Origin: Muribaculaceae bacterium
GTDB taxonomy: Bacteria; Bacteroidota; Bacteroidia; Bacteroidales; Muribaculaceae
NCBI GenBank assembly: GCA_017624155.1
Contig: JAGANS010000001.1
Coordinates: 1 to 62,546 of the forward strand
Direction: 5' to 3'
DNA: 62,546 bases
Part shown: piece by piece, positions 1 through 62,546 of the stretch
Layout of the letters: each line of letters starts with the position of its first letter
How positions within the stretch are numbered: position 1 is the first letter of the stretch
Made by a program: the position numbers and the translations under genes
Notes under the pieces: generated by a model
Told to the model about the DNA's origin: nothing
What the model saw: only the letters and a program-made list of their open reading frames with translations
Database searches by the model: none

Positions 1-662
1 GCAATCACTGCACCTTCAGGGATTTCAGGTACTTCAGGAATAATAGGTTCCTCACCATTAGCATAAGTATTTCCGGTTATTACAAGATTTGCTAAACCAA
101 TTTTCTTTGTGCCACCGGTCGTTTCCCAAATTGTAAATCTAACAGTGACAATTTCATCATCTGCAGCAAATTTAAGATTCTTAAATTCCTTATGGCAGTT
201 GGTAGCGTTAGCTGTACCCTTATTATCAGCTCTTATTGGTGTTTCTTCGGTCGCGACTGATACTTTTACACCGTCTTTTCCAATTAGATCGATCGAATAT
301 CGCATATTTCCAGTTGCGAACTGAGCAGCATCAAAAGAAATTGATGTGGGAGCGAATGAAACTCCATTTGGTTTGATAATGAAGTCAACATATTTGGTTT
401 CGTTGTTGTCGGCTGTCTTCATTACACGCCAGGTGGTAGCAGTGAAGTATGTTTCTGTACCATCTGCATTTGTGGCATCAGCGGTGCCTACTTGATCTAT
501 TCCTGCTGAATACGCGTACTCGCCGGTGATTGATTCGGCGGATGTAGCGCAGGTAGGAGTTTTAGTCCCTAATGCCCATGTGGCGGTTACCTCCTCGGCA
601 TTCGTAGTTAATGCGGTGACGGTCGCAAGGGCGGCTGTGATGAGTAAAGTTTTGATTTTCAT
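1..662 (-). CDS. Secreted protein, N-terminal part (runs off the window)
   Basis: An open frame reads leftward from an ATG at 662 and is still open at base 1, giving about 220 residues without a stop. It begins with a typical signal peptide: MKIK, a hydrophobic run, then a likely cleavage near TNA-EE. The mature part is Thr/Ala/Asn-rich and looks beta-rich, with an acidic proline-rich stretch (PEVPEIPEG) near the visible end that could be a linker to a second domain. I do not recognise the family. Its position downstream of the xylose operon and near a pectin hydrolase suggests a role in plant polysaccharide breakdown, but that is only context. A GC-rich hairpin (710-730) lies between it and xylE. 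Confidence 0.6.
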   Translation of the reverse strand, partial: MKIKTLLITAALATVTALTTNAEEVTATWALGTKTPTCATSAESITGEYAYSAGIDQVGTADATNADGTETYFTATTWRVMKTADNNETKYVDFIIKPNGVSFAPTSISFDAAQFATGNMRYSIDLIGKDGVKVSVATEETPIRADNKGTANATNCHKEFKNLKFAADDEIVTVRFTIWETTGGTKKIGLANLVITGNTYANGEEPIIPEVPEIPEGAVI

Positions 663-709
663 TGATTTTGGTCTGTTTGTGATTTTGGATTGTTGCGTAG
701 GCCGTGGCT

Positions 710-730
710 GTCTCCCCACGTGGGGGAGAC
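710..730 (-). terminator. Hairpin between xylE and the downstream gene
   Basis: GTCTCCCCAC is followed directly by its near-complement GTGGGGGAGAC, with one extra G, forming a strong stem in the 97-base gap after xylE. No U-tract follows on the minus strand, so it may be an mRNA 3' end stabiliser or a weak terminator rather than a classical intrinsic terminator. Confidence 0.4.
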
Positions 731-759
731 ACACCGGGCTTATTGATTATTGGTTATGA

Positions 760-2241
760 TTATTTGCCTGAGCGGCTGCGCCACAGGGCGGTCATATCCT
801 CGAGGGTCTTGCCCTTTGTCTCGGGAACGAGTTTGGCAACGAACCATGCGGCGAGGATACAGATCACGCCATAGAGGGCGTAGGCGAAGCAGTGGCCGAA
901 CTTATCGCCCATGCCGGGGAGCGACATGTTGTACATCGGCACGAAGGTCGACGACACGATGAAGTTGAAAATCCACTGGAATGCCACGGCGATGGCTACG
1001 GCCTGTGAGCGGATGGTGTTGGGGAAGATCTCGGCGATGAGTACCCAGCATATCGGACCCCATGAGAACATGAACGAGGCAGAGTAAACCATGATGCTCA
1101 CTACGGGCATCAGCGGATGCACCTCTACGACATTGCTCAGAGCCACGCCCAGGGCGCCGATGGCCATGCCTATCGAGCCCCATATCAGCAGAGGCTTGCG
1201 GCCGAGTTTCTCTACGGTGAATACGGCTACGAGGGTGAAGGCGATATTCACGATACCCATTATCACGGTCTGCACCATGGGGTTGCCCATGTTCATCGAC
1301 TCGAAGATGCGGGGCGCGTAGTAGAGCACGGCGTTGATGCCGACTGCCTGCTGGAACACCGAGAGCATCACGCCTACGAAGATAACCATGACGCCGAACG
1401 AGAAGAGGCGTTCGCTCTTGACGTCGACGGTCGACTTGATCTGGTTGAGGATCTCGCGTGCCTTGGCTGTGCCGTTGATACGGGTGAGGATGGCGAGTGC
1501 CTTGGCGTCCTTGCCCACGAGGGCGAGGTAGCGGGGCGATTCGGGCACGAGGCATACCAGTATGGTGAAGATACCGGCAACGAAGGCTTCGGAGCCGAAC
1601 ATGTAGCGCCAGCCGGTGGTGATGGTCCAGGGATCGGACGATGCGCTCACCTCGTAGAGGGCCTCACCCATCTTGTTGATAATGGGCTGGGTGTGCTCAC
1701 CGAGGATAAGGAAGTTGACAAAGTAGACTACGAGCTGACCGAAGATGATGGCAAACTGGTTCCACGACACAAGAGTGCCGCGTAGGTTGGACGGCGCCAC
1801 CTCTGCGATATACATCGGGCAGATGGCCGATGCGAGGCCCACACCTATGCCGCCGATGATGCGGTAGAAGTTGAAGGCGATAAGCAGGCTGAAGGTGGGC
1901 TTGCCATACTCGTAGAACATGAATTCGGGATAATATGAACCGAGGGCCGACAGGAAGAAGAACACACCGGCTATGATGAGTGTCTTCTTGCGGCCGAGGC
2001 TGCCGGCAAACCAGCCCGACAATGCCGAGCCGATGATGCAGCCGAGCAGGGCGCTCGACGATGTGATGCCGTGGATAGTGTCGGAGTAGACAAAATCGGT
2101 GGCACCGAGGAAGAAAGCCTGCAGGCCCTTTTCAGCGCCGGATATCACGGCGGTGTCGTAGCCGAAAAGCAGGCCGCCGAGGACCGCCACCAGCACGATT
2201 GAAAAGAGATACAGCTTGCTGCCGTTGTCTTGGTTTTTCAT
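760..2241 (-). CDS. xylE: D-xylose/H+ symporter, MFS sugar porter
   Basis: A 493-residue inner-membrane sugar:proton symporter of the major facilitator superfamily. Visible marks are the RxGRK-type loop after helix 2 (SLGRKK, about 81-86), the sugar-transporter signature around 128-155 (RIIGGIGVG then PMYIAEVAPSNLRG), a QQAVGIN motif around 293-300 as in XylE and GLUT proteins, and the terminal PETKGKTLE motif. It is the last gene of a minus-strand xylB-xylA-xylE operon, so xylose is the likely substrate; this specificity comes from context plus family similarity. The start is the ATG at 2241, 102 bases after the xylA stop, and that gap holds two hairpins. Confidence 0.93.
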   Translation of the reverse strand: MKNQDNGSKLYLFSIVLVAVLGGLLFGYDTAVISGAEKGLQAFFLGATDFVYSDTIHGITSSSALLGCIIGSALSGWFAGSLGRKKTLIIAGVFFFLSALGSYYPEFMFYEYGKPTFSLLIAFNFYRIIGGIGVGLASAICPMYIAEVAPSNLRGTLVSWNQFAIIFGQLVVYFVNFLILGEHTQPIINKMGEALYEVSASSDPWTITTGWRYMFGSEAFVAGIFTILVCLVPESPRYLALVGKDAKALAILTRINGTAKAREILNQIKSTVDVKSERLFSFGVMVIFVGVMLSVFQQAVGINAVLYYAPRIFESMNMGNPMVQTVIMGIVNIAFTLVAVFTVEKLGRKPLLIWGSIGMAIGALGVALSNVVEVHPLMPVVSIMVYSASFMFSWGPICWVLIAEIFPNTIRSQAVAIAVAFQWIFNFIVSSTFVPMYNMSLPGMGDKFGHCFAYALYGVICILAAWFVAKLVPETKGKTLEDMTALWRSRSGK

Positions 2242-2273
2242 GAAATGCGATTTGATCGGGTTGGTTTATGAGT

Positions 2274-2332
2274 TTCGCTCCGCAGGAGCGAATGGAATGA
2301 GAAACGAGGGCAGCGGTGCCCTCATTTCTCAT
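2274..2332 (-). other. Two intercistronic hairpins between xylA and xylE
   Basis: Two stem-loops occupy the 102-base xylA-xylE gap. The first (2274-2292) is TTCGCTCC, loop GCA, GGAGCGAA. The second (2297-2332) is a 16-pair stem with one mismatch, built from ATGAGAAA-CGAGGGCA and TGCCCTCA-TTTCTCAT around a GCGG loop. Neither has a long U-tract on the minus strand. They probably tune xylA and xylE messenger levels by processing or partial termination (inference). Confidence 0.5.
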
Positions 2333-2343
2333 AAAATCGCTTA

Positions 2344-3660
2344 TCAGGCATACATGTTGATGATGGCTTCGTAGAGCTCCTGCTTGCCTGAAGTGGTGGC
2401 GGGTTCGGGCTGGGTCTTGGCGTACTCAACTACCTGCTCGAGGGTGAGTTTGCCTTCTTCGAATTCCTTGCCCTTGCCTGCGTCGAAGCTTGCATAGCGG
2501 TCGGCGAGCATCTTCTTGTAGGGCGACTTCTCAAGCACGTCGGCAGCGCTGAGCAGTGCGCGTGCCATGGCGTCCATGCCGGCGATGTGTGCGATGAAGA
2601 TGTCCTCGAGGTCGGTGCTGTTGCGGCGTGTCTTGGCATCGAAGTTGGTGCCGCCGTTGCCGAGGCCGCCGTTGCGGATTATCTGCATCATGGCCTGGGT
2701 GAGCTCGTAGTTGTCGATGGGGAATTGATCGGTGTCCCAGCCGTTCTGATAGTCGCCGCGGTTGGCGTCGATGCTGCCGAGCATACCGTTGTCGACGGCT
2801 ACGGCGAGCTCATGCTCGAATGTGTGGCCGGCAAGTGTGGCGTGGTTCACCTCGATGTTCACCTTGAAGTCCTTGTCGAGGCCGTGTGCCTTGAGGAAGC
2901 CGATTACAGTTTCGGTGTCGACGTCATACTGGTGCTTGGAGGGTTCCATGGGCTTGGGCTCGATGAGGAATGTGCCCTTGAAGCCCTTGGCGCGTGCATA
3001 GTCGCGTGCCATGGTGAGCATTGTGGCCAGATGCTCTTTCTCGCGCTTCTGGTCGGTGTTGAGCAGGCTCATGTAGCCTTCGCGGCCGCCCCAGAATACG
3101 TAGTTCTGACCGCCAAGGGCGATTGTGGCGTCGATGGCGTTCTTGATCTGCACGGCTGCGCGGGCCACAACGTCGAAATCAGGGTTGGTGGCGGCGCCGT
3201 TCATGTAGCGGCCGTTGCCGAACACGTTGGCTGTGCCCCACAGGTTCTTGATGCCTGTCTCGGCCATGAGGCCCTTGATATAGGCGGTGATTTCCTTCAT
3301 GCGGCCTTCATAGTCGTCGATGTCGCCGAGATCGCCGATGAGGTCGGTGTCGTGGAAGCAGAAGTATTCGATACCGAGCTTCTGCATGATCTCGAAGCCT
3401 GCGTCGGCCTTCTGCTTGGCGACGGTCATTGCGTCGGCGCCTTCGTTCCAGGGGAACTTTTTGGTGCCGGTACCGAACTGGTCGCCGCCCTCGGCACAGA
3501 GTGTATGCCACCATGCCATGGCGAATTTGAGCCATTCCTTCATGGGTTTGCCGAGGACCACGCGCTCGGCATCATAGTAGCGGTATGCGAGGGGATTGAA
3601 CGAACCGGTACCCTCGTACTTGATTTTTCCTATCGTAGGAAAGTATTCTTTCTTAGCCAT
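2344..3660 (-). CDS. xylA: Xylose isomerase
   Basis: A 438-residue cytoplasmic enzyme converting D-xylose to D-xylulose with two divalent metal ions. The length fits the class II (long) xylose isomerases. Active-site landmarks are visible: FHDTD with the catalytic His at about 103 and Asp at 106, the metal-binding IEPKPMEP stretch, the NIEVNHATLAGH segment, and NRGDYQNGWDTDQF near the second metal site. Second gene of the xylose operon: xylB ends 43 bases upstream and xylE follows. Start ATG at 3660. Confidence 0.97.
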   Translation of the reverse strand: MAKKEYFPTIGKIKYEGTGSFNPLAYRYYDAERVVLGKPMKEWLKFAMAWWHTLCAEGGDQFGTGTKKFPWNEGADAMTVAKQKADAGFEIMQKLGIEYFCFHDTDLIGDLGDIDDYEGRMKEITAYIKGLMAETGIKNLWGTANVFGNGRYMNGAATNPDFDVVARAAVQIKNAIDATIALGGQNYVFWGGREGYMSLLNTDQKREKEHLATMLTMARDYARAKGFKGTFLIEPKPMEPSKHQYDVDTETVIGFLKAHGLDKDFKVNIEVNHATLAGHTFEHELAVAVDNGMLGSIDANRGDYQNGWDTDQFPIDNYELTQAMMQIIRNGGLGNGGTNFDAKTRRNSTDLEDIFIAHIAGMDAMARALLSAADVLEKSPYKKMLADRYASFDAGKGKEFEEGKLTLEQVVEYAKTQPEPATTSGKQELYEAIINMYA

Positions 3661-3703
3661 TTTGATTGGTTTTTAGGGTTTATATATTTTGATTATGATT
3701 TGA

Positions 3704-5191
3704 TTATCTGTCGAGTTCGCGTGCGAGACATTCCTTCCAGCGGGCGTATGCCTCGAGGTATGGCGCGCGATCGGCGTCGGGATGGACTTCCTCGAGCTTC
3801 ACGAGCGATGCGAATGCCTCGTTGTTGTCCTTATATATGCCTGCGCCCATGCCTGCGCCCTTGGCGGCACCAACGGCTCCGTCGGTGTCGAAGAGGTCGA
3901 TAGTGGCACCCGATACCGATGCCAGCGTGTGGCGGAACACCGGGCTGAGGAACATGTTGGCCTTGCCGGCGTGGATCTTCTTGATTTCCATGCCGATGCT
4001 CTCCATGATTTCCATGCCGTACATGAACGAGAATACGATGCCCTCCTGTGCGGCCCGCAGCAGGTGACTGCGGTTGTGGATGTTGAAGTTGATACCATGG
4101 ATCGAGCATCCGATCTCGCGGTTCTCGAGCACGCGCTCTGCACCGTTGCCAAACGGCAGGATTGTGACGCCGGCCGAGCCTACGGGTGCTTCGGCTGCGA
4201 TTTCGTTCATTTCGTTGTACGAACAGCCCTGCGGCGCTATGTTGCGCTTGCACCACGAGTTGAGGATGCCGGTGCCGTTGATGCAGGTCATCACGCCGAT
4301 GCGTGTCTGGCCGGCAGTATGGTTTACGTGTGCAAAGTTGTTGACACGCGAGCGGGGATCATAGTCGACAGTGCCGTTGATGCCGTATACGACACCCGAT
4401 GTGCCGGCGGTCGAGGCTACTTCGCCGGGATTGAAGACATTGAGCGAAAGGGCATTGTTCGGCTGGTCGCCGGCGCGGTATGTGACCGGTGTACCCTCGG
4501 CGAGGCCGAATTCGGCAGCGGCCTTGGCCGTCACACGGCCCTGCTCGCTGAACGTGGGCTTCACTTCAGGGAATATGTCGGGGCTGTAGCCCATGTGTTC
4601 CATCAGGAAAGTGGCCGGGGCATTGTCCTTGAAATCCCAAAGCATGTATTCCGACAGTCCCTCGGGATTGGTGCAGATCTCGCCGGTGAGCCGGTAGGCG
4701 ATATAATCGGCCGGAAGCATCACCTTGTATATCTTATTGAAGATCTGAGGCTCGTTCTCGCGCACCCACTGCAGCTTGGTGGCAGTGAAGTTGCCGGGCT
4801 TGTTGAGCAGGCGCGGCAGGCACACATCTGCGCCGAGCTCCCCGAAAGCCTTCTCGCCGTAGGGCACGCCGCGCGAGTCGCACCAGATGATGGCGTCGCG
4901 AAGCACACGGCCGTCGCGGTCGATAGCCACAAGTCCGTGCATCTGATATGAGAAGCCGATCGCTTTTATATCTTTGGGGTCGATATGTGTCTGTTCGAGT
5001 ACCGATTTTGTGGCGAGTTTCAGATAATTCACCCAGTCCTCGGGCCTCTGCTCGGCCCATCCGGGATTCACTGCCTTGATGGGAGCCTCTGCCTTGGGGT
5101 AGAAGTCCGATGCCACACAGGCGCCGGTATCGGCGTCGACAAGGGCTACTTTCACCGACGAGGTGCCTAAGTCATATCCTAAAAGGTACAT
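3704..5191 (-). CDS. xylB: Xylulokinase (FGGY family)
   Basis: A 495-residue ATP-dependent kinase that phosphorylates D-xylulose to xylulose 5-phosphate, feeding the pentose phosphate pathway. The N-terminal ATPase motif GYDLGTSSVK (residues 5-14) and the catalytic Asp of YRAGDQPNN (about 242) are present, as is the FGGY-like GTSGVVYG segment. It is the first gene of the operon with xylA and xylE. A -7 box TAATTTTG lies at 5253-5246, giving an untranslated leader of about 50 bases. No AraC, LacI or GntR regulator is encoded nearby. Confidence 0.95.
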   Translation of the reverse strand: MYLLGYDLGTSSVKVALVDADTGACVASDFYPKAEAPIKAVNPGWAEQRPEDWVNYLKLATKSVLEQTHIDPKDIKAIGFSYQMHGLVAIDRDGRVLRDAIIWCDSRGVPYGEKAFGELGADVCLPRLLNKPGNFTATKLQWVRENEPQIFNKIYKVMLPADYIAYRLTGEICTNPEGLSEYMLWDFKDNAPATFLMEHMGYSPDIFPEVKPTFSEQGRVTAKAAAEFGLAEGTPVTYRAGDQPNNALSLNVFNPGEVASTAGTSGVVYGINGTVDYDPRSRVNNFAHVNHTAGQTRIGVMTCINGTGILNSWCKRNIAPQGCSYNEMNEIAAEAPVGSAGVTILPFGNGAERVLENREIGCSIHGINFNIHNRSHLLRAAQEGIVFSFMYGMEIMESIGMEIKKIHAGKANMFLSPVFRHTLASVSGATIDLFDTDGAVGAAKGAGMGAGIYKDNNEAFASLVKLEEVHPDADRAPYLEAYARWKECLARELDR

Positions 5192-5245
5192 GGTAAAGTT
5201 CAGGTTTTATGGTCGTGTTTATATCATTATGTCTTTTAGACCTTG

Positions 5246-5253
5246 CAAAATTA
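5246..5253 (-). promoter_or_regulatory. Promoter -7 box for the xylBAE operon
   Basis: TAATTTTG on the minus strand matches the Bacteroidota -7 consensus TAnnTTTG and sits about 55 bases upstream of the xylB ATG. No clear -33 TTTG is seen at the expected distance, which would fit an activated, xylose-inducible promoter. Confidence 0.55.
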
Positions 5254-5381
5254 TCGAATCATACAAATGATGTGTGTATAAAATTTGTCGCAAAACGCTC
5301 GTTTGTCAATTTTTCCACATTTTTGCGGCTAATTTAGCCCCCTCGTGCACACATTATCAATCTTTCCGAATGATAATACAC

Positions 5382-5410
5382 TTTGTGCAGTTTTTTTATA
5401 TCTAACTTTG
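5382..5410 (+). promoter_or_regulatory. Promoter for the GH28-GH105 gene
   Basis: A -33 element TTTG (5382-5385) and a -7 box TAACTTTG (5403-5410) are separated by 17 bases, the classical Bacteroidota arrangement. The predicted transcription start is about 35-40 bases upstream of the ATG at 5452. This rules out longer start codons upstream, which would lie inside the promoter. Confidence 0.75.
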
Positions 5411-5451
5411 CAAAAAGAAAAAACATTAACGCCCGTTACATATTTCGTATC

Positions 5452-8034
5452 ATGAAAAAACTACAGCTACTGATTCTGTCGCTTTTCTGCTGCGCCTCGG
5501 CCGGAGCCGATATATGGACCGACGAGTACCGGCAGTTGGAGCAGTCGATAGTGCAGCCGACATTCGCCGACCGAACATATAATATTACAAAGTACGGAGC
5601 CCGACAGGGCGCCGACGCCAAGAAGAACCAGAAGGCCATCAACAAGGCGATCGCCGCATGCAGCAAGGCAGGGGGCGGCAAGGTCGTTGTACCGGCCGGC
5701 ACATTCGAGACAGGAGCCATAACACTGCTCGACGATGTCAACCTGGTGGTGGAGGACGGTACTACGCTGCTCTTTGCTTTCCGCCCGGAGTTGTATCCGG
5801 TTGTTCCGACCCGTTGGGAAGGTCTCGACTGCTGGAATCTGTCGCCGTGTATTTATGCCAAGGACGCGTGCAATATTGCCATTACCGGCAAAGGCACCAT
5901 TGATGGCGGCGCAAGCAACGAGGCATGGTGGCCGTGGTGCGGCAAGAAACATTATGGCTGGAAAGAGGGACAACCCCGACAGCAGGACTTCGGACGCCCC
6001 GAATTACTTAGAATGGCCGAGGCCGGTGTGGATATGTCGCAGCGCAAGTTTGACGCCGACGATTGTTTGCGTCCGCAGCTGGTGAATTTCAATAACTGCG
6101 AGAACATCCTTGTTGAAGATGTGACACTGCTCCGCTCGCCCTTCTGGGTGATACACCCGCTGCTGTCCAAAAATATTACGGTACGTGGCGTGCAGATAAT
6201 CAACGACGGTCCCAACGGCGACGGCTGCGACCCCGAGTCGTGCGACGGGGTGCTGATCGAGAACTGCTTCTTCAACACCGGCGACGACTGCATTGCCGTG
6301 AAGAGTGGCCGCAACAACGACGGGCGCAAATGGAATATCCCCTCACAAAATATAATCATCCGTGGCTGCGAGATGAAGAACGGACACGGCGGTGTGGTGC
6401 TCGGCAGCGAGATATCAGGCGGCTGCCGCAATATCTTCGTCGAAAACTGTGTGATGGACAGCCCCAACCTCGACCGAGTGTTCCGCATCAAGACAAACAC
6501 CTGCCGCGGCGGTGTCATCGAGAAACTGTATGCCCGCAACCTCAATGTGGGCCAGTGCAAGGAATCGGTGCTGAAAATCAACCTCGACTATGAGCCGCGC
6601 GAGATATGCTGCCGCGGCTATCTGCCCACTGTGCGGCATATATATCTTGATAATGTGAAGTGCGACAAGAGCAAGTATGGCGTGATGGTGATAGGCCTCG
6701 ACTCAGTGGCCAATGTATATGACATTAATGTCGACAACTGCGAGTTCAACAACGTTGCAGACGGCAATTCGATAGCGGGCCGTGTCAACGACCTCAATAT
6801 CCGCAACACATTTATCAACGGTTCGCTGCACCTCGATTCGCTGCCTTATGGCGGAGCGTACAGCCAGTGGATGACCCGCTCCGAAATGCGCCGCGTCCCC
6901 GAGAGCTATCTGCTCGACTTCTCCAAGAAACCCAAATGGAGCTATGTTATGGGTATCGAACTCGAGCCTATGCTCGATACTTACAAGCGCTACGGCGGCG
7001 ATGACATCCTGGCCTACTGCACGGCATACACCGACACAATGATCGGAGCCGATGGTTCGATACGCGGATATGCGCTCGACGCCTATAACCTCGATAATGT
7101 GCGTACCGGCAAGTTTGTGGCCGCCATGCACCGCAATAATCCTCAGGAAAAGAACCGCAAGGCCCTGTCGACACTGATGACACAGCTCGAGAAGCAGCCG
7201 CGCACCGCCGAGGGCGTGTACTGGCACAAGGCCATGTATGCCTGGCAGGTGTGGCTCGACGGCATATTCATGGGCCTGCCCTTCCGCGTGGCTAATGCTG
7301 CCGATTTTTATAAGCCAAAGCAGGCGAAGGCCGTTTACGACGATGCCGTGGATCAGTTGGTGAAGACCTACAACCGTACCCTCGACCCGGCTACCGGTCT
7401 CAACCGCCACGCTTGGGACGAAACCCACGACATGTTCTGGGCCGACAGCACCACCGGTCTGTCGCAGCATTGCTGGGGCCGCGCCCAGGGCTGGTTCACG
7501 ATGGCTCTTGTCGAGGTGCTCGACGGCCTGCCTGCCGATTATGAGCGCCGCGGCGAGGTTGAGCAGCTACTCGACAAGACTCTTGCATCGGTATTGAAGT
7601 GGCAGGACAAGGACAGCAAGTTGTGGTATCAGGTGATGGATGCTCCCGGTCGCGAAGGCAACTACCTTGAGGCCACAGCCTCGTCGATGTTTGCCTACTC
7701 GATGCTGCGTGCCGCCCGCCGGGGATACGTAGATGCTAAATACTATGATCGCGGCAAGGAGGCCTACGACGCGATTGTGAAAAACTTAATACGGGTGAAT
7801 GCCGACAGCACCATATCGCTTACAGGCTGCTGCGCCGTGGCCGGCCTCGGGCCGGGTACGAGCGAGGCCGTGCGCAAGGTGGCTCCGAAGATCACAGAGA
7901 GCAATACACGCCGCGACGGATCATACGAATATTACCTGTCGGAGCCGGTCCGCGACAATGATCCGAAAGGTGTCGGCCCGTTTATATGGGCCTCTCTCGA
8001 GGTGGAAGACGCCCGATCGTCAGAAAGAAATTGA
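5452..8034 (+). CDS. Secreted GH28-GH105 two-domain pectin hydrolase
   Basis: An 860-residue exported enzyme; signal peptide MKKLQLLILSLF ending near ASAGA. Residues about 40-480 form a GH28 right-handed beta-helix (polygalacturonase/rhamnogalacturonan hydrolase type): GDGCDPES (about 255), NTGDDC with the paired catalytic Asp (about 275), NGHGG (about 309) and RIKT (about 341). Residues about 500-860 form a GH105 (alpha/alpha)6 domain, the unsaturated galacturonyl/rhamnogalacturonyl hydrolase fold, with WHKAMYAWQVWLDGIFMG, RHAWDET and HCWGRAQGW. The pairing suggests one polypeptide that cuts a galacturonan-type backbone and removes unsaturated uronic acids left by lyases (inference). It is monocistronic between a strong promoter and an intrinsic terminator. 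No SusC/SusD pair is in the window. Confidence 0.9.
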   Translation: MKKLQLLILSLFCCASAGADIWTDEYRQLEQSIVQPTFADRTYNITKYGARQGADAKKNQKAINKAIAACSKAGGGKVVVPAGTFETGAITLLDDVNLVVEDGTTLLFAFRPELYPVVPTRWEGLDCWNLSPCIYAKDACNIAITGKGTIDGGASNEAWWPWCGKKHYGWKEGQPRQQDFGRPELLRMAEAGVDMSQRKFDADDCLRPQLVNFNNCENILVEDVTLLRSPFWVIHPLLSKNITVRGVQIINDGPNGDGCDPESCDGVLIENCFFNTGDDCIAVKSGRNNDGRKWNIPSQNIIIRGCEMKNGHGGVVLGSEISGGCRNIFVENCVMDSPNLDRVFRIKTNTCRGGVIEKLYARNLNVGQCKESVLKINLDYEPREICCRGYLPTVRHIYLDNVKCDKSKYGVMVIGLDSVANVYDINVDNCEFNNVADGNSIAGRVNDLNIRNTFINGSLHLDSLPYGGAYSQWMTRSEMRRVPESYLLDFSKKPKWSYVMGIELEPMLDTYKRYGGDDILAYCTAYTDTMIGADGSIRGYALDAYNLDNVRTGKFVAAMHRNNPQEKNRKALSTLMTQLEKQPRTAEGVYWHKAMYAWQVWLDGIFMGLPFRVANAADFYKPKQAKAVYDDAVDQLVKTYNRTLDPATGLNRHAWDETHDMFWADSTTGLSQHCWGRAQGWFTMALVEVLDGLPADYERRGEVEQLLDKTLASVLKWQDKDSKLWYQVMDAPGREGNYLEATASSMFAYSMLRAARRGYVDAKYYDRGKEAYDAIVKNLIRVNADSTISLTGCCAVAGLGPGTSEAVRKVAPKITESNTRRDGSYEYYLSEPVRDNDPKGVGPFIWASLEVEDARSSERN

Positions 8035-8057
8035 TATAAGGTTTTTAAGGGATGAAT

Positions 8058-8098
8058 CTCCGGCAAGATTAAAAGTCTTTTGCCGGAGTTTCTTTTTT
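8058..8098 (+). terminator. Intrinsic terminator after the GH28-GH105 gene
   Basis: CTCCGGCAA (8058-8066) pairs with TTGCCGGAG (8080-8088) around a 13-base loop whose ends can extend the stem, followed by TTTCTTTTTT. It lies 23 bases past the stop codon. Confidence 0.85.
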
Positions 8099-8133
8099 AT
8101 TGTAATTCGGCGGTTATTTCCGATAAAAAATAT

Positions 8134-8141
8134 TAACTTTG
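8134..8141 (+). promoter_or_regulatory. Promoter -7 box for the EamA transporter
   Basis: TAACTTTG, 18 bases upstream of the ATG at 8160. It sets the start: any longer reading from a TTG at 8139 would begin inside the promoter box. Confidence 0.65.
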
Positions 8142-8159
8142 CACATAAAATACGGCGTA

Positions 8160-9104
8160 ATGGATCAAAGGAAAACAAAAGGCTATATATTAGGCGTAAT
8201 CGCAGCGGCTTCATACGGCATGAATCCGGTATTCGCACTGCCGCTGATGAACGACGGTATGGACGCTGTATCAGTATTGTTTTTCAGATATGTACTGGCT
8301 ATTCCTGCCGTATGGATACTGATAAGGATGCGCGGCCGGCGCGCATCCATAGGCCGCAGCCGCATCATGCCGTGCTTCATACTCGGCGTATGCATGGTGC
8401 TGTCGTCGATCACATTGTTCCGCAGCTATCTTTTTATGGATGTCGGCATAGCCTCGACCTTACTGTTTGTATATCCTCTGCTTGTTGCCCTTATTATGTC
8501 AGCCATGTACCATGAGGTGATGACCGTCCAGACATTTGCTGGGCTTATAGGTACCATAGCAGGCGTATGGCTGCTGTGCGACGTAAATTCGTCGGGCAAC
8601 ATATCGCTTCCCGGCATCATACTTGTACTGATATCGTCGCTTACCTATGCTATTTATATAGTCGGAATCAATCGGCCTCCGGTGAAGAGCGTGGCCACGC
8701 TGAGCCTCACATTATATGTGCTGGTGTCGGGTGCGATAGTCCTGGGAGGGATAGTCCTTGTCCGCGGTAGTCTTGCCGTGCCTCAGACGCCCTGGCTTTG
8801 GATCAATGTCCTGTTGCTTGCTCTTGTGCCCACGGTATTGTCGTTCCTGTGTACAAATGCGGCGATAGAGAAGATCGGGTCGACGCCGACAGCAGCTCTC
8901 GGAGCTTTTGAGCCGGTGACGGCTGTGATATTCGGTATATTGTTGTTTGGCGAGCATCTGAGCATGCGCTCGCTTTTAGGACTGGTGATAATCATAGTAT
9001 GTGTTACACTCGTTATCACAAGCGGCAATATCACACGCCATGTGCTGGCAATACGCAAACTATTCCCCAAAGCGCATGGACGGCACGGTCATCGCAGGCA
9101 ATAA
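8160..9104 (+). CDS. EamA/DMT-family inner-membrane transporter
   Basis: A 314-residue drug/metabolite transporter superfamily protein with about ten hydrophobic segments arranged as two EamA repeats of roughly 140 residues each. The first repeat starts at GYILGVIAAASYGMNPVFALPL, here noted only by position 7-28; the second starts near TLSLTLYVLVSGAIVL. The PTAALGAFEPVTAV stretch before the ninth helix is typical of the family. The substrate cannot be told; EamA proteins export amino acids, nucleotides or other small metabolites. Start chosen at ATG 8160 because of the -7 box at 8134-8141. porQ follows after 28 bases and may be co-transcribed. Confidence 0.85.
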   Translation: MDQRKTKGYILGVIAAASYGMNPVFALPLMNDGMDAVSVLFFRYVLAIPAVWILIRMRGRRASIGRSRIMPCFILGVCMVLSSITLFRSYLFMDVGIASTLLFVYPLLVALIMSAMYHEVMTVQTFAGLIGTIAGVWLLCDVNSSGNISLPGIILVLISSLTYAIYIVGINRPPVKSVATLSLTLYVLVSGAIVLGGIVLVRGSLAVPQTPWLWINVLLLALVPTVLSFLCTNAAIEKIGSTPTAALGAFEPVTAVIFGILLFGEHLSMRSLLGLVIIIVCVTLVITSGNITRHVLAIRKLFPKAHGRHGHRRQ

Positions 9105-9132
9105 TCGGCGTACATCGGCGTTATATATCTGT

Positions 9133-10170
9133 ATGAATCCGCAATCAAAATTCCGCTACATATTAATTGCGCTGCTGGCTTGTGTGCTCGGCATTATGAC
9201 ATCCGTGGCTCAGGAGAACAGTTCGGCGTACAACTGGCTTAATATCACTTCTTCGAGCCGAATATACGGTCTCGGCGGCCTCAACATATCGCTTGTCGAC
9301 GACGATGTGCAGGTGGTCGACCAGAATCCCGCACTGCTCGGCGGTGAGATGTCGGGGCAGATAGCCCTTAATTATATGCGATATATAGGCGGCTCGAATC
9401 TGGCCGGTGTGCGCTATGCACACAGCGCCGGCGACCGTGGTGCCTGGGCCGCGACTGTTCAGTATTTCGGCTACGGCTCGATGAAGGAGGCTCTCCCCGA
9501 CGGCACCGTCGTTGGCACCTTCTCGCCCAAGGACGTGGCGTTCGGCGCAAGCTATTCGCATGATATAACAGGCAATCTCCGCGGTGGTATTGCACTGAAG
9601 ATGCTTTACAGCGGATATGCCGATTACACGGCCTTTGCACTGGCCACCGACCTCGGCATCAATTATTATGATCCCGACCGAGACCTGTCGGTATCGGCTG
9701 TCATTGCAAATCTCGGCGGCCAGATAAAGCGCTTTCACGAGGCGTACGACCGTCTGCCGTTTGATATCCGTCTTGGTATCTCAAAATCCTTCGGTACATT
9801 TCCCGTGCGATTCTCAGTAACGGCATGGAATCTGACGAAGTGGAAGCTACCGTATATGCAGGCAGGCGACGGCACCGCCGGCTCGCAGCCTGTAATCAAA
9901 GATAAATTCATGTCCAATCTTTTCAGGCATCTTGTATTCGGAGCAGATCTTATCTCCTCGCCAAACTTTTATCTCGGCATAGGATATAATTATAAAATGC
10001 GTACCGATATGGCGACTTATTCGCGCAATTTCTTGTCCGGATGGTCGCTCACAGGCGGATTCAAGGGACGCACATTCGCCGTCGGCGCGGCTTTCGCTCA
10101 GCCGCATACCGGCGCCACTACCTTTATGCTGAATCTTTCGCTTAGTCTAAACGATTTGTTGAACAGATGA
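9133..10170 (+). CDS. porQ: Type IX secretion system protein PorQ
   Basis: A 345-residue outer-membrane beta-barrel protein. After a signal peptide ending near TSVAQ it has the family opening NSSAYNWLNITSSSRIYGLGG (start at about residue 35), with NPALL and alternating aromatic/glycine beta-strands to a C-terminal Phe/Leu-rich strand. PorQ belongs to the T9SS attachment complex (PorU-PorV-PorQ-PorZ) that anchors cargo at the cell surface. ATG 9133 is chosen because it gives a proper signal peptide; upstream codons lack one. It overlaps cmk by four bases. A T9SS type B cargo gene lies in this window at 50477-51808. Confidence 0.85.
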   Translation: MNPQSKFRYILIALLACVLGIMTSVAQENSSAYNWLNITSSSRIYGLGGLNISLVDDDVQVVDQNPALLGGEMSGQIALNYMRYIGGSNLAGVRYAHSAGDRGAWAATVQYFGYGSMKEALPDGTVVGTFSPKDVAFGASYSHDITGNLRGGIALKMLYSGYADYTAFALATDLGINYYDPDRDLSVSAVIANLGGQIKRFHEAYDRLPFDIRLGISKSFGTFPVRFSVTAWNLTKWKLPYMQAGDGTAGSQPVIKDKFMSNLFRHLVFGADLISSPNFYLGIGYNYKMRTDMATYSRNFLSGWSLTGGFKGRTFAVGAAFAQPHTGATTFMLNLSLSLNDLLNR

Positions 10171-10877
10171 GTAAAACAGACAAAATTATAGTAGCAATCG
10201 ACGGCTTTTCTTCATCGGGAAAGAGCACGATGGCCCGTCGGCTTGCCTCGGCGGTAGGCTACCGCTATATAGACTCGGGCGCGATGTACCGTGCAGTTGC
10301 ACTATATGCGCTTGAGAACGCTATGGTCGGCGCTGCCGGCGATGTCGATGTCGCCGCTCTCGTAGCGTCGCTGCCACAGATCAGGATTGATTTTGAACCG
10401 CAGGCCGACGGCACGCAGCATACAATGCTCAATGGCCGCGATGTGGAGGCAGATATTAGGCAGCTGCGTGTCTCCAATGTAGTATCGCCTGTTGCCGCTA
10501 TTCCCGAAGTGCGCCACAGTCTTACCGCAATGCAGCAACAGCTCGGCGAGGGACGCGGCATCGTGATGGACGGTCGCGACATAGGCACTACTGTATTCCC
10601 GGATGCGGAACTCAAGATATATGTTGACGCCTCGGCACAGACACGCGCCATGCGACGGTTCAAGGAACTGGTCGAGAAAGGCTCGCCTGTAACTTATGAG
10701 GACGTGCTCGCCAACGTATTGCATCGCGATTCGATAGATCAGAACCGCGCCGAGAGTCCTCTTCGTCGTGCCGACGATGCAATCAGTCTCGATAACTCGG
10801 AAATGACGCTCGAGGAGCAGGATGCATGGCTGATTGATAAGTTCAACCGTGTAATCTCCGGGCAGTCTGCGTCATGA
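10167..10877 (+). CDS. cmk: (d)CMP kinase
   Basis: A 236-residue cytoplasmic kinase phosphorylating CMP/dCMP with ATP. The P-loop GFSSSGKST is at residues 13-21, followed by YRYIDSGAMYRAVAL, the substrate-binding DGRDIGTTVFPDAELKIY segment and the RDSIDQNRAESPLR lid motif. Length is typical. It overlaps porQ (ATGA at 10167-10170) and ispH (ATGA at 10874-10877), so translation is coupled in the porQ-cmk-ispH operon. Confidence 0.96.
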   Translation: MSKTDKIIVAIDGFSSSGKSTMARRLASAVGYRYIDSGAMYRAVALYALENAMVGAAGDVDVAALVASLPQIRIDFEPQADGTQHTMLNGRDVEADIRQLRVSNVVSPVAAIPEVRHSLTAMQQQLGEGRGIVMDGRDIGTTVFPDAELKIYVDASAQTRAMRRFKELVEKGSPVTYEDVLANVLHRDSIDQNRAESPLRRADDAISLDNSEMTLEEQDAWLIDKFNRVISGQSAS

Positions 10878-11737
10878 GCAATGTGAATATCGAGATTGAC
10901 GAGCGCTCGGGATTCTGCTTCGGCGTGGTTACTGCCATACGCAAGGCCGAGACCGAACTTGCAGCCAAGGGAAATCTGTATTGCCTCGGCGACATTGTAC
11001 ATAACTCCAATGAAGTCGAGCGGCTCGAATCCATCGGGTTGAAGACCATCACTCACGACGACCTGCGTCGCCTCAAGGGTGTAACGGTGTTGTTGCGTGC
11101 TCATGGCGAGCCGCCTTCCACATACACTATCGCCGAGAGGAACGGAATCGAGATTATCGATGCCACATGCCCTGTGGTACTCGCACTTCAGAAACGTATC
11201 AAGGAGGCATACAACAGCAGCGACGCCCAGATTGTGATCTATGGCCAGACAGGCCATGCCGAGGTGAACGGCCTCGTGGGTCAGACCGACGGCACAGCTA
11301 TCGTCGTAGAAGGCGAGGACGATCTCGATAAGATTGATTTTACACGGCCGATAGCGCTGTATTCGCAGACTACAAAGAGTGTCGAGGGCTTTAATGACCT
11401 TGCCGCCGAGATATCGCGGAGGCTTGCGCCCGGCGTTAAGCTGTCCACATACGATACGATATGCCGTCAGGTGGCCGGCCGTGTAGAGCATCTGCGGGGG
11501 TTCGCAGCAGCTCATGAAGTGATAATATTTGTGGCCGGAGCCAAGAGCAGCAATGGCCGCATCCTGTATAACCATTGCCGTGAGGTGAATGAGTCGACAC
11601 ATATTGTAGCCGATTGCAGCGAGCTCGATGCGTCATGGTTTGACGGTGCCGCCTCTATAGGAATATGTGGAGCCACATCGACGCCCCGGCGCCTGATGGA
11701 GCAGGTGAGGGATACAGTGGCTGAGATGTTATCCTAA
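10874..11737 (+). CDS. ispH: 4-hydroxy-3-methylbut-2-enyl diphosphate reductase
   Basis: A 287-residue 4Fe-4S enzyme catalysing the last step of the MEP isoprenoid pathway, HMBPP to IPP and DMAPP. The three cluster cysteines are visible at about 15 (SGFCFGV), 99 (DATCPVV) and 197 (DTICRQV), along with LRAHGEPP, GQTGHAEVNGL and the SSNGRIL motif in the C-terminal domain. It is translationally coupled with cmk upstream and overlaps the exonuclease start by one base (TAATG at 11735-11739). Confidence 0.96.
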   Translation: MSNVNIEIDERSGFCFGVVTAIRKAETELAAKGNLYCLGDIVHNSNEVERLESIGLKTITHDDLRRLKGVTVLLRAHGEPPSTYTIAERNGIEIIDATCPVVLALQKRIKEAYNSSDAQIVIYGQTGHAEVNGLVGQTDGTAIVVEGEDDLDKIDFTRPIALYSQTTKSVEGFNDLAAEISRRLAPGVKLSTYDTICRQVAGRVEHLRGFAAAHEVIIFVAGAKSSNGRILYNHCREVNESTHIVADCSELDASWFDGAASIGICGATSTPRRLMEQVRDTVAEMLS

Positions 11738-12243
11738 TGGCCTTGGACAATTTTATAGCGATAGATGTCGAAACGGCCAATTTCGAGCCCACGAGTATTT
11801 GTTCCATAGGGGCCGTAAAGGTGGAGAACGGCGTGATTGTCGATCGCCGTTACAGCCTGATATGTCCCGAACCGAATTACTATACATGGCGATGCCGGGC
11901 TGTGCATGGCCTTTCGGATGAGGACACCTTTGATGCGCCATCGTTCGGCACCGTATGGAGCGAATGGCAGCCATGGCTCGAAGGCTACAGGCTTATAGCG
12001 CATAATGCCGCTTTCGATTCCAAATGCATACGTTCGGCGTGTCGTGTCTACGGTCTTGACGAGCCATGCGACTGGGGCTGTACTCTGCGTGCTGCGCGGG
12101 CCAAGATTCCGCGATATGTGCTCCCGTCAAAGAGCCTCGACAGTCTATGTGATTTTTTCGCAATTCGTCTCGACAACCATCATAATGCTCTTGCCGATGC
12201 AGAGGCGTGCGCTAAACTTGCAGTCATACTTTCTGATTTATGA
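11737..12243 (+). CDS. DEDDh 3'-5' exonuclease (DnaQ-like)
   Basis: A 168-residue exonuclease of the DNA polymerase III epsilon fold. All three Exo motifs are present: AIDVETAN (DxE, about residues 6-13), HNAAFD (Exo II, about 90-95), and HHNALADAEACA (Exo III with the catalytic His and Asp, near 150). It lacks a polymerase or BRCT extension, so it is a stand-alone proofreading/repair type enzyme, not necessarily the replicative epsilon subunit. Operon member between ispH and a small membrane protein, with a four-base overlap at its 3' end. Confidence 0.85.
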   Translation: MALDNFIAIDVETANFEPTSICSIGAVKVENGVIVDRRYSLICPEPNYYTWRCRAVHGLSDEDTFDAPSFGTVWSEWQPWLEGYRLIAHNAAFDSKCIRSACRVYGLDEPCDWGCTLRAARAKIPRYVLPSKSLDSLCDFFAIRLDNHHNALADAEACAKLAVILSDL

Positions 12244-12623
12244 ACCAACCAAAACGCATAAATGTTAGAAAAAAAGCCACGCGCAAGGTGCGTAGACGCA
12301 TACACAAGGGACGCGTAGCGCTGGTATTGTCGGTTGTTGCGCTGATTGTAGTTGGTGTGATGTCATTGGTATCACGCTGCTCCGACGGAACGGTAATCCG
12401 TGCCGGCGGCGACTTTCGGCCTCCTGTAGCCGAGGCTATCCGCGCCGGCCGCGCCGATGCCCGCAAGGTAATGGAAACAGCACCGCTGTCGATGGAGCGT
12501 GAGGATGCCTTGCTCTTCATCCGTTCGCGCGAGAATGCCCTTCGCGAGGCAGGATATGCCCATGCAGCCGATGATTATATTAATGCTGCAAAGGAAGAAC
12601 TTAAGAATCTGAACATTTATTGA
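12240..12623 (+). CDS. Small single-pass membrane protein, function unknown
   Basis: A 127-residue protein with a strongly basic cytoplasmic N-terminus (KRINVRKKATRKVRRRIHKGR), one transmembrane segment at about 26-45 (VALVLSVVALIVVGVMSLV), and a soluble alpha-helical C-terminal part rich in Ala, Arg and Glu (about 55-127). The topology suggests a cytoplasm-in, periplasm-out anchor. No known motif is seen. The start overlaps the exonuclease stop (ATGA), and the GNAT gene starts two bases after its stop, so it belongs to the same operon. Confidence 0.7.
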   Translation: MNQPKRINVRKKATRKVRRRIHKGRVALVLSVVALIVVGVMSLVSRCSDGTVIRAGGDFRPPVAEAIRAGRADARKVMETAPLSMEREDALLFIRSRENALREAGYAHAADDYINAAKEELKNLNIY

Positions 12624-12624
12624 T

Positions 12625-13212
12625 ATGAGATTTCGTATTGTACCGGCCAAGAATAGTGAGGAACATGTAGCGATGATAGCGTGTGCTGTTGTGGAAGCTA
12701 TCGGCGACGAACTTGCGTTGCATCTTGCCGGTTCGCCCGACCGTATACCTCTTGTATATGCTGTCTTCTCGTCGCTTGCCATGCGGGAGGACACACAGTA
12801 TAGTTATAAAAACGCCCTCGTCGCTCTTGATCCGGATGACGAGGTCGCAGGTATAATCGTATGCTATGACGGCGCACGGCTTCACGAGCTGCGCAAGGCA
12901 TTCATTGACTTAGCCAACAAGACTCTCGGAACGGACTTCGACGAGGCGACGCTTGCCGATGAGACATCCGATGATGAAATATATCTTGACAGTCTGTGTG
13001 TATTCGAGCGTTACCGTGGACAGGGACTCGGCGCTAAACTTATCCAGGCGGCCGCCAAGCGCCACAAGGAATCCGGAAAGCCGCTCGGGCTGCTTGTCGA
13101 TTATGACAATCCCAGGGCAAGGAAGCTATATGTCAAGCTGGGCTTCAGATCGGTAGGAGAGAGGCCGTTTGCCGGAACTGTCATGGAGCACATGCAGTTA
13201 CTTGACGACTGA
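12625..13212 (+). CDS. GNAT family N-acetyltransferase
   Basis: A 195-residue acetyl-CoA-dependent acyltransferase. The acetyl-CoA pyrophosphate-binding motif RYRGQGLGAKL is near residue 133, followed by GLLVDYDNPRARKLYVKLGF, the usual beta5-alpha4 segment ending in the LGF signature. An insert of about 40 residues precedes the core. The substrate is unknown. It is the last gene of the porQ operon and overlaps the convergent aminotransferase gene by 15 bases, with no terminator between them. Confidence 0.85.
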   Translation: MRFRIVPAKNSEEHVAMIACAVVEAIGDELALHLAGSPDRIPLVYAVFSSLAMREDTQYSYKNALVALDPDDEVAGIIVCYDGARLHELRKAFIDLANKTLGTDFDEATLADETSDDEIYLDSLCVFERYRGQGLGAKLIQAAAKRHKESGKPLGLLVDYDNPRARKLYVKLGFRSVGERPFAGTVMEHMQLLDD

Positions 13213-14358
13213 TACCGCCTCCAGTACAGGTACCATGCGGTCGAGCGCATTGGCAAGCACGCTGCGCGGGCAGGCTATATTTATGCGCAGATGATCATTG
13301 CTTCCATATATGCTGCCCGATGCAGGGCGCACGGCAGCTCGGTCTTCGAGCAACGCTTCAAGTTGGTCGGCGCTCATACCGGATGCACTGATGTTTAGCC
13401 ATACGAGGTAGGTGCCTTGCAGTTCTGCGACAGGATATTGTGGCAATATACTAAAGGTGTTCTTTAGATATTGGTAGTTACTCCACAGATAATCACGTAA
13501 TTCATCAAGCCATTCGGCGCCGTTTTCGTAGGCTTCGACCGTTGCTATGACACCAAAGGGATTTACATCGCATACTTCGTTATCGTTTACGGCGCGGTCG
13601 ATGCGCGCCATTATATCTTCATTGCAGGCAAGGATATTCGCTATCTGCAGACCGGCGATGTTAAAGGCCTTTGACGGCGAGAAGCATGCTGCCCATCGTA
13701 AGCCCTCGGGAGCCACTGTCGCAAACGGAGTGTAGTCGTGGCCCGGATAGGTGAGTTCGCAATGTATTTCATCTGAAATCACAAACATGTCGTGTCGCAG
13801 ACATATATCGGCTACGCGCTGCAACTCGTCGGCAGTCCATACTCTGCCCGAAGGATTATGGGGGTTGCAGAGGATAAGCAGTTTGGCAGCAGGATCGCTT
13901 GCAAGATTTTCAAGATTATCGTAGTCGATGGAGAAGCCTTCACCTTCCGACCCGGCCAGTGGATTTGCGGCAAGGATGCAGCCGTTGTTGCGTATCGATG
14001 AGAAAAAGCAGTTGTAGGCCGGAGTCTGACATATTATCTTGTCGCCCGGACGTGTCATGGCCTTGATTATGGCCGACAGAGCCGGGACGACGCCCGGTGT
14101 ATAGATTATCTTATCGGTATCGATTATCCATCCGTGCCGCCGCTCAAACCAGTGTCTGATTGCCCGGTAATATCGCTCCGGAACGGCTGTATATCCGAAT
14201 ACTCCCTGCTCCACGCGTCGTTTCAGCGCCTCAATAATACATGGAGCTGTACGGAAATCCATGTCAGCGACCCACACGGGCGTTACCCCGGGGGCTGTGG
14301 TGTCCCATTTGTAGGAATCCGTGCCCCGGCGGTCGATTATCTCGTCAAATCTGCTCAT
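13198..14358 (-). CDS. MalY/PatB-type PLP-dependent C-S lyase or aminotransferase
   Basis: A 386-residue fold-type I PLP enzyme. The N-terminus (RRGTDSYKWD and VWVADMDF) is the signature of the MalY/PatB group, which split cystathionine or cysteine-type C-S bonds. Also present are CNPHNPSGRVW, DEIHCEL and the PLP-lysine motif SPSKAFNIAGLQ (about residue 232). Enzymes of this group also act as aminotransferases, so the reaction cannot be fixed from sequence. It is the last gene of a PAS-DUF3737-lyase operon and overlaps DUF3737 by four bases. Confidence 0.88.
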   Translation of the reverse strand: MSRFDEIIDRRGTDSYKWDTTAPGVTPVWVADMDFRTAPCIIEALKRRVEQGVFGYTAVPERYYRAIRHWFERRHGWIIDTDKIIYTPGVVPALSAIIKAMTRPGDKIICQTPAYNCFFSSIRNNGCILAANPLAGSEGEGFSIDYDNLENLASDPAAKLLILCNPHNPSGRVWTADELQRVADICLRHDMFVISDEIHCELTYPGHDYTPFATVAPEGLRWAACFSPSKAFNIAGLQIANILACNEDIMARIDRAVNDNEVCDVNPFGVIATVEAYENGAEWLDELRDYLWSNYQYLKNTFSILPQYPVAELQGTYLVWLNISASGMSADQLEALLEDRAAVRPASGSIYGSNDHLRINIACPRSVLANALDRMVPVLEAVSVVK

Positions 14359-15200
14359 GACAGTTTGATTACGCAGTCGGCGGGAGCCTTTATATTTTCG
14401 TCAAGAATAATCTCGCCTATCGAATCTGCTTCTATTACTCCCGATGTGGGATTCTTTACGCTGGTTATGTGTCCGTTGACTTTGGCGCGGAGAGTGGATT
14501 CTTCAAACGCAAGGTCGCTGTCAGGAGCGAATGTGCAGTCCTCCAGTACGAGGTCATGACAGTAGCACAGCGGCTGTGTGCCTGATATACGGCAGCGAAC
14601 GAGGCGCAGGTTGTGCGAATGCCAGCCGAGATACTCACCGTTGAGTTCCGAGTCATATACCGTTACATTCTCTGTATTCCAGAATGCGTCCTTGGAATTG
14701 ATATGAGCGTTGCGGATGACGACGTTGCGGCAATACTGGAACGAATAGTTGCCTTGCTGCCGGTAATTGTCGATGTCAATGTCGGCCGAATGCATGAAAA
14801 GATAATCTGCGCCATGCACCTCGACATCGCGGAGCTTTACGTCACTGACGTGCCACATTGTTTCGGCGGCATCGGGAATGCGTACTCGCAGAAGGCTCAG
14901 ATGCTGCATTTCACGGAACATCTTCGGCGCCTCGACAAGAGTGTCGCTCATATCGAGATTCGACGAATACCACAGTGCTGCGCGTGCGCCGGATGTGAAC
15001 ACGCAGTCTTTTATCGTAAAGCGGTCGACGTGCCAAAAAGGATATTTGCCTTCAAACCTACATCCGATCGCGGTGATGTCGCTGCACTCTTTCAAGGCCG
15101 ATTCACCGGCATGGATTGTCACATTCTCAAGTATAAGACCGCGGGAGGCAAAAAGCGGCCGCTCGCCGCCAAATTCTTCATTCCTGATAGTTTTCATCAC
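14355..15200 (-). CDS. DUF3737 right-handed beta-helix protein
   Basis: A 281-residue protein made of short parallel beta-helix rungs such as LENVTIHAGESALKECSDIT and repeated W-H-x-D/S motifs (FWHVDRF, LWYSSNL, MWHVSDV, FWNTENV, GWHSHNL), matching the DUF3737 family. No signal peptide, so probably cytoplasmic. Its function is not known. It is sandwiched between a PAS-domain protein (one base from its stop to this ATG) and the C-S lyase (ATGA overlap). Confidence 0.85.
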   Translation of the reverse strand: MMKTIRNEEFGGERPLFASRGLILENVTIHAGESALKECSDITAIGCRFEGKYPFWHVDRFTIKDCVFTSGARAALWYSSNLDMSDTLVEAPKMFREMQHLSLLRVRIPDAAETMWHVSDVKLRDVEVHGADYLFMHSADIDIDNYRQQGNYSFQYCRNVVIRNAHINSKDAFWNTENVTVYDSELNGEYLGWHSHNLRLVRCRISGTQPLCYCHDLVLEDCTFAPDSDLAFEESTLRAKVNGHITSVKNPTSGVIEADSIGEIILDENIKAPADCVIKLS

Positions 15201-15548
15201 TTATCGTATATAATGAGGCATTTCTTCGGGTATTACCATTGATATTTCCACCAGTCCGGCTACGTTGCCGTCGCTGTCGCGCCAGGCTGTCTGATATATC
15301 ATCTTTTTCTGACCGTTTTTGGAAATGGTGTAGCAGTTGACACCGCCCTCACTCATGAGCCGGTGGATGATGGCCTGCGAACGCTCGTTGTGATAGCCGA
15401 GCAGATTATGGCCGATAAGGTCGGCGCCCCCGCGGTTGGCGAAAGTCTCGCGCGAGCGCTCATTCATATAAATTATATTGAGATCGGCGTCGCATACTGT
15501 CACAGCACAGTTCATGGCGTACGTCCAGTCGGGTAAAGCTTTTTCCAT
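15201..15548 (-). CDS. Stand-alone PAS-domain protein
   Basis: A 115-residue protein that is almost only a PAS fold: VTVCDADLNIIYMNERSRET at about 17-36, GHNLLGYH, then YTISKNGQKKMIYQTAWRDSDG and a terminal strand. There is no kinase, helix-turn-helix or cyclase output domain, so it may be a small sensor working through partners. The -7 box TAACTTTG (15560-15553) ends four bases before the ATG, predicting a leaderless messenger; an internal Met at codon 12 is the alternative start. First gene of the PAS-DUF3737-lyase operon. Confidence 0.8.
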   Translation of the reverse strand: MEKALPDWTYAMNCAVTVCDADLNIIYMNERSRETFANRGGADLIGHNLLGYHNERSQAIIHRLMSEGGVNCYTISKNGQKKMIYQTAWRDSDGNVAGLVEISMVIPEEMPHYIR

Positions 15549-15552
15549 AATG

Positions 15553-15560
15553 CAAAGTTA
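15553..15560 (-). promoter_or_regulatory. Promoter -7 box abutting the PAS gene ATG
   Basis: TAACTTTG on the minus strand, with only CATT between the box and the ATG. Transcription would start at or next to the start codon. It is divergent from the guaB promoter 64 bases away. Confidence 0.65.
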
Positions 15561-15623
15561 CAAAAAAATGATGGCATGAAAAATATTTTTGGCCGGCGCT
15601 TATCGAGATTGCCAAAAAATTCG

Positions 15624-15631
15624 TAACTTTG
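15624..15631 (+). promoter_or_regulatory. Promoter -7 box for guaB
   Basis: TAACTTTG, 31 bases upstream of the guaB ATG at 15663. No convincing -33 TTTG is seen at 17-20 bases spacing. Confidence 0.65.
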
Positions 15632-15641
15632 CGTGCAATAA

Positions 15642-17141
<1,500 letters not shown>

Positions 17142-17198
17142 AAAAGTGATTTTCCGTTGCTTTAACGCAATATATATACTCACTTGACGTTATAAATA

Positions 17199-17244
17199 GT
17201 GTTGCAAATCAGAGTATGTGCTGATTTGCAACACATATTTATTT
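17199..17244 (+). terminator. Hairpin terminator after guaB
   Basis: A perfect 14-base-pair stem, GTGTTGCAAATCAG (17199-17212) with CTGATTTGCAACAC (17221-17234) around an 8-base loop, followed by the A/T-rich ATATTTATTT. The U-run is interrupted, so termination may be partial. Confidence 0.65.
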
Positions 17245-17274
17245 AAAGACCTCCAGGAATAATCATATTCTACG

Positions 17275-19191
17275 ATGAAAAAGCAATTAACAGCAGCAGG
17301 CATCGCATGTGCCGCACTGCTTGCCGTAACAGCCAAGAATGCAGACCCTGTGTTGATGAATGTTGCAGGCAAGGACGTACATCTCAGCGAGTTTGAATAC
17401 CTGTTCCATAAAAATAATTCGCAGCAGGCACAGCCACAGACTATCGACGATTATGTGGGCATGTTTGTTGACTACAAGCTTAAAGTCGCTGATGCCGAGG
17501 CGGCCGGTATTGACACTACCGCAGCCTTTATCGGTGAATATACACAGTTCAGGGACGAACTTTCAGAGCCTTATATGCGCGATGACGCAGTGCTCGACTC
17601 AATGGTGCAGCAGGCATACGACCACATGAAAGAAGAACTCTTCGTGAGTCATATAATGGTGCCGTCCGACAAGGAGGGCCTTATCGACTCGTTACGCGCC
17701 GCAATCATCGACGGAAGTGCTGAATTTGAGGATGTGGCCCGTAAATATTCGGTTGACAAGGGATCTGCAAAACAAGGTGGCCGCATGGGCTATGTGGTCC
17801 CCAATCGCTTCCCGTGGGAATTTGAGAAAGCAGCCTTCGACACCCCGGTCGGACAGCTGTCGCCGGTTGTCAATTCGGGTTTCGGTCTTCATATCATCCG
17901 TCCCGAGAGCCGCCGTCCCGCACGTGGCGAGGTCAATGCCGAGCACATCCTGCGTGTGACACGCAATGCTCCCGACAGTGTTAAGGTGCGTCAGAAGCAG
18001 ATCATCGATTCCATATATAATGTAGTTGTCGCCGATCCGTCGAAGTTTGAGGAGCTTGCACGTCAGCTGTCCGAAGATCCCGGTTCGGGCCGCAACGGCG
18101 GCAGCCTCGGCTGGTTCGGCCCCGGCGTCATGGTTCATGAGTTTGACTCGGTGTCGTTTGCTCTCCCGGTAGGACAGATTTCCAAGCCTTTCACAACGGC
18201 TTTCGGATGGCATATCATCAAGAAGGTCGATGAGCGCGGGGTAGGTTCGCTCGCCGACAATAAGGACAAGATTCTAAAAGCTATCGAGAATTCGCCGCGT
18301 TCCAACGCTCCAAGACAGGCTTATCTCGACCGTCAAAAGAAGATATACAATGCTTCGATATACAAGGATAACATCGCTAAGATCGGGGACATCGTAGCAC
18401 CGCTTGGTGAACGTATGGACAGTTCGCTGATGGCCTCCCTCAGCATGTCGACTCTTCCGATATATACAGTGAACGGTGTGGACTATACACTTGGCGAAGT
18501 TGCCTCGACGATTGCTCCCTCGCGGTCGCGCGGTGTGAAGACCTTGCCGCTCGAGATAGAGAATGCCGCGGTAGCCATGATGGACGGTAAGGTATTTGAC
18601 CTCGCCCGTGAGGAACTTGTTAAGACCGAACCGGATTACCGCAATCTTGTGAATGAATACCGCGACGGCATACTTCTCTTTGAGATCTCTAACCGCAACG
18701 TATGGGACCGCGCCGCTAAGGACAAAGCCGGCCTTGAGAAATTCTTTGCTGACAACCGCAACAATTACAAGTGGGATGCTCCCAAATTCAAGTCGTATGT
18801 TATATTTGCTTCGGGCGATTCATTGCTCAATGAGGCTCTGAATTATGCATCTACACTTTCCGCCGATCTTGCTCCCGCCGACTTTACCAAGACTATGCGC
18901 GAACGTTTTGGCCGCGAAATCAAGATTGAACGTGTAATTGCAGCCAAGGGTGAGAATGCTATCACGGATTACCTTGCATTCGGCGGCGCCAAGCCTAAGG
19001 CTGAAGCATCACGCTGGAGCAGCTATGCGGCTTTTGGCGGCAGAATTATTGATGCTCCCGAGGAGGCCGCTGATGTTCGCGGAGCTGTAGTGAGCGATTA
19101 TCAGGCCGCTCTTGAGAAGGATTGGCTCGCGCGTCTGCATAAGATGTATCCGGTGAAGATCAATAAGAAAGTGCTTAAGAAAGTGAAATGA
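17275..19191 (+). CDS. Periplasmic parvulin-type peptidyl-prolyl isomerase (PpiC/SurA-like)
   Basis: A 638-residue exported folding factor. After a signal peptide (MKKQLTAAGIACAALLAVTA) comes a SurA-N-like helical chaperone region, then two PpiC rotamase domains at about 120-210 and 222-325. Each shows the parvulin pattern: SHIMVPSD...GGRMGYVVP...GFGLHIIRP and EHILRVTR...GGSLGWFGP...FGWHIIKK. The remaining 300 residues are less conserved and probably complete the chaperone cradle. Likely role: outer-membrane and surface protein biogenesis in the periplasm. The downstream lipoprotein gene overlaps by four bases. Confidence 0.9.
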   Translation: MKKQLTAAGIACAALLAVTAKNADPVLMNVAGKDVHLSEFEYLFHKNNSQQAQPQTIDDYVGMFVDYKLKVADAEAAGIDTTAAFIGEYTQFRDELSEPYMRDDAVLDSMVQQAYDHMKEELFVSHIMVPSDKEGLIDSLRAAIIDGSAEFEDVARKYSVDKGSAKQGGRMGYVVPNRFPWEFEKAAFDTPVGQLSPVVNSGFGLHIIRPESRRPARGEVNAEHILRVTRNAPDSVKVRQKQIIDSIYNVVVADPSKFEELARQLSEDPGSGRNGGSLGWFGPGVMVHEFDSVSFALPVGQISKPFTTAFGWHIIKKVDERGVGSLADNKDKILKAIENSPRSNAPRQAYLDRQKKIYNASIYKDNIAKIGDIVAPLGERMDSSLMASLSMSTLPIYTVNGVDYTLGEVASTIAPSRSRGVKTLPLEIENAAVAMMDGKVFDLAREELVKTEPDYRNLVNEYRDGILLFEISNRNVWDRAAKDKAGLEKFFADNRNNYKWDAPKFKSYVIFASGDSLLNEALNYASTLSADLAPADFTKTMRERFGREIKIERVIAAKGENAITDYLAFGGAKPKAEASRWSSYAAFGGRIIDAPEEAADVRGAVVSDYQAALEKDWLARLHKMYPVKINKKVLKKVK

Positions 19192-20075
19192 TTCCTCTCG
19201 TTTTTATAAAAATATTAAGAAGCGCCGCGCCGATAATGTGCGCCGGCGCTTTTTTGCTTTCAGGCTGCAACAAGGCAGGAACGGAAGCTACCGCTCCGGA
19301 TGCTGATGCTGTCGCTGTCGTGGGGCAGAATACACTTACGGTGTCGCAACTGAGCAAAGACATCCCTGCAGGACTGTCGACCGAGGATTCGCTGAGATAT
19401 GTGAAGGCTTATGTCAAGGAATGGGTAGAGTCGCGGCTTATCAGTGATATCGCAAGCCGAGATCTGGACATGGCTGAGATTGATCGTATAACCGAAGATT
19501 ATCGCCGTCGCCTCATCATGATGGAATATTGCAGACGGATGTTCAGAGCCCATACCGCCGAGATCCCCGACGATTCGTTGCGGTCATTTTATGAGAGTCA
19601 TAAAGATGAATTTGTGCTTGACCGTCCCATGGTGCGCGGCACCTATCTCAAGGTGCCCGATGATGTGACTAATTTGCGGGTGATGCGCAGGCTGTATCGC
19701 TCAGACAAGCCTGCTGATGCCGACCTGCTTGAGAAGGAGGTACTGGCCGGGGCCATACATTACGATTATTTCCGGGACAGATGGGTGGATTGGGAACAGA
19801 TCGAGACACGTATCCCCTACGACTTCGGTGAGAGGCCCTCGGCATGGCCGTCGCCACACAGACACCTTGATACATCAGCCGGAGGCTTCACGTATCTGCT
19901 GTATATCACCGACGTAATACCTGCCGGTTCGACAATGCCGTTCGAGGGCGCACGCGAAGAAATACTTATCCGGATGCTGAATGCCGAGCGACGGGCATTT
20001 GACGCACGTCTGCTGCAAGACCTGTGGGAGGCCTCGCTGCAGAACGGCGATCTGAAACTGAATATCGAAATGTGA
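19188..20075 (+). CDS. Lipoprotein partner of the PPIase, SurA-N-like without rotamase domain
   Basis: A 295-residue predicted lipoprotein; hydrophobic N-terminus with lipobox LLSGC at about 23-27. The segment VAVVGQNTLTVSQLSKDIP resembles the start of SurA/PpiC chaperone domains, followed by helical segments, but no second half of a parvulin domain can be found. It is translationally coupled to the upstream two-domain PPIase (ATGA at 19188-19191), so it probably acts with it in protein folding at the membrane. The assignment as an inactive PPIase-family member is inference. Confidence 0.75.
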   Translation: MIPLVFIKILRSAAPIMCAGAFLLSGCNKAGTEATAPDADAVAVVGQNTLTVSQLSKDIPAGLSTEDSLRYVKAYVKEWVESRLISDIASRDLDMAEIDRITEDYRRRLIMMEYCRRMFRAHTAEIPDDSLRSFYESHKDEFVLDRPMVRGTYLKVPDDVTNLRVMRRLYRSDKPADADLLEKEVLAGAIHYDYFRDRWVDWEQIETRIPYDFGERPSAWPSPHRHLDTSAGGFTYLLYITDVIPAGSTMPFEGAREEILIRMLNAERRAFDARLLQDLWEASLQNGDLKLNIEM

Positions 20076-20078
20076 TAA

Positions 20079-21371
20079 TCAGCAGCTGAAGAACTCGGTG
20101 AAGGCAGCAATCATGGCCTTGTGGTCGGCAAGCGAGGCTGTCTCGCGCACCGAATGCATGGCCCATATAGCGGCACCGACATCCACGCCACGCAGGGGAA
20201 TCTGCGATGTAAGAATGTTGCCGAGGGTAGAGCCGCCGGCGACATCGCTGTGATTAACGAAGTACTGGCACGGAACACCTGCCCGCTCGCACAGGCTGCG
20301 GAATACTGCTGCCGAGTCGGCATCGGTCATATATTTGCAGTTGGCGTTGATTTTTACGACCGGACCTCCGCCGAGGGTGGGGTGGTTGGTGGGGTCCTGT
20401 TTTTCTACATAGTTGGGGTGGACACCGTGGGCGTCGTCGGCTGAGATCATGAATGAAGAAGCTACAGCACGGATATAGTCCTCCTCGCCGCCGCCTTTGG
20501 AGGCCGATATGCGGCGCAGAATGTAGTCGAGCATTGGCGAAGCGGCACCCTGCTTTGTGCCCGACCCCGTCTCCTCGTTGTCGAAAATAGCCATCACACG
20601 GGTAGCCGCGCTGCTTTTCCCGCATGTATCGAGCAGCGCGTTGAGAGCGGCATGTGCCATCGACAGATCGTCGATACGGCCCGATGTTATGAACTCGCCG
20701 TTGAGTCCCACAACCGACGCCCGTGTGGTGTCGAACAAAGACAGATCGTAGTCGAGAATATCCTCTGTACCGACTCCGAGTTTTTCTGCCACGAGGCGCG
20801 TTACAAGCCCCTTTGCGTCATTCTTGTCTGCAACATGGCCAAGCACGGGAAGCATATCCTTCTGTTTCGACAGAGGATTGCCTTCGTTGACCGCGCGGTT
20901 GAAATGGATGGCAAGATGTGGTATGGTTAACAGATGGCGGTCAAACCTGATGAGCCTGTGTTCAGGCTCCAGGGGATTGTCAGAGCGTAGTATCACACGG
21001 CCGGCAATGGACAGCGGGCGGTCAAACCATGTATACAATATCGGGCCGCCGTATACCTCGGTGTTGAGTTTTACAATATTGCCGTCGGTAAGCATTTCGC
21101 AGTTGGGCTTGATGCGGAATCCGGGCGAGTCGCTGTGTGCCGAGATGATATTGAATGCAGCGGATGCATCGCCGGTGCCGACAGTGAAGGCGAAAATTGC
21201 CGAGTCGTTTTTGGTGACGTAGTAACGTCCGCCGGCAGCGAGGTTCCAGGCGTCACGCATGTCGAGCTGTTTAAAGCCGGCCGCATCGAGATGCCCGGCT
21301 ATTGTCTTGACAGCCCAGAAGTTGACCGGAGAGGCGTCAAGGAAAGCCGCGAGGTCTTTATAATCGTTCAT
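20079..21371 (-). CDS. M18 family aminopeptidase
   Basis: A 430-residue cytosolic dinuclear-zinc aminopeptidase that removes N-terminal, often acidic, residues. Metal and catalytic motifs are visible: SAHSDSPGFR (His/Asp), FDNEETGSGTKQGA (Glu-Glu pair), SADDAHGVHPNY and VNHSDVAGGSTLGN (terminal His). Start chosen at ATG 21371 (MNDYKDLAAF); an ATG 36 bases upstream would add residues not typical of the family and overlap the DUF5063 gene more deeply. Last gene of the gmk-nadD-DUF5063-M18 operon; its stop lies three bases from the convergent lipoprotein stop. Confidence 0.92.
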   Translation of the reverse strand: MNDYKDLAAFLDASPVNFWAVKTIAGHLDAAGFKQLDMRDAWNLAAGGRYYVTKNDSAIFAFTVGTGDASAAFNIISAHSDSPGFRIKPNCEMLTDGNIVKLNTEVYGGPILYTWFDRPLSIAGRVILRSDNPLEPEHRLIRFDRHLLTIPHLAIHFNRAVNEGNPLSKQKDMLPVLGHVADKNDAKGLVTRLVAEKLGVGTEDILDYDLSLFDTTRASVVGLNGEFITSGRIDDLSMAHAALNALLDTCGKSSAATRVMAIFDNEETGSGTKQGAASPMLDYILRRISASKGGGEEDYIRAVASSFMISADDAHGVHPNYVEKQDPTNHPTLGGGPVVKINANCKYMTDADSAAVFRSLCERAGVPCQYFVNHSDVAGGSTLGNILTSQIPLRGVDVGAAIWAMHSVRETASLADHKAMIAAFTEFFSC

Positions 21372-21858
21372 TGCTGAAATGTATTGAATTGAGTGGTCGT
21401 AGTACATTGCATAGAGTTGCGGCCCAGAACATGCCGAAATCCTCCTTTACAGCCACGAGAGCCGACTTCACTACGTCATCGGTGGCGTCGCGCACAGTCT
21501 CGAGATAGTTGTAGAACTCCTGAAAGAGGTCGGCCAGGCCCTCGGAGAGACTTGCGCCTATAGGAGAGTCGGAGTATTTCATGTCTTCCTCAAAAACCTC
21601 GAGATAGGTGTCGTTCTCGCCGAGAAGAGCCTGCAGCGAAGTGCGCAGCGAGTCGTAAGTATCTTCGTCGAGACGCTGTTCGATATATCCGTCATCGAGG
21701 GCGCCTTCGTCGGCAAGATCGAAAGCCGAAATGTAGATACGAGGCAGAAGCCGCAGCATATTGGCGACGAAGTCGGGCTGCTCGGTAGCGGCGGCATGCT
21801 CGATGGCTGCGCAATACTCATTGCACAGAGCTGTAAATGCCAGGGCGTTATTTGTCAT
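21358..21858 (-). CDS. DUF5063 domain protein
   Basis: A 166-residue all-helical cytoplasmic protein of the Bacteroidales DUF5063 family: EYCAAIEHA at the start, LLPRIYISAFDL, and the acidic LQALLGENDTYLEVFEEDM segment, ending with FGMFWAATLCNVLRPLN. Function unknown. It overlaps nadD upstream by four bases and the peptidase downstream by 14, so it is firmly within this operon. Confidence 0.85.
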   Translation of the reverse strand: MTNNALAFTALCNEYCAAIEHAAATEQPDFVANMLRLLPRIYISAFDLADEGALDDGYIEQRLDEDTYDSLRTSLQALLGENDTYLEVFEEDMKYSDSPIGASLSEGLADLFQEFYNYLETVRDATDDVVKSALVAVKEDFGMFWAATLCNVLRPLNSIHFSNERL

Positions 21859-22469
21859 TTCTGATATAATTTATGATCTATAATGTATTTGTAGACTCCC
21901 TGAGGCAGGAAATATTCCATGTCGCGGCCTTTTGCGATTGCGGCACGGATAAAAGTGCTGGATATGTTTACGGTAGGTGCATCCACTACCTCCATGCCGT
22001 CGACATGCGTTCCGCTTATAGGATAACCGGGCCGCGGATAAACGATTACGCCATAGTCATCGAGGATGCGCTGGCTGTCGCGCCACTTGTCAAATATGGC
22101 CCAGTTGTCCGAGCCGATGATAAGTTTGAAGCGCTTGCCGGGGTATCGCGAGGCAAGAAGGTCAAGCGTATCTATTGAGTAGGATGGCACAGGCATCGTA
22201 AGCTCTATGTCGCATACATCGAGATTGCGTGCGCCTTTCAATGCTATGTTGAGCATAGTGAGTCGTTTGATATCGGGAAGCAGTTCGCCCGGATTCCTTT
22301 TCAGCGGGTTGCGCGGCGACAAGGTAAGCCATACCCGGTCGACATAGCCCCACTGGACCATATATGAGGCGAGCATCATATGACCGATATGCACCGGATT
22401 GAACGAGCCGCCCAGTATACCTATTATTTGGGTGGTTTTGCTGCCGATGATGATGTCGCTTTCGCTCAT
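21855..22469 (-). CDS. nadD: Nicotinate-nucleotide adenylyltransferase
   Basis: A 204-residue nucleotidyltransferase making deamido-NAD from nicotinate mononucleotide and ATP. The (H/T)xGH motif is in GGSFNPVHIGHMMLA (residues 20-34), and the ISSTFIR motif near 175 binds the second nucleotide. Length and motifs fit NadD. Overlaps gmk by four bases (ATGA) and DUF5063 by four. Confidence 0.95.
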   Translation of the reverse strand: MSESDIIIGSKTTQIIGILGGSFNPVHIGHMMLASYMVQWGYVDRVWLTLSPRNPLKRNPGELLPDIKRLTMLNIALKGARNLDVCDIELTMPVPSYSIDTLDLLASRYPGKRFKLIIGSDNWAIFDKWRDSQRILDDYGVIVYPRPGYPISGTHVDGMEVVDAPTVNISSTFIRAAIAKGRDMEYFLPQGVYKYIIDHKLYQK

Positions 22470-23035
22470 TGCAGGAAGTCCTTTATTGCTGTGGTGGTTT
22501 CGCTGACTGCGGTATCGAGTACGTCGTTCACAATCTGTATGTCAAAATCCGGTGCAAGAGAAATTTCATACTCGGCACGGTCGATGCGGGTGTCGATGAC
22601 CTCGGGCGAGTCGGTGCCGCGGCCTTCAAGCCGGTGGCGCAGCTCGCCGATGCTTGGCGGCATTATGAAAATTGTGCGGGCTGTGTTGCCATAGATTTTT
22701 TTGACATTAAGAGCTCCCCTGACATCAATGTCAAGGATTACATTATGTCCCGAATTTATAATCCTGTCGACTTCGCTGCGCAGAGTGCCATAATATCGGC
22801 CCGGATATACCTCTTCCCACTCAATGAATTCACCGGCTGCTACGGCATCACGAAATTTCTCGGTAGACAGGAAGTGGTAGTGTACGCCATCTTCTTCTCC
22901 CTGGCGTGGCGCTCTGTTGGTGGCTGATACAGAGAATGACAGGTCGAAAGACTCCTTATCGAGTATAGAATTTATTATCGTAGATTTTCCGCAACCCGAC
23001 GGCGCTGAAATCACAATGATTTTGCCTTTTGACAT
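22466..23035 (-). CDS. gmk: Guanylate kinase
   Basis: A 189-residue kinase phosphorylating GMP to GDP. P-loop SAPSGCGKSTI at residues 10-20; the GMP-binding segment RAPRQGEEDGVHYHFLS and EEVYPGRYYGTL are intact. First gene of a four-gene minus operon. The likely promoter is a -7 variant TAAATTCG (23073-23066) with TTTG 19 bases upstream. Confidence 0.96.
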   Translation of the reverse strand: MSKGKIIVISAPSGCGKSTIINSILDKESFDLSFSVSATNRAPRQGEEDGVHYHFLSTEKFRDAVAAGEFIEWEEVYPGRYYGTLRSEVDRIINSGHNVILDIDVRGALNVKKIYGNTARTIFIMPPSIGELRHRLEGRGTDSPEVIDTRIDRAEYEISLAPDFDIQIVNDVLDTAVSETTTAIKDFLQ

Positions 23036-23065
23036 TTTATAATGTGTTTTATTTTATCGAATGTG

Positions 23066-23096
23066 CGAATTTACTAAAAATTGGCGGCTTTGCAAA
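23066..23096 (-). promoter_or_regulatory. Promoter for gmk-nadD-DUF5063-M18
   Basis: On the minus strand TTTG (23096-23093), 19 bases, then TAAATTCG (23073-23066), a one-base variant of TAnnTTTG. The ATG is 31 bases beyond the box. Confidence 0.55.
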
Positions 23097-23146
23097 GAAT
23101 CCGCTCTAAAAATGGTGAAAAGCCTTCGGGTGTCGCGGATTCTTTG

Positions 23147-23154
23147 TATCTTTG
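23147..23154 (+). promoter_or_regulatory. Promoter -7 box for the phosphodiester glycosidase gene
   Basis: TATCTTTG, 24 bases upstream of ATG 23179. Upstream ATG-like codons near 23152 fall inside this box, which supports the downstream start. Confidence 0.6.
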
Positions 23155-23178
23155 TATCCACATTCAATCTTATACATT

Positions 23179-24006
23179 ATGTTCAGGTCGTTTTTTGCTG
23201 CTATCAGCTTGTTTATTTGTTATGTTATGTCGGCGCAGACAACCGCCGACTCGCTCGCTATTGTCAATATGCGCTGGGTCACCGATACAGTCGCTCCGGG
23301 TGTTGTGCTAAAAATCGGTAGTTTCGGGGAACTTTACGGTGCTCCGCAGAATGTAGTGTGCATAGAGGTCGATCCAAAACAACATCGCCTCGGAATAGGC
23401 GTTAACTCACCGGTTGATTATACAAATACTTCGGCAAAAAAAACGGGAGCGCTTGCTGCTGTAAACGGCTCCTTTTTCGATATGCGTCGTGGCAATTCGG
23501 TATGTTATCTGAAGAAAGGCGCAGAGGTTTGTGATACGACACGCGGATCTGACTCGAAACTCAATGGAGCCGTCATTACCGATAACGGATCCGTGTCGCT
23601 TCAGAGATGGAATCGCTCCGATGAAAAAAACTATGCGGCCTCTCATCCGTCGGAAGATGTGCTTGTTTCAGGGCCGATGCTTATGGAAAACGGTGCTATG
23701 AGCGATATTCCGGACCGCGACAAATCGTTCTCCACCACTCATCATCCGCGCACAGGCATGGCAGTACGTGCCGACGGCACGGTACTCCTTGTTACAGCCG
23801 ACGGCCGGCAGCCGGGTGTTGCCGAAGGAATGTCGCTCGACAGCTTTGCCCATCTTTTTAAATGTCTCGGAGCCGTCGATGCTCTGAATCTCGACGGCGG
23901 TGGTTCCACGACCGCATGGGTGTCGCACCTGCCTTACGGAGGCGTAGTCAACAAACCCTCGGGCAAGCGTCTGCGCAGGGTGGCAAATATCGTTTATGTG
24001 TATTAA
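23179..24006 (+). CDS. Exported phosphodiester glycosidase family protein (NAGPA domain)
   Basis: A 275-residue protein with signal peptide MFRSFFAAISLFICYVMSAQ. The NAGPA/DUF2233 domain is complete: AAVNGSFFDMRRGN, VSGPMLMENG, HHPRTGMAVRADGTVLLVTADGR and the signature ALNLDGGGSTTAW (about 240-252). Family members hydrolyse N-acetylglucosamine-1-phosphodiester type bonds, and several act on cell-wall or exopolysaccharide linkages. The substrate here is unknown. The gene appears monocistronic; dusB has its own promoter. Confidence 0.88.
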   Translation: MFRSFFAAISLFICYVMSAQTTADSLAIVNMRWVTDTVAPGVVLKIGSFGELYGAPQNVVCIEVDPKQHRLGIGVNSPVDYTNTSAKKTGALAAVNGSFFDMRRGNSVCYLKKGAEVCDTTRGSDSKLNGAVITDNGSVSLQRWNRSDEKNYAASHPSEDVLVSGPMLMENGAMSDIPDRDKSFSTTHHPRTGMAVRADGTVLLVTADGRQPGVAEGMSLDSFAHLFKCLGAVDALNLDGGGSTTAWVSHLPYGGVVNKPSGKRLRRVANIVYVY

Positions 24007-24085
24007 GACGTTTTATATGTCTTTTATAGGCAAAAGTGGCCAATATTGTGTCTGAAAAGATATATATCGGTTCGTGGAATTGTCG

Positions 24086-24093
24086 TAAATTTG
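24086..24093 (+). promoter_or_regulatory. Promoter -7 box for dusB
   Basis: TAAATTTG, 16 bases upstream of the dusB ATG at 24110; leader predicted at about 10-13 bases. Confidence 0.6.
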
Positions 24094-24109
24094 CACAAAA
24101 TTACAAATA

Positions 24110-25105
24110 ATGAGAATAGGAAATATCGACTTGGGGGAGAAGCCCGTTATGCTTGCTCCTATGGAAGACGTTACTGACGCTTCCTTCCGCCTGATCTGTA
24201 AAGAGATGGGCGCCGATATGACTTACTCTGAATTTGTGAGTGCCGATGCGCTGATTCGCAATATCCAGGCAACGACCCGTAAGTTGCACATTTCTCCCGG
24301 CGAGCGGCCTACGGCAATACAGATTTATGGCCGTGAGGTAGAACCGATGGTTGAAGCTGCCAGATTGGTCGAGGCTGCCGCGCCCGATATTCTTGACATC
24401 AATTTCGGCTGTCCTGTGAAGAAAGTCGCCGGAAAGGGCGCCGGAGCCGGTTTGCTGCGTGATATACCTAAGATGCGTGAGATTACCCGGGCCGTAGTCA
24501 ATGCTGTAAAGATTCCTGTCACGGTGAAGACAAGGCTTGGATGGGATCATGATTCGCGTATAATTGTAGATCTTGCCGAACAACTGCAGGATTGCGGCAT
24601 TCAGGCAATCACTGTACATGGCCGTACACGCGCGCAACTGTATTCGGGCGAGGCCGACTGGGATATGATAGCGCGTGTCAAAGCTAATCCCCGACTGCAT
24701 ATCCCCGTTATTGGCAATGGCGATATTACATCTGGCGAACGGCTTGTGGAAGCATTTGAGCGCTCGGGCGTCGACGGCATTATGGTTGGCCGTGCTTCGA
24801 TAGGCGCGCCATGGATTTTCCGCGAACTTAAAAATTCTGTATCACCCGGTTACGGTCCTGAGCTCAGCGATGCAGAAAAGTTCGGACTAATTCGCCGGCA
24901 GATCCGCGAGAGTGTCGACCGTATAGATGAATATCGCGGTATACTGCATATCCGCCGACATCTGGCCGCATCGCCGTTGTTCAAAGGTATTCCTGATTTC
25001 AGAGCTACTCGCATAGCCATGCTTCAGGCATCCACCCTGACGGAACTTGAAGCAATTCTGACGCATATTGAAAACGATATCTACCCCTCTGTTGTTAAAA
25101 AATAA
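24110..25105 (+). CDS. dusB: tRNA-dihydrouridine synthase, DusB type
   Basis: A 331-residue FMN-dependent TIM-barrel enzyme that reduces uridine to dihydrouridine in tRNA. Motifs: MLAPMEDVTDASFR at the start, DINFGCPVKK with the catalytic Cys (about residue 102), GAGAGLLRD, TVHGRTRAQLYSG and the FMN phosphate-binding NGDI and GIMVGRASIGAPWIF. It begins a plus-strand group with the head-GIN protein (11 bases downstream) and a flippase. Confidence 0.93.
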   Translation: MRIGNIDLGEKPVMLAPMEDVTDASFRLICKEMGADMTYSEFVSADALIRNIQATTRKLHISPGERPTAIQIYGREVEPMVEAARLVEAAAPDILDINFGCPVKKVAGKGAGAGLLRDIPKMREITRAVVNAVKIPVTVKTRLGWDHDSRIIVDLAEQLQDCGIQAITVHGRTRAQLYSGEADWDMIARVKANPRLHIPVIGNGDITSGERLVEAFERSGVDGIMVGRASIGAPWIFRELKNSVSPGYGPELSDAEKFGLIRRQIRESVDRIDEYRGILHIRRHLAASPLFKGIPDFRATRIAMLQASTLTELEAILTHIENDIYPSVVKK

Positions 25106-25116
25106 ATACCTGTTTT

Positions 25117-25857
25117 ATGGGAAAATACATATATTGCTTTGTATGCATGCTTGGTATCGCTCTCTGCCTATCGGCTGAGGAACCGGCAGATTACAAACTC
25201 GAAGTAATGGATTTCACTGAGCTGAAGGTGACGGATAACATCAATGTTGATTATCATTGTTCGGCCGATTCGGCCGGCTGGGCTTATTTCACCTGTGATC
25301 CCTCTATATCGTCGATGTTGCTGTTCTCCAACAACAAGTCGTGCCTTCATATCCAGACTGCAACAGACGGCGCGATTGTGACGGGACTTCCTACGATACA
25401 TGTATATTCGAGCTCGCTCGCCAAGGCCGAAAATGCGTCCGATTCCACGATGCGTATATTGTCGGATGTTCCGGTAAAGAGTTTCAGCGGCAAGGTCATA
25501 GGTAATGGCACATTGATAGTCAATAATGTCGAGGCTTCCGTATTCGAGGCTTCGATAGCAACCGGTAAGGGGCATATAGTATTGAACAACTGTAAGTCGC
25601 AGCGCGCCAAGCTGTCGAATGTAGGCACAGGTCCTATCGAAGCCGGCGGCCTTGTATCCAAAGATGTAAAAGCAATACTTTTCGGCACCGGTGATGTCGA
25701 TTGCACCGTGAACGGCACATTATCGGTATACGGCGCGGGCAGTGGCAAGGTATATTACGGCGGCAATCCCGAAAAGGTGAGCAACCGTTCTCTCGGCGTA
25801 AAGGCATTCCCGGTAGGGGACGCCAAGGCTGACGATACCGAGGATAAGAAGAAGTAA
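25117..25857 (+). CDS. Exported head-GIN/DUF2807 domain protein
   Basis: A 246-residue secreted protein with a signal peptide ending near LCLSAEE. The body is a repetitive beta-helix of the DUF2807 (GIN, putative auto-transporter adhesin) type: FTELKVTDNINVDYH at the start, then GNGTLIVNNVEA, GKGHIVLNNCKSQRAKLSNVGTG and LFGTGDVDCTVNGTLSVYGAG rungs. Members sit in the periplasm or outer membrane and their function is unclear. The C-terminus is charged (DDTEDKKK). Six bases separate it from the flippase start. Confidence 0.82.
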   Translation: MGKYIYCFVCMLGIALCLSAEEPADYKLEVMDFTELKVTDNINVDYHCSADSAGWAYFTCDPSISSMLLFSNNKSCLHIQTATDGAIVTGLPTIHVYSSSLAKAENASDSTMRILSDVPVKSFSGKVIGNGTLIVNNVEASVFEASIATGKGHIVLNNCKSQRAKLSNVGTGPIEAGGLVSKDVKAILFGTGDVDCTVNGTLSVYGAGSGKVYYGGNPEKVSNRSLGVKAFPVGDAKADDTEDKKK

Positions 25858-25863
25858 TCTGCC

Positions 25864-27357
25864 GTGGCCGAGGCATCGCTGAAGACGCGCACGGCGCGCA
25901 CACTGAAATGGAATGTCATAGACCGCCTGTCGTCGCAGGTACTCTATGCCGTGACCGGAGTTGTGCTCGCCAACTTGTTGTCGCCCGATGATTTCGGTCT
26001 TGTCGGTGCCATAATGATATTTCAGGCCTTTGCCTCTTTGTTTGTGGACAGTGGCTTTTCGTATGCCCTGATTCAGCGTAAACAGCCCACCGAAACGGAT
26101 TACAGTACGGTATTGTGGTTCAATCTCGGCATATCGACGGCTCTGTATGTAATATTATACTTCTGCGCTCCGTTCATAGCCGATATATTCCAGCACGATG
26201 CGCGCCTCGTGCCGCTGTCGCGTGTGATGTTCCTGTCATTCATCCTCAATGCATCGGCAATAGTACAGACCAACCGACTGATGAAGCGGATGGATGTTAA
26301 GATGGTGGCGGTGAGCAATACTGTCGGACTGATAGCCGCGGCTATAATAGGTATATGGCTGGCTTTGGCCGGTTATGGAGCCTGGGCGATAGTATGGCAA
26401 ACTCTCACTCTCGCCGCTGTGAAAAGTGCCACTCTGTGGCTCACGCAACGCTGGCTGCCACAGTTCACATTCTCGTGGAGCGCGTTGCGCAGCTACTTCG
26501 GCATAGGCTCGCGTATGATGCTAACATCGTTTCTAAACACTTTGTTCCTGAACATATACGGCTTTTTCATAGGTCATCGTGCCGGAATGTCGCAACTCGG
26601 TTATTATCATCAGAGTGACAAATGGAGTAAGATGGGTATTATGTCTATATCACAGGTGCTCACCTCCTCGTTTCTGCCGGCATTGTCGGCTGTGCAGGAT
26701 GATGATGAGCGCTTCCTGCGCGCATGTTCCAAGATGAACCGATTCACGGCGTATCTTCTGTTCCCGGCCATGCTCGGGCTTATGATAACGGCCACGCCTC
26801 TCTTCCATACACTCTTCGGTGACAAATGGGATGCATCTATACCGCTGTTCCAACTTTTGCTGCTAAGGGGAATTTTCACAGTGCTTAACGGGTTGTATGG
26901 CAACTTCCTTCTGGCAAAAGCGCATGCCCGTACAATCATGTGGATGGAAGTCCTCCGCGACGGAGTTGCTCTCATAGCATTGCTGGCCACATTGCCATGG
27001 ATCAGCGCCGAGCGCCCCGGACATCCGGTGTGGGGCCTTGAACTGCTGCTGTGGGGACAGGTAGGTGCTGCTGCTATTGCATGGGTCGCAACACTGATAT
27101 ATGCAGTAAGACTTATCGGTACAACAATCTGGAATTTTATACGCGATCTGCTGCCGTATCTGACACTATCTCTGGTTGCAGTCGCATTTGCGGCTATAAT
27201 GCCGATGGTGAGTGGACACGCCGTGGTTGTGCTTATATTCCAGATAGTGCTCGGTGCCGGTATTTATCTTGGCGGCAATCATTTGGCCGGATCTAAGATT
27301 CAGGCTGATATGGTAGCCTATTTCATTCATAAGGATAAGAAAGCCGGCCTCGTATGA
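25864..27357 (+). CDS. Polysaccharide flippase (WzxC-like, MATE/MVF fold)
   Basis: A 497-residue inner-membrane protein with about 12-14 hydrophobic segments. The N-terminus KTRTARTLKWNVIDRLSSQ and VLANLLSPDDFGLVG match the polysaccharide transporter family 2 (WzxC/colanic-acid type), which flips lipid-linked oligosaccharides. Start is GTG 25864, six bases after the previous stop; no good ATG alternative keeps the conserved N-terminus. No glycosyltransferase cluster is adjacent, so the cargo is unknown. Its stop lies within the hairpin shared with convergent lpd. Confidence 0.88.
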   Translation: MAEASLKTRTARTLKWNVIDRLSSQVLYAVTGVVLANLLSPDDFGLVGAIMIFQAFASLFVDSGFSYALIQRKQPTETDYSTVLWFNLGISTALYVILYFCAPFIADIFQHDARLVPLSRVMFLSFILNASAIVQTNRLMKRMDVKMVAVSNTVGLIAAAIIGIWLALAGYGAWAIVWQTLTLAAVKSATLWLTQRWLPQFTFSWSALRSYFGIGSRMMLTSFLNTLFLNIYGFFIGHRAGMSQLGYYHQSDKWSKMGIMSISQVLTSSFLPALSAVQDDDERFLRACSKMNRFTAYLLFPAMLGLMITATPLFHTLFGDKWDASIPLFQLLLLRGIFTVLNGLYGNFLLAKAHARTIMWMEVLRDGVALIALLATLPWISAERPGHPVWGLELLLWGQVGAAAIAWVATLIYAVRLIGTTIWNFIRDLLPYLTLSLVAVAFAAIMPMVSGHAVVVLIFQIVLGAGIYLGGNHLAGSKIQADMVAYFIHKDKKAGLV

Positions 27358-27369
27358 ACAGGGCCGGCT
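27342..27369. terminator. Bidirectional hairpin between the flippase and lpd genes
   Basis: AGCCGGCC (27342-27349) pairs with GGCCGGCT (27362-27369). The loop contains the flippase stop codon. On the minus strand it is followed by TTTCTT, so it can serve the end of the glycine cleavage operon as well. Confidence 0.55.
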
Positions 27370-27387
27370 ATTCGGTAGAAAATCCCC

Positions 27388-28710
27388 TCAGCAGAAAATT
27401 TCGCTGAGTGTAGGATGAGCGTGTATATATCGCGATGCGACTTTATCGAGAGGTACGGCATCGGTAACGAGGACAGTCGCTTCTGCAATAAGGTCGGCGG
27501 CATGGGGGCCGAGAATCGATATGCCGAGAATACGCATTTCGTCATCATCCGACACAAGAATCTTTATCGTTCCTTCATAACCGTCGGCGAGAGCCTTGCC
27601 GACACTTCCATACGTACGACGTATTGCTTTGCAAACAATGCCTTCAGCCGCAAGTGCGGTAGCTGTCGGTCCGGCCTGGGCCACTTCGGGCGATGTGAAC
27701 ACCACCGAGGGTACGGCATCTTTACGGAAAAGAGAGGCTTCATTGTTTTCGACCACACGACCCTGAGCGATAGCTGAATGGGCAGGCATTGACAGCCCGT
27801 TGACATCTCCGATGGCATATACGCCTTCGGCTGACGTGCGCATCAGAGAATCCACGGCTATAAATCCACGGCCGGTAAGCTCAATTCCGGCCTCAGCGCA
27901 ACCTTCGGGGACAATCGGACGCCTGCCGACAGCCATCAGCACAGTAGAGGCCTCTGCAACAGCCGGTCCGCGTTTTCCCGAATAGTGAACGGACAGCATA
28001 TTATTGTCTTTGCGGGATATGCTTTCGACTCGGGCATTGACAATAATATTGATTCCTCGGCGTGTGAGGCCGGTGCGCAGACGTTTGGCGATGTCGGCAT
28101 CGAACGGAGGCAATATCTCGGGACAATATTCCACTACAGTGACATCAACACCCATCGCATTGTACATCGAAGCAAACTCCATACCGATGACACCGCCACC
28201 AATAATTATAATTGACTCCGGCAATTCGGTGAGAGCAAGAGCCTCGTCGCTGCTGAGCGCAAGGTCGGCGCCTTCAACGGGAAGAACAGCCGGCTCGGAA
28301 CCGGTGGCTATGACGAGCCGGCGCGCGGCATGGTATAGCTCGTCTGCTACCTCAACGACTCGTTCCGGAAGTAGTCGTGCAGTACCCTGAATGAGTGTGC
28401 AATCCTTAAGCGTTGCAAGCACGGCGCCGCGCAACTGTTCGACAACGGCATCCTTGCGGCCGGCGGCAACCGTGTAGTCGAAACCGCGAAAGTCTGTGCT
28501 GACTCCCATCTGTGGCAGATGCTTCAATGAGAGCAATGCCGAGGCTGCCGCGCAAAGGCACTTGGTGGGTATACAGCCGCGGTTGAGGCATGTGCCTCCA
28601 GGATAGGAGCGCTCGACAACCGCTGTTGACTCTCCTCGTGCAGCGAGCCGGGCGGCAAGTTCATAGCCGCCGGGACCCGCACCGATGATTATGTTATCGA
28701 ATTCAATCAT
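27388..28710 (-). CDS. lpdA: Dihydrolipoyl dehydrogenase (L-protein)
   Basis: A 440-residue flavoprotein that reoxidises the dihydrolipoyl arm of GcvH with NAD. FAD-binding IIIGAGPGGYELA at the N-terminus, the redox disulphide GGTCLNRGC (Cys 41 and 46), a second nucleotide-binding IIIGGGVIGMEFASM near 170-185, and the C-terminal HAHPTLSE with the catalytic His-Glu pair. As last gene of the gcv operon, overlapping gcvPB by eight bases, it is probably dedicated to glycine cleavage. Confidence 0.95.
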   Translation of the reverse strand: MIEFDNIIIGAGPGGYELAARLAARGESTAVVERSYPGGTCLNRGCIPTKCLCAAASALLSLKHLPQMGVSTDFRGFDYTVAAGRKDAVVEQLRGAVLATLKDCTLIQGTARLLPERVVEVADELYHAARRLVIATGSEPAVLPVEGADLALSSDEALALTELPESIIIIGGGVIGMEFASMYNAMGVDVTVVEYCPEILPPFDADIAKRLRTGLTRRGINIIVNARVESISRKDNNMLSVHYSGKRGPAVAEASTVLMAVGRRPIVPEGCAEAGIELTGRGFIAVDSLMRTSAEGVYAIGDVNGLSMPAHSAIAQGRVVENNEASLFRKDAVPSVVFTSPEVAQAGPTATALAAEGIVCKAIRRTYGSVGKALADGYEGTIKILVSDDDEMRILGISILGPHAADLIAEATVLVTDAVPLDKVASRYIHAHPTLSEIFC

Positions 28711-30187
28711 GGGCGTTTGCAGCGAGATATTGTGCGTAAGTCACTACGGGATGAAGTGCAGCCTCGGTGTCGTCGGCGCGTCCGGCAGGAGTGTCGTGCG
28801 GAGCTGATTTTACCAATTCCGGATTCTCGACGGCTTCACAGGCTATGCGACGCATCGCTTCGATGAATGTGTCGAGCGTCTCTATACTCTCTGTCTCGGT
28901 TGGCTCTATCATCAGTGACTCGTGGAATAGCAGCGGGAAATAGATTGTGGGAGCATGGAAGCCGAGATCAAGCAGGCGCTTGGCGATATGTAGCGTCGTT
29001 ACGCCGGTCGATTTGTCACGGAGTCCGTCAAAGACAAACTCGTGCTTGCACGGACCCGGAATCGGCAACAGATAAAGGTCGTCGAGCGAGTGCATCACAT
29101 AGTTGGCGTTGAGCGTGGCGAGCGGGCCAACGTGAGCCAGTCCGTCAGCTCCGAGAGTGAGGATATAAGCCAATGCGCGAATAAACACCGTGTAATTGCC
29201 AAGCCAGGAGGATATGCGGCCAAGACTGTGGCTGCCTCCGGCTTCCTCTATGGCAAATGCTCCATCGGCCTTTTTCATGACACGGGGAGCCGGAAGAAAC
29301 TCTTCAAGCCCGGCCCGCACGCCTACAGGACCGGCCCCCGGGCCGCCGCCGCCGTGAGGAGTCGAGAAGGTCTTGTGAAGGTTGATGTGCATGACGTCAA
29401 AGCCCATATCGCCAGGACGGGCCATACCGACCATGGGGTTTAGATTGGCTCCGTCATAGTAGAGCAGAGCACCGGCAGCATGCACTGCCTCGGCTATAGC
29501 CGGTATATTCTTTTCAAACATGCCGACAGTATTCGGGTTGGTCATCATCACGGCAGCTACGTCGGGCCCGAGTTTAGAGCGCAGGTCATCGACGTCGATT
29601 GTGCCGTCGGCCAGGCTTTTTACCTCTACCACTTCATAGCCTGCTATGTGGGCCGAAGCCGGATTGGTGCCGTGTGCTGAATCCGGAACGAGGACTTTAG
29701 TGCGACCGTAGTCCTCCCGGCTGTCGTGCCAGGCATGAATCACCATGAGACCGGTAAGTTCGCCGTGGGCGCCGGCAAATGGATTGAGAGTAAACTCCGC
29801 CATGCCGCCGATCTCGGCCAGCGAGCGCTGGAGGGTCCAATAGATCTCGAGCGCACCCTGTGCGGCGCATGCAGGGCTGTGCGGATGCAATCCTGCTATC
29901 GCCGGCGCTGAGGCAAGGGCATCATTGAGCTTGGGATTGTACTTCATGGTACATGAGCCCAAGGGATAGAAACCGGTGTCAACGCCGAAATTGTTGGTCG
30001 ACTGGTTGGTATAGTGACGCACCACTGTCGGCTCGTCGACCTCGGGCAGGGCCGGGGCTTCGGTACGCATCAGTGTGCCCGGAAGTTCTGCCAAAGCGTC
30101 GGGCCATATTGCGCGCGGCAGGTCGCAGCCATGACGTCCGGTGTGCGAATGCTCGAATATAAGTTTGTCGTATAAACGTCGGTTCAT
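28703..30187 (-). CDS. gcvPB: Glycine dehydrogenase (decarboxylating) subunit 2
   Basis: A 494-residue PLP subunit of the split P-protein. The PLP lysine is in NLHKTFSTPHGGGGPG (Lys 272), and FYPLGSCTMKYNPK and DSAHGTNPASA are conserved. With GcvPA it decarboxylates glycine and passes the aminomethyl group to lipoylated GcvH. Four bases separate it from gcvPA upstream, and lpd overlaps its end. Confidence 0.96.
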   Translation of the reverse strand: MNRRLYDKLIFEHSHTGRHGCDLPRAIWPDALAELPGTLMRTEAPALPEVDEPTVVRHYTNQSTNNFGVDTGFYPLGSCTMKYNPKLNDALASAPAIAGLHPHSPACAAQGALEIYWTLQRSLAEIGGMAEFTLNPFAGAHGELTGLMVIHAWHDSREDYGRTKVLVPDSAHGTNPASAHIAGYEVVEVKSLADGTIDVDDLRSKLGPDVAAVMMTNPNTVGMFEKNIPAIAEAVHAAGALLYYDGANLNPMVGMARPGDMGFDVMHINLHKTFSTPHGGGGPGAGPVGVRAGLEEFLPAPRVMKKADGAFAIEEAGGSHSLGRISSWLGNYTVFIRALAYILTLGADGLAHVGPLATLNANYVMHSLDDLYLLPIPGPCKHEFVFDGLRDKSTGVTTLHIAKRLLDLGFHAPTIYFPLLFHESLMIEPTETESIETLDTFIEAMRRIACEAVENPELVKSAPHDTPAGRADDTEAALHPVVTYAQYLAANAHD

Positions 30188-30190
30188 GGC

Positions 30191-31522
30191 TCAGAGATTG
30201 TTGACGGTTGATACATAGAGTTCGATTTCAGCCTCGGTACGGGTTTCCGTGCATGCGATTATCATCTCGCGTTCATCTATGGCTACGCCGCCGAGTATGC
30301 CGGCCTCGCGGAGAGCGTCAAGGATTCCGGCGGTATCGTAGCCGTCGGCGATTGTGACCTTGAACTCGTTGAGGAACGGCTTGTGAGGATGCGAAAGTTT
30401 TATCTTGCCGGTAGCTTCGAGCCGACGTGCAAGTTCATGTGCTGCCGAAGCCGACAACGAGTTCACATCCCGGAGTCCTTTGGCCCCCATCAGAGCCATA
30501 TACATTGCGGCATGCAATGTCATGATACCCTGATTGGAGCAGATATTTGACGTGGCCTTCTCACGGCGTATATGCTGCTCGCGTGCCTGTAGTGTAAGGA
30601 CGAATACCCGCTGGCCGCGGTCGTCGGTGGTGGCGCCGACAATGCGGCCGGGCAACTTGCGTATCAGCGACTGGCGTGCTGTCATATAGCCAAGGTATGG
30701 ACCGCCATAACTCAGCGGCATGCCGAGCGACTGTGCATCGCCGACAGCAATGTCAGCGCCCCATTCACCCGGCGTTTTCAGAACTGCCAGCGGCAGGGCC
30801 GGTGCATTGATTATGAATAGTGCTTTTACGGCATGTATCTCATCAGCCCATCCATCGAAATCTTCGATGATTCCATAATAGTTGGGCGTCTGAGCGATCA
30901 CACCGGCGACATCACCGGCTCCGAGCATCTCCCTGAGGGCTTCACGGTCGGTAACACCGTCGTGCTGTGGAATGACTTCTACGGCAATGTTCTGATAGCG
31001 CGCATACGTGTTGACGACTGCTGCGACTGCCGGATTGATGGTAGCGGATACAAGCACACGACGTTTTTTGCGTGCCGCATTCACGGCCATAATCATGGCT
31101 TCGGCGGTAGCAGTGGCGCCGTCGTACATCGAGGCATTGCTGACGTCAAGACCGGTGAGCGAGGCCATCATGCTTTGGTACTCAAAGATATATTGCAGAG
31201 TACCTTGTGAAATTTCGGGCTGATAGGGTGTGTAGGCGGTAAGAAATTCCGACCGGGAAGTTATGGCCGGTATTACTGCGGGGGTATAGTGGTCGTATGC
31301 ACCGGCTCCTGCAAAGCATGTAAGAGGCGTGCAGCGTGCAAACGCAGCATCGAACCAGGCCTTAACCTCGGGCTCGCTCATCGACGGCGGCAGATCGTAT
31401 GACCGATTGAGCAGCAGCGAGTCGGGAACGTCGCTGTATAGGTCGGCAAGCGACGATGCACCGCACACGCCGAGCATGCGCCGCACATCGTCGGGTGTAT
31501 GTGGAAAGTAGCGGCTTGCCAT
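30191..31522 (-). CDS. gcvPA: Glycine dehydrogenase (decarboxylating) subunit 1
   Basis: A 443-residue partner of GcvPB with the N-terminal P-protein domain: YFPHTPDDVRRMLGVCG, FAGAGAYDHYTPAVI, TPYQPEISQGTLQYIFEYQ and SNASMYDGATA. It shares the PLP fold but lacks the lysine, as usual for this subunit. Lies between gcvH (three bases) and gcvPB. Confidence 0.96.
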   Translation of the reverse strand: MASRYFPHTPDDVRRMLGVCGASSLADLYSDVPDSLLLNRSYDLPPSMSEPEVKAWFDAAFARCTPLTCFAGAGAYDHYTPAVIPAITSRSEFLTAYTPYQPEISQGTLQYIFEYQSMMASLTGLDVSNASMYDGATATAEAMIMAVNAARKKRRVLVSATINPAVAAVVNTYARYQNIAVEVIPQHDGVTDREALREMLGAGDVAGVIAQTPNYYGIIEDFDGWADEIHAVKALFIINAPALPLAVLKTPGEWGADIAVGDAQSLGMPLSYGGPYLGYMTARQSLIRKLPGRIVGATTDDRGQRVFVLTLQAREQHIRREKATSNICSNQGIMTLHAAMYMALMGAKGLRDVNSLSASAAHELARRLEATGKIKLSHPHKPFLNEFKVTIADGYDTAGILDALREAGILGGVAIDEREMIIACTETRTEAEIELYVSTVNNL

Positions 31523-31525
31523 CGG

Positions 31526-31903
31526 TCAGTGCTTTTCGGATTCGCAAAGCTTGGCGTATGCCTCGGGCGAGAGAAGCTTCTCAAGCTCCGACTTGTCGGA
31601 CATCTCAACCTTGATTATCCAGTGGGCTTCGGGATCTTCGTTGATGAGACGGGGATTGTCAATGAGTTCTTCGTTGATTTCCACGACAGCGCCGCTTACT
31701 GGCGAAAAGAGGTCGGACGCGGCCTTGACGCTCTCGATAGCACCAAATTCCTCGCCGGCGACAACATCGTCGTCCATTTCGGGCATGTCGACATAGACTA
31801 CATTGCCAAGCTGCTCGGCTGCGAACTTCGAGATGCCGATATATGCGATTTCGCCTTCTACACGGGCGTATTCGTGACTGGGAAGATAATATACGTTTGT
31901 CAT
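31526..31903 (-). CDS. gcvH: Glycine cleavage system H protein
   Basis: A 125-residue lipoyl carrier protein. The lipoylation site is Lys 60 in FGAIESVKAASDLFSP; the N-terminal HEYARVEGEIAYIGIS is typical. It shuttles the aminomethyl group between the P, T and L proteins. The lipoate ligase gene at the operon head probably supplies its cofactor. Confidence 0.97.
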   Translation of the reverse strand: MTNVYYLPSHEYARVEGEIAYIGISKFAAEQLGNVVYVDMPEMDDDVVAGEEFGAIESVKAASDLFSPVSGAVVEINEELIDNPRLINEDPEAHWIIKVEMSDKSELEKLLSPEAYAKLCESEKH

Positions 31904-31930
31904 TTCATTTATGGTTTTGAGGGTTAGTTA

Positions 31931-33019
31931 TTATTTCTTGTAGTTGGGGGTATAGAAGCGTTTTTTTATAACAGTGGCGGGGAACACCTTGCGGCGCACC
32001 TGAACCTGAAGCGGGGTGCCGAGAGCGGCACAGCGGGCGTCGACGAGAGCCATGGCGAGGTTCCGGTCAAGAGTTATGGAATGGTAACCGGTGGTAATCA
32101 CACCAACCTTATTGCCTTCAGCATCGAGTACATCGTATCCGTGGCGCGGGATGGCACGGCCTTCTACCTCGAGTCCCACTACCTTCTGTTTTACACCTTC
32201 AGACTTCTGGGCAACGAGAGCCTCGCGACCGATGAAACCCTCCTTGTCGACTTTTGCGAACATGCCGAGTCCGGCCTCGACGGGTGTGATGGTGTCGGTG
32301 AGTTCGTCGCCGTAAAGCGGCAGTCCTGCCTCGAATCGCAGGGTGTCGCGGCATCCGAGTCCGCAGGGGGCTACTCCGGCATCCATGAGGCGGCGCCACA
32401 TCTCAACGATGATATGGGGCTCGGCATAGAGCTCAAATCCGTCCTCGCCCGTGTATCCTGTGCGTGAGAGCACCATCGGCGAGCCGTCCGAGGCCTTCAG
32501 GTCTTTGAATGTATAGAAGGCGAGATCCGAGCCGTCGATGCCGAGGACATCAGCTATAGTCTTTTCGGCCGAAGGACCCTGAATGGCCAGCTCAGCCCAA
32601 TAGTCGCACTGGTCGTCGACAGTTACATCATATTTGTCGGCATGGCTTTTGATCCACGATACATCCTTGTCGATATTTGCAGCATTTATGACGAGGAAAT
32701 ACTCGTTGTCGTCGCGCTTGTATACAAGCAGATCATCGACAACGCCACCGTTGTCGTTGAGCATCATGCCATATACTACCTTTCCGGGTTCAAGCGGAGC
32801 TACGTCTCCGGTAAATATGTAGTTGACAAACATTGTGGCCTGATCGCCTGTGATAAGTACTTCACCCATGTGTGACACGTCAAACACTCCGACCGACGTG
32901 CGCACGGCACGGTGTTCGGCTTCGATACCTTCATAGCTGATCGGCATGTCGAATCCACCGAAAGGCGACATCAGTGCGCCTTGAGCGGTGTGTTGTGGAT
33001 GTAGGCAGGTTTTCTTCAT
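31931..33019 (-). CDS. gcvT: Aminomethyltransferase (T-protein)
   Basis: A 362-residue tetrahydrofolate-dependent enzyme releasing ammonia and making methylene-THF from aminomethyl-GcvH. Visible: PFGGFDMPISYEG, the folate-site GVFDVSHMGE and the SRTGYTGEDGFELY motif. ATG 33019 (MKKTCLHPQH) gives the standard length; the frame stays open upstream through the intergenic region and lplA, but those residues match nothing in the family. It is 25 bases after lplA and 27 before gcvH. Confidence 0.96.
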   Translation of the reverse strand: MKKTCLHPQHTAQGALMSPFGGFDMPISYEGIEAEHRAVRTSVGVFDVSHMGEVLITGDQATMFVNYIFTGDVAPLEPGKVVYGMMLNDNGGVVDDLLVYKRDDNEYFLVINAANIDKDVSWIKSHADKYDVTVDDQCDYWAELAIQGPSAEKTIADVLGIDGSDLAFYTFKDLKASDGSPMVLSRTGYTGEDGFELYAEPHIIVEMWRRLMDAGVAPCGLGCRDTLRFEAGLPLYGDELTDTITPVEAGLGMFAKVDKEGFIGREALVAQKSEGVKQKVVGLEVEGRAIPRHGYDVLDAEGNKVGVITTGYHSITLDRNLAMALVDARCAALGTPLQVQVRRKVFPATVIKKRFYTPNYKK

Positions 33020-33044
33020 GGTATTATTGTATGTGTTATGTGTT

Positions 33045-34019
33045 TTAGTTGACAATGGCATCGGCAAGAATTGCGCAGGTGAGTCCTGAAATATAACACT
33101 CGGGCTCAAGTGGCGGCAGGACTTCGCGGAGAGTCCCGATGTCGGGCGGAATGCCGCGCATGCTGTGCAGCAGAGGTTCGATGGGCCGTAGCGGTAAGAA
33201 GTCGCCCCAAAGCGATATGTCTGATATACAGCCACGGGCATCGACCTTAATATCAGCTTTCAACTGTCCTACGCCATCATAGTATTTGGCTGCATGGCGA
33301 CAGCGCTTGTCGCGGCGCAGATACCCGGGATCAAGGTACGTCTGCATTATATCCTCTATCGCGGCGATGTCGGTAGTGGTCGGCGTGATTATACCGTCGT
33401 TGCAAAGATAATCTGTGGCATGGCGTATGAAATCGTCGCAGTTCATATTCAGTCCTTCGGATCGGAGCGTCGTGATACGCGAGGGCACTGAGACAACGCC
33501 TTTTGACTCTCGCTTAGCCCTTGACGGTGTGAGTACATGGCTCATTGACTCGAAATCGGCGTCATAGAGCATTGTACCGTGAACGATACTGCGTCCCGGC
33601 AATTTAAGAAAGGCATTCCCCGCTACCTTGCGGCCGTTGACAGCAATGTCGTTGCGGCCGGTAGGATTTGCCTCGATTCCAAGCGTGCGCAGCATGGCGC
33701 ATATCATGGCTGTATAGTCTTCAAACGTTGTCTGGACATCGGTCGACGGCGTGATATACGAGAACATTATATTATTGCGGTCGGCGTATACAGCTCCGCC
33801 ACCGCTCTTGCGCCGCCATACTTTTATATCATGCTCCGAGGCATAGCCGAGGTCGACCTCTGCCGCCATTTCCTGATGTCGCCCGCATATCACGGTGGGC
33901 TCTACCTGCCATGCGAAGAAATATTTGCCCGCAGGCAGCGAACGCGCGGCCCATTCTTCCGCTGCAAGATAGAACGGCAGAATCGTATCGGGGCTTTGTG
34001 GTAGCGATATCAGATACAT
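33045..34019 (-). CDS. lplA: Lipoate-protein ligase
   Basis: A 324-residue ligase that activates lipoate with ATP and attaches it to lipoyl domains. The core motif RRKSGGGAVYADRNN (about 71-85), NGRKVAGNAF and the C-terminal accessory domain are present. Start ATG 34019 (MYLISLPQ) is fixed by the promoter at 34068-34038. As first gene of the gcv operon it is well placed to lipoylate GcvH. Confidence 0.93.
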   Translation of the reverse strand: MYLISLPQSPDTILPFYLAAEEWAARSLPAGKYFFAWQVEPTVICGRHQEMAAEVDLGYASEHDIKVWRRKSGGGAVYADRNNIMFSYITPSTDVQTTFEDYTAMICAMLRTLGIEANPTGRNDIAVNGRKVAGNAFLKLPGRSIVHGTMLYDADFESMSHVLTPSRAKRESKGVVSVPSRITTLRSEGLNMNCDDFIRHATDYLCNDGIITPTTTDIAAIEDIMQTYLDPGYLRRDKRCRHAAKYYDGVGQLKADIKVDARGCISDISLWGDFLPLRPIEPLLHSMRGIPPDIGTLREVLPPLEPECYISGLTCAILADAIVN

Positions 34020-34037
34020 GACTTTTATTATATGCCC

Positions 34038-34068
34038 CAAATTTAATCATTATTTCCGAAAGTGCAAA
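34038..34068 (-). promoter_or_regulatory. Promoter of the lplA-gcvTH-PA-PB-lpd operon
   Basis: On the minus strand TTTG (34068-34065), 19 bases, TAAATTTG (34045-34038). The box ends 18 bases before the lplA ATG, leaving a leader too short for a glycine riboswitch. Confidence 0.75.
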
Positions 34069-34110
34069 ACAAAATGCTGTTGTCAGCAGGTTAATGAGTG
34101 AGAGATATAT

Positions 34111-34146
34111 GGAAAAAGCCCTCTTGTCGTCTCGACAAGAGGGCTT
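34111..34146 (-). terminator. Intrinsic terminator of rpsF-rpsR-rplI
   Basis: A perfect 14-base-pair stem (34116-34129 with 34133-34146, 3-base loop) reading AAGCCCTCTTGTCG and its complement, followed on the minus strand by a T-run. It is 36 bases after the rplI stop. Confidence 0.9.
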
Positions 34147-34181
34147 CGGAGGGGTAAAATATTGAATTTGGGGAATGTTGC

Positions 34182-34625
34182 TTATTCTGCGATTACCTCG
34201 AAGGGTATTTCAACAGCTACCTCCTTGTGGAACTGGATGGTAGCGGAGTATTTGCCCACTTCCTTGATGTTCTCCTTGATGGAGATGAGCTTGCGGTCGA
34301 CGTTGTGACCGAGCTTTTCGAGGGCTTCGGCAATCTGGATAGCGTTCACAGAGCCAAAGATTGTGCCGGTGGCAGAGGTCTTTGCGCCGATTGTGAGGGT
34401 TACGCCTTCGAGAGCGGCAGCAGCGGCTTCGGCGTCGGCCTTGATCTGGGCGAGCTTGTGCGCGCGCTGGCGCTGGTTTTCGGCAAGAACCTTAAGAGCG
34501 GAAGATGTAGCTACAACGGCTTTGCCCTGGGGAATGAGGTAGTTGCGGCCGTAGCCGTCTTTTACTTCAACGACGTCGTCCTTGTATCCAAGGCCGCGGA
34601 CGTCTTCTTTGAGGATAATTTTCAT
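34182..34625 (-). CDS. rplI: Ribosomal protein bL9
   Basis: A 147-residue large-subunit protein with the N-terminal signature MKIILKEDVRGLGYKDD and GYGRNYLIPQGKA, the long connecting helix, and the C-terminal domain ending KEVAVEIPFEVI. Third gene of rpsF-rpsR-rplI, 23 bases after rpsR; a strong intrinsic terminator follows. Confidence 0.98.
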   Translation of the reverse strand: MKIILKEDVRGLGYKDDVVEVKDGYGRNYLIPQGKAVVATSSALKVLAENQRQRAHKLAQIKADAEAAAAALEGVTLTIGAKTSATGTIFGSVNAIQIAEALEKLGHNVDRKLISIKENIKEVGKYSATIQFHKEVAVEIPFEVIAE

Positions 34626-34648
34626 ATCGTTGTTCCTTCGCTTAAAGG

Positions 34649-34918
34649 TTATTTCATGAGGTCGGTTACGTAGGGCAGGAGTGCAAGGTGACGGGCACGC
34701 TTTACAGCCTGAGCTACGCGGCGTTGGAATTTCAACGAAGTGCCGGTGATGCGGCGGGGCAGGATTTTGCCCTGTTCGTTGAGGAATTTTTTGAGGAACT
34801 CAGCGTCCTTGTAGTCGACATACTTGATGCCTGCGCGCTTGAAGCGGCAGTATTTTTTCTTCTTCACATCGACCGACATGGGTGTGAGATAGCGGATTTC
34901 TGATTGTGCCTGTGCCAT
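34649..34918 (-). CDS. rpsR: Ribosomal protein bS18
   Basis: An 89-residue small-subunit protein that pairs with bS6 on the platform. [18 protein letters not shown] and the [20 protein letters not shown] core are diagnostic, with the usual [11 protein letters not shown] end. Three bases follow the rpsF stop before its ATG. Confidence 0.98.
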
Positions 34919-34921
34919 GAT

Positions 34922-35293
34922 TTAGTCCTCCTTTGCTTCTACGGGTTGGGGTGCTTCGGCTGCTTTTGCAGCCTTGAGTGAACGGCGCTTTGCAGCGTAC
35001 TCGGCGGCGTACTTGTCCTGACGGAATGTGAGGAAGCGAAGAACGCGCTCGTCGCGGCGGAAAGCTGTCTCGAGTTTGCGGACGATAGTGGGTTCGCCTT
35101 CAAACTCAATGAGTGTGTAGAAGCCGGTCGACTTCTTCTGGATGGGATAAGCGAGCTTACGCATGCCCCATTCTTCGGTGTTCACGATGCTTGCACCGTT
35201 GTCGGTGAGAGCTTTGCTGAACTTTTCTACCGCTTCCTTCATCTGAACATCAGACAAAACGGGAGTTAAAATGAAAACGGTTTCGTACTTCAT
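34922..35293 (-). CDS. rpsF: Ribosomal protein bS6
   Basis: A 123-residue small-subunit protein: [15 protein letters not shown], the [19 protein letters not shown] segment and [13 protein letters not shown] are typical. The C-terminal tail is Ala/Glu-rich. First gene of the operon; the leader of about 55 bases carries a small hairpin close to the predicted start of transcription. Confidence 0.98.
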
Positions 35294-35330
35294 TGTTATG
35301 AATGAGTGGTTATAAAATAAGTAATTGAAA

Positions 35331-35343
35331 AAGCCCTTGGCTT
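35331..35343 (-). other. Hairpin plus U-run in the rpsF leader
   Basis: AAGCC, loop of three, GGCTT, followed on the minus strand by TTTTTC. It would lie within the first 20 bases of the transcript. Ribosomal operons are often autoregulated through such leaders, but the stem is only five pairs and no S6:S18 binding motif is clear. Confidence 0.35.
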
Positions 35344-35353
35344 AATTCGACCG

Positions 35354-35384
35354 CAAAGGTAGTGATTTTTGCCGTAACCACCAA
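35354..35384 (-). promoter_or_regulatory. Promoter of rpsF-rpsR-rplI
   Basis: On the minus strand TTG (35384-35382), 20 bases, TACCTTTG (35361-35354). The box is 60 bases upstream of the rpsF ATG. Confidence 0.65.
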
Positions 35385-35396
35385 GCTTTTGCGCGA

Positions 35397-36365
35397 TTAT
35401 TTTTCGATGCACATATCTGTGTCGCCGTTTATCGATCGAATGATATACACCGGTCGGCCTTTGGTTTCGTTGAATATCCGGCTTATGTATTCGCCGATTA
35501 TGCCAAGCGCTATAAGCTGTATGCCGCCAAGGAACAGGATAAGGCAGATAATCGTCGGATAGCCCTGAACACTCTCTCCGAAGATCAGTGTCTTGACGAT
35601 CACATATATTAAATATACAAGAGCAGCCACAGCGGTTGTTATTCCTACAATCGACGCGATGCGTAGCGGAGCGGTCGTGGAGCTTGTTATACCCTCGATG
35701 GCAAGATTGAGCAGACGTCTGGATGAAAATGAACTTTTGCCGGCGTTACGGTCATTACATTCAAATGTTACTTCTGCCTTGCGGAATCCAATCCAGCAGA
35801 ATAGACCTTTGGAGTAGCGCTGTGTCTCGCGTAAATTCTTAAGCGCGTTTACGCAACTGCGGCTCAGCAGCCGGAAGTCGCCGACATCAGGCAACACATA
35901 ATTGTCGGAAATACGTTTTAAGATTTTATAATATGCCCGGGAGAGCTTCCTGCGGATCCATGAATCGGTATCGCGAGAAAGCCGCCGCCCATATACATCG
36001 TCATAACCTTGTTCCCATAATTCCAGCATTTTCGGTATTGTGGCAACGGGATGCTGCAGATCGGCATCCATAATAATGACTGCATTTCCTGATGCATAAT
36101 CGAGTCCGGCGAGCATTGCCGATTCTTTGCCGAAATTTCGGGAGAGCGATATTGATATGAAGCGTGAATCTCCGCTGCTAAGACGGTTCATTATTGTAAG
36201 CGAATCATCCCTGCTTCCGTCATCTATTAAAATTACCTCCCAATCCAATTCGGCGGGATACATTTTGTTATCAAGCAATGGCAAGAGCGCATTTCTGAGA
36301 GCTTCGAGATTCCCGGCTTCATTATACACGGGTATTACTATTGATATCTTTTTCATGCTTTTCAT
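35397..36365 (-). CDS. GT2 family glycosyltransferase with two C-terminal membrane helices
   Basis: A 322-residue membrane-associated glycosyltransferase of the DPM1/GtrB type. SIVIPVYNEAGNLEAL starts the GT-A domain; DDGSRDDS, SRNFGKESAMLAGLDYA and the metal-binding MDADLQHP are intact; two transmembrane helices lie at about 235-295. Family members transfer glucose or a related sugar to undecaprenyl phosphate, so it may modify a surface glycan. ATG 36365 is chosen because it overlaps the hemW stop as ATGA. Last gene of the AddB-like/hemW/GT2 operon. Confidence 0.88.
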   Translation of the reverse strand: MKSMKKISIVIPVYNEAGNLEALRNALLPLLDNKMYPAELDWEVILIDDGSRDDSLTIMNRLSSGDSRFISISLSRNFGKESAMLAGLDYASGNAVIIMDADLQHPVATIPKMLELWEQGYDDVYGRRLSRDTDSWIRRKLSRAYYKILKRISDNYVLPDVGDFRLLSRSCVNALKNLRETQRYSKGLFCWIGFRKAEVTFECNDRNAGKSSFSSRRLLNLAIEGITSSTTAPLRIASIVGITTAVAALVYLIYVIVKTLIFGESVQGYPTIICLILFLGGIQLIALGIIGEYISRIFNETKGRPVYIIRSINGDTDMCIEK

Positions 36366-37456
36366 ATTTGGATCAGGTCGCGGATATAGGAGTCGGAGAT
36401 TATCCAGTGTGACTGGTCGATGATAAGTCGGTTGTCGCGGAGATGCATGTGGCCGGCTGTGATGAAGCGCCTGGCCTCGGCGAGGACGCTGCTGCGCCAT
36501 GGCTCGGGTATTGATGCGAGGTCGAGGCCGTCGGCAGTGCGCAGCGCCGTTACGATATTGTCGTTTATGCGGTCGAGTCCGGTTTCATCATCAATTTCAA
36601 ATGGTTGAGGTAATGACTTGAGCCATAATGGTATCGACGGTAAGTCGATCCGGCGGGTATTTCCGTCGAAAGAGTGCGCCGACGGGCCTATCCCGAGCCA
36701 GCGGCTCGACGGATTCCAATATGCGCTGTTATGGCGTGAGCGGAAGCCGGGACGTGCAAGATTGGAAATCTCGTAGTGCTCGAATTCGTGAGTGGCGGCG
36801 CTTGCGCGTAAAATTTCAAAATAACGAGTTGTCGTATCATCATCAGCCGGCGTGATTTTGCCTGCAAGCATCTGCCTGTATAGCATTGTGCCTTCGTGAT
36901 AAGTGAGGCTGTAGGCCGACAGATGTGTTATCGGCGATGTCATCAGTGTGTCGAGGTCGTTTTGCCAGCGCCCGATACTTTGTCCGGGTAGTCCGTAGAT
37001 CAGGTCGGCGGATATGTTGACGATGCCACCGTCGTGCAAAAGGCGTATGGCATCTAATGCTTTTTGAGGTGTATGTCGGCGACCTATGCGACGCAGAATA
37101 TTGGTATCGAGTGTCTGTACTCCCATACTTACCCTGTTGAATCCCAGCGAGCGCCATAATTTAACGCTGTCAGCTGTGACATCGTCGGGATTTACTTCGA
37201 TGGTGGCTTCCGCGACCTCATTAAACGGCAGATGCCGGCAAATGTAAGAGAGTAATTCGGGCGGCATAGCCGACGGTGTACCGCCGCCGAGGTAAATTGT
37301 ATCGAATGGCCCCTCGATTTCATCCCTGCGTGCGGTAAATTCATCGACAAGACCGCGGGCCACCTTCTCCATATCGTCGGAGCGCGGTACGGAGTAGAAG
37401 TCGCAATAGATACACTTCGACCGGCAGAATGGTATATGTACATACAGACCTTGCAT
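36362..37456 (-). CDS. hemW: HemW-like radical SAM protein (heme chaperone family)
   Basis: A 364-residue radical SAM protein annotated historically as oxygen-independent coproporphyrinogen oxidase. The cluster motif CRSKCIYCDF (Cys 11, 15, 18) is followed by Asp-Phe and lacks the fourth Cys of true HemN, which marks the HemW type, a heme-binding chaperone. YLGGGTPSAM and the GVQTLD motif follow. ATG 37456 is chosen: it overlaps the upstream stop (TGATG) and puts the conserved start LYVHIPFC at the N-terminus. Confidence 0.9.
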   Translation of the reverse strand: MQGLYVHIPFCRSKCIYCDFYSVPRSDDMEKVARGLVDEFTARRDEIEGPFDTIYLGGGTPSAMPPELLSYICRHLPFNEVAEATIEVNPDDVTADSVKLWRSLGFNRVSMGVQTLDTNILRRIGRRHTPQKALDAIRLLHDGGIVNISADLIYGLPGQSIGRWQNDLDTLMTSPITHLSAYSLTYHEGTMLYRQMLAGKITPADDDTTTRYFEILRASAATHEFEHYEISNLARPGFRSRHNSAYWNPSSRWLGIGPSAHSFDGNTRRIDLPSIPLWLKSLPQPFEIDDETGLDRINDNIVTALRTADGLDLASIPEPWRSSVLAEARRFITAGHMHLRDNRLIIDQSHWIISDSYIRDLIQI

Positions 37457-40449
37457 CAGTTGAAATCGGGTGGGAGAGTACGGCCACATATCGACAGGAA
37501 AGGACAGTACTTACAGTCCTTGACGTCGGGAGTTTGCCTGAACGGTTCTGACGGGTTGAATATGCGGGCGAAAAGGTTATTGAGCAGAGGCCGGAATTCA
37601 CCTGACAGCGCCGGGAATGGCGGCATAGCCGATTTATTATATGTGATAGGCGCGATGACCCCCTCGCGTACAATGTCCTTGATTATATGTAGTGCCGGCT
37701 GTATCCTCACAGAGGAGTCAACGAGGTCGTGGTATGCCTCGGCATAGACAAGCAGCTGAAATATGGCATTGTGGCTGTGATCGCCCTGAAATAGATTCTG
37801 GATTGAGTTGCCGACCTTGTTGCTGTCGCTGCCGGTCTTGTAGTCGATGAAGCGCAGCAGATCGGGACCTATACGGTCTACCCGGTCGATCTGCATTCGG
37901 AAGTTTACCTTGAATCCGGGCATGATTTCCCACTGCCGGTCTTTAACATCCATTTCTCCTTCAATGTATTCAAAGGAACCTCCGGCACAGTAATGTGTAG
38001 CTTCGGTGTGGAGCATCGAGCGCAACTGCGCCGCAGTCTGGTTATGGATTATCATAGACTCGTAGGATAGATCGGCGAATGTGCTTTTTTCGGCATCCAT
38101 ACCGGCCATTTCGGCCAGTTCGCTTACGAGTATCCGGCTGAGTTCGTCCGAGTCGGCAAAGGAGGCGAGCCTGTCCGCTGTGACCGGATGTCCCTTGAAT
38201 GAATCGTAGATGCGCTTGGCCGAGCGGTGAAACACATCACCGAGTCGCGCGGCATCGAGATAGTCGACTGGCTCGTCATCATCGCGCAAGCCATTGACAT
38301 ACTGCAGATAGAAGCATAGCGGACACTTCATGAACGTCTTGAGCGCCGAAGCTGAAATTTTTGGGCCGCCCGGCTGCCTGAAGGCGTCGAGTTGCGCCAT
38401 TACAGTTTTGTCTTTTCGGATAATTATTTCACGCGCTGCAGGTTGTGATCCTGTGAGGTCGACGCGGCGATGAGTTATATTTCCCGAATTGCCGTGCAGG
38501 TATAAGAGCTGGGAGATATAGCGCGACATCTCGCCTGTGCCTCGTCCCGGTGACCTGGTGTCATATATGAGCGAAACATGCGATGCTCGGCTTATGGCGC
38601 GAAAAAAATGATAGGCATAGAAATTCTCGCTCTGCTCGATAGGCGGCAGGCCGTATCCATGGCGCAGATTGTTGGGTATCATGGTACGCACATAGTCGCG
38701 GCGCGGAAATGTGCGCTCGTTCATAGCAAGGAAAATTATATTGTCGAAGTCGAGACAGCGTGTTTCGAGAACGCCCATTACCTGCAGGCCGCGTAAAGGT
38801 GTGCCTTCGACGTTTATCACCTTGGACTGAAGGATACGTTCAAACAGGGCAAGCAAAGTCGACTCCTGCATCGAGATGGAGTATTTATCAATAAGCCGGC
38901 GCAACTCGCTTACATTGTCGTCGAAGTATGACAGAATATCCATTTCAAAAGACCTGTCAAGTGATGTAGTGTCCGGCGACTGCCACAATGCTTCGCGTAA
39001 ACCCCGCAGCAACCCTGTAAGATAATTATAGGTGTCCTCGAGATTATCCGGAGAGTCGATAGGTTTGAAAATAAAGGCCAGTTCCTTGAATTCGGCAGCA
39101 AGTTTGTCGGCATCGATATTGAAAAGCCGCTGGTCGTAGATAAACTGCCGCACTGCATTGGCGCTGCCGGGTGCGAGAAGCTGAAGATGCGGGTGGACAA
39201 GCACCTCGAGTACGTCCTGAAAGAAATATGTGCGCACACCGCCGCGGCGCTTGCGTGCGCGCCGCTGCATCATGACGATGGCACGCATAAGCGTGGCGAA
39301 CGTAGTAGTGGAGTAGGGCAGGCCCATCGTTACGTTGAGAGCCGGCAATGTGTCGGGGAGGCTCAGCATGAGAGGCACGAGCTGTGTCGGGTCGGGGACT
39401 ACGATTGCGGTGTTGAATGAGCTCTTCTCGTCCATCTTACCCTCGCTGGCAAGATTTGTGATAAGATTACCTGCGAATTTGGCCTGACCGACTGAGGATG
39501 GAACGCCGTAAATGTCGATTTTGCCGAACGACTCTATACGTGCGTTGTCAAAGTCGGCAGGTGACGGGAATTGTTTTGTCAGCGCCGAAAGCATGCGGAG
39601 CGCTTTGTTGTCGGTATTTATCTTGCCGTCGGGGGTGTAGAATGCCGGCGAGGATATATCCCAAAAGAAGTCGGCCGCACCGGCCCGGTCTATACGTTCC
39701 ATTATTGCGACTTCGGCATTGGACAGGTCGGACAGCCCCACAAAGACATAATGCCGGCGGCGTATCTCCTCAGCCGACATGTCTTTGAAGGCTGCGAGTG
39801 CATCGCGCATGATCATGCCTGGAGTCGAGATGCCGGCACGTCGCAGTCGACTGCGGAACTCATCGTATATCGGCGCGAGAATCTGCCATAGCGAGATGAA
39901 GCGTCGTGTAAGTTCGGACTCGCTCTCCGGAGGTGCTGTATGCAGCCAGAATCAGTCAACATGCTCGGTGAGATTTGTCTCACCCCAAATGCGCCGGATG
40001 AGATCTTTCTGCTCGTCGGTAAGATAATCGGATGCTATTTCATGAACGGCACGCAGATTTGAGTACAGCTTATGCGGATCGGCGAGTGATCGGTCAATCT
40101 CATCGAAATCACCGAGAATCATGTCGCCCCAGAATATGAACCTGTCAAAATCACGTACCTGCTCCTTGCGCTCGGGATCAGCGGCCGTAAGCACCGATGT
40201 ATATGTGCGGTAGAGCATAAACAGCAGTTCGTTGTGCGACGCCTCGGGCATACGCACGGCGTCCGAGGCCAGGCGAGCGAATGTAGTGAAGCGTGGCATC
40301 AGACTGTATTCTGTGCGAAGTCGCTGCTGGATGTACAGCTTCAGGAACATTGCGGAGCGTTTGTTCGGAAATACGAAGGTGATATCCTGCAAAGACGCTA
40401 TGCGTTGTGGCGAAGTGTAATAATCGGCTATCTGCTGTAGAAATTTCAT
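37456..40449 (-). pseudogene. AddB-like PD-(D/E)XK nuclease, interrupted by an in-frame TGA
   Basis: Read in one frame from ATG 40449 to the stop at 37456 this is a 997-codon gene with a TGA at 39954-39952 (codon 166). Before it lies a 165-residue N-terminal part (DITFVFPNKRSAMFLKLYIQ, like AddB/RecB-type subunits). After it the frame stays open at once (FWLHTAPPES, FISLWQILAPIYDEF, GISTPGMIMR) through a helicase-like region (PRRDYVRTMIPNN) to a PD-(D/E)XK nuclease (FIDYKTGSD) and the CKYCPFLSIC iron-sulphur cysteines. In AddAB, such a subunit resects double-strand breaks. A single C-to-T or G-to-A change, a sequencing error, or real loss of function could explain it. A restart at ATG 39816 would give 786 residues lacking the N-terminus. 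The -7 box ends three bases before the ATG. Confidence 0.8.
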
Positions 40450-40452
40450 GTA

Positions 40453-40460
40453 CAAAGGTA
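40453..40460 (-). promoter_or_regulatory. Promoter -7 box abutting the AddB-like gene ATG
   Basis: TACCTTTG on the minus strand, followed by TAC and the ATG at 40449. Transcription would begin at the start codon itself. Confidence 0.6.
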
Positions 40461-40486
40461 CACAAAAAAGCATATAATATGCAAGT

Positions 40487-40525
40487 AAAAAATGCTCCGC
40501 GCACTCTGGGGCACGCGGAGCATTT
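40487..40525 (-). terminator. Intrinsic terminator of mutA-mutB
   Basis: AAATGCTCCGCG (40490-40501) pairs with CGCGGAGCATTT (40514-40525) around a 12-base loop; on the minus strand a run of T follows. It is 20 bases past the mutB stop. Confidence 0.85.
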
Positions 40526-40544
40526 GAGGAGTGGATGTTGTCGT

Positions 40545-42683
40545 TTATTCCTCGTTGAGGATCTCGAGCATCTTGATGGCTGATTCAGGAATGCGGGTGC
40601 CGGGGCCGAAGATGGCTGCTACACCGGCCTTGTACAGGAAGTCATAGTCCTGAGCGGGAATCACACCGCCGGCGGTTACCATGATGTCCTCGCGGCCAAG
40701 TTTCTTAAGCTCGGCAATTACCTGCGGGATAAGGGTCTTGTGACCTGCTGCGAGCGAGCTTACGCCGAGGATGTGGACGTCGTTTTCCACTGCCTGGCGG
40801 GCAGCTTCCTCCGGAGTCTGGAAGAGCGGGCCCATGTCGACGTCGAATCCGCAGTCGGCATAGCCGGTTGCTACAACCTTGGCGCCGCGGTCGTGGCCGT
40901 CCTGGCCCATCTTGGCAATCATGATACGGGGCTGGCGACCTTCGCGCTTGGCGAATTCCTCGCACATCTGCTGAGCACGTACGAAGTCGGGGTCTTTCTT
41001 GGTTTCTGCTGAGTACACGCCTGAAATGGTTCTGATTACTGCTTTATAACGGCCTACGACTTCTTCGCAGGCATCGGAGATTTCGCCGAGTGTGGCACGG
41101 AGGCCGGCAGCTTTCACGGCGAGGCCGAGGAGGTTGCCCTTCTTGGTGCGGACACATTCGGTGATGGCGGCAAGAGCTTCCTTCACCTTTGCTTCGTCGC
41201 GGTGGGCCTTGAGGTCGTCGAGGCGCTCGATCTGCTCGGTGCGGACCTGAGTGTTGTCGATCTCGAGGATGTCGATGGGATCCTCGTGATCAAGACGGTA
41301 TTTGTTGATACCGACAATAGTCTGACGGCCTGAGTCGATGCGGGCCTGGGTGCGGGCTGCTGCTTCCTCGATGCGGAGCTTGGGCAGCCCGGTCTCGATA
41401 GCCTTGGCCATGCCGCCGAGCTTTTCGATTTCCTGAATGTGTTCCCATGCGCGGTGAGCGATCTCGTTGGTGAGGGCTTCCACGTAGTAAGAACCGCCCC
41501 AGGGATCGACCTGCTTGGTGACGAGGGTCTCTTCCTGGATGTAAATCTGAGTATTACGCGCGATACGGGCCGAGAAGTCGGTAGGCAGGGCGATGGCTTC
41601 GTCGAGGGCGTTGGTGTGAAGACTCTGAGTGTGGCCGAGGGCGGCGCCCATAGCCTCGATACATGTGCGGCCTACGTTGTTGAAGGGGTCCTGCTCGGTG
41701 AGCGACCAGCCGGATGTCTGCGAGTGGGTGCGCAGAGCGAGCGACTTGGGATTCTTGGGGTTGAACTGTTTCACGATCTTTGCCCAAAGCATGCGTGCGG
41801 CACGCATCTTGGCAACTTCCATGAAGTAGTTCATGCCGATAGCCCAGAAGAACGACAGGCGGGGAGCGAAGGCATCGATGTCCATACCGGCGTTGACGCC
41901 TGCGCGGAGGTATTCGAGGCCGTCGGCCAGGGTGTATGCAAGCTCGATGTCGCAGGTGGCACCGGCTTCCTGCATGTGGTAGCCGGAGATCGATATCGAG
42001 TTGAATTTAGGCATGTTCTGCGAGGTGTACTCGAAGATGTCGGCGATAATGCGCATCGAGAATTCTGGCGGGTAGATGTACGTGTTGCGCACCATGAATT
42101 CCTTGAGGATGTCGTTCTGGATGGTACCGGCCATTTCCTCGAGCTTGGCTCCTTGCTCAAGGCCTGCGTTGATGTAGAAGGCGAGTACGGGGAGCACAGC
42201 GCCGTTCATAGTCATCGACACAGACATCTTGTTGAGAGGAATACCGTCGAAGAGAACTTTCATATCCTCGATCGAGCAGATTGATACACCGGCTTTGCCG
42301 ACGTCGCCCACTACGCGGGGATGATCGGCGTCGTAGCCGCGGTGTGTGGCGAGGTCGAATGCTACCGAGAGGCCTTTCTGACCGGCAGCGAGGTTGCGGC
42401 GGTAGAAAGCATTTGACTCGGCAGCGGTCGAGAAACCGGCATACTGGCGGATTGTCCAGGGACGCAGGGGATACATGGCACTGTACGGGCCACGCAGGAA
42501 GGGAGGAATACCTGACACATAGTTGAGGTGTTCGAGTCCCTGGAGGTCGTCCTTGGTATATATGGGCTTGACAGGGATAAGCTCAGGGGTGAGCCAGTCC
42601 TGCTCGGGGTTGGCAGCTACGGCAGATGGCTGAGCGCCGAACGCGTCTTTTGTGATGTCAATTTTGGTGAAATCGGGTCTCAT
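40545..42683 (-). CDS. mutB: Methylmalonyl-CoA mutase large (alpha) subunit
   Basis: A 712-residue adenosylcobalamin enzyme interconverting succinyl-CoA and methylmalonyl-CoA, part of the succinate-to-propionate route of Bacteroidales. The TIM-barrel substrate domain opens with [17 protein letters not shown]; the C-terminal B12 domain carries [11 protein letters not shown] with the cobalt-ligating His at about 597 and [10 protein letters not shown]. The catalytic subunit is therefore intact. It follows mutA by 23 bases. Confidence 0.97.
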
Positions 42684-42706
42684 TGTCTATATTGTGTAGC
42701 TGTGAA

Positions 42707-44557
42707 TTATTTATTAAGGAGACGTGCGTTGAAGTCGCGGAGTGTTTCGAGGACATTGCAACGTACATGAACGAAGTCCTTGATTCCGGCGGCCTGGAGC
42801 TCTTCGGTGCATGCGGGATTGCCGGCGACGACAAATTCGGCGCGGCCATCGAGATACTTGAAGGCTTCGGGAGCGAGGGTTGCGTATTCGTCATCTGACG
42901 AGCACAGAACCACAACATCGGCGCCTTTCTCGAGAGCTGCGTCGACACCCTGTTCTACGGTATCGAAGCCGAGGTTGTCGATGATCTCATAGCCGGCGCA
43001 GCCAAAGAAGTTGGTCGAGAACTGAGCGCGGGCGAGACGCATTGCGAGGTTGCCGATGGTGAGCATGAATACCTTGGGGCGCTTGGGAGCAGCCTCGGTA
43101 GCGAGACGCAGGGCCTCGAAGTCGGAGGCGGCGCGTTTGCCGCAGAGAGCTTTGTCTGACTTTTCAGCCGAGCAGCCGCAGGTGCAGCCTTCGCCATTGA
43201 CGATCTTGTCGGCGGCGAATTCGTTGATGTTGGGGTACTGGTTGGTGCCGAGCAGAATTTCCTTGCGGCGGGCTACCTCGGTGTGGCGCTTTACGCACGA
43301 AGCATTGACTGCTTCCTGAATCTTGCCTTCGGATGCGAGAGCAAAGAAACCACCGTTCTTCTCGCAGTCAAGGAATAGTTTCCATGCCTCATTGGCAAGT
43401 GATACGGTAAGGGTCTCCACGTAATAAGAACCGCCTGCGGGGTCCATAACCTTGTCGAGATGGCTTTCCTCGCGGAGCAGGAACTGCTGGTTGCGGGCGA
43501 TGCGTTCTGAGAAAGTATCGGGAGTCTTGTAAGGAACGTCGAATGGAGTTGTGGTGATCGAATCAACGCCTGCAAGTGCAGCCGACATCGTCTCGGTCTG
43601 TGAGCGCAGCAGGTTTACGTGTGCGTCGTAGATTGTCTGGTTGAAGCGCGATGTCGAGGCGTGTACGAGCATCTTGGCGCAGTCGAGCGATGCGGGCTTG
43701 TACTGCTCTACGATCTGTGCCCACAACATGCGTGTGGCACGGAACTTGGAGAGCTCCATGAAGAAGTTGGACGATACGCCCATGTTGAACTTCACACGCG
43801 ATGCAACTTCGTCGATAGCGAGGCCGGCATCGGTGAGCAGGGTGAGCCAGTCGGCGCCCCATGCGATAGCGTATCCGAGTTCCTGATAGATGAATGCTCC
43901 GGAGTCGGAAAGCATGGCCGAGTCAACGGCGAGCACACGGAGGCCGGGAACACCAGCGACTGCGGCAACGAGAGCCTTGGCGGTCTCGACGGCGGCAGCG
44001 ACATCGACATCCTTGCCGTGACGGAAAGCGGGACGGAGAGGATTGAAATCGACCGAGCCGCGGAATTTAGCCTCGGCACCTTTTTCCTTGATATATTTCA
44101 CAAGGGCTTCGGTGAGAGCGAGAGCCTTGCCGGGACAGCAGTTGAAGTTGATCTCTACCTTGGTGATGTCGATGCCTTCGAGCAGCGCGGCTACAGTTTC
44201 GTATGTGGGTTCCTGCACCTTGAAGCCGAGTGAGGTCACGCCCTTGCCGAGAACTTCGAGCGCAGTCTCGTTGGCTTTCTTGAGGTCACTGTCGAGTATC
44301 TCCTGGCGGGTGAGCCATTCGTTGACAGTGCGTGTGCCGCGGATGTAGGGGAACTGGCCGGGGAGGCTGTCGGTAGTTTTAAGATCAGCGGTGTCTTCAG
44401 CGCGGTACATTGGCTGCACGTTGAAGCCTTCATTGGTTCGCCAAACCAGTTTCTTGTCGAAATCGGCGCCCTTGAGGTCGGCTACGACTTTGGCGCGCCA
44501 TTCCTCAGTAGATACCGGAGGAAACTGGTCAAACAATTTTTCGGTCTTTTCTGACAT
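42707..44557 (-). CDS. mutA: Methylmalonyl-CoA mutase small (beta) subunit
   Basis: A 616-residue homologue of MutB that pairs with it. PMYRAEDTADLKTTDSLPGQ near the N-terminus and SKFRATRMLWAQIVEQY are conserved. The C-terminal domain (TIGNLAMRLARAQF) lacks the DxHxxG cobalamin ligand, as is normal for this non-catalytic subunit. First gene of the operon, with a -7 box TATCTTTG at 44646-44639 and an 80-base leader. Confidence 0.95.
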   Translation of the reverse strand: MSEKTEKLFDQFPPVSTEEWRAKVVADLKGADFDKKLVWRTNEGFNVQPMYRAEDTADLKTTDSLPGQFPYIRGTRTVNEWLTRQEILDSDLKKANETALEVLGKGVTSLGFKVQEPTYETVAALLEGIDITKVEINFNCCPGKALALTEALVKYIKEKGAEAKFRGSVDFNPLRPAFRHGKDVDVAAAVETAKALVAAVAGVPGLRVLAVDSAMLSDSGAFIYQELGYAIAWGADWLTLLTDAGLAIDEVASRVKFNMGVSSNFFMELSKFRATRMLWAQIVEQYKPASLDCAKMLVHASTSRFNQTIYDAHVNLLRSQTETMSAALAGVDSITTTPFDVPYKTPDTFSERIARNQQFLLREESHLDKVMDPAGGSYYVETLTVSLANEAWKLFLDCEKNGGFFALASEGKIQEAVNASCVKRHTEVARRKEILLGTNQYPNINEFAADKIVNGEGCTCGCSAEKSDKALCGKRAASDFEALRLATEAAPKRPKVFMLTIGNLAMRLARAQFSTNFFGCAGYEIIDNLGFDTVEQGVDAALEKGADVVVLCSSDDEYATLAPEAFKYLDGRAEFVVAGNPACTEELQAAGIKDFVHVRCNVLETLRDFNARLLNK

Positions 44558-44638
44558 AACTGAAGTAAGTTAGTATAATTGTGAGTATTTATTCATGGCT
44601 CAATAGCACATGCTCGGGCATGCACTGTGTTTTGTGTG

Positions 44639-44646
44639 CAAAGATA
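44639..44646 (-). promoter_or_regulatory. Promoter -7 box for mutA-mutB
   Basis: TATCTTTG on the minus strand. The leader to the mutA ATG at 44557 is about 80 bases and carries a short CATGC/GCATG hairpin (44609-44622); it is too short for a cobalamin riboswitch and shows no B12-box that I can recognise. Confidence 0.6.
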
Positions 44647-44730
44647 CATAATTTATTCATATATACCTGCAATAAAAGTGATAAAAATGTTTTTTATGCT
44701 GTGGCAAATCGGTTTTTCCAAAAAAATTCC

Positions 44731-44738
44731 TAAATTTG
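44731..44738 (+). promoter_or_regulatory. Promoter -7 box for the AlbA_2-GT2-DUF4286-ruvC operon
   Basis: TAAATTTG, 34 bases upstream of the ATG at 44773. The leader also contains an out-of-frame ATG at 44760 opening a 13-codon reading frame that overlaps the main start. Confidence 0.65.
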
Positions 44739-44772
44739 TAGGATTTTATAAATAATCTAATGAACGAAAAGA

Positions 44773-47700
44773 ATGCAATATCAGATTGGCGACATCCGTG
44801 AGTTTGATGTCATAAAGGATTTTGGCGATCGGGAGGATTTTTTCAGGCTCCATATCCCGGGAGCCGGCGAGGCCCGGTTGCCCAAGCTTAAATTTCAGCG
44901 CGAAGAGCCGCTGCCCGACAAGGTAAAATGCCGTATAAAGTATATTAATGGCGATATGCCGGTTCTGGGTCATTTCATGCCTCAGTATGTCAACCGGTTT
45001 TATAAGGCAGGCGTGCTTCAGAAACGGGATTTTGAATTCACAGTAATAGGTCTTCCCGCGCATGCCGGCGACAAATTTATTCTTGAGGACAAATATGGCA
45101 TAAGATACAATCTCGATGGTCGGGGCAATATTCTTGCCGAAGGACAGACGGTATTGTGCCATTTCACTAAATTGTCCAATACGCTGTTCAATCTCGAGCT
45201 TACAAAGAGCGACATGCGCTTGCCTTTCTTTGCTCCTCATGAGTTTCTTAACGAGATTGGGGTGCGCGGCATCATGAATTCTGTCCTCATAAAGCTTGCC
45301 GTGAATACTCTCGTAGATGCGGCGGCCGAGTTCAAATCCAATAATCCGCTGTGGGTGGTTACAGCGCTCAAATCGGCCACCTCGCAGCTATCCGAGCTGT
45401 TTGTCGGGTCGGATATCAAGCGCCACAATAGGTTTTTCAGAGAGTTGTTGCGCATAATCCGCACTGGGTGTCTTTATCTTATCGAAAATTCGCGTTTCCT
45501 GCGCAATCTTTCCGGTCAGCACCGGCGCAGCATTCAGGCTGTGCTCACTGAGGCGGTCGAGAGCCTTGAGCCATACCGCGACCTGCTCAAACTTGTAGTG
45601 GACAGCCGGCAATGTGAATTTGTCGAAAACCTGATGCACAAACTGCGCGAGAGCGGCTATCTCTATCATCCTGCACGCCAGTTCTCGATGCTCATGATGA
45701 TATTCCGCACACAGCCGGCGCTTGTGCGCGAATATCTCGGCAAGATCTTCGAGACTATTATGGAATGGCGACTTGAGACATGGACCACCGAGCCGTTTCG
45801 CAGTGCGTTTGTTGGTCAGTTCGAGTTGTATATACGTCAGGCATGCAGGGAGATCGACCTGCTGCCCCAGGCCGATACCGAGGAGGATACCGACCGTATC
45901 GAAAAAATGGTGACTGCCATTGCCCTGCAGATGTTGATTTCGGGCGACTCGACGAGCGACCGTTACCGTCGCAACCGCTCACTGTTCTACCGCTACATAT
46001 CGCTGTTGCGCCCGGTAAAAGGTCAGGAATTGCTCGACAAGGCCTTCCTCACCCTGATGGGGGTGAACTTTCCGCTCGAATTCAACTACGATACCATCAA
46101 GGAGCCAATGATGCTTATGACCAGGGCTACCGTGTGCCCGTCAGAGGATATGTTCCATCTGCAGTCGATACACACATATCGTGAATGCGGCGTCGAGTTT
46201 ACTGTTTCTGACAGCGGTATCGCCCTGCGGCGCACCGACGAGAACAACGCCGGCCGCATACTGCCCAACGGCATGATGGACTGGTTGTCACCTCAGATTT
46301 ATCTTGAGGGGGTGCAAAGCCTCAACGGCGGCCAGATAAATAGTTTTGACGCTCACCGCCGTCTGTGGGCGAATATCGAGACCGCTCTGTTTGAGAACCG
46401 CGTTCAGGCGGCAGAGGCCGAGGAGTGTCATAAGCCCGAGCCGGGCGATGTCGTAAAGATCGTGATATCCTCCGATGAGACTCCCCGCAGCGACAATCCG
46501 CGTTGGGTGGCTCTGATCGATGACGAGCATTTCCTGGCGATGCCGGGTTATATATTCCGCGACGACATTGTGGGCTTCACCTTGCGCTCGAGCGATCTTG
46601 ACCGTGATCGCGTGACGGCACAGAGCGCATTCATCGGCGAGAACGGGCGTCCTCGCCACTTCATGGCTACGGTAAAGGAAATCGATGCTGAGGGCATGTG
46701 TCACTTCTCTTTGCTTGATGATGTGGCCGAGCAATGTTCCAATATCATGAGTTACGACGAAACTTACCGGGCCGTGATCGCCCAGCGTCACGAACATGAA
46801 TACAGCGGTATAGCCGAGACCGGTTATGGCGTATATCTGCGCCAGCAACCCGGTTCTCCGGGCTTTGCTCCCGGCGACATTGTCACGTTCCGTATCTATG
46901 ACCGTTCTAACCCCAATCATATTGTAGGCACCATTATCGACGAGCCGTGTGCCGGCGGCAGTCTTGACAAGGTGAGCGCCTTTGCAAATCTGATGAAGGG
47001 CATCAGCCTGCTTGTTGAGAATGAGGAGGATGAGGAGCAGATGACTCTTGACGTCGACGAGACCCTTACCCGCGAGGATGTGTCGGAGATCATCGAGCTT
47101 ATCCGCTTTAAGGCAATTTCATCGTCTACCCTTCTGCTCGCATACGATTACCTGCAGTTCGGCAGGATTCTTGCACTTGCCATCGAGGATGTGCAGCTGG
47201 CCGACCGCCTTCAGATCCATGCCGATCTGCTGCGTATGCACCAGTTCTATGCTACCAACCGCCGGGTGGATGCTGATGAGCTCGAACTGTATAGGCCCAA
47301 GGTGCAGGGCTATCCCATGCTTGAGGTGGTGTTTCACCGTCTTGAGATAGTGTCGTGGCTTGGTGATTCAGACCGCAATGATGACCTGTGGCAGACGATT
47401 AATAAACAGCGAAATCTGCTTGAGAGCAATCTTGCCCGTCTTGTGCTGTCGTACAATATGCTGCCACCGACTGCCGACGGTGATATCGACAAGGACGTGT
47501 CGGAAGGTCTTAAATCGAAGATCGCAAAAATGCTCGGTGTGAACTTCGAGGCCCGGCAGCTCAAGTCGTATGGCCGAGAAAACCAGTTTATCGAGTTCAA
47601 GTCGAGTATTGTATATCCGGCCCGTAAGTTCAAGCACGACAAGATCAAGGCCGACCCCGAGGCACAGCAGTTTGTGATACTCAGGATTATCGCTTCTTTC

Positions 47701-48852
47701 CTCAATTCGTCGGGAGGCACACTGTATATCGGTGTGAACGACTCTACCCACTGCGAGGCCGGCCTGTATGAGGATTTTGAATACTACAAGCACCATAGGG
47801 CATCGATAGGCACATATCAGTACGATATGCGCAGTGTCGACAACATGTGTGTGTTTTTGGCCAATCTTGTCCGCTTTACCTGGGGTAACATCGTGGCCGG
47901 AAATGTGCAGATCGAGCAGGACGATGAAGCAGCCCGCGATGTCATTATAGTCAAGGTGCAACCCCGTACGACGCCCGTGCTTCTCGATGGCAAGATTTAT
48001 GTCCGCCGATCGGGCAACACAAATATGCTGCTTGATGACGAGCGCGCCGAATTTATCCGTGAACGTCAGGACCTTGAACGGCGCAAGCAGGAAGATCTGC
48101 GCGTCCGCGAAGTCGAGGCTCAGGCTGCGGGTACAATGATCCGACCGGCCGGAGATTCTCCCGCCACAGCTGACGTGCCACTTGTAGCTGAAACAACGGA
48201 TAATGTGCCGCCGGCCGAGCAACACGGAATGTCTACATCTGGTTGGCGTCACAACATATTGCATGAATGGGAAGACGGCTACCTGCCACCCGCAGGTTAT
48301 CTCTACTTCAGGGATGGGAATGTGTTTGTCCGTACTGTAGAAGATCGCCAGTACGACTATGACAGCGATTGTGAGCTGGCTCTCGCCTTCACCGGCCGCG
48401 AAGCCGCGCAAGGCGTGTTGGTGATTGTTTACGACAGCAAGCGTGTGCTCAAGGTGCCTATGTCCGAGATTATGGAAAAGGATCCCGACCGTTCCGTGGG
48501 ATTCAGTATATCGGGCAAGCCGGTGTTTGCCTCAATCGCGCTTCCTGCTGATGCCCTTATCGCCTATCTTACCGACAATAAGAATTCGCTCTACCGTCGT
48601 GTCATCCCGCTCGCCGACATTGAGTCGAAGCATCTGAACTCCACGCCCGATCCGATTACCGAGGCTCCCGGGGTAGGGGGTGTAGCTGCGTGCGAGATTG
48701 CCGCAGCCTCGTCGCTCGGAGCTTTCAACGGCTCGTTGGTCAAGGACATGTCTACGCGGCAGATAGGATATACGCTGCGCACGACAGCCGATACCGACAA
48801 AGCACAGCAAATAATTAAAGAAGACCGCAAGGCGGCCGCACCTAAAGTATGA
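44773..48852 (+). CDS. Large AlbA_2 (Schlafen-like) domain protein, function unknown
   Basis: A 1359-residue soluble protein. Only one domain is clearly recognised: AlbA_2 at about 933-1100, with RENQFIEFKSSIVYPARKF, SFLNSSGGTLYIGVND and a late KIYVRRSGNTNML strand. In this family the fold binds nucleic acid, and some relatives are RNases or transcription regulators. The N-terminus (about 1-65 and 70-150) and the region about 545-745 look beta-rich, with spaced GDI/GDV and V-C-H-F patterns suggesting OB/S1-like folds (inference). Regions about 155-450 and 770-900 are helical. A charged helix with RERQDLERRKQEDLRVRE follows the AlbA_2 domain. No signal peptide or membrane segment. It overlaps the GT2 gene by four bases and heads the ruvC operon. 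Confidence 0.75.
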   Translation: MQYQIGDIREFDVIKDFGDREDFFRLHIPGAGEARLPKLKFQREEPLPDKVKCRIKYINGDMPVLGHFMPQYVNRFYKAGVLQKRDFEFTVIGLPAHAGDKFILEDKYGIRYNLDGRGNILAEGQTVLCHFTKLSNTLFNLELTKSDMRLPFFAPHEFLNEIGVRGIMNSVLIKLAVNTLVDAAAEFKSNNPLWVVTALKSATSQLSELFVGSDIKRHNRFFRELLRIIRTGCLYLIENSRFLRNLSGQHRRSIQAVLTEAVESLEPYRDLLKLVVDSRQCEFVENLMHKLRESGYLYHPARQFSMLMMIFRTQPALVREYLGKIFETIMEWRLETWTTEPFRSAFVGQFELYIRQACREIDLLPQADTEEDTDRIEKMVTAIALQMLISGDSTSDRYRRNRSLFYRYISLLRPVKGQELLDKAFLTLMGVNFPLEFNYDTIKEPMMLMTRATVCPSEDMFHLQSIHTYRECGVEFTVSDSGIALRRTDENNAGRILPNGMMDWLSPQIYLEGVQSLNGGQINSFDAHRRLWANIETALFENRVQAAEAEECHKPEPGDVVKIVISSDETPRSDNPRWVALIDDEHFLAMPGYIFRDDIVGFTLRSSDLDRDRVTAQSAFIGENGRPRHFMATVKEIDAEGMCHFSLLDDVAEQCSNIMSYDETYRAVIAQRHEHEYSGIAETGYGVYLRQQPGSPGFAPGDIVTFRIYDRSNPNHIVGTIIDEPCAGGSLDKVSAFANLMKGISLLVENEEDEEQMTLDVDETLTREDVSEIIELIRFKAISSSTLLLAYDYLQFGRILALAIEDVQLADRLQIHADLLRMHQFYATNRRVDADELELYRPKVQGYPMLEVVFHRLEIVSWLGDSDRNDDLWQTINKQRNLLESNLARLVLSYNMLPPTADGDIDKDVSEGLKSKIAKMLGVNFEARQLKSYGRENQFIEFKSSIVYPARKFKHDKIKADPEAQQFVILRIIASFLNSSGGTLYIGVNDSTHCEAGLYEDFEYYKHHRASIGTYQYDMRSVDNMCVFLANLVRFTWGNIVAGNVQIEQDDEAARDVIIVKVQPRTTPVLLDGKIYVRRSGNTNMLLDDERAEFIRERQDLERRKQEDLRVREVEAQAAGTMIRPAGDSPATADVPLVAETTDNVPPAEQHGMSTSGWRHNILHEWEDGYLPPAGYLYFRDGNVFVRTVEDRQYDYDSDCELALAFTGREAAQGVLVIVYDSKRVLKVPMSEIMEKDPDRSVGFSISGKPVFASIALPADALIAYLTDNKNSLYRRVIPLADIESKHLNSTPDPITEAPGVGGVAACEIAAASSLGAFNGSLVKDMSTRQIGYTLRTTADTDKAQQIIKEDRKAAAPKV

Positions 48853-49616
48853 GTCCGGAACCTCTATTTTCCATAATCACGATATGCTATAATGCCGCCG
48901 GTACCATCGGCCGCACTATGGACAGTGTGGCGTGCCAGACATTCACCGATTATGAGCATATCATAGTCGATGGATCTTCAACCGATGATACAATCCGGAT
49001 AGTGACATCTGCAGGTCGCCCCGAATTGCGGCGTGTGCAGTCTGAGCCTGACGATGGATTGTACGACGCCATGAACAAGGGCATCGGTCTTGCACGCGGC
49101 AAATACCTGATTTTCCTTAATGCCGGCGATAAATTTCACAGGCCTGATACTCTTGAAATCATTGCCCGTGCTATTGTCGGCAATGATATGCCGGGTATAG
49201 TCTACGGGCAGACAGATCTTGTCGATGACGAAGGACGCTTCCTGGCCAAGCGCCATCTTACCGCTCCCGACAATCTGTGCCTTAAGGACTTCGCACACGG
49301 AATGCTTGTGTGTCATCAGGCATTCGTGGCCCTGAGGCGGATAGCACCGTATTACAATCTTAAATATCGCTTTTCGGCTGATTATGACTGGTGTATACAA
49401 TGCCTGATGCATTCGCGCAAGAATGTATATACCAGCGAGGTGCTTGTCGATTATCTTGCCGAGGGTGTGACGACAGCCAACCGTCGCAAGTCGCTCGTTG
49501 AGCGCTTCCGCATCATGAGCCTGTATTATGGCTTTTGGCCTACGGCGTTCCGTCATCTCGGCTTTATATTACGTTTTATGTCTCATAGGAAAAAATTGAA
49601 AAATGCACATATATAA
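48849..49616 (+). CDS. GT2 family glycosyltransferase (soluble)
   Basis: A 255-residue GT-A glycosyltransferase: FSIITICYNAAGTIGRTMDS, IVDGSSTDDT and a DxD-like region LNAGDKF where the usual DxD is weakly kept. No transmembrane helix. Its sugar and acceptor are unknown. The start overlaps the AlbA_2 stop (ATGA at 48849-48852) and its end overlaps the DUF4286 gene by 14 bases. Confidence 0.87.
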   Translation: MSPEPLFSIITICYNAAGTIGRTMDSVACQTFTDYEHIIVDGSSTDDTIRIVTSAGRPELRRVQSEPDDGLYDAMNKGIGLARGKYLIFLNAGDKFHRPDTLEIIARAIVGNDMPGIVYGQTDLVDDEGRFLAKRHLTAPDNLCLKDFAHGMLVCHQAFVALRRIAPYYNLKYRFSADYDWCIQCLMHSRKNVYTSEVLVDYLAEGVTTANRRKSLVERFRIMSLYYGFWPTAFRHLGFILRFMSHRKKLKNAHI

Positions 49617-49905
49617 TATTACATTTGGTGTGGATCCGGCTGTCGAGAAGGAGTTTCTCGACTGGTTGCGCAGCGAGTTCATAAGTGTATCTACCGAGGA
49701 CGGCGAGTATTTCAGCCGCCCGGAATTGATGCGTGTGCATGCCGATGCCGCCGACGGCAGCAGTTTCGCTCTGCATCTGCGTGCCGATGATCTTGATGAC
49801 ATCAATAAATGGTATGCCGATCATGGCGCCGGGCTGTTCGATACGATTCAGCGCACTTGGCCGGGCCGGGTAGTGTTTTTCCCGACAACGCTAACCCTCA
49901 TCTGA
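49603..49905 (+). CDS. DUF4286 family protein
   Basis: A 100-residue small alpha/beta protein of the Bacteroidota DUF4286 family: [21 protein letters not shown] at the start and a terminal segment with [12 protein letters not shown]. The fold is probably ferredoxin-like. Function unknown. Its TGA overlaps the ruvC ATG (TGATG at 49903-49907). Confidence 0.85.
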
Positions 49906-50480
49906 TGGCTGTCGACGGCAAGGTTCGCGACTATGAGCGCGTGATAATCGGCATTGACCCGGGCACCAATGTGATGGGCTACGGTATTCTTGGCATTAAC
50001 GGCAAGAAGCCGGCGGTGGTGGCGATGGGAGTAGTGAAACTCAGCAAATTCGAGAGCCACTACCTGCGTCTCAAGCGCATTTACGACCGCGTGCTCGATC
50101 TGTGCAGTCAATATCTGCCCGACGAACTTGCAATCGAAGCGCCGTTCTTTGGCAAGAACGTGCAGTCGATGCTCAAACTCGGCCGTGCGCAGGGCGTGGC
50201 TATGGCTGCCGCACTCGCCCGCGATATCCCCATTACCGAATATGAGCCGCGCAAGATCAAGATGGCCATAACGGGCAACGGCGCATCGTCCAAGGAGCAG
50301 GTGCAGGAAATGCTGCGCCGTATACTTTCGATTCCTCGCGAGAACCTGCTGCCCGAACTTGATGCTACGGATGCTCTCGCGGCAGCTCTTTGCCATTTCT
50401 ACGAGTCAGGCAAGCCGGCTGTCGCAAAAGCATCGTCATGGAAAGATTTTATTGCCAAACATCCCGAAAAAGTAAAATGA
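49905..50480 (+). CDS. ruvC: Holliday junction resolvase RuvC
   Basis: A 191-residue endonuclease that cuts four-way junctions with RuvAB. The four acidic active-site positions are present: Asp 18 in GIDPGT, Glu in [11 protein letters not shown], and the two Asp of [31 protein letters not shown] is also typical. Start ATG 49905 gives the standard length; an upstream in-frame start at 49809 would add 32 unrelated residues within the DUF4286 gene. Confidence 0.96.
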
Positions 50481-51808
50481 AACAGATAATTCTCTCCCTA
50501 TTGTCAATGGCCGCCATATCGGCGTCGGCCCAACTTTCAGTGTCCGGAACAGAAGTTGTCGAAATCAAGCCCGAAGTGTCGTCGGGGCTTCAGAAGGTAT
50601 ATGTGTTGCGCGATGCGTCGCAGGGACGGCTTGAATACCGCGCGCAGCAGGGAAATTCGATTACTGTCCAGCGCTTCAGCAGCCTCGGCGGCGGATTTGC
50701 CGAGGATGTGCCGGGGCTCAAGGTCGTCAGCGATGGCAGTTCGTTGCTTCATTCATGGCCTGCCGGCAGCGATGACATTGGTTATATCATAACCGACAAC
50801 GGCCGTCAGACGTGTGTATGGGTGTGCAACTATGCCGCGACGCCATACACCGTCATCGAGTTGTTGCCCGCCGAACACGATTGCGACCGCATCCGCTTCA
50901 ATCTCGTCGGTTCCGCTCCCGAGATGCATTATTACAGCATCAATGGACGGCGAATAGAGCTCGACCGCGAGATGAAGCTCGAGTATTATACTCTTGTCTA
51001 CGACCGTGACGAAAAAATATATCGTCAGACACTTGTCAGTCACGATGTCAGTCATGCCGATGGCTATGTTTCGGCGCCGGCTCCGCTGTGCGATACCGAG
51101 TTCATCCTGCATCCGGGTCGTTTTGGCTTGCAATGGGGCGGCCGAGATGCTGCGTCTCCGTCGGTGGCTGCGTATGCTGTGCAGGCCGAGACTTCAGCCT
51201 TGCAGACCACCCGTGATGCCGACAATGAGCAGAAGGTTGAGGACGAGAGTCTCGGCGGATCGGCGCCTTGCGAGATTACGTTTACAGCCGCTGTCACCGA
51301 TGCTGCCATCTATCGCCGTTGGGAAATTGCCACGACCCCCGACTTCATAGATACATATCTCACGTATGATCAGCTTGAATTTACCCACACCTTCTCCGAT
51401 GCCGGCGTGACCTATGTACGCTTTACCGCCAACAATGCCGAGGGCACTTGTGAATATCTCGGCGAGCCGTATCAGATTACTATTGGCGAATCGCGACTTG
51501 AGTGCCCCAATGCCTTTACTCCCGGCACATCAGAGGGTGTCAACGATGAATGGAAAGTGTCCTATAAGTCGATCGTATCATTCCATTGCGAGATCTTCAA
51601 CCGCTGGGGACAGAAATTGTGCACGCTGACCGACCCTTCGCAGGGCTGGGACGGCAAATATGGCGGCAAGGTTGTCGGTCCGGGCGTGTATTTCTATGTC
51701 ATCAAGGCCCGAGGCGCCGACGGCAAGGACTATAAGCTCTCGGGCGACATCAACGTTATAGGCTCCCGCCGTAACACCTCCCCCGGCACAACTATTCCTG
51801 AAGAATAA
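50477..51808 (+). CDS. Secreted protein with T9SS type B (gliding-motility) C-terminal sorting domain
   Basis: A 443-residue exported protein. Signal peptide [19 protein letters not shown]. The last 100 residues (about 342-443) are the T9SS type B sorting domain: [33 protein letters not shown] and [10 protein letters not shown]. The middle is beta-rich with a PKD/Ig-like stretch near 315-340. It should be secreted by the type IX system and cell-surface attached; PorQ is in this window. The ATG overlaps the ruvC stop (ATGA), and this 3' end of the operon has no obvious terminator. Confidence 0.87.
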
Positions 51809-51840
51809 TTTGGTGCCTAAAGTAACTTAATTCAACTAAT

Positions 51841-51856
51841 ACAACTTAAAAGTTGT
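51841..51856. promoter_or_regulatory. Palindrome, likely operator of the toxin-antitoxin locus
   Basis: ACAACTT-AA-AAGTTGT is a perfect 16-base palindrome overlapping the -33 region of the toxin promoter, with further CAACT and ATTG half-site-like repeats around it. It is a natural binding site for the helix-turn-helix antitoxin, which in such systems represses its own operon (inference). Confidence 0.55.
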
Positions 51857-51883
51857 TTTATTGTAAAATTGTTGTTATCTTTG
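51853..51883 (+). promoter_or_regulatory. Promoter of the toxin-antitoxin operon
   Basis: TTG (51853-51855), 20 bases, TATCTTTG (51876-51883). The box ends 16 bases before the toxin ATG. Confidence 0.65.
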
Positions 51884-51899
51884 CAATAAATTTTGAAAT

Positions 51900-52447
51900 A
51901 TGAAGTTTGATAAGATTACTGAAAATGAAAGACTTTGGGCTGTCAGATATGACGAGGCCCTTGATAATGTTCTGGACGTCATGCTCGATAAGTGGAATGA
52001 CGTAACGTGGCTTCGTTCTTTTTTTAAGCAAAACTTAGATGATCTGACTTCATATTTTAAAATTACGGATGTTAATAAGGCAATATACGACACAATAGAA
52101 GATAGTGAACGTCTTCAGTGTCTGATACTGGATATACCCCGGATGCAAATTTGGATATGATATTCCGTCCGCTTGAGAATAGTCGTGCTTCTGAAATGCT
52201 TCTTGGGAAGGAAAAAGCACGCCTGCATAATGACGGCGGACATTCATCATGGCTACGTATATATGCCATAAGGATTGACCCCGGTATTTATGTAATCACT
52301 GGCGGGGCAATTAAACTGACCCGAACCATGCAGGAAAGGGAACATACTTTGATTGAATTGATTAGAATGGAAAAAGTTCGGAATTATCTGATAGATAATG
52401 GTATTTCGGATATGGACTCATTCAAGGATTATCTGCATGAATTATAA
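51900..52447 (+). pseudogene. RelE/HigB-like toxin gene of a TA locus, broken by a -1 frameshift
   Basis: Two overlapping frames join into one protein of about 182 residues. Frame 1 (ATG 51900) encodes RLWAVRYDEALDNVLDVMLD to LQCLILDI and then runs into a stop at 52160. The next frame continues TPDANLDMIFRPLENSRASE to the stop at 52447, with SWLRIYAIRIDPGIYVITGGAIKLT. The two meet at 52134-52141, where one base appears to be missing between ATA and CCG. I recognise the combined sequence as a Bacteroidales RelE/HigB-like toxin family; this recognition is from memory. The antitoxin starts 15 bases downstream. Either the toxin is dead, the base is a sequencing error, or frameshifting is used. 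Confidence 0.75.
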
Positions 52448-52462
52448 AGGAAAGGAGACAAA

Positions 52463-52780
52463 ATGAAGACTAAAGAAGAAATAATATCCGTGCTTCAGAA
52501 ACACAGTAGCGAAACTCCATCAAGATGGCGAGAAAAGGCTGAATGGAGAATTGCCAATAAGTCATGGCTCAGATATTCGCGGCGGATAGCGATGATGATG
52601 CTTGATAAAATGGATGAATTGGGGCTGACCCAAAAGTCTGTGGCAGAAAGAATGGGCTGTTCGCAGCAATATGTCTCACGTGTATTGAAAGGAACGGAAA
52701 ATCTGTCAATCGAAACGATAACTAAAATCGAGTCGGCATTGGGTATTGAAATTCTTGAGCCAGTGTTTTCATTTCGTTGA
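52463..52780 (+). CDS. XRE-type helix-turn-helix antitoxin
   Basis: A 105-residue protein with an XRE/Cro HTH at about 48-100: LGLTQKSVAERMGCSQQYVS, then KGTENLSIETITKIESALG. N-terminal helix EKAEWRIANKSWLRYSRRIA may contact the toxin. It is intact and in the same operon as the broken toxin gene; the upstream palindrome is its likely operator. Confidence 0.87.
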   Translation: MKTKEEIISVLQKHSSETPSRWREKAEWRIANKSWLRYSRRIAMMMLDKMDELGLTQKSVAERMGCSQQYVSRVLKGTENLSIETITKIESALGIEILEPVFSFR

Positions 52781-52832
52781 CATAGAAAGAAAGTTAAATT
52801 TTATGGACTCTATTATTATTTTAACGAATTAA

Positions 52833-52864
52833 TTTGGAAATATCTGTAATGTGTTGTAAATTTG
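52833..52864 (+). promoter_or_regulatory. Promoter of the lipoprotein-radical SAM pair
   Basis: TTTG (52833-52836), 20 bases, TAAATTTG (52857-52864). The ATG at 52887 is 23 bases beyond the box. Confidence 0.7.
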
Positions 52865-52886
52865 CGGCAAACCAATATTTTGTGCC

Positions 52887-53354
52887 ATGATTAAGCAGAC
52901 GATTAAGAAACAATTCAACCTATTGCTGTCGGCAGTGCTTGCATTGCTCGGCTTCTCGGCATGTGATAGTATCACCGGTGGAGGAGATGAACCTGTTATG
53001 TACGGTACTCCGTATGGCGATTATGAAATTTCGGGCCTTGTGACCGACGAGGCTTCGACCCCGCTAAGCAACATGCGTGTCATTGTGTCCTCGGCTGACA
53101 GTAAGGGTGTCGGATATCGACATTACGATGCCGATACTGTCTATACTGATGAACAAGGGCATTACATGGTGAAAAATGAGGGCCATTCATTCTCGAATAG
53201 ACAGGTATATTGTGAAGATCCTGCCGGCGTTTATGAGGCTGACTCCACTGTTGTAAAGCTTGACTATAAGGGTGGAAGCGGCTGGTATCAGGGAGAAGCA
53301 GTAGCCACCGCTGACCTCAAACTGAAAAAGAAGGCTGAGCCTTCAGAAGAATGA
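52887..53354 (+). CDS. Radical SAM-associated lipoprotein
   Basis: A 155-residue predicted lipoprotein with lipobox GFSAC (Cys at about 26). The mature N-terminus carries MYGTPYGDYEISG, which I recognise as the hallmark of lipoproteins paired with a radical SAM enzyme in Bacteroidales (NCBIfam TIGR04134, from memory). An Ig-like fold follows (ISGLVTDEASTPLSNMRVIV), then NEGHSFSNRQVYCEDPAGVYE and a Lys-rich tail. It overlaps the radical SAM gene by four bases. The pairing suggests it is the enzyme's substrate or partner (inference). Confidence 0.8.
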   Translation: MIKQTIKKQFNLLLSAVLALLGFSACDSITGGGDEPVMYGTPYGDYEISGLVTDEASTPLSNMRVIVSSADSKGVGYRHYDADTVYTDEQGHYMVKNEGHSFSNRQVYCEDPAGVYEADSTVVKLDYKGGSGWYQGEAVATADLKLKKKAEPSEE

Positions 53355-54451
53355 ACCCCGAGAAACTATCGTTAAGGCGGCGCATTGCCCTCGAGGTGAT
53401 GCGCCGCAAGCACATCGACTTGGTCGAAAGACATCCCCTGCGGACTCTCTTCTGGGAATCGACACAGCGTTGCAATGTGCATTGCCTGCATTGCGGCAGC
53501 GACTGCAAGGCATCTACCGAGATTCCTGACATGCCGGCCGAGGATTTCCTGCGCGTCATCGACAGCATAACGCCTCATGTCGACCGGCACAAAGTGCTGG
53601 TAATTATATCGGGCGGTGAGCCCCTTGTGCGCTCTGACCTCGAGAAGGTGGGGCTGGAACTGTATAGACGCGAATATCCCTGGGGCATAGTCACCAACGG
53701 TCTGGCACTTACCGACGAGCGGTTGCAGCGTCTGCGCCGCGCCGGCATGCGCACCATTTCGGTGAGTCTCGACGGTCCTGAGGACGCCCACAACTGGCTG
53801 CGTGGCCACGAACGCAGCTATGAACGTGCTCTGGCTGCTATCCGCAACATCGCCCGATGCCCTGAGCTGGCTTGGGATGTGATAACATGTGTAAATAAAC
53901 GCAACATCGGACGACTGGAGGAATTTAAGGAGACCCTTATAGCCAACGGGGTGAAAGCGTGGCGCATTTTCACGATATTTCCTATGGGACGTGCCGCCGG
54001 TCAGCCGGATCTGAAACTCGACAGCGCCGAGTATCGCTCGCTGATGGAGTTTATCAAGGCCACACGTGCCGAGGGACGCATCAATGTGTCGTATTGCTGC
54101 GAGGGCTTCCTGGGTGAATACGAAGGCGAGGTGCGCGACTATTTTTACCACTGCAATGCTGGCATTACGACCGGTTCGGTACTTATCGACGGCTCGATAT
54201 CGGCCTGTGCCAGTGTCCGGGCCGACTATCATCAGGGCAATATCTATAAGGACGATTTCATGGACGTGTGGAACAACCGGTTCAGGGAATACCGCGACCG
54301 CTCGTGGATGCGCAAGGGCGAGTGTGCCGACTGCAAGATGTGGCGCTACTGCGAGGGCAACGGTATGCACTTGCGCGACGGCGAAGGGCGGCTGCTGCGC
54401 TGCAATCTGCACGAGCTGTCGGCTAAGAGCCGGTTCGACAATATCTGTTAA
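53351..54451 (+). CDS. Radical SAM/SPASM enzyme paired with the lipoprotein
   Basis: A 366-residue enzyme matching, from memory, the TIGR04133 radical SAM/SPASM family. The radical SAM cluster is CNVHCLHC (Cys 41, 45, 48) and the twitch/SPASM part has CNAG, CASVRAD, then GECADCKMWRYCEGN and LRCNLHEL, enough cysteines for two auxiliary clusters. SPASM enzymes modify peptides or proteins; the neighbour lipoprotein is the natural candidate. Its final eight codons lie inside a 34-base inverted repeat whose other copy starts in the stop codon of the convergent gene. Confidence 0.85.
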   Translation: MNPEKLSLRRRIALEVMRRKHIDLVERHPLRTLFWESTQRCNVHCLHCGSDCKASTEIPDMPAEDFLRVIDSITPHVDRHKVLVIISGGEPLVRSDLEKVGLELYRREYPWGIVTNGLALTDERLQRLRRAGMRTISVSLDGPEDAHNWLRGHERSYERALAAIRNIARCPELAWDVITCVNKRNIGRLEEFKETLIANGVKAWRIFTIFPMGRAAGQPDLKLDSAEYRSLMEFIKATRAEGRINVSYCCEGFLGEYEGEVRDYFYHCNAGITTGSVLIDGSISACASVRADYHQGNIYKDDFMDVWNNRFREYRDRSWMRKGECADCKMWRYCEGNGMHLRDGEGRLLRCNLHELSAKSRFDNIC

Positions 54452-54459
54452 TCTCCAGG
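54426..54459 (+). repeat. Left copy of a 34-base perfect inverted repeat
   Basis: Begins AGAGCCGGTTCG and ends AATCTCCAGG, and is the exact reverse complement of 54846-54879. It covers the radical SAM gene's last codons, its stop codon and eight bases beyond. Confidence 0.95.
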
Positions 54460-54521
54460 CGGTCACTCGCTGTGCAGATTTGTTCGCGAAGCGAGGGAGC
54501 AATGGGGTGCCATTGTGACCG
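54460..54521. ncRNA. Predicted three-way-junction structure inside the inverted repeat
   Basis: Three complementary pairs nest cleanly: CGGTCA (54460-54465) with TGACCG (54516-54521), CTCGCT (54466-54471) with AGCGAG (54490-54495), and CAATGG (54500-54505) with CCATTG (54510-54515). This could be an RNA element or the hairpin end of a small mobile repeat. No promoter is visible. Confidence 0.35.
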
Positions 54522-54752
54522 AAGCAAGCGGACAAAGATGCATGACGAGTGGCCGTGTGGCGTAGTAACGTAGTCCGAGTAGATGTCTGCCGGTACTTTG
54601 CCCTCTTCTGGAACGGCGCAAGGATATGTTTTATCAGCCGATATTGGCGTTTGTTGAAGTTAATATTCATGATGCCTGCTATTTACGTAATCAAGCTATA
54701 ACAATCAAGAAAGACATTGTCCGTAGCCTCTGTTTTGAAATTACTACGCCTT

Positions 54753-54844
54753 CGCATGGCTTGGGCGCTTTTCGGCCTGCTCATCAGTCGCGTACATCAA
54801 GTACGCTCCTTCTTCGCAGTCCAAAAATCCCTCCATGCCATGCG
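54753..54844. repeat. Long imperfect hairpin at the right side of the spacer
   Basis: CGCATGGC (54753-54760) pairs with GCCATGCG (54837-54844); inside, partial pairing continues, and at the tip GCGTAC (54790-54795) pairs with GTACGC (54801-54806) around ATCAA. The segment 54522-54752 between the two structures shows no gene or promoter. Confidence 0.5.
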
Positions 54845-54845
54845 A

Positions 54846-54879
54846 CCTGGAGATTAACAGATATTGTCGAACCGGCTCT
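54846..54879 (-). repeat. Right copy of the 34-base perfect inverted repeat
   Basis: Exact reverse complement of 54426-54459. It begins inside the TAG stop codon of the AlkZ-related gene (54880-54878) and reads, on the minus strand, the radical SAM gene's last codons and stop. Confidence 0.95.
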
Positions 54880-55588
54880 AAAGATTGAGCAGACGGTGAA
54901 TCAGCCGGTCGTCGGTGTGGGGTAGGGCGGCCTTGATGCGGCTGTGAAAGCGCAGATACGATTCCTCGGCCGAACGCCCTTGCACATCGCATATATCATC
55001 GCCATACAATGCCTCGGGTGTAGTGTAGCGAGCCACGCCCCAGCCGTAGGTGTCGCCGTGGCGGTCGGTCTTATACTCGAAGTCGGCAATCACTACATAT
55101 CCGGCCATCTGCAGGCGCATGATATGTGTGTCGAAGCCCAGATCGCGTGCGCCCTTTGAGGCACGGCTTTCTATCATACGTTCGATCGGGCTAAGGCCTC
55201 GGCGTGTATTTCGTGGCCGGCTGAATCCAGACAGATCTTTGAGTTCGCGCGACAGCAGTGATTCGTGTTCGCGCAGTACATCAAGGATATGAGCCTCGAT
55301 GGGATTGGCGGTGAGGTCGTATTGGCTGCGGCGCAGGTTGATGAAGTCGGGCAGCAGGTCGATGGCAATGTATCCGGCTTTGCGGTTGAAAAATTTGCCG
55401 TAGGCTACCCGCCAGTTGCGCACCAGTGTGCCCTTCCATATCCAGGGCCCGTCGGCAAGATCCCACAGTATCGGTTCGGGTACGATCTCCTCGATTGAGA
55501 ATCCGGTGATTCTGTTGCGGAAATAAGGCAGCACGCCGATATGCAATACCAGTTCTTCAAGTGCCTGTGATGTCGTTATGGGATTCAT
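54878..55588 (-). CDS. AlkZ-related winged-helix protein
   Basis: A 236-residue cytoplasmic protein resembling AlkZ/YcaQ-related proteins of Bacteroidales (recognition from memory). Features: LPYFRNRITGFSIEEIVPE, AYGKFFNRKAGYIAIDLLPDF, a helix-turn-helix-like HESLLSRELKDLSGF and WGVARYTTPEALYG. True AlkZ unhooks DNA crosslinks via a QxQ motif, which I do not see here, so activity is uncertain. The -7 box ends four bases before the ATG. It is convergent with the radical SAM gene, with the inverted repeat between. Confidence 0.72.
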   Translation of the reverse strand: MNPITTSQALEELVLHIGVLPYFRNRITGFSIEEIVPEPILWDLADGPWIWKGTLVRNWRVAYGKFFNRKAGYIAIDLLPDFINLRRSQYDLTANPIEAHILDVLREHESLLSRELKDLSGFSRPRNTRRGLSPIERMIESRASKGARDLGFDTHIMRLQMAGYVVIADFEYKTDRHGDTYGWGVARYTTPEALYGDDICDVQGRSAEESYLRFHSRIKAALPHTDDRLIHRLLNL

Positions 55589-55592
55589 GTTG

Positions 55593-55600
55593 CAAAGTTA
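55593..55600 (-). promoter_or_regulatory. Promoter -7 box abutting the AlkZ-related ATG
   Basis: TAACTTTG on the minus strand, followed by CAAC and the ATG at 55588. It predicts a leaderless transcript. Confidence 0.65.
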
Positions 55601-55685
55601 CATCAAATTATCGAACAAGAGGCCGCAGCACGGTGTTTTTATAATGTAAGAATAATGATTCCGTCACTTAAAAACATACCGCATT

Positions 55686-56150
55686 ATGAATCGCCTTGCA
55701 TCACGCTGTATTTCCACAAGCCCGCTGACTATCTGCCTGACCGGTATACGTATACTGTCGCTGATTATGACTTTTGTAACCGGTCTGTGGTGCGAGCGCG
55801 CCACGGCTACCGGCGATCTCGCTTTGGCCGATGTGTTATCGACGGTTCATGCTGTGAGCGGTCTGCTCTTCGCAGCACTCGTGGTTTATCACGTATGGAC
55901 GCGCCGCCGTTGGTTTGCCGACATGATGAGTGAACCCGGCAGCTGGCGTCAGCAGGCTTCGCACCATGTTATACCGCTGTGTGGCGCATTGTTTCTCAGC
56001 TCGGCTGTGAGCGGCGTTGCCATTATGCTGGGCTGCGCTACGGCTGTGGCGTTTCACATCGGTTCCGGCCTGATGCTGTGCCTTGTCGCCATTGTACATG
56101 TGGTGCTTACAATAGGGCGGCGGTTTCGCAGTGTGAAAGAAAATTTGTAA
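55686..56150 (+). CDS. Four-helix membrane protein, DUF4405/cytochrome b-like
   Basis: A 154-residue inner-membrane protein with four hydrophobic segments (about 14-34, 51-70, 90-112, 118-140). Histidines in helices 2 and 4 (HAVSGLLFAALVVYH, FHIGSGLMLCLVAIVH) resemble the heme-binding pattern of DUF4405 and cytochrome b subunits. A role in electron transfer is possible but no partner oxidoreductase is nearby. The UDG-family gene starts ten bases later. Confidence 0.7.
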   Translation: MNRLASRCISTSPLTICLTGIRILSLIMTFVTGLWCERATATGDLALADVLSTVHAVSGLLFAALVVYHVWTRRRWFADMMSEPGSWRQQASHHVIPLCGALFLSSAVSGVAIMLGCATAVAFHIGSGLMLCLVAIVHVVLTIGRRFRSVKENL

Positions 56151-56155
56151 CTTCG
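56148..56155 (+). promoter_or_regulatory. Variant -7 box abutting the UDG-family ATG
   Basis: TAACTTCG, a one-base variant of TAnnTTTG, followed by CGTC and the ATG at 56160. A similar TTCG variant serves gmk. Confidence 0.45.
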
Positions 56156-56159
56156 CGTC

Positions 56160-56759
56160 ATGCAAAGCGATGCGGACAAATACGAAATAGAGTCGCATCC
56201 CTGGGAGCCCTGGCTGCCTCGGGATGCCAAAGTGTTGTTTATGGGAACCTTTCCGCCCGGCAGTCACCGCTGGTCGATGGACTTCTATTATCCCAATCCA
56301 ACCAACGACTTCTGGCGCATCATGGGCCTGCTGTTTCTTGGCGATGCCCAGACTCTTTACATCCCTGAGGAGAAGCGATTTGACCTCGGGCTAATCAAGG
56401 ATCTCACCCTCCGCCACGGCATAGCCATGAGCGACACTGTGAAGAAGGCGCGCCGGCTCCGGGGCAATGCCTCGGACAAGTTTCTCGAGGTAATCGAGGG
56501 CAATGATCCGGCCGACCTGCTTGCCGCCATTCCTTTATGTACCGATGTCGCTACTACCGGCGAGAAGGCTGCGTCTGTAATAGCCGCCATTACCGGGACG
56601 GAGGCACCGGCTATGGGCCACTATGTTGTGTGGACGATGCCGGGCGGTCGCTGTGTGCGCATTTGGCGGCTGCCATCCACATCGAGGGCATATCCGCTCA
56701 GGCTTGAGGCGAAGGCAGGCTACTACCGCAAGATGCTCGAGATTGCCGGGCTGTTGTAA
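56160..56759 (+). CDS. Uracil-DNA glycosylase family protein
   Basis: A 199-residue alpha/beta protein of the UDG superfamily. Motif 1 region VLFMGTFPPGSHRWSMDFYY (about 25-44) with PNPTNDFWRIMG, and the terminal RLPSTSRAYP in place of the usual H-P-S-P leucine loop, place it in a family annotated as UDG-like. Members excise uracil or mismatched bases; activity here is not proven. Possible own promoter (see the adjoining box). Confidence 0.82.
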   Translation: MQSDADKYEIESHPWEPWLPRDAKVLFMGTFPPGSHRWSMDFYYPNPTNDFWRIMGLLFLGDAQTLYIPEEKRFDLGLIKDLTLRHGIAMSDTVKKARRLRGNASDKFLEVIEGNDPADLLAAIPLCTDVATTGEKAASVIAAITGTEAPAMGHYVVWTMPGGRCVRIWRLPSTSRAYPLRLEAKAGYYRKMLEIAGLL

Positions 56760-56828
56760 TTTGTACGTTTAATAGTGTGATTAACAAATTTTAACTACAC
56801 GTATATTCCTCGTCTCGTTAATTATATA

Positions 56829-57117
56829 TAATTTTGCGACGATAAAGCCACTTATAGAATAAGTGCGCAATATCAGACTGTATAACAACATTATCCGTGA
56901 ATCATTGAAAAAACTAATTAATACTTGAGCCAAAAGTAAAAGTTTATAGAACCCTCCTGACTACAACAATTTCCTTCTGCAGCCCAGTTATTTCCGCTGT
57001 CACTTATTTTGGGAATGTAATTTCAAATATTCCGTATCCATGTTGATGCTGCCTCCGGCAGTTGTGGTGATGTCTGCGCTTGCTGCGGATGGAAGGAGTT
57101 GATGGATTATATTTATT
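56829..57117 (+). promoter_or_regulatory. Long leader of the fimbrial operon
   Basis: A -7 box TAATTTTG (56829-56836) gives a leader of about 275 bases before ATG 57118. It contains a hairpin just after the predicted start of transcription (CACTTAT/ATAAGTG, 56849-56865), and a GGAAGG-type purine run (57091-57096) before an ATG at 57102 that opens a nine-codon frame overlapping the first gene's start. No further gene is seen in 56760-57117. Confidence 0.5.
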
Positions 57118-57717
57118 ATGGATTTTAACGTCTTACGCAAATTTATCATCCTTACGGCGGTGGCCATTCTGATGCCGCTATGTGCCGTGGCTCAGCGTTT
57201 GGCTCTGAAAACCAACGTAATCGGTGATGCCGCGCTCAGTCCTAATGTGGCTGTCGAGGTGGGCCTCGCTCCCAAATGGACCCTTGATGTGTCGGGACAG
57301 TTCAATGCCTGGACAGTCGGCAATGAGCACAAGTGGAAACACTGGGTGGTACAGCCCGAGGCACGTTACTGGCTCTGCGAGCGCTTTGTCGGTCACTTCT
57401 TCGGCATCCATGCCCTCGGTGGCCAGTACAATGTGGGGCGTATCGGCATCAAGTCGCTCGATTTTCTTGGTACTGACTTTTCGCAGCTCGCCGACCGCCG
57501 TTATCAGGGTTGGGGCGCAGGCGCCGGCATTGCCTACGGTTATGCCTGGCCGGTCAACAAGCACTGGAATCTCGAGGCTGAGTTTGGATTCGGATGGGTA
57601 TACACCCGTTCCGACATCTATCCCTGCGCCGAGTGCGGCACCAAAATCCGGGAGGGCAAGGTGCACAATTATGTCGGCCCCACCAAGGTCGCTTTCAATG
57701 TAGTGTATGTCTTTTAA
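57118..57717 (+). CDS. DUF3575 outer-membrane protein of the fimbrial locus
   Basis: A 199-residue exported protein; signal peptide ends near CAVAQ. The body is a beta-barrel-like DUF3575 protein: LALKTNVIGDAALSPNVAVE, QPEARYWLCERFVGHFFG and an end in FNVVYVF typical of outer-membrane strands. Two Cys (PCAECG) near 164-167. DUF3575 genes commonly open Bacteroidales fimbrial operons. The DUF3868 gene follows directly. Confidence 0.87.
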   Translation: MDFNVLRKFIILTAVAILMPLCAVAQRLALKTNVIGDAALSPNVAVEVGLAPKWTLDVSGQFNAWTVGNEHKWKHWVVQPEARYWLCERFVGHFFGIHALGGQYNVGRIGIKSLDFLGTDFSQLADRRYQGWGAGAGIAYGYAWPVNKHWNLEAEFGFGWVYTRSDIYPCAECGTKIREGKVHNYVGPTKVAFNVVYVF

Positions 57718-57731
57718 TGCTTCCACCGACG

Positions 57732-59183
57732 ATGAACAATAAAACAATACTCGCCATACTTGCCGCCGCAGCCCTTATCCCGGCTGTGTCGGCCCAGAAT
57801 GTGAAGCATCTGTGCGTCAGTGGCCTCGAGACCGGTCGCGACGGTTCGCGTTTCTTTGTCAACATGAACGTCAACCCCGCGAAGCTCGATCAGCGTACCA
57901 ACAGCCGTGTGGAGCTTTATCCCGTGATATACAGCGCCGACAGCACACACCGTGTGGCTCTGCCGTCGCTCACTGTCGCAGGCCGCAACATGTTTTATTC
58001 AACACTGCGCAATGTCGACACCGGGCAGCCCACCACGCTCTACCGCGCCGGACGCGGCAAGGTGGTAAACTACAGCCACAGCGTGCCGTATGAGGACTGG
58101 ATGGAAGTTTGCACCGTGGGTATTGAAGCCCGCAATACCGGTTGCTGCAACGAGCCTAAGGGCGACGAACTTGTGCCGGTTGCCGCTGTGGATCTGCGTC
58201 CGCGCCGCTTCCAGCCTCACTTTGCCTACGTGGCTCCGCTCGACACCGCCACCAAGCGCTTTAACCTCTCCGGCCGCGCCAATGTGCGTTTTATCGTCAA
58301 CAAGACGAATATCGACTGGAAATACGCCAACAACTATGTAGAGCTCGACTCGATACTGCGCACCGTCAATGCCGTCAAGGACAATCCCGACGCAAATGTC
58401 GACTCGATATTCCTGAAAGGTTTCGCCTCGCCCGAAGGTCCGTATGACAACAACGTCCGTCTGGCTCAGGGCCGCACCGAGGTCATCAAGGAATATGTGC
58501 GCAAGAATTCGACCTTCTCCGCATCGGTTTATCACACCGCGTCGGTGCCCGAGGACTGGGACGGTCTGCGCCGCTGGGTAGAGAGCTCGTCGCTCGATGA
58601 CAAGGAGGCCATGCTCGCCTTTATCGACGACAAGTCGATCCCCGCACCGGTGCGCAACGATGAGTTCCGCCGCCGTTTTCCCAAGGACTATCCGTTTATC
58701 CTTGATAACGTATATCCACCTCTGCGTCACACCGAGTATCGCATCACATACACCGTGCGCAAGTATCTGAATGTCGACGAGATCCGCGAGGTGATGCGTA
58801 CCCGTCCCTACAACCTGAGTCAGAACGAGCTTTTCCTGCTCGCCAACAGCTACAAGGCCGGTTCGCCCGAGTATGACGAGGTATTTGAAGTGGCCGTGCG
58901 TCTGTTCCCCGAGAACACTACCGCCAACCTCAATGCCGCCAACACAGCCATGCACCGTGGCGACTATGATGCCGCCCGCCGCTACCTCGACCGTGCCGGC
59001 GATACTCCCGCGGCAATCTATGGTCGCGGGGTACTGCTCGCTCTCGAGGGTAAATACAGCGAGGCTTTGCCGCTGCTGCGTGAGGCTCAGACACTCGGCG
59101 TTGCCGAGGCCGCCGATGCGGTTGCCCAGGTCGAGATGTGCGAGGCCGGCCCCAACGGTATCACATATTATAATGCAGACTAA
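57732..59183 (+). CDS. DUF3868/OmpA-like protein with TPR tail
   Basis: A 483-residue exported protein: signal MNNKTILAILAAAALIPAVSAQ, a DUF3868-like N-terminal region, an OmpA-like stretch (SIFLKGFASPEGPYDNNVRL then RTEVIKEYV) that may bind peptidoglycan, and two TPR-like repeats near the C-terminus (about 390-480). It probably anchors or assembles the fimbria at the outer membrane. ATG 57717, overlapping the previous stop (TAATG), would add five residues; ATG 57732 gives the cleaner signal peptide. Confidence 0.82.
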   Translation: MNNKTILAILAAAALIPAVSAQNVKHLCVSGLETGRDGSRFFVNMNVNPAKLDQRTNSRVELYPVIYSADSTHRVALPSLTVAGRNMFYSTLRNVDTGQPTTLYRAGRGKVVNYSHSVPYEDWMEVCTVGIEARNTGCCNEPKGDELVPVAAVDLRPRRFQPHFAYVAPLDTATKRFNLSGRANVRFIVNKTNIDWKYANNYVELDSILRTVNAVKDNPDANVDSIFLKGFASPEGPYDNNVRLAQGRTEVIKEYVRKNSTFSASVYHTASVPEDWDGLRRWVESSSLDDKEAMLAFIDDKSIPAPVRNDEFRRRFPKDYPFILDNVYPPLRHTEYRITYTVRKYLNVDEIREVMRTRPYNLSQNELFLLANSYKAGSPEYDEVFEVAVRLFPENTTANLNAANTAMHRGDYDAARRYLDRAGDTPAAIYGRGVLLALEGKYSEALPLLREAQTLGVAEAADAVAQVEMCEAGPNGITYYNAD

Positions 59184-59222
59184 TTCAAAATAACAACATA
59201 ATATAAACTAAATCCTTATTTA

Positions 59223-61121
59223 ATGAAATCACTTAACCTTCTTCTCGCCGGAGCACTTACACTGGGTCTGTGGTCCTGCTCCAGCGACGAGCCTGCTCCC
59301 AACAAGGGCGATGACACCAAGGGTGATGTTTTCGCAACGCTGACCCTTCAGCTCCCGAACGGGCGTTCGGTGACCGACACAACCGATGACAATGGCGATT
59401 ATCCCGCTCATTCCGATAACGGTAATGAAGTCGGTAAAGACTACGAGAACAATGTTAACGCGATCTATGTAGTACTTGCAAAGCGCGACGCATCTACCGG
59501 CGCGTTCACATACGCTGCAAAATCGTATTCAAGCTCTGTTATGAATCAGGCCGCTTCCAAGGCTACATTCACTATCCAGTTCCAGTCTCAGGAACTTGAG
59601 GATGTCGCTAAAGGAGATGCTGCTGAGAGAGAAGTATATGTATTTACATATTGCAATCCCACAGTAGGTTTGAAAACTTATCTTGACAACCTGACATCCG
59701 GCGACTTCGTTGATGAAACTTATACTCTCTCTGACGGTGATAACCTGCCCTTCGCCTTGAAGAACCAGTTCCTTATGACCAACGCTCTGCTCCATAAAGT
59801 CACCATCGATGAGTACAAAAACCTTATCAAGAACAACAATACCGTTGCTACAGCATTCCCCCTCGGAACTGTAAAGGTTGAGCGCGTTGCCAGCCGTTTC
59901 GACTTTGAGGAAAAGCCCGAGGCAAATGGCCTTCCCAAGAATGCATACACTATCGACGACAATGCCAGCGGTCTGCCCGTGGGTTATGTCGAGTTCACCG
60001 GCATGTCACTGTTCAATGAGGCCAAGGAATTCTACTTCCTCCCTCGCATGGCTGCTGCTGATGAGGACTGGACAACGACCACCGACATCTGCGGATACGA
60101 GCTCGTTGATAAATATGTCGTGTCGCCCAACTACTCGCTCAAGAACCAGTTTGGCGCAGGTACACTCGATTACGACGGTATCAAGGGCAACTACTTCTTT
60201 AACATCGGTGCCAAGCCTCAGGATTATACCTACACATGGGTAACAACCGAGGACGACAACGACGACTGGACCGGTGCTTCTGGCACAAGCTACAAGATTT
60301 GGCGTTATGCCTCTGAGAATACTCTTCCTCTTGCCGCTCAGAAATACGGTGTTACAACCGGTGTTCTGTTCCGCGCCGAGATGAAGTCTCTTCCCTCCAA
60401 CCTTTGGGGCACTGTTGAAGCCGGTGGCGTAAATCCCGCCGAGACTTTTGCCGCCGCTATCAATTCGCATGAGACTATTTATGCTTATACTCAGGTTGAA
60501 GAGGCCCAGGGTAACACAACACAGAAGCCCGTGCAGGTAACCACCATGCTCGGTACCGCTAAGCAGGTTTGGCAGTATGCTTATACTCACAAGCAGTCGG
60601 ACATCCGCACTAAATTTGTTGCCGGTGTAGCTGCAGGTGTGTTCAAGGTTACCATCAACGGAGAGAATAAAACCACCGAAGATGAAATCTTCCCCGCTCT
60701 CGTTGCCGGTACAGACTTTGATACAATGGATAAGCTCCTTGCCGCCGTTAAAGTAACAATGCCCACGGGTAACCTTACCAACACCGATGGCGCATATATT
60801 CCCTCGACAAACTACAATTTCGTAGCTTATACCCCCGAGAAGACAACTGTTGATGGCGTTGATACCTATCACTACTACAACTACTATTATTACTTCAACC
60901 GTCACAACGACAACGACGATGACCAGGAAGACGGCATCATGGAGTTTGCTACCGTCCGTAACAACATCTACAAGCTCAAACTGAGCAAGGTAACCGGTTT
61001 CGGTCAGCCTGGTGATGTTACAGTAGATCCCGGCCATGAGGATGAGACTCCCGAGGTATACTTCCAGGTATCTGCTCTCGTTCTTGACTGGGTTGTTCGC
61101 GTGAACGATATCGAATTATAA
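59223..61121 (+). CDS. mfa1: Mfa1-type major fimbrillin (lipoprotein)
   Basis: A 632-residue fimbrial subunit with a lipobox (LGLWSC, Cys 19), an acidic low-complexity linker, and the Mfa1/FimA two-domain beta fold. It ends with LDWVVRVNDIEL, the conserved C-terminal strand of Mfa1 proteins. In Porphyromonas such proteins are exported as lipoproteins, cleaved by a gingipain and polymerised by strand exchange; this protein is likely similar. It starts 39 bases after the DUF3868 gene and a GC-rich hairpin follows. Confidence 0.9.
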   Translation: MKSLNLLLAGALTLGLWSCSSDEPAPNKGDDTKGDVFATLTLQLPNGRSVTDTTDDNGDYPAHSDNGNEVGKDYENNVNAIYVVLAKRDASTGAFTYAAKSYSSSVMNQAASKATFTIQFQSQELEDVAKGDAAEREVYVFTYCNPTVGLKTYLDNLTSGDFVDETYTLSDGDNLPFALKNQFLMTNALLHKVTIDEYKNLIKNNNTVATAFPLGTVKVERVASRFDFEEKPEANGLPKNAYTIDDNASGLPVGYVEFTGMSLFNEAKEFYFLPRMAAADEDWTTTTDICGYELVDKYVVSPNYSLKNQFGAGTLDYDGIKGNYFFNIGAKPQDYTYTWVTTEDDNDDWTGASGTSYKIWRYASENTLPLAAQKYGVTTGVLFRAEMKSLPSNLWGTVEAGGVNPAETFAAAINSHETIYAYTQVEEAQGNTTQKPVQVTTMLGTAKQVWQYAYTHKQSDIRTKFVAGVAAGVFKVTINGENKTTEDEIFPALVAGTDFDTMDKLLAAVKVTMPTGNLTNTDGAYIPSTNYNFVAYTPEKTTVDGVDTYHYYNYYYYFNRHNDNDDDQEDGIMEFATVRNNIYKLKLSKVTGFGQPGDVTVDPGHEDETPEVYFQVSALVLDWVVRVNDIEL

Positions 61122-61144
61122 TCGTCCCTTAACCACTCTCCCAT

Positions 61145-61205
61145 AGCCGCGGCGGATTGCCGCCGCGGCTCCCTACAGGGCCGGGCGGCCTAATACCCTC
61201 CCGGC
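61145..61205 (+). terminator. Two hairpins between the major and minor fimbrillin genes
   Basis: An 11-base-pair GC stem (61145-61155 with 61160-61170, loop ATTG) and a second stem GCCGGG (61180-61185) with CCCGGC (61200-61205). There is no U-run, so they may reduce read-through or protect the mfa1 messenger 3' end. They would favour more Mfa1 than Mfa2 (inference). Confidence 0.55.
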
Positions 61206-61236
61206 TCACTAAAAAACAAATTCAATTCTCCTTGCG

Positions 61237-62253
61237 ATGTTTAAAAGCATTCTTGCAAATATTTTCAATAAGGCTTTGGCTATAATCGCTGTCGGCGCTG
61301 CTGTGTCGATTACTACTTCGTGCGAGAGCATTTACGACGACCTGGATCCGTGTCCGCAGGGCGTACGACTCCGTTTTGTCTACGACTATAATATGGAGTT
61401 TGCTAATGCTTTCCCATCGCAGGTCGATTGTCTCACTGTGCTGTTCTACGACGAGAACGGCCGCTATGTGACTACCCGCACCAACACCACCGACGAGCTT
61501 CACGACGAGAATTACCGTATGACTGTCGACCTTGTCCCCGGTACATATACAATCGTGTCCTATGGCGGCATGGCTTGCGAGGACGCTTCGTTCCACTACG
61601 TTACCGACCCCGCCACGACCGCTCTGCGCGACATCCGCGTGGCTCTCAATGACGACTGCCTCACATCGCCCGTCGGTACCAATCTGCATCCGCTGTTCTA
61701 CGGCAAGATTAATGTCGAGATCGAGTCGACCGACATGACTTACCGCGAGTATACCGTGAAGATGATGAAGGATACCAACAATCTGCGTGTCATCTTGCAG
61801 CAGATCGACGGCGATCCGCTCGATAACGCTGACTTTGACTGGATGGTTACCGACAATAATACTCTCTTTGCCTGGAACAATGACATTATCCCGCAGACAC
61901 CGGTCGAGTATCTGCCATGGGCCCGCGGCAACGCATCGCCCGGCGATCTGCCCGACGGTACTCCCGCATCGGTATGCTGGGCCGAGATGTCGTTCTCACG
62001 CCTCGTCACCGGCAATGAGCCACACCTCGTCATCACCCGTCGCAGCGACGGCTACCGAGTGATTGACATTCCGCTAATAAACTACCTCAACCTCATGAAG
62101 TCCGAAGCTTACCAGTCGATGCCCCTTCAGGAGTTTCTCGACCGCGAAAGCCGCTGGGACATGATATTTTTCCTTGACCGTAACCACGCATGGCTTGAGA
62201 CTCAGATTATCGTCAACGACTGGGTGGTACGAATCAATGATATAGAACAATAA
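61237..62253 (+). CDS. mfa2: FimB/Mfa2-type fimbrial anchor subunit
   Basis: A 338-residue predicted lipoprotein (lipobox ITTSC, Cys 29) with the Mfa2/FimB opening SIYDDLDPCPQGVRLRFVYDY and FPSQVDCLTVLFYDENGRY. Mfa2 proteins anchor the fimbria to the outer membrane and control its length. It ends VNDWVVRINDIEQ, very close to the end of the upstream Mfa1. The next fimbrial gene starts eight bases after its stop. Confidence 0.9.
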   Translation: MFKSILANIFNKALAIIAVGAAVSITTSCESIYDDLDPCPQGVRLRFVYDYNMEFANAFPSQVDCLTVLFYDENGRYVTTRTNTTDELHDENYRMTVDLVPGTYTIVSYGGMACEDASFHYVTDPATTALRDIRVALNDDCLTSPVGTNLHPLFYGKINVEIESTDMTYREYTVKMMKDTNNLRVILQQIDGDPLDNADFDWMVTDNNTLFAWNNDIIPQTPVEYLPWARGNASPGDLPDGTPASVCWAEMSFSRLVTGNEPHLVITRRSDGYRVIDIPLINYLNLMKSEAYQSMPLQEFLDRESRWDMIFFLDRNHAWLETQIIVNDWVVRINDIEQ

Positions 62254-62260
62254 CTGATAA

Positions 62261-62546
62261 ATGGGATTCCTGAAGCAAATTAACAATATGCTGCTTGCCC
62301 TGGCGGGCATGGCTTTGATATCGGTGGCCACCGGCTGTTCCGATACCGATGAGCCTGTGCCTGTGCCCGATGGCGACGGCCCCATTGTGACCTTGCGCCT
62401 GTCGGTGGGTATCAACTCGCCGCAACAGCTTCAGGACTCACGTGCGACCGGCGAGTATCCTGCCGGGTATCCCTACGACTTCGAGCCTGCGGCCACAGTA
62501 TACGAGGGCATCAACACCTTGCGTGTGATAGTGGTGCGTCCCGACA
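62261..62546 (+). CDS. Fimbrial tip-type lipoprotein, 5' part (runs off the window)
   Basis: An open frame from ATG 62261 continues past the window end (95 codons seen). It has a lipoprotein signal (LISVATGC, Cys 26), a proline/Asp linker (DTDEPVPVPDGDG) and a start of a beta domain (IVTLRLSVGINSP). Position after mfa2 and this architecture suggest an accessory or tip fimbrillin of the Mfa3-5 kind. Confidence 0.72.
   Translation, partial: MGFLKQINNMLLALAGMALISVATGCSDTDEPVPVPDGDGPIVTLRLSVGINSPQQLQDSRATGEYPAGYPYDFEPAATVYEGINTLRVIVVRPD

What the first reader, a model, noticed from the sequence alone, without database searches (positions are those of the whole stretch)
54426..54879. 34-base perfect inverted repeat enclosing structured DNA between two convergent genes
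54426-54459 and 54846-54879 are exact reverse complements, 386 bases apart. The left copy includes the radical SAM gene's last eight codons and stop; the right copy begins in the stop codon of the convergent AlkZ-related gene, so a piece of coding sequence is repeated in inverted orientation. Inside are a predicted three-way junction (54460-54521) and a long imperfect hairpin (54753-54844). Possible explanations: an invertible segment, a hairpin-ended mobile repeat such as a MITE of IS200/IS605 type, or a palindrome made by template switching. Inversion would leave the radical SAM protein unchanged and only swap the 3' region, unlike known promoter invertons.
Basis: partly seen in the sequence, partly recalled or inferred. 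Interest (0 to 1): 0.7.

Follow-up and report, generated by a model that had tools for sequence, protein, structure and literature searches.

The report
Miniature transposon with two RNA-like hairpins
The palindrome is a small, transposase-less copy of a jumping gene that landed on the end of a bacterial gene; its kind is common in this gut-bacterial family and carries, just inside each end, a hairpin that evolution has kept folded on one strand.

Summary
The inverted repeat is real: it marks the ends of a 452-bp non-autonomous transposon (MITE), 54427-54878, flanked by a TAA/TAA target duplication. This genome holds eight full copies. A relative has the parent, a 1,147-bp IS with an intact IS5-family transposase (NF033580); the window copy keeps that IS's two ends and about 13 transposase codons. 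TWA duplications and GAG termini fit the IS1031 group of IS5, not IS200/IS605. The 'repeated coding sequence' is the transposon end: insertion replaced the radical SAM tail ..SAKD* by ..SAKSRFDNIC*. The unusual part is a ~98-nt hairpin inside each end. In 30 and 32 copies, 19 of 26 and 27 of 36 base pairs show compensatory double changes around fixed internal loops; G-U outnumbers A-C 162:16, and the inward-read strand folds better in 62 of 62 ends (33 of 33 in other genera). One strand, probably RNA, seems selected. The module matches 133 of 247 genomes of the family; some related IS5 elements lack it, yet a miniature with such an IS's ends carries it. Best guess for its role: insulation or 3'-end protection against host transcription (about 0.4). 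Transposon identity is near certain; hairpin function is inferred.

The parts
54424..54426 (.). left target-site duplication TAA
   Evidence: equal duplications in 29 of 36 elements and 42 of 50
54427..54459 (+). left terminal inverted repeat (33 nt); also gives the last codons and stop of the radical SAM gene
54457..54555 (+). distal-end (D) hairpin, folded on the strand reading inward from the left end; conserved internal loop GAGGGAG/GACCGA
   Evidence: R1 match 75.2 bits; MFE -57.6, z -9.15; covariation
54427..54569 (+). stretch homologous to the distal end of the full-length IS (L055 element positions 1007-1147)
   Evidence: 71.9% over 146 columns
54631..54878 (-). stretch homologous to the transposase-side end of the full-length IS (L055 element positions 1-249)
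   Evidence: 65.9% over 252 columns
54631..54670 (-). remnant of the transposase start (MNINFNKRQYRLI against MNIRFNKRQRRLI in the intact IS)
54751..54848 (-). transposase-side (T) hairpin, folded on the strand reading inward from the right end
   Evidence: R2 match 97.1 bits; MFE -52.2, z -9.05; covariation
54846..54878 (-). right terminal inverted repeat
54879..54881 (.). right target-site duplication TAA
53351..54451 (+). radical SAM/SPASM gene (TIGR04133) whose C-terminus SRFDNIC* comes from the transposon; flanks joined give ..ELSAKD*
   Evidence: (model match ends at residue 355 of 366)
54878..55588 (-). AlkZ-related gene (PF24741); stop codon unchanged by the insertion

Best explanation
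The feature is a non-autonomous internal-deletion derivative (MITE) of an IS5-family, IS1031-group-like insertion sequence. It inserted at a TAA where two convergent genes overlapped, duplicated the TAA, and gave the radical SAM gene a new last seven residues and stop codon (shown by sequence comparison, without an orthologous empty site). It would have been moved in trans by an IS5-type transposase acting on the 33-nt ends (inferred). Just inside each end sits a ~98-nt imperfect hairpin on the strand that reads from the end inward; its stems covary and two internal loops stay fixed (shown). I infer that the hairpins work in RNA made when host transcription runs into the element from either side: they insulate the element from that transcript and may give the host mRNA a stable 3' end. 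In full-length copies this would also keep read-through off the transposase gene. That functional step is about 0.4 likely; a part in transposition itself is the main alternative.
For: Eight full copies in own genome, window included. Equal 3-bp TWA duplications in 29 of 36 distinct elements (one of the 36, L034, is a chance match inside hairpins) and in 42 of 50 (left flank required to be TWA). Full-length IS L055 with the same ends and an intact 250-aa ORF that passes the NF033580 cutoff (161.8 against 110 bits). The window copy aligns to L055 positions 1-249 and 1007-1147 and keeps the transposase start. Radical SAM: the TIGR04133 match ends at residue 355 of 366; the ends of 3 orthologues and of a fourth lack SRFDNIC. 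Hairpins: covariation scores 0.533 (T) and 0.527 (D), reached by 0 of 500 shuffles, slid controls at most 0.165. G-U against A-C cells 48:3 and 114:13; inward strand more stable in 30 of 30 and 32 of 32. In other genera: scores 0.564 and 0.607, 0 of 500 shuffles; G-U:A-C 117:17 (33 of 34 rows) and 85:6 (31 of 36 rows); inward more stable in 33 of 33. Literature: the IS1031 group prefers and duplicates TNA (PMC12016507, passages).
Against: No match to this transposase in the own genome (draft, 97 contigs, 87.8% complete). No orthologous empty site found. No expression data. No canonical intrinsic terminator on the inward strand at either hairpin. Elements are not concentrated between convergent genes (29 tandem, 12 divergent, 9 convergent of 50, crude ORF calls), so a special role at gene 3' ends is not shown. 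In settled copies of five families, 34 single changes keep a pair, 17 break one, 7 double changes keep and 2 break one: weak constraint. A 161-bp element with one hairpin has the ends of a hairpin-less IS beside it (L257), so guarding a transposase gene cannot be the whole story. For A5 and A6 the alignments were fitted to the models; on A5 two of the five measures are less extreme (14 and 8 of 500 shuffles reach them), and on A4 one (1 of 500).
Confidence: 0.85

Rival explanations
1. The hairpins act in transposition itself: the transposase, or a host factor, recognises a folded single strand (RNA or the 5'-ending DNA strand) at the ends, so mobile copies keep them.
For: Both ends carry the same module in inverted orientation and MITEs without transposase keep it. 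Elements of 160-194 bp keep one hairpin. Settled copies drift, as expected if selection acts when copies move.
Against: Related IS5 elements with TWA duplications lack hairpins, one with nearly the same outer ends (L262); the hairpin-less kind in L257 has six long matches in G159, so it moves without them. Elements that have lost one hairpin (L061, L072, L073) still have equal duplications, though the loss may have come after insertion. DDE transposases of this family are not known to need RNA (recalled). I lowered this from 0.3.
Confidence: 0.25
2. The hairpins are passive leftovers: both ends descend from one palindromic sequence, and pairing is maintained by template-switch correction of quasi-palindromes, without function.
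For: Imperfect palindromes can be corrected by template switching (recalled).
Against: Two internal loops stay unpaired at fixed places while stems around them change. Correction of DNA would not favour G-U over A-C by 162:16.
Confidence: 0.1
3. Invertible segment flipped by a site-specific recombinase.
For: 34-nt inverted repeats around 386 nt.
Against: Like repeats with TWA duplications at dozens of other sites in many genomes; an IS parent exists.
Confidence: 0.01
4. IS200/IS605-type MITE.
For: Hairpins near the ends.
Against: Perfect terminal inverted repeats, 3-bp duplications and a DDE (DDE_Tnp_1, DUF4096) transposase in the parent. The two hairpins lie on opposite strands.
Confidence: 0.01
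5. A structured RNA gene or riboswitch between two genes, not a mobile element.
For: Strong covariation.
Against: Dispersed at many sites with target duplications; no Rfam match reached its gathering score in 54000-55300.
Confidence: 0.02

Closest known systems
IS1031 group of the IS5 family (e.g. ISLrh, PMC12016507, passages read)
   Same: 3-bp TNA target duplication; short terminal inverted repeats beginning GA; IS5-family transposase
   Different: Here a ~98-nt covarying hairpin lies between each terminal repeat and the transposase gene; 1,147 bp in L055 against 857 bp; transposase in one frame in L055 instead of a frameshifted pair
IS5-related MITEs of Porphyromonas gingivalis (BrickBuilt, MITE464; PMC4596501, passages read)
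   Same: Terminal repeats like those of IS5-family elements (GAGAC..); predicted stem-loops; recalled to be in the same order
   Different: BrickBuilt contains 23-nt internal direct repeats and no transposase remnant was found in it; covariation is not mentioned in the passages read
QMITE1/QMITE2 of Coxiella burnetii (PMC5896051, passages read)
   Same: Structured MITE transcripts; insertions that overlap gene ends and can give a host protein new C-terminal residues
   Different: QMITE2 duplications of 7-9 bp (PMC10969869, figure legend in passages); another host
Structured 5' leader of a transposase mRNA, ISPpu9 (PMC8450116, search listing and abstract start only)
   Same: RNA structure near an IS end that bears on transposase expression
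   Different: Here the structure is at both ends, each folded on the inward strand, also in elements without a transposase
Bridge RNA of IS110 (PMC11208160, search listing and abstract start only)
   Same: Structured RNA from a non-coding IS end (recalled)
   Different: IS110 is another transposase class; no guide-target complementarity was looked for here

Membership tests
IS1031 group of IS5 | IS5-family DDE transposase in the full-length element | tested here: met
   L055 ORF: NF033580 161.8 bits (cutoff 110), PF01609 and PF13340 above cutoff; the window copy itself has only the start codons
IS1031 group of IS5 | 3-bp TNA target duplication | tested here: met
   equal TAA or TTA on both sides in 29 of 36 and 42 of 50; rule from PMC12016507
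IS1031 group of IS5 | Closest relative within ISfinder's IS1031 group | not testable with these tools
   ISfinder not held; the 12 listed of 2,083 plasmid records are annotated IS5 family transposase, 38-42% identical
MITE | Short, no working transposase, terminal repeats shared with a full-length IS | tested here: met
   452 bp; ends shared with L055
MITE | Several copies in the genome | tested here: met
   8 full copies in own genome; 28 sites matching an end pattern, 0 with the reversed pattern
IS200/IS605-type MITE | No terminal inverted repeats, no target duplication, HUH transposase (recalled) | tested here: not met
Invertible DNA segment | Both orientations present in one population | not testable with these tools
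   no reads available
Intrinsic terminator | G+C-rich hairpin followed by a T run on the inward strand | tested here: not met
   one weak hit, on the outward strand (54790-54806 +), with 0.8 expected in shuffles; none in L055

The most novel reading that the evidence does not exclude
IS5-type cut-and-paste elements and MITEs of gut Bacteroidales share a portable structured-RNA module, found with several different terminal repeats and with one or two copies per element, and kept by selection on the inward-read strand even where no transposase gene is present. It works with the transposase or with host RNA machinery (RNA-assisted mobilisation, or end protection that makes insertions harmless), which would be a new kind of end for a DDE insertion sequence.
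Probability: 0.25. Interest if true: 0.8.

Novelty: new variant of a known kind. Interest (0 to 1): 0.5.

Why it matters
MITEs from IS5 elements are ordinary. What is not ordinary is a subterminal hairpin at each end that covaries, keeps two fixed internal loops, and is folded on the inward-read strand. It is common across a gut-bacterial family and turns up singly, with other terminal repeats, in miniature elements there and in two further families. It gives a directly testable case of how simple insertion sequences may use RNA structure to handle host transcription or their own movement. It also explains recurrent odd protein tails (LEPVRQ, KSRFDNKC, LELV) that annotation may take for native C-termini.

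Tried and rejected
Rfam on 54000-55300: three sub-threshold matches, none at gathering score. tRNAs in the window: none. An orthologous empty site was sought through the radical SAM protein (28 of 49 genomes matched, only 4 besides the own at 50-62% identity; the AlkZ-related protein gave no match in those four neighbourhoods) and through the AlkZ-related gene's DNA (36 of 297 genomes, the own included, otherwise short partial matches, neighbourhoods not examined); none found. A preference for convergent genes was tested with crude gene calls and not supported. Wider spread: the D-hairpin model matched 6 of 295 genomes in the order and 1 of 395 in the phylum sample, the own genome, at E <= 1e-4; strict filters and only 10-16 scored candidates per genome make these lower bounds. 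Transposase relatives on phage records: 4, none covering 80% of the query. An autonomous partner for the single-hairpin elements of G446 was looked for and not found; G350 was not pursued. Literature searches for hairpin-ended IS5 elements or Muribaculaceae MITEs listed none that I recognised from titles and abstract starts; passages of four papers were read (PMC12016507, PMC10969869, PMC4596501, PMC5896051). Model E-values are rough (short calibration).

Full report
Observation. The 34-nt inverted repeat is exact and far beyond chance. Each arm includes one base of a TAA duplication, so the element proper is 54427-54878 with 33-nt ends starting GAGC.

It is a dispersed element. Seven further full copies lie in the same draft genome, 348-357 bp from GAGC to GCTC against 452 bp for the window copy, in two end subfamilies (GAGCCGG.. 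and GAGCTTG..); two shorter elements (306 and 269 bp, L072 and L073) are also there. In one search, 20 of 61 genomes had a match, all 20 among the 37 of the same genus and none among the 24 of other families. An exact pattern from the T hairpin hit nine stretches in genome contigs, all from one MAG labelled uncultured Muribaculaceae, so I take the family to be Muribaculaceae (inferred).

It transposes with a 3-bp duplication. Of 36 distinct repeat pairs found without a flank requirement, 29 have identical 3-mers on both sides, 15 TAA and 14 TTA; one of the 36 (L034) is a chance match inside hairpins. In a second set with left flank T[AT]A required, 42 of 50 agree; five more elements with short flanks were left out.

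The parent is an IS5-family IS. L055 (an unnamed relative, G026) has the same ends 1,147 bp apart around an intact 250-aa ORF that passes the NCBIfam IS5 model NF033580 (161.8 bits, cutoff 110) and Pfam DDE_Tnp_1 and DUF4096. Among 49 genomes of the genus, 20 have a match to this transposase, but only the query's own copy spans it without a stop; the own genome has no match (the assemblies are drafts, and repeats are easily lost from them). The window element aligns to L055 positions 1-249 and 1007-1147 and on its minus strand still starts MNINFNKRQYRLI.. against MNIRFNKRQRRLI... It is therefore an internal deletion. TNA duplications are stated for the IS1031 group in PMC12016507 (passages).

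What happened to the genes. Joining the flanks gives a radical SAM protein ending ..CNLHELSAKD* (360 aa) instead of ..SAKSRFDNIC* (366 aa), while the AlkZ-related stop is unchanged. The TIGR04133 match stops at residue 355 of 366, and four orthologues, 50-62% identical, end near the same place without that tail. Depending on frame and subfamily, the terminal repeat reads LEPVRQ*, KSRFDN[IK]C*, LELV* or KSLFKNKC*. In the crude gene calls seven further host ORFs among 50 elements run into an element end (L006, L018, L038, L046, L064, L067, L181); the caller missed the window's own case. C-terminal donation by a MITE is already described in Coxiella (PMC5896051, passages).

The hairpins. Just inside each end lies a ~98-nt hairpin. 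T end (transposase side), 30 copies: 26 pairs, 19 with compensatory double changes, 96.9% of cells paired, covariation score 0.533 against 0.201 shuffled and at most 0.165 slid. D end (distal), 32 copies: 36 pairs, 27 with double changes, 95.0% paired, 0.527 against 0.219 and at most 0.121. Dropped before alignment: both ends of L034, truncated ends (L073 T; L045 and L072 D), two unclassified ends (right ends of L061 and L072) and identical hairpins. Conserved internal loops (GAGGGAG/GACCGA, and one around GAGYGA/GCGC) stay put while stems change.

Strand. On the strand reading inward from each end, G-U cells are 48 and 114 against 3 and 13 A-C cells, and that strand folds more stably in 30 of 30 and 32 of 32. 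As an outside check I used all 22 loci of other genera among the 30 that one search returned. With the D model: 34 matches, score 0.564; without one reverse-strand duplicate, G-U:A-C 117:17 and inward more stable in 33 of 33. With the T model: 36 matches, score 0.607; without five reverse-strand duplicates, G-U:A-C 85:6. Those alignments were fitted to the models and mix both end types, and on the second two of the five measures are less extreme. A double-stranded or cruciform function would not prefer one strand, so a single strand is what selection seems to see. RNA is likelier, but a single DNA strand is not excluded.

Spread. The T model matches 133 of 247 genomes and 19 of 30 genera in the family (at most 16 candidates scored per genome). 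In the order sample the D model found three genomes beyond the family (G446, G350, G541). Five loci of the first two, read, are elements of about 180-194 bp with one hairpin and other terminal repeats (read by eye; G541 was not read). In the phylum sample only the own genome matched.

Comparison elements. Four other IS5 kinds in the family, with TWA duplications and 39-43% identical transposases (L221, L222/L262, L224, L257), have no hairpin match inside their ends; L224 has a 24-bit partial match outside them, at the contig end. L262 has nearly the same outer repeat (GAGCTTGTTTAAAAA..) as the GAGCTTG hairpin elements. Elements with hairpins have transposases or fragments about 49-77% identical to L055. 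L257 is telling: three elements in a row share TTA junctions, namely a 160-bp GAGCTTG element with one hairpin (785-944), the hairpin-less 868-bp IS (948-1815), and a 161-bp element with the ends of that IS and one hairpin (1819-1979). So the hairpin looks like a module that can sit behind different ends, not a need of every IS5 end.

Function. Because the fold is on the inward strand at both ends, its RNA would be in transcripts that enter from the host on either side. In L055 the T hairpin lies before the transposase start, with a weak promoter-like site between them that is no better than chance. No canonical terminator was found on the inward strand. I favour insulation against host transcription, with or without mRNA 3'-end protection (about 0.4), over a role in transposition (0.25). 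Settled copies drift, which does not settle the question.

Verdict.

Noticed in passing
L257:785-1979 (G159:C1): Three elements in a row sharing TTA junctions: a 160-bp one-hairpin GAGCTTG element, a hairpin-less 868-bp IS5 (ends GAGATTGTCTAAA), and a 161-bp one-hairpin element with that IS's ends.
   Followed up: partly
L262:1180-2075 (G093:C13): An intact hairpin-less IS5 relative, TAA on both sides, has nearly the same outer terminal repeat as the GAGCTTG hairpin MITEs.
   Followed up: partly
L214, L215, L216 (G446); L217, L218 (G350): Elements of about 180-194 bp in other families of the order carry a single hairpin of the same design with different terminal repeats.
   Followed up: partly
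window 52463-52780 (+) with small ORFs 51900-52447 before it: HTH_3 protein preceded by short overlapping ORFs; may be a toxin-antitoxin-like pair; not tested.
   Followed up: no
window 52887-53354 (+): Small lipoprotein-like ORF directly upstream of the TIGR04133 radical SAM gene (model name rSAM_w_lipo), as that family name implies.
   Followed up: no
just inside the hairpins, e.g. L055:1473-1481: A GGTAAYTTT box follows the hairpin at many ends of both types; function unknown.
   Followed up: no
L105:3176-3259 (-): A further hairpin match (43.9 and 42.4 bits) near the full-length IS of G026, possibly another element.
   Followed up: no
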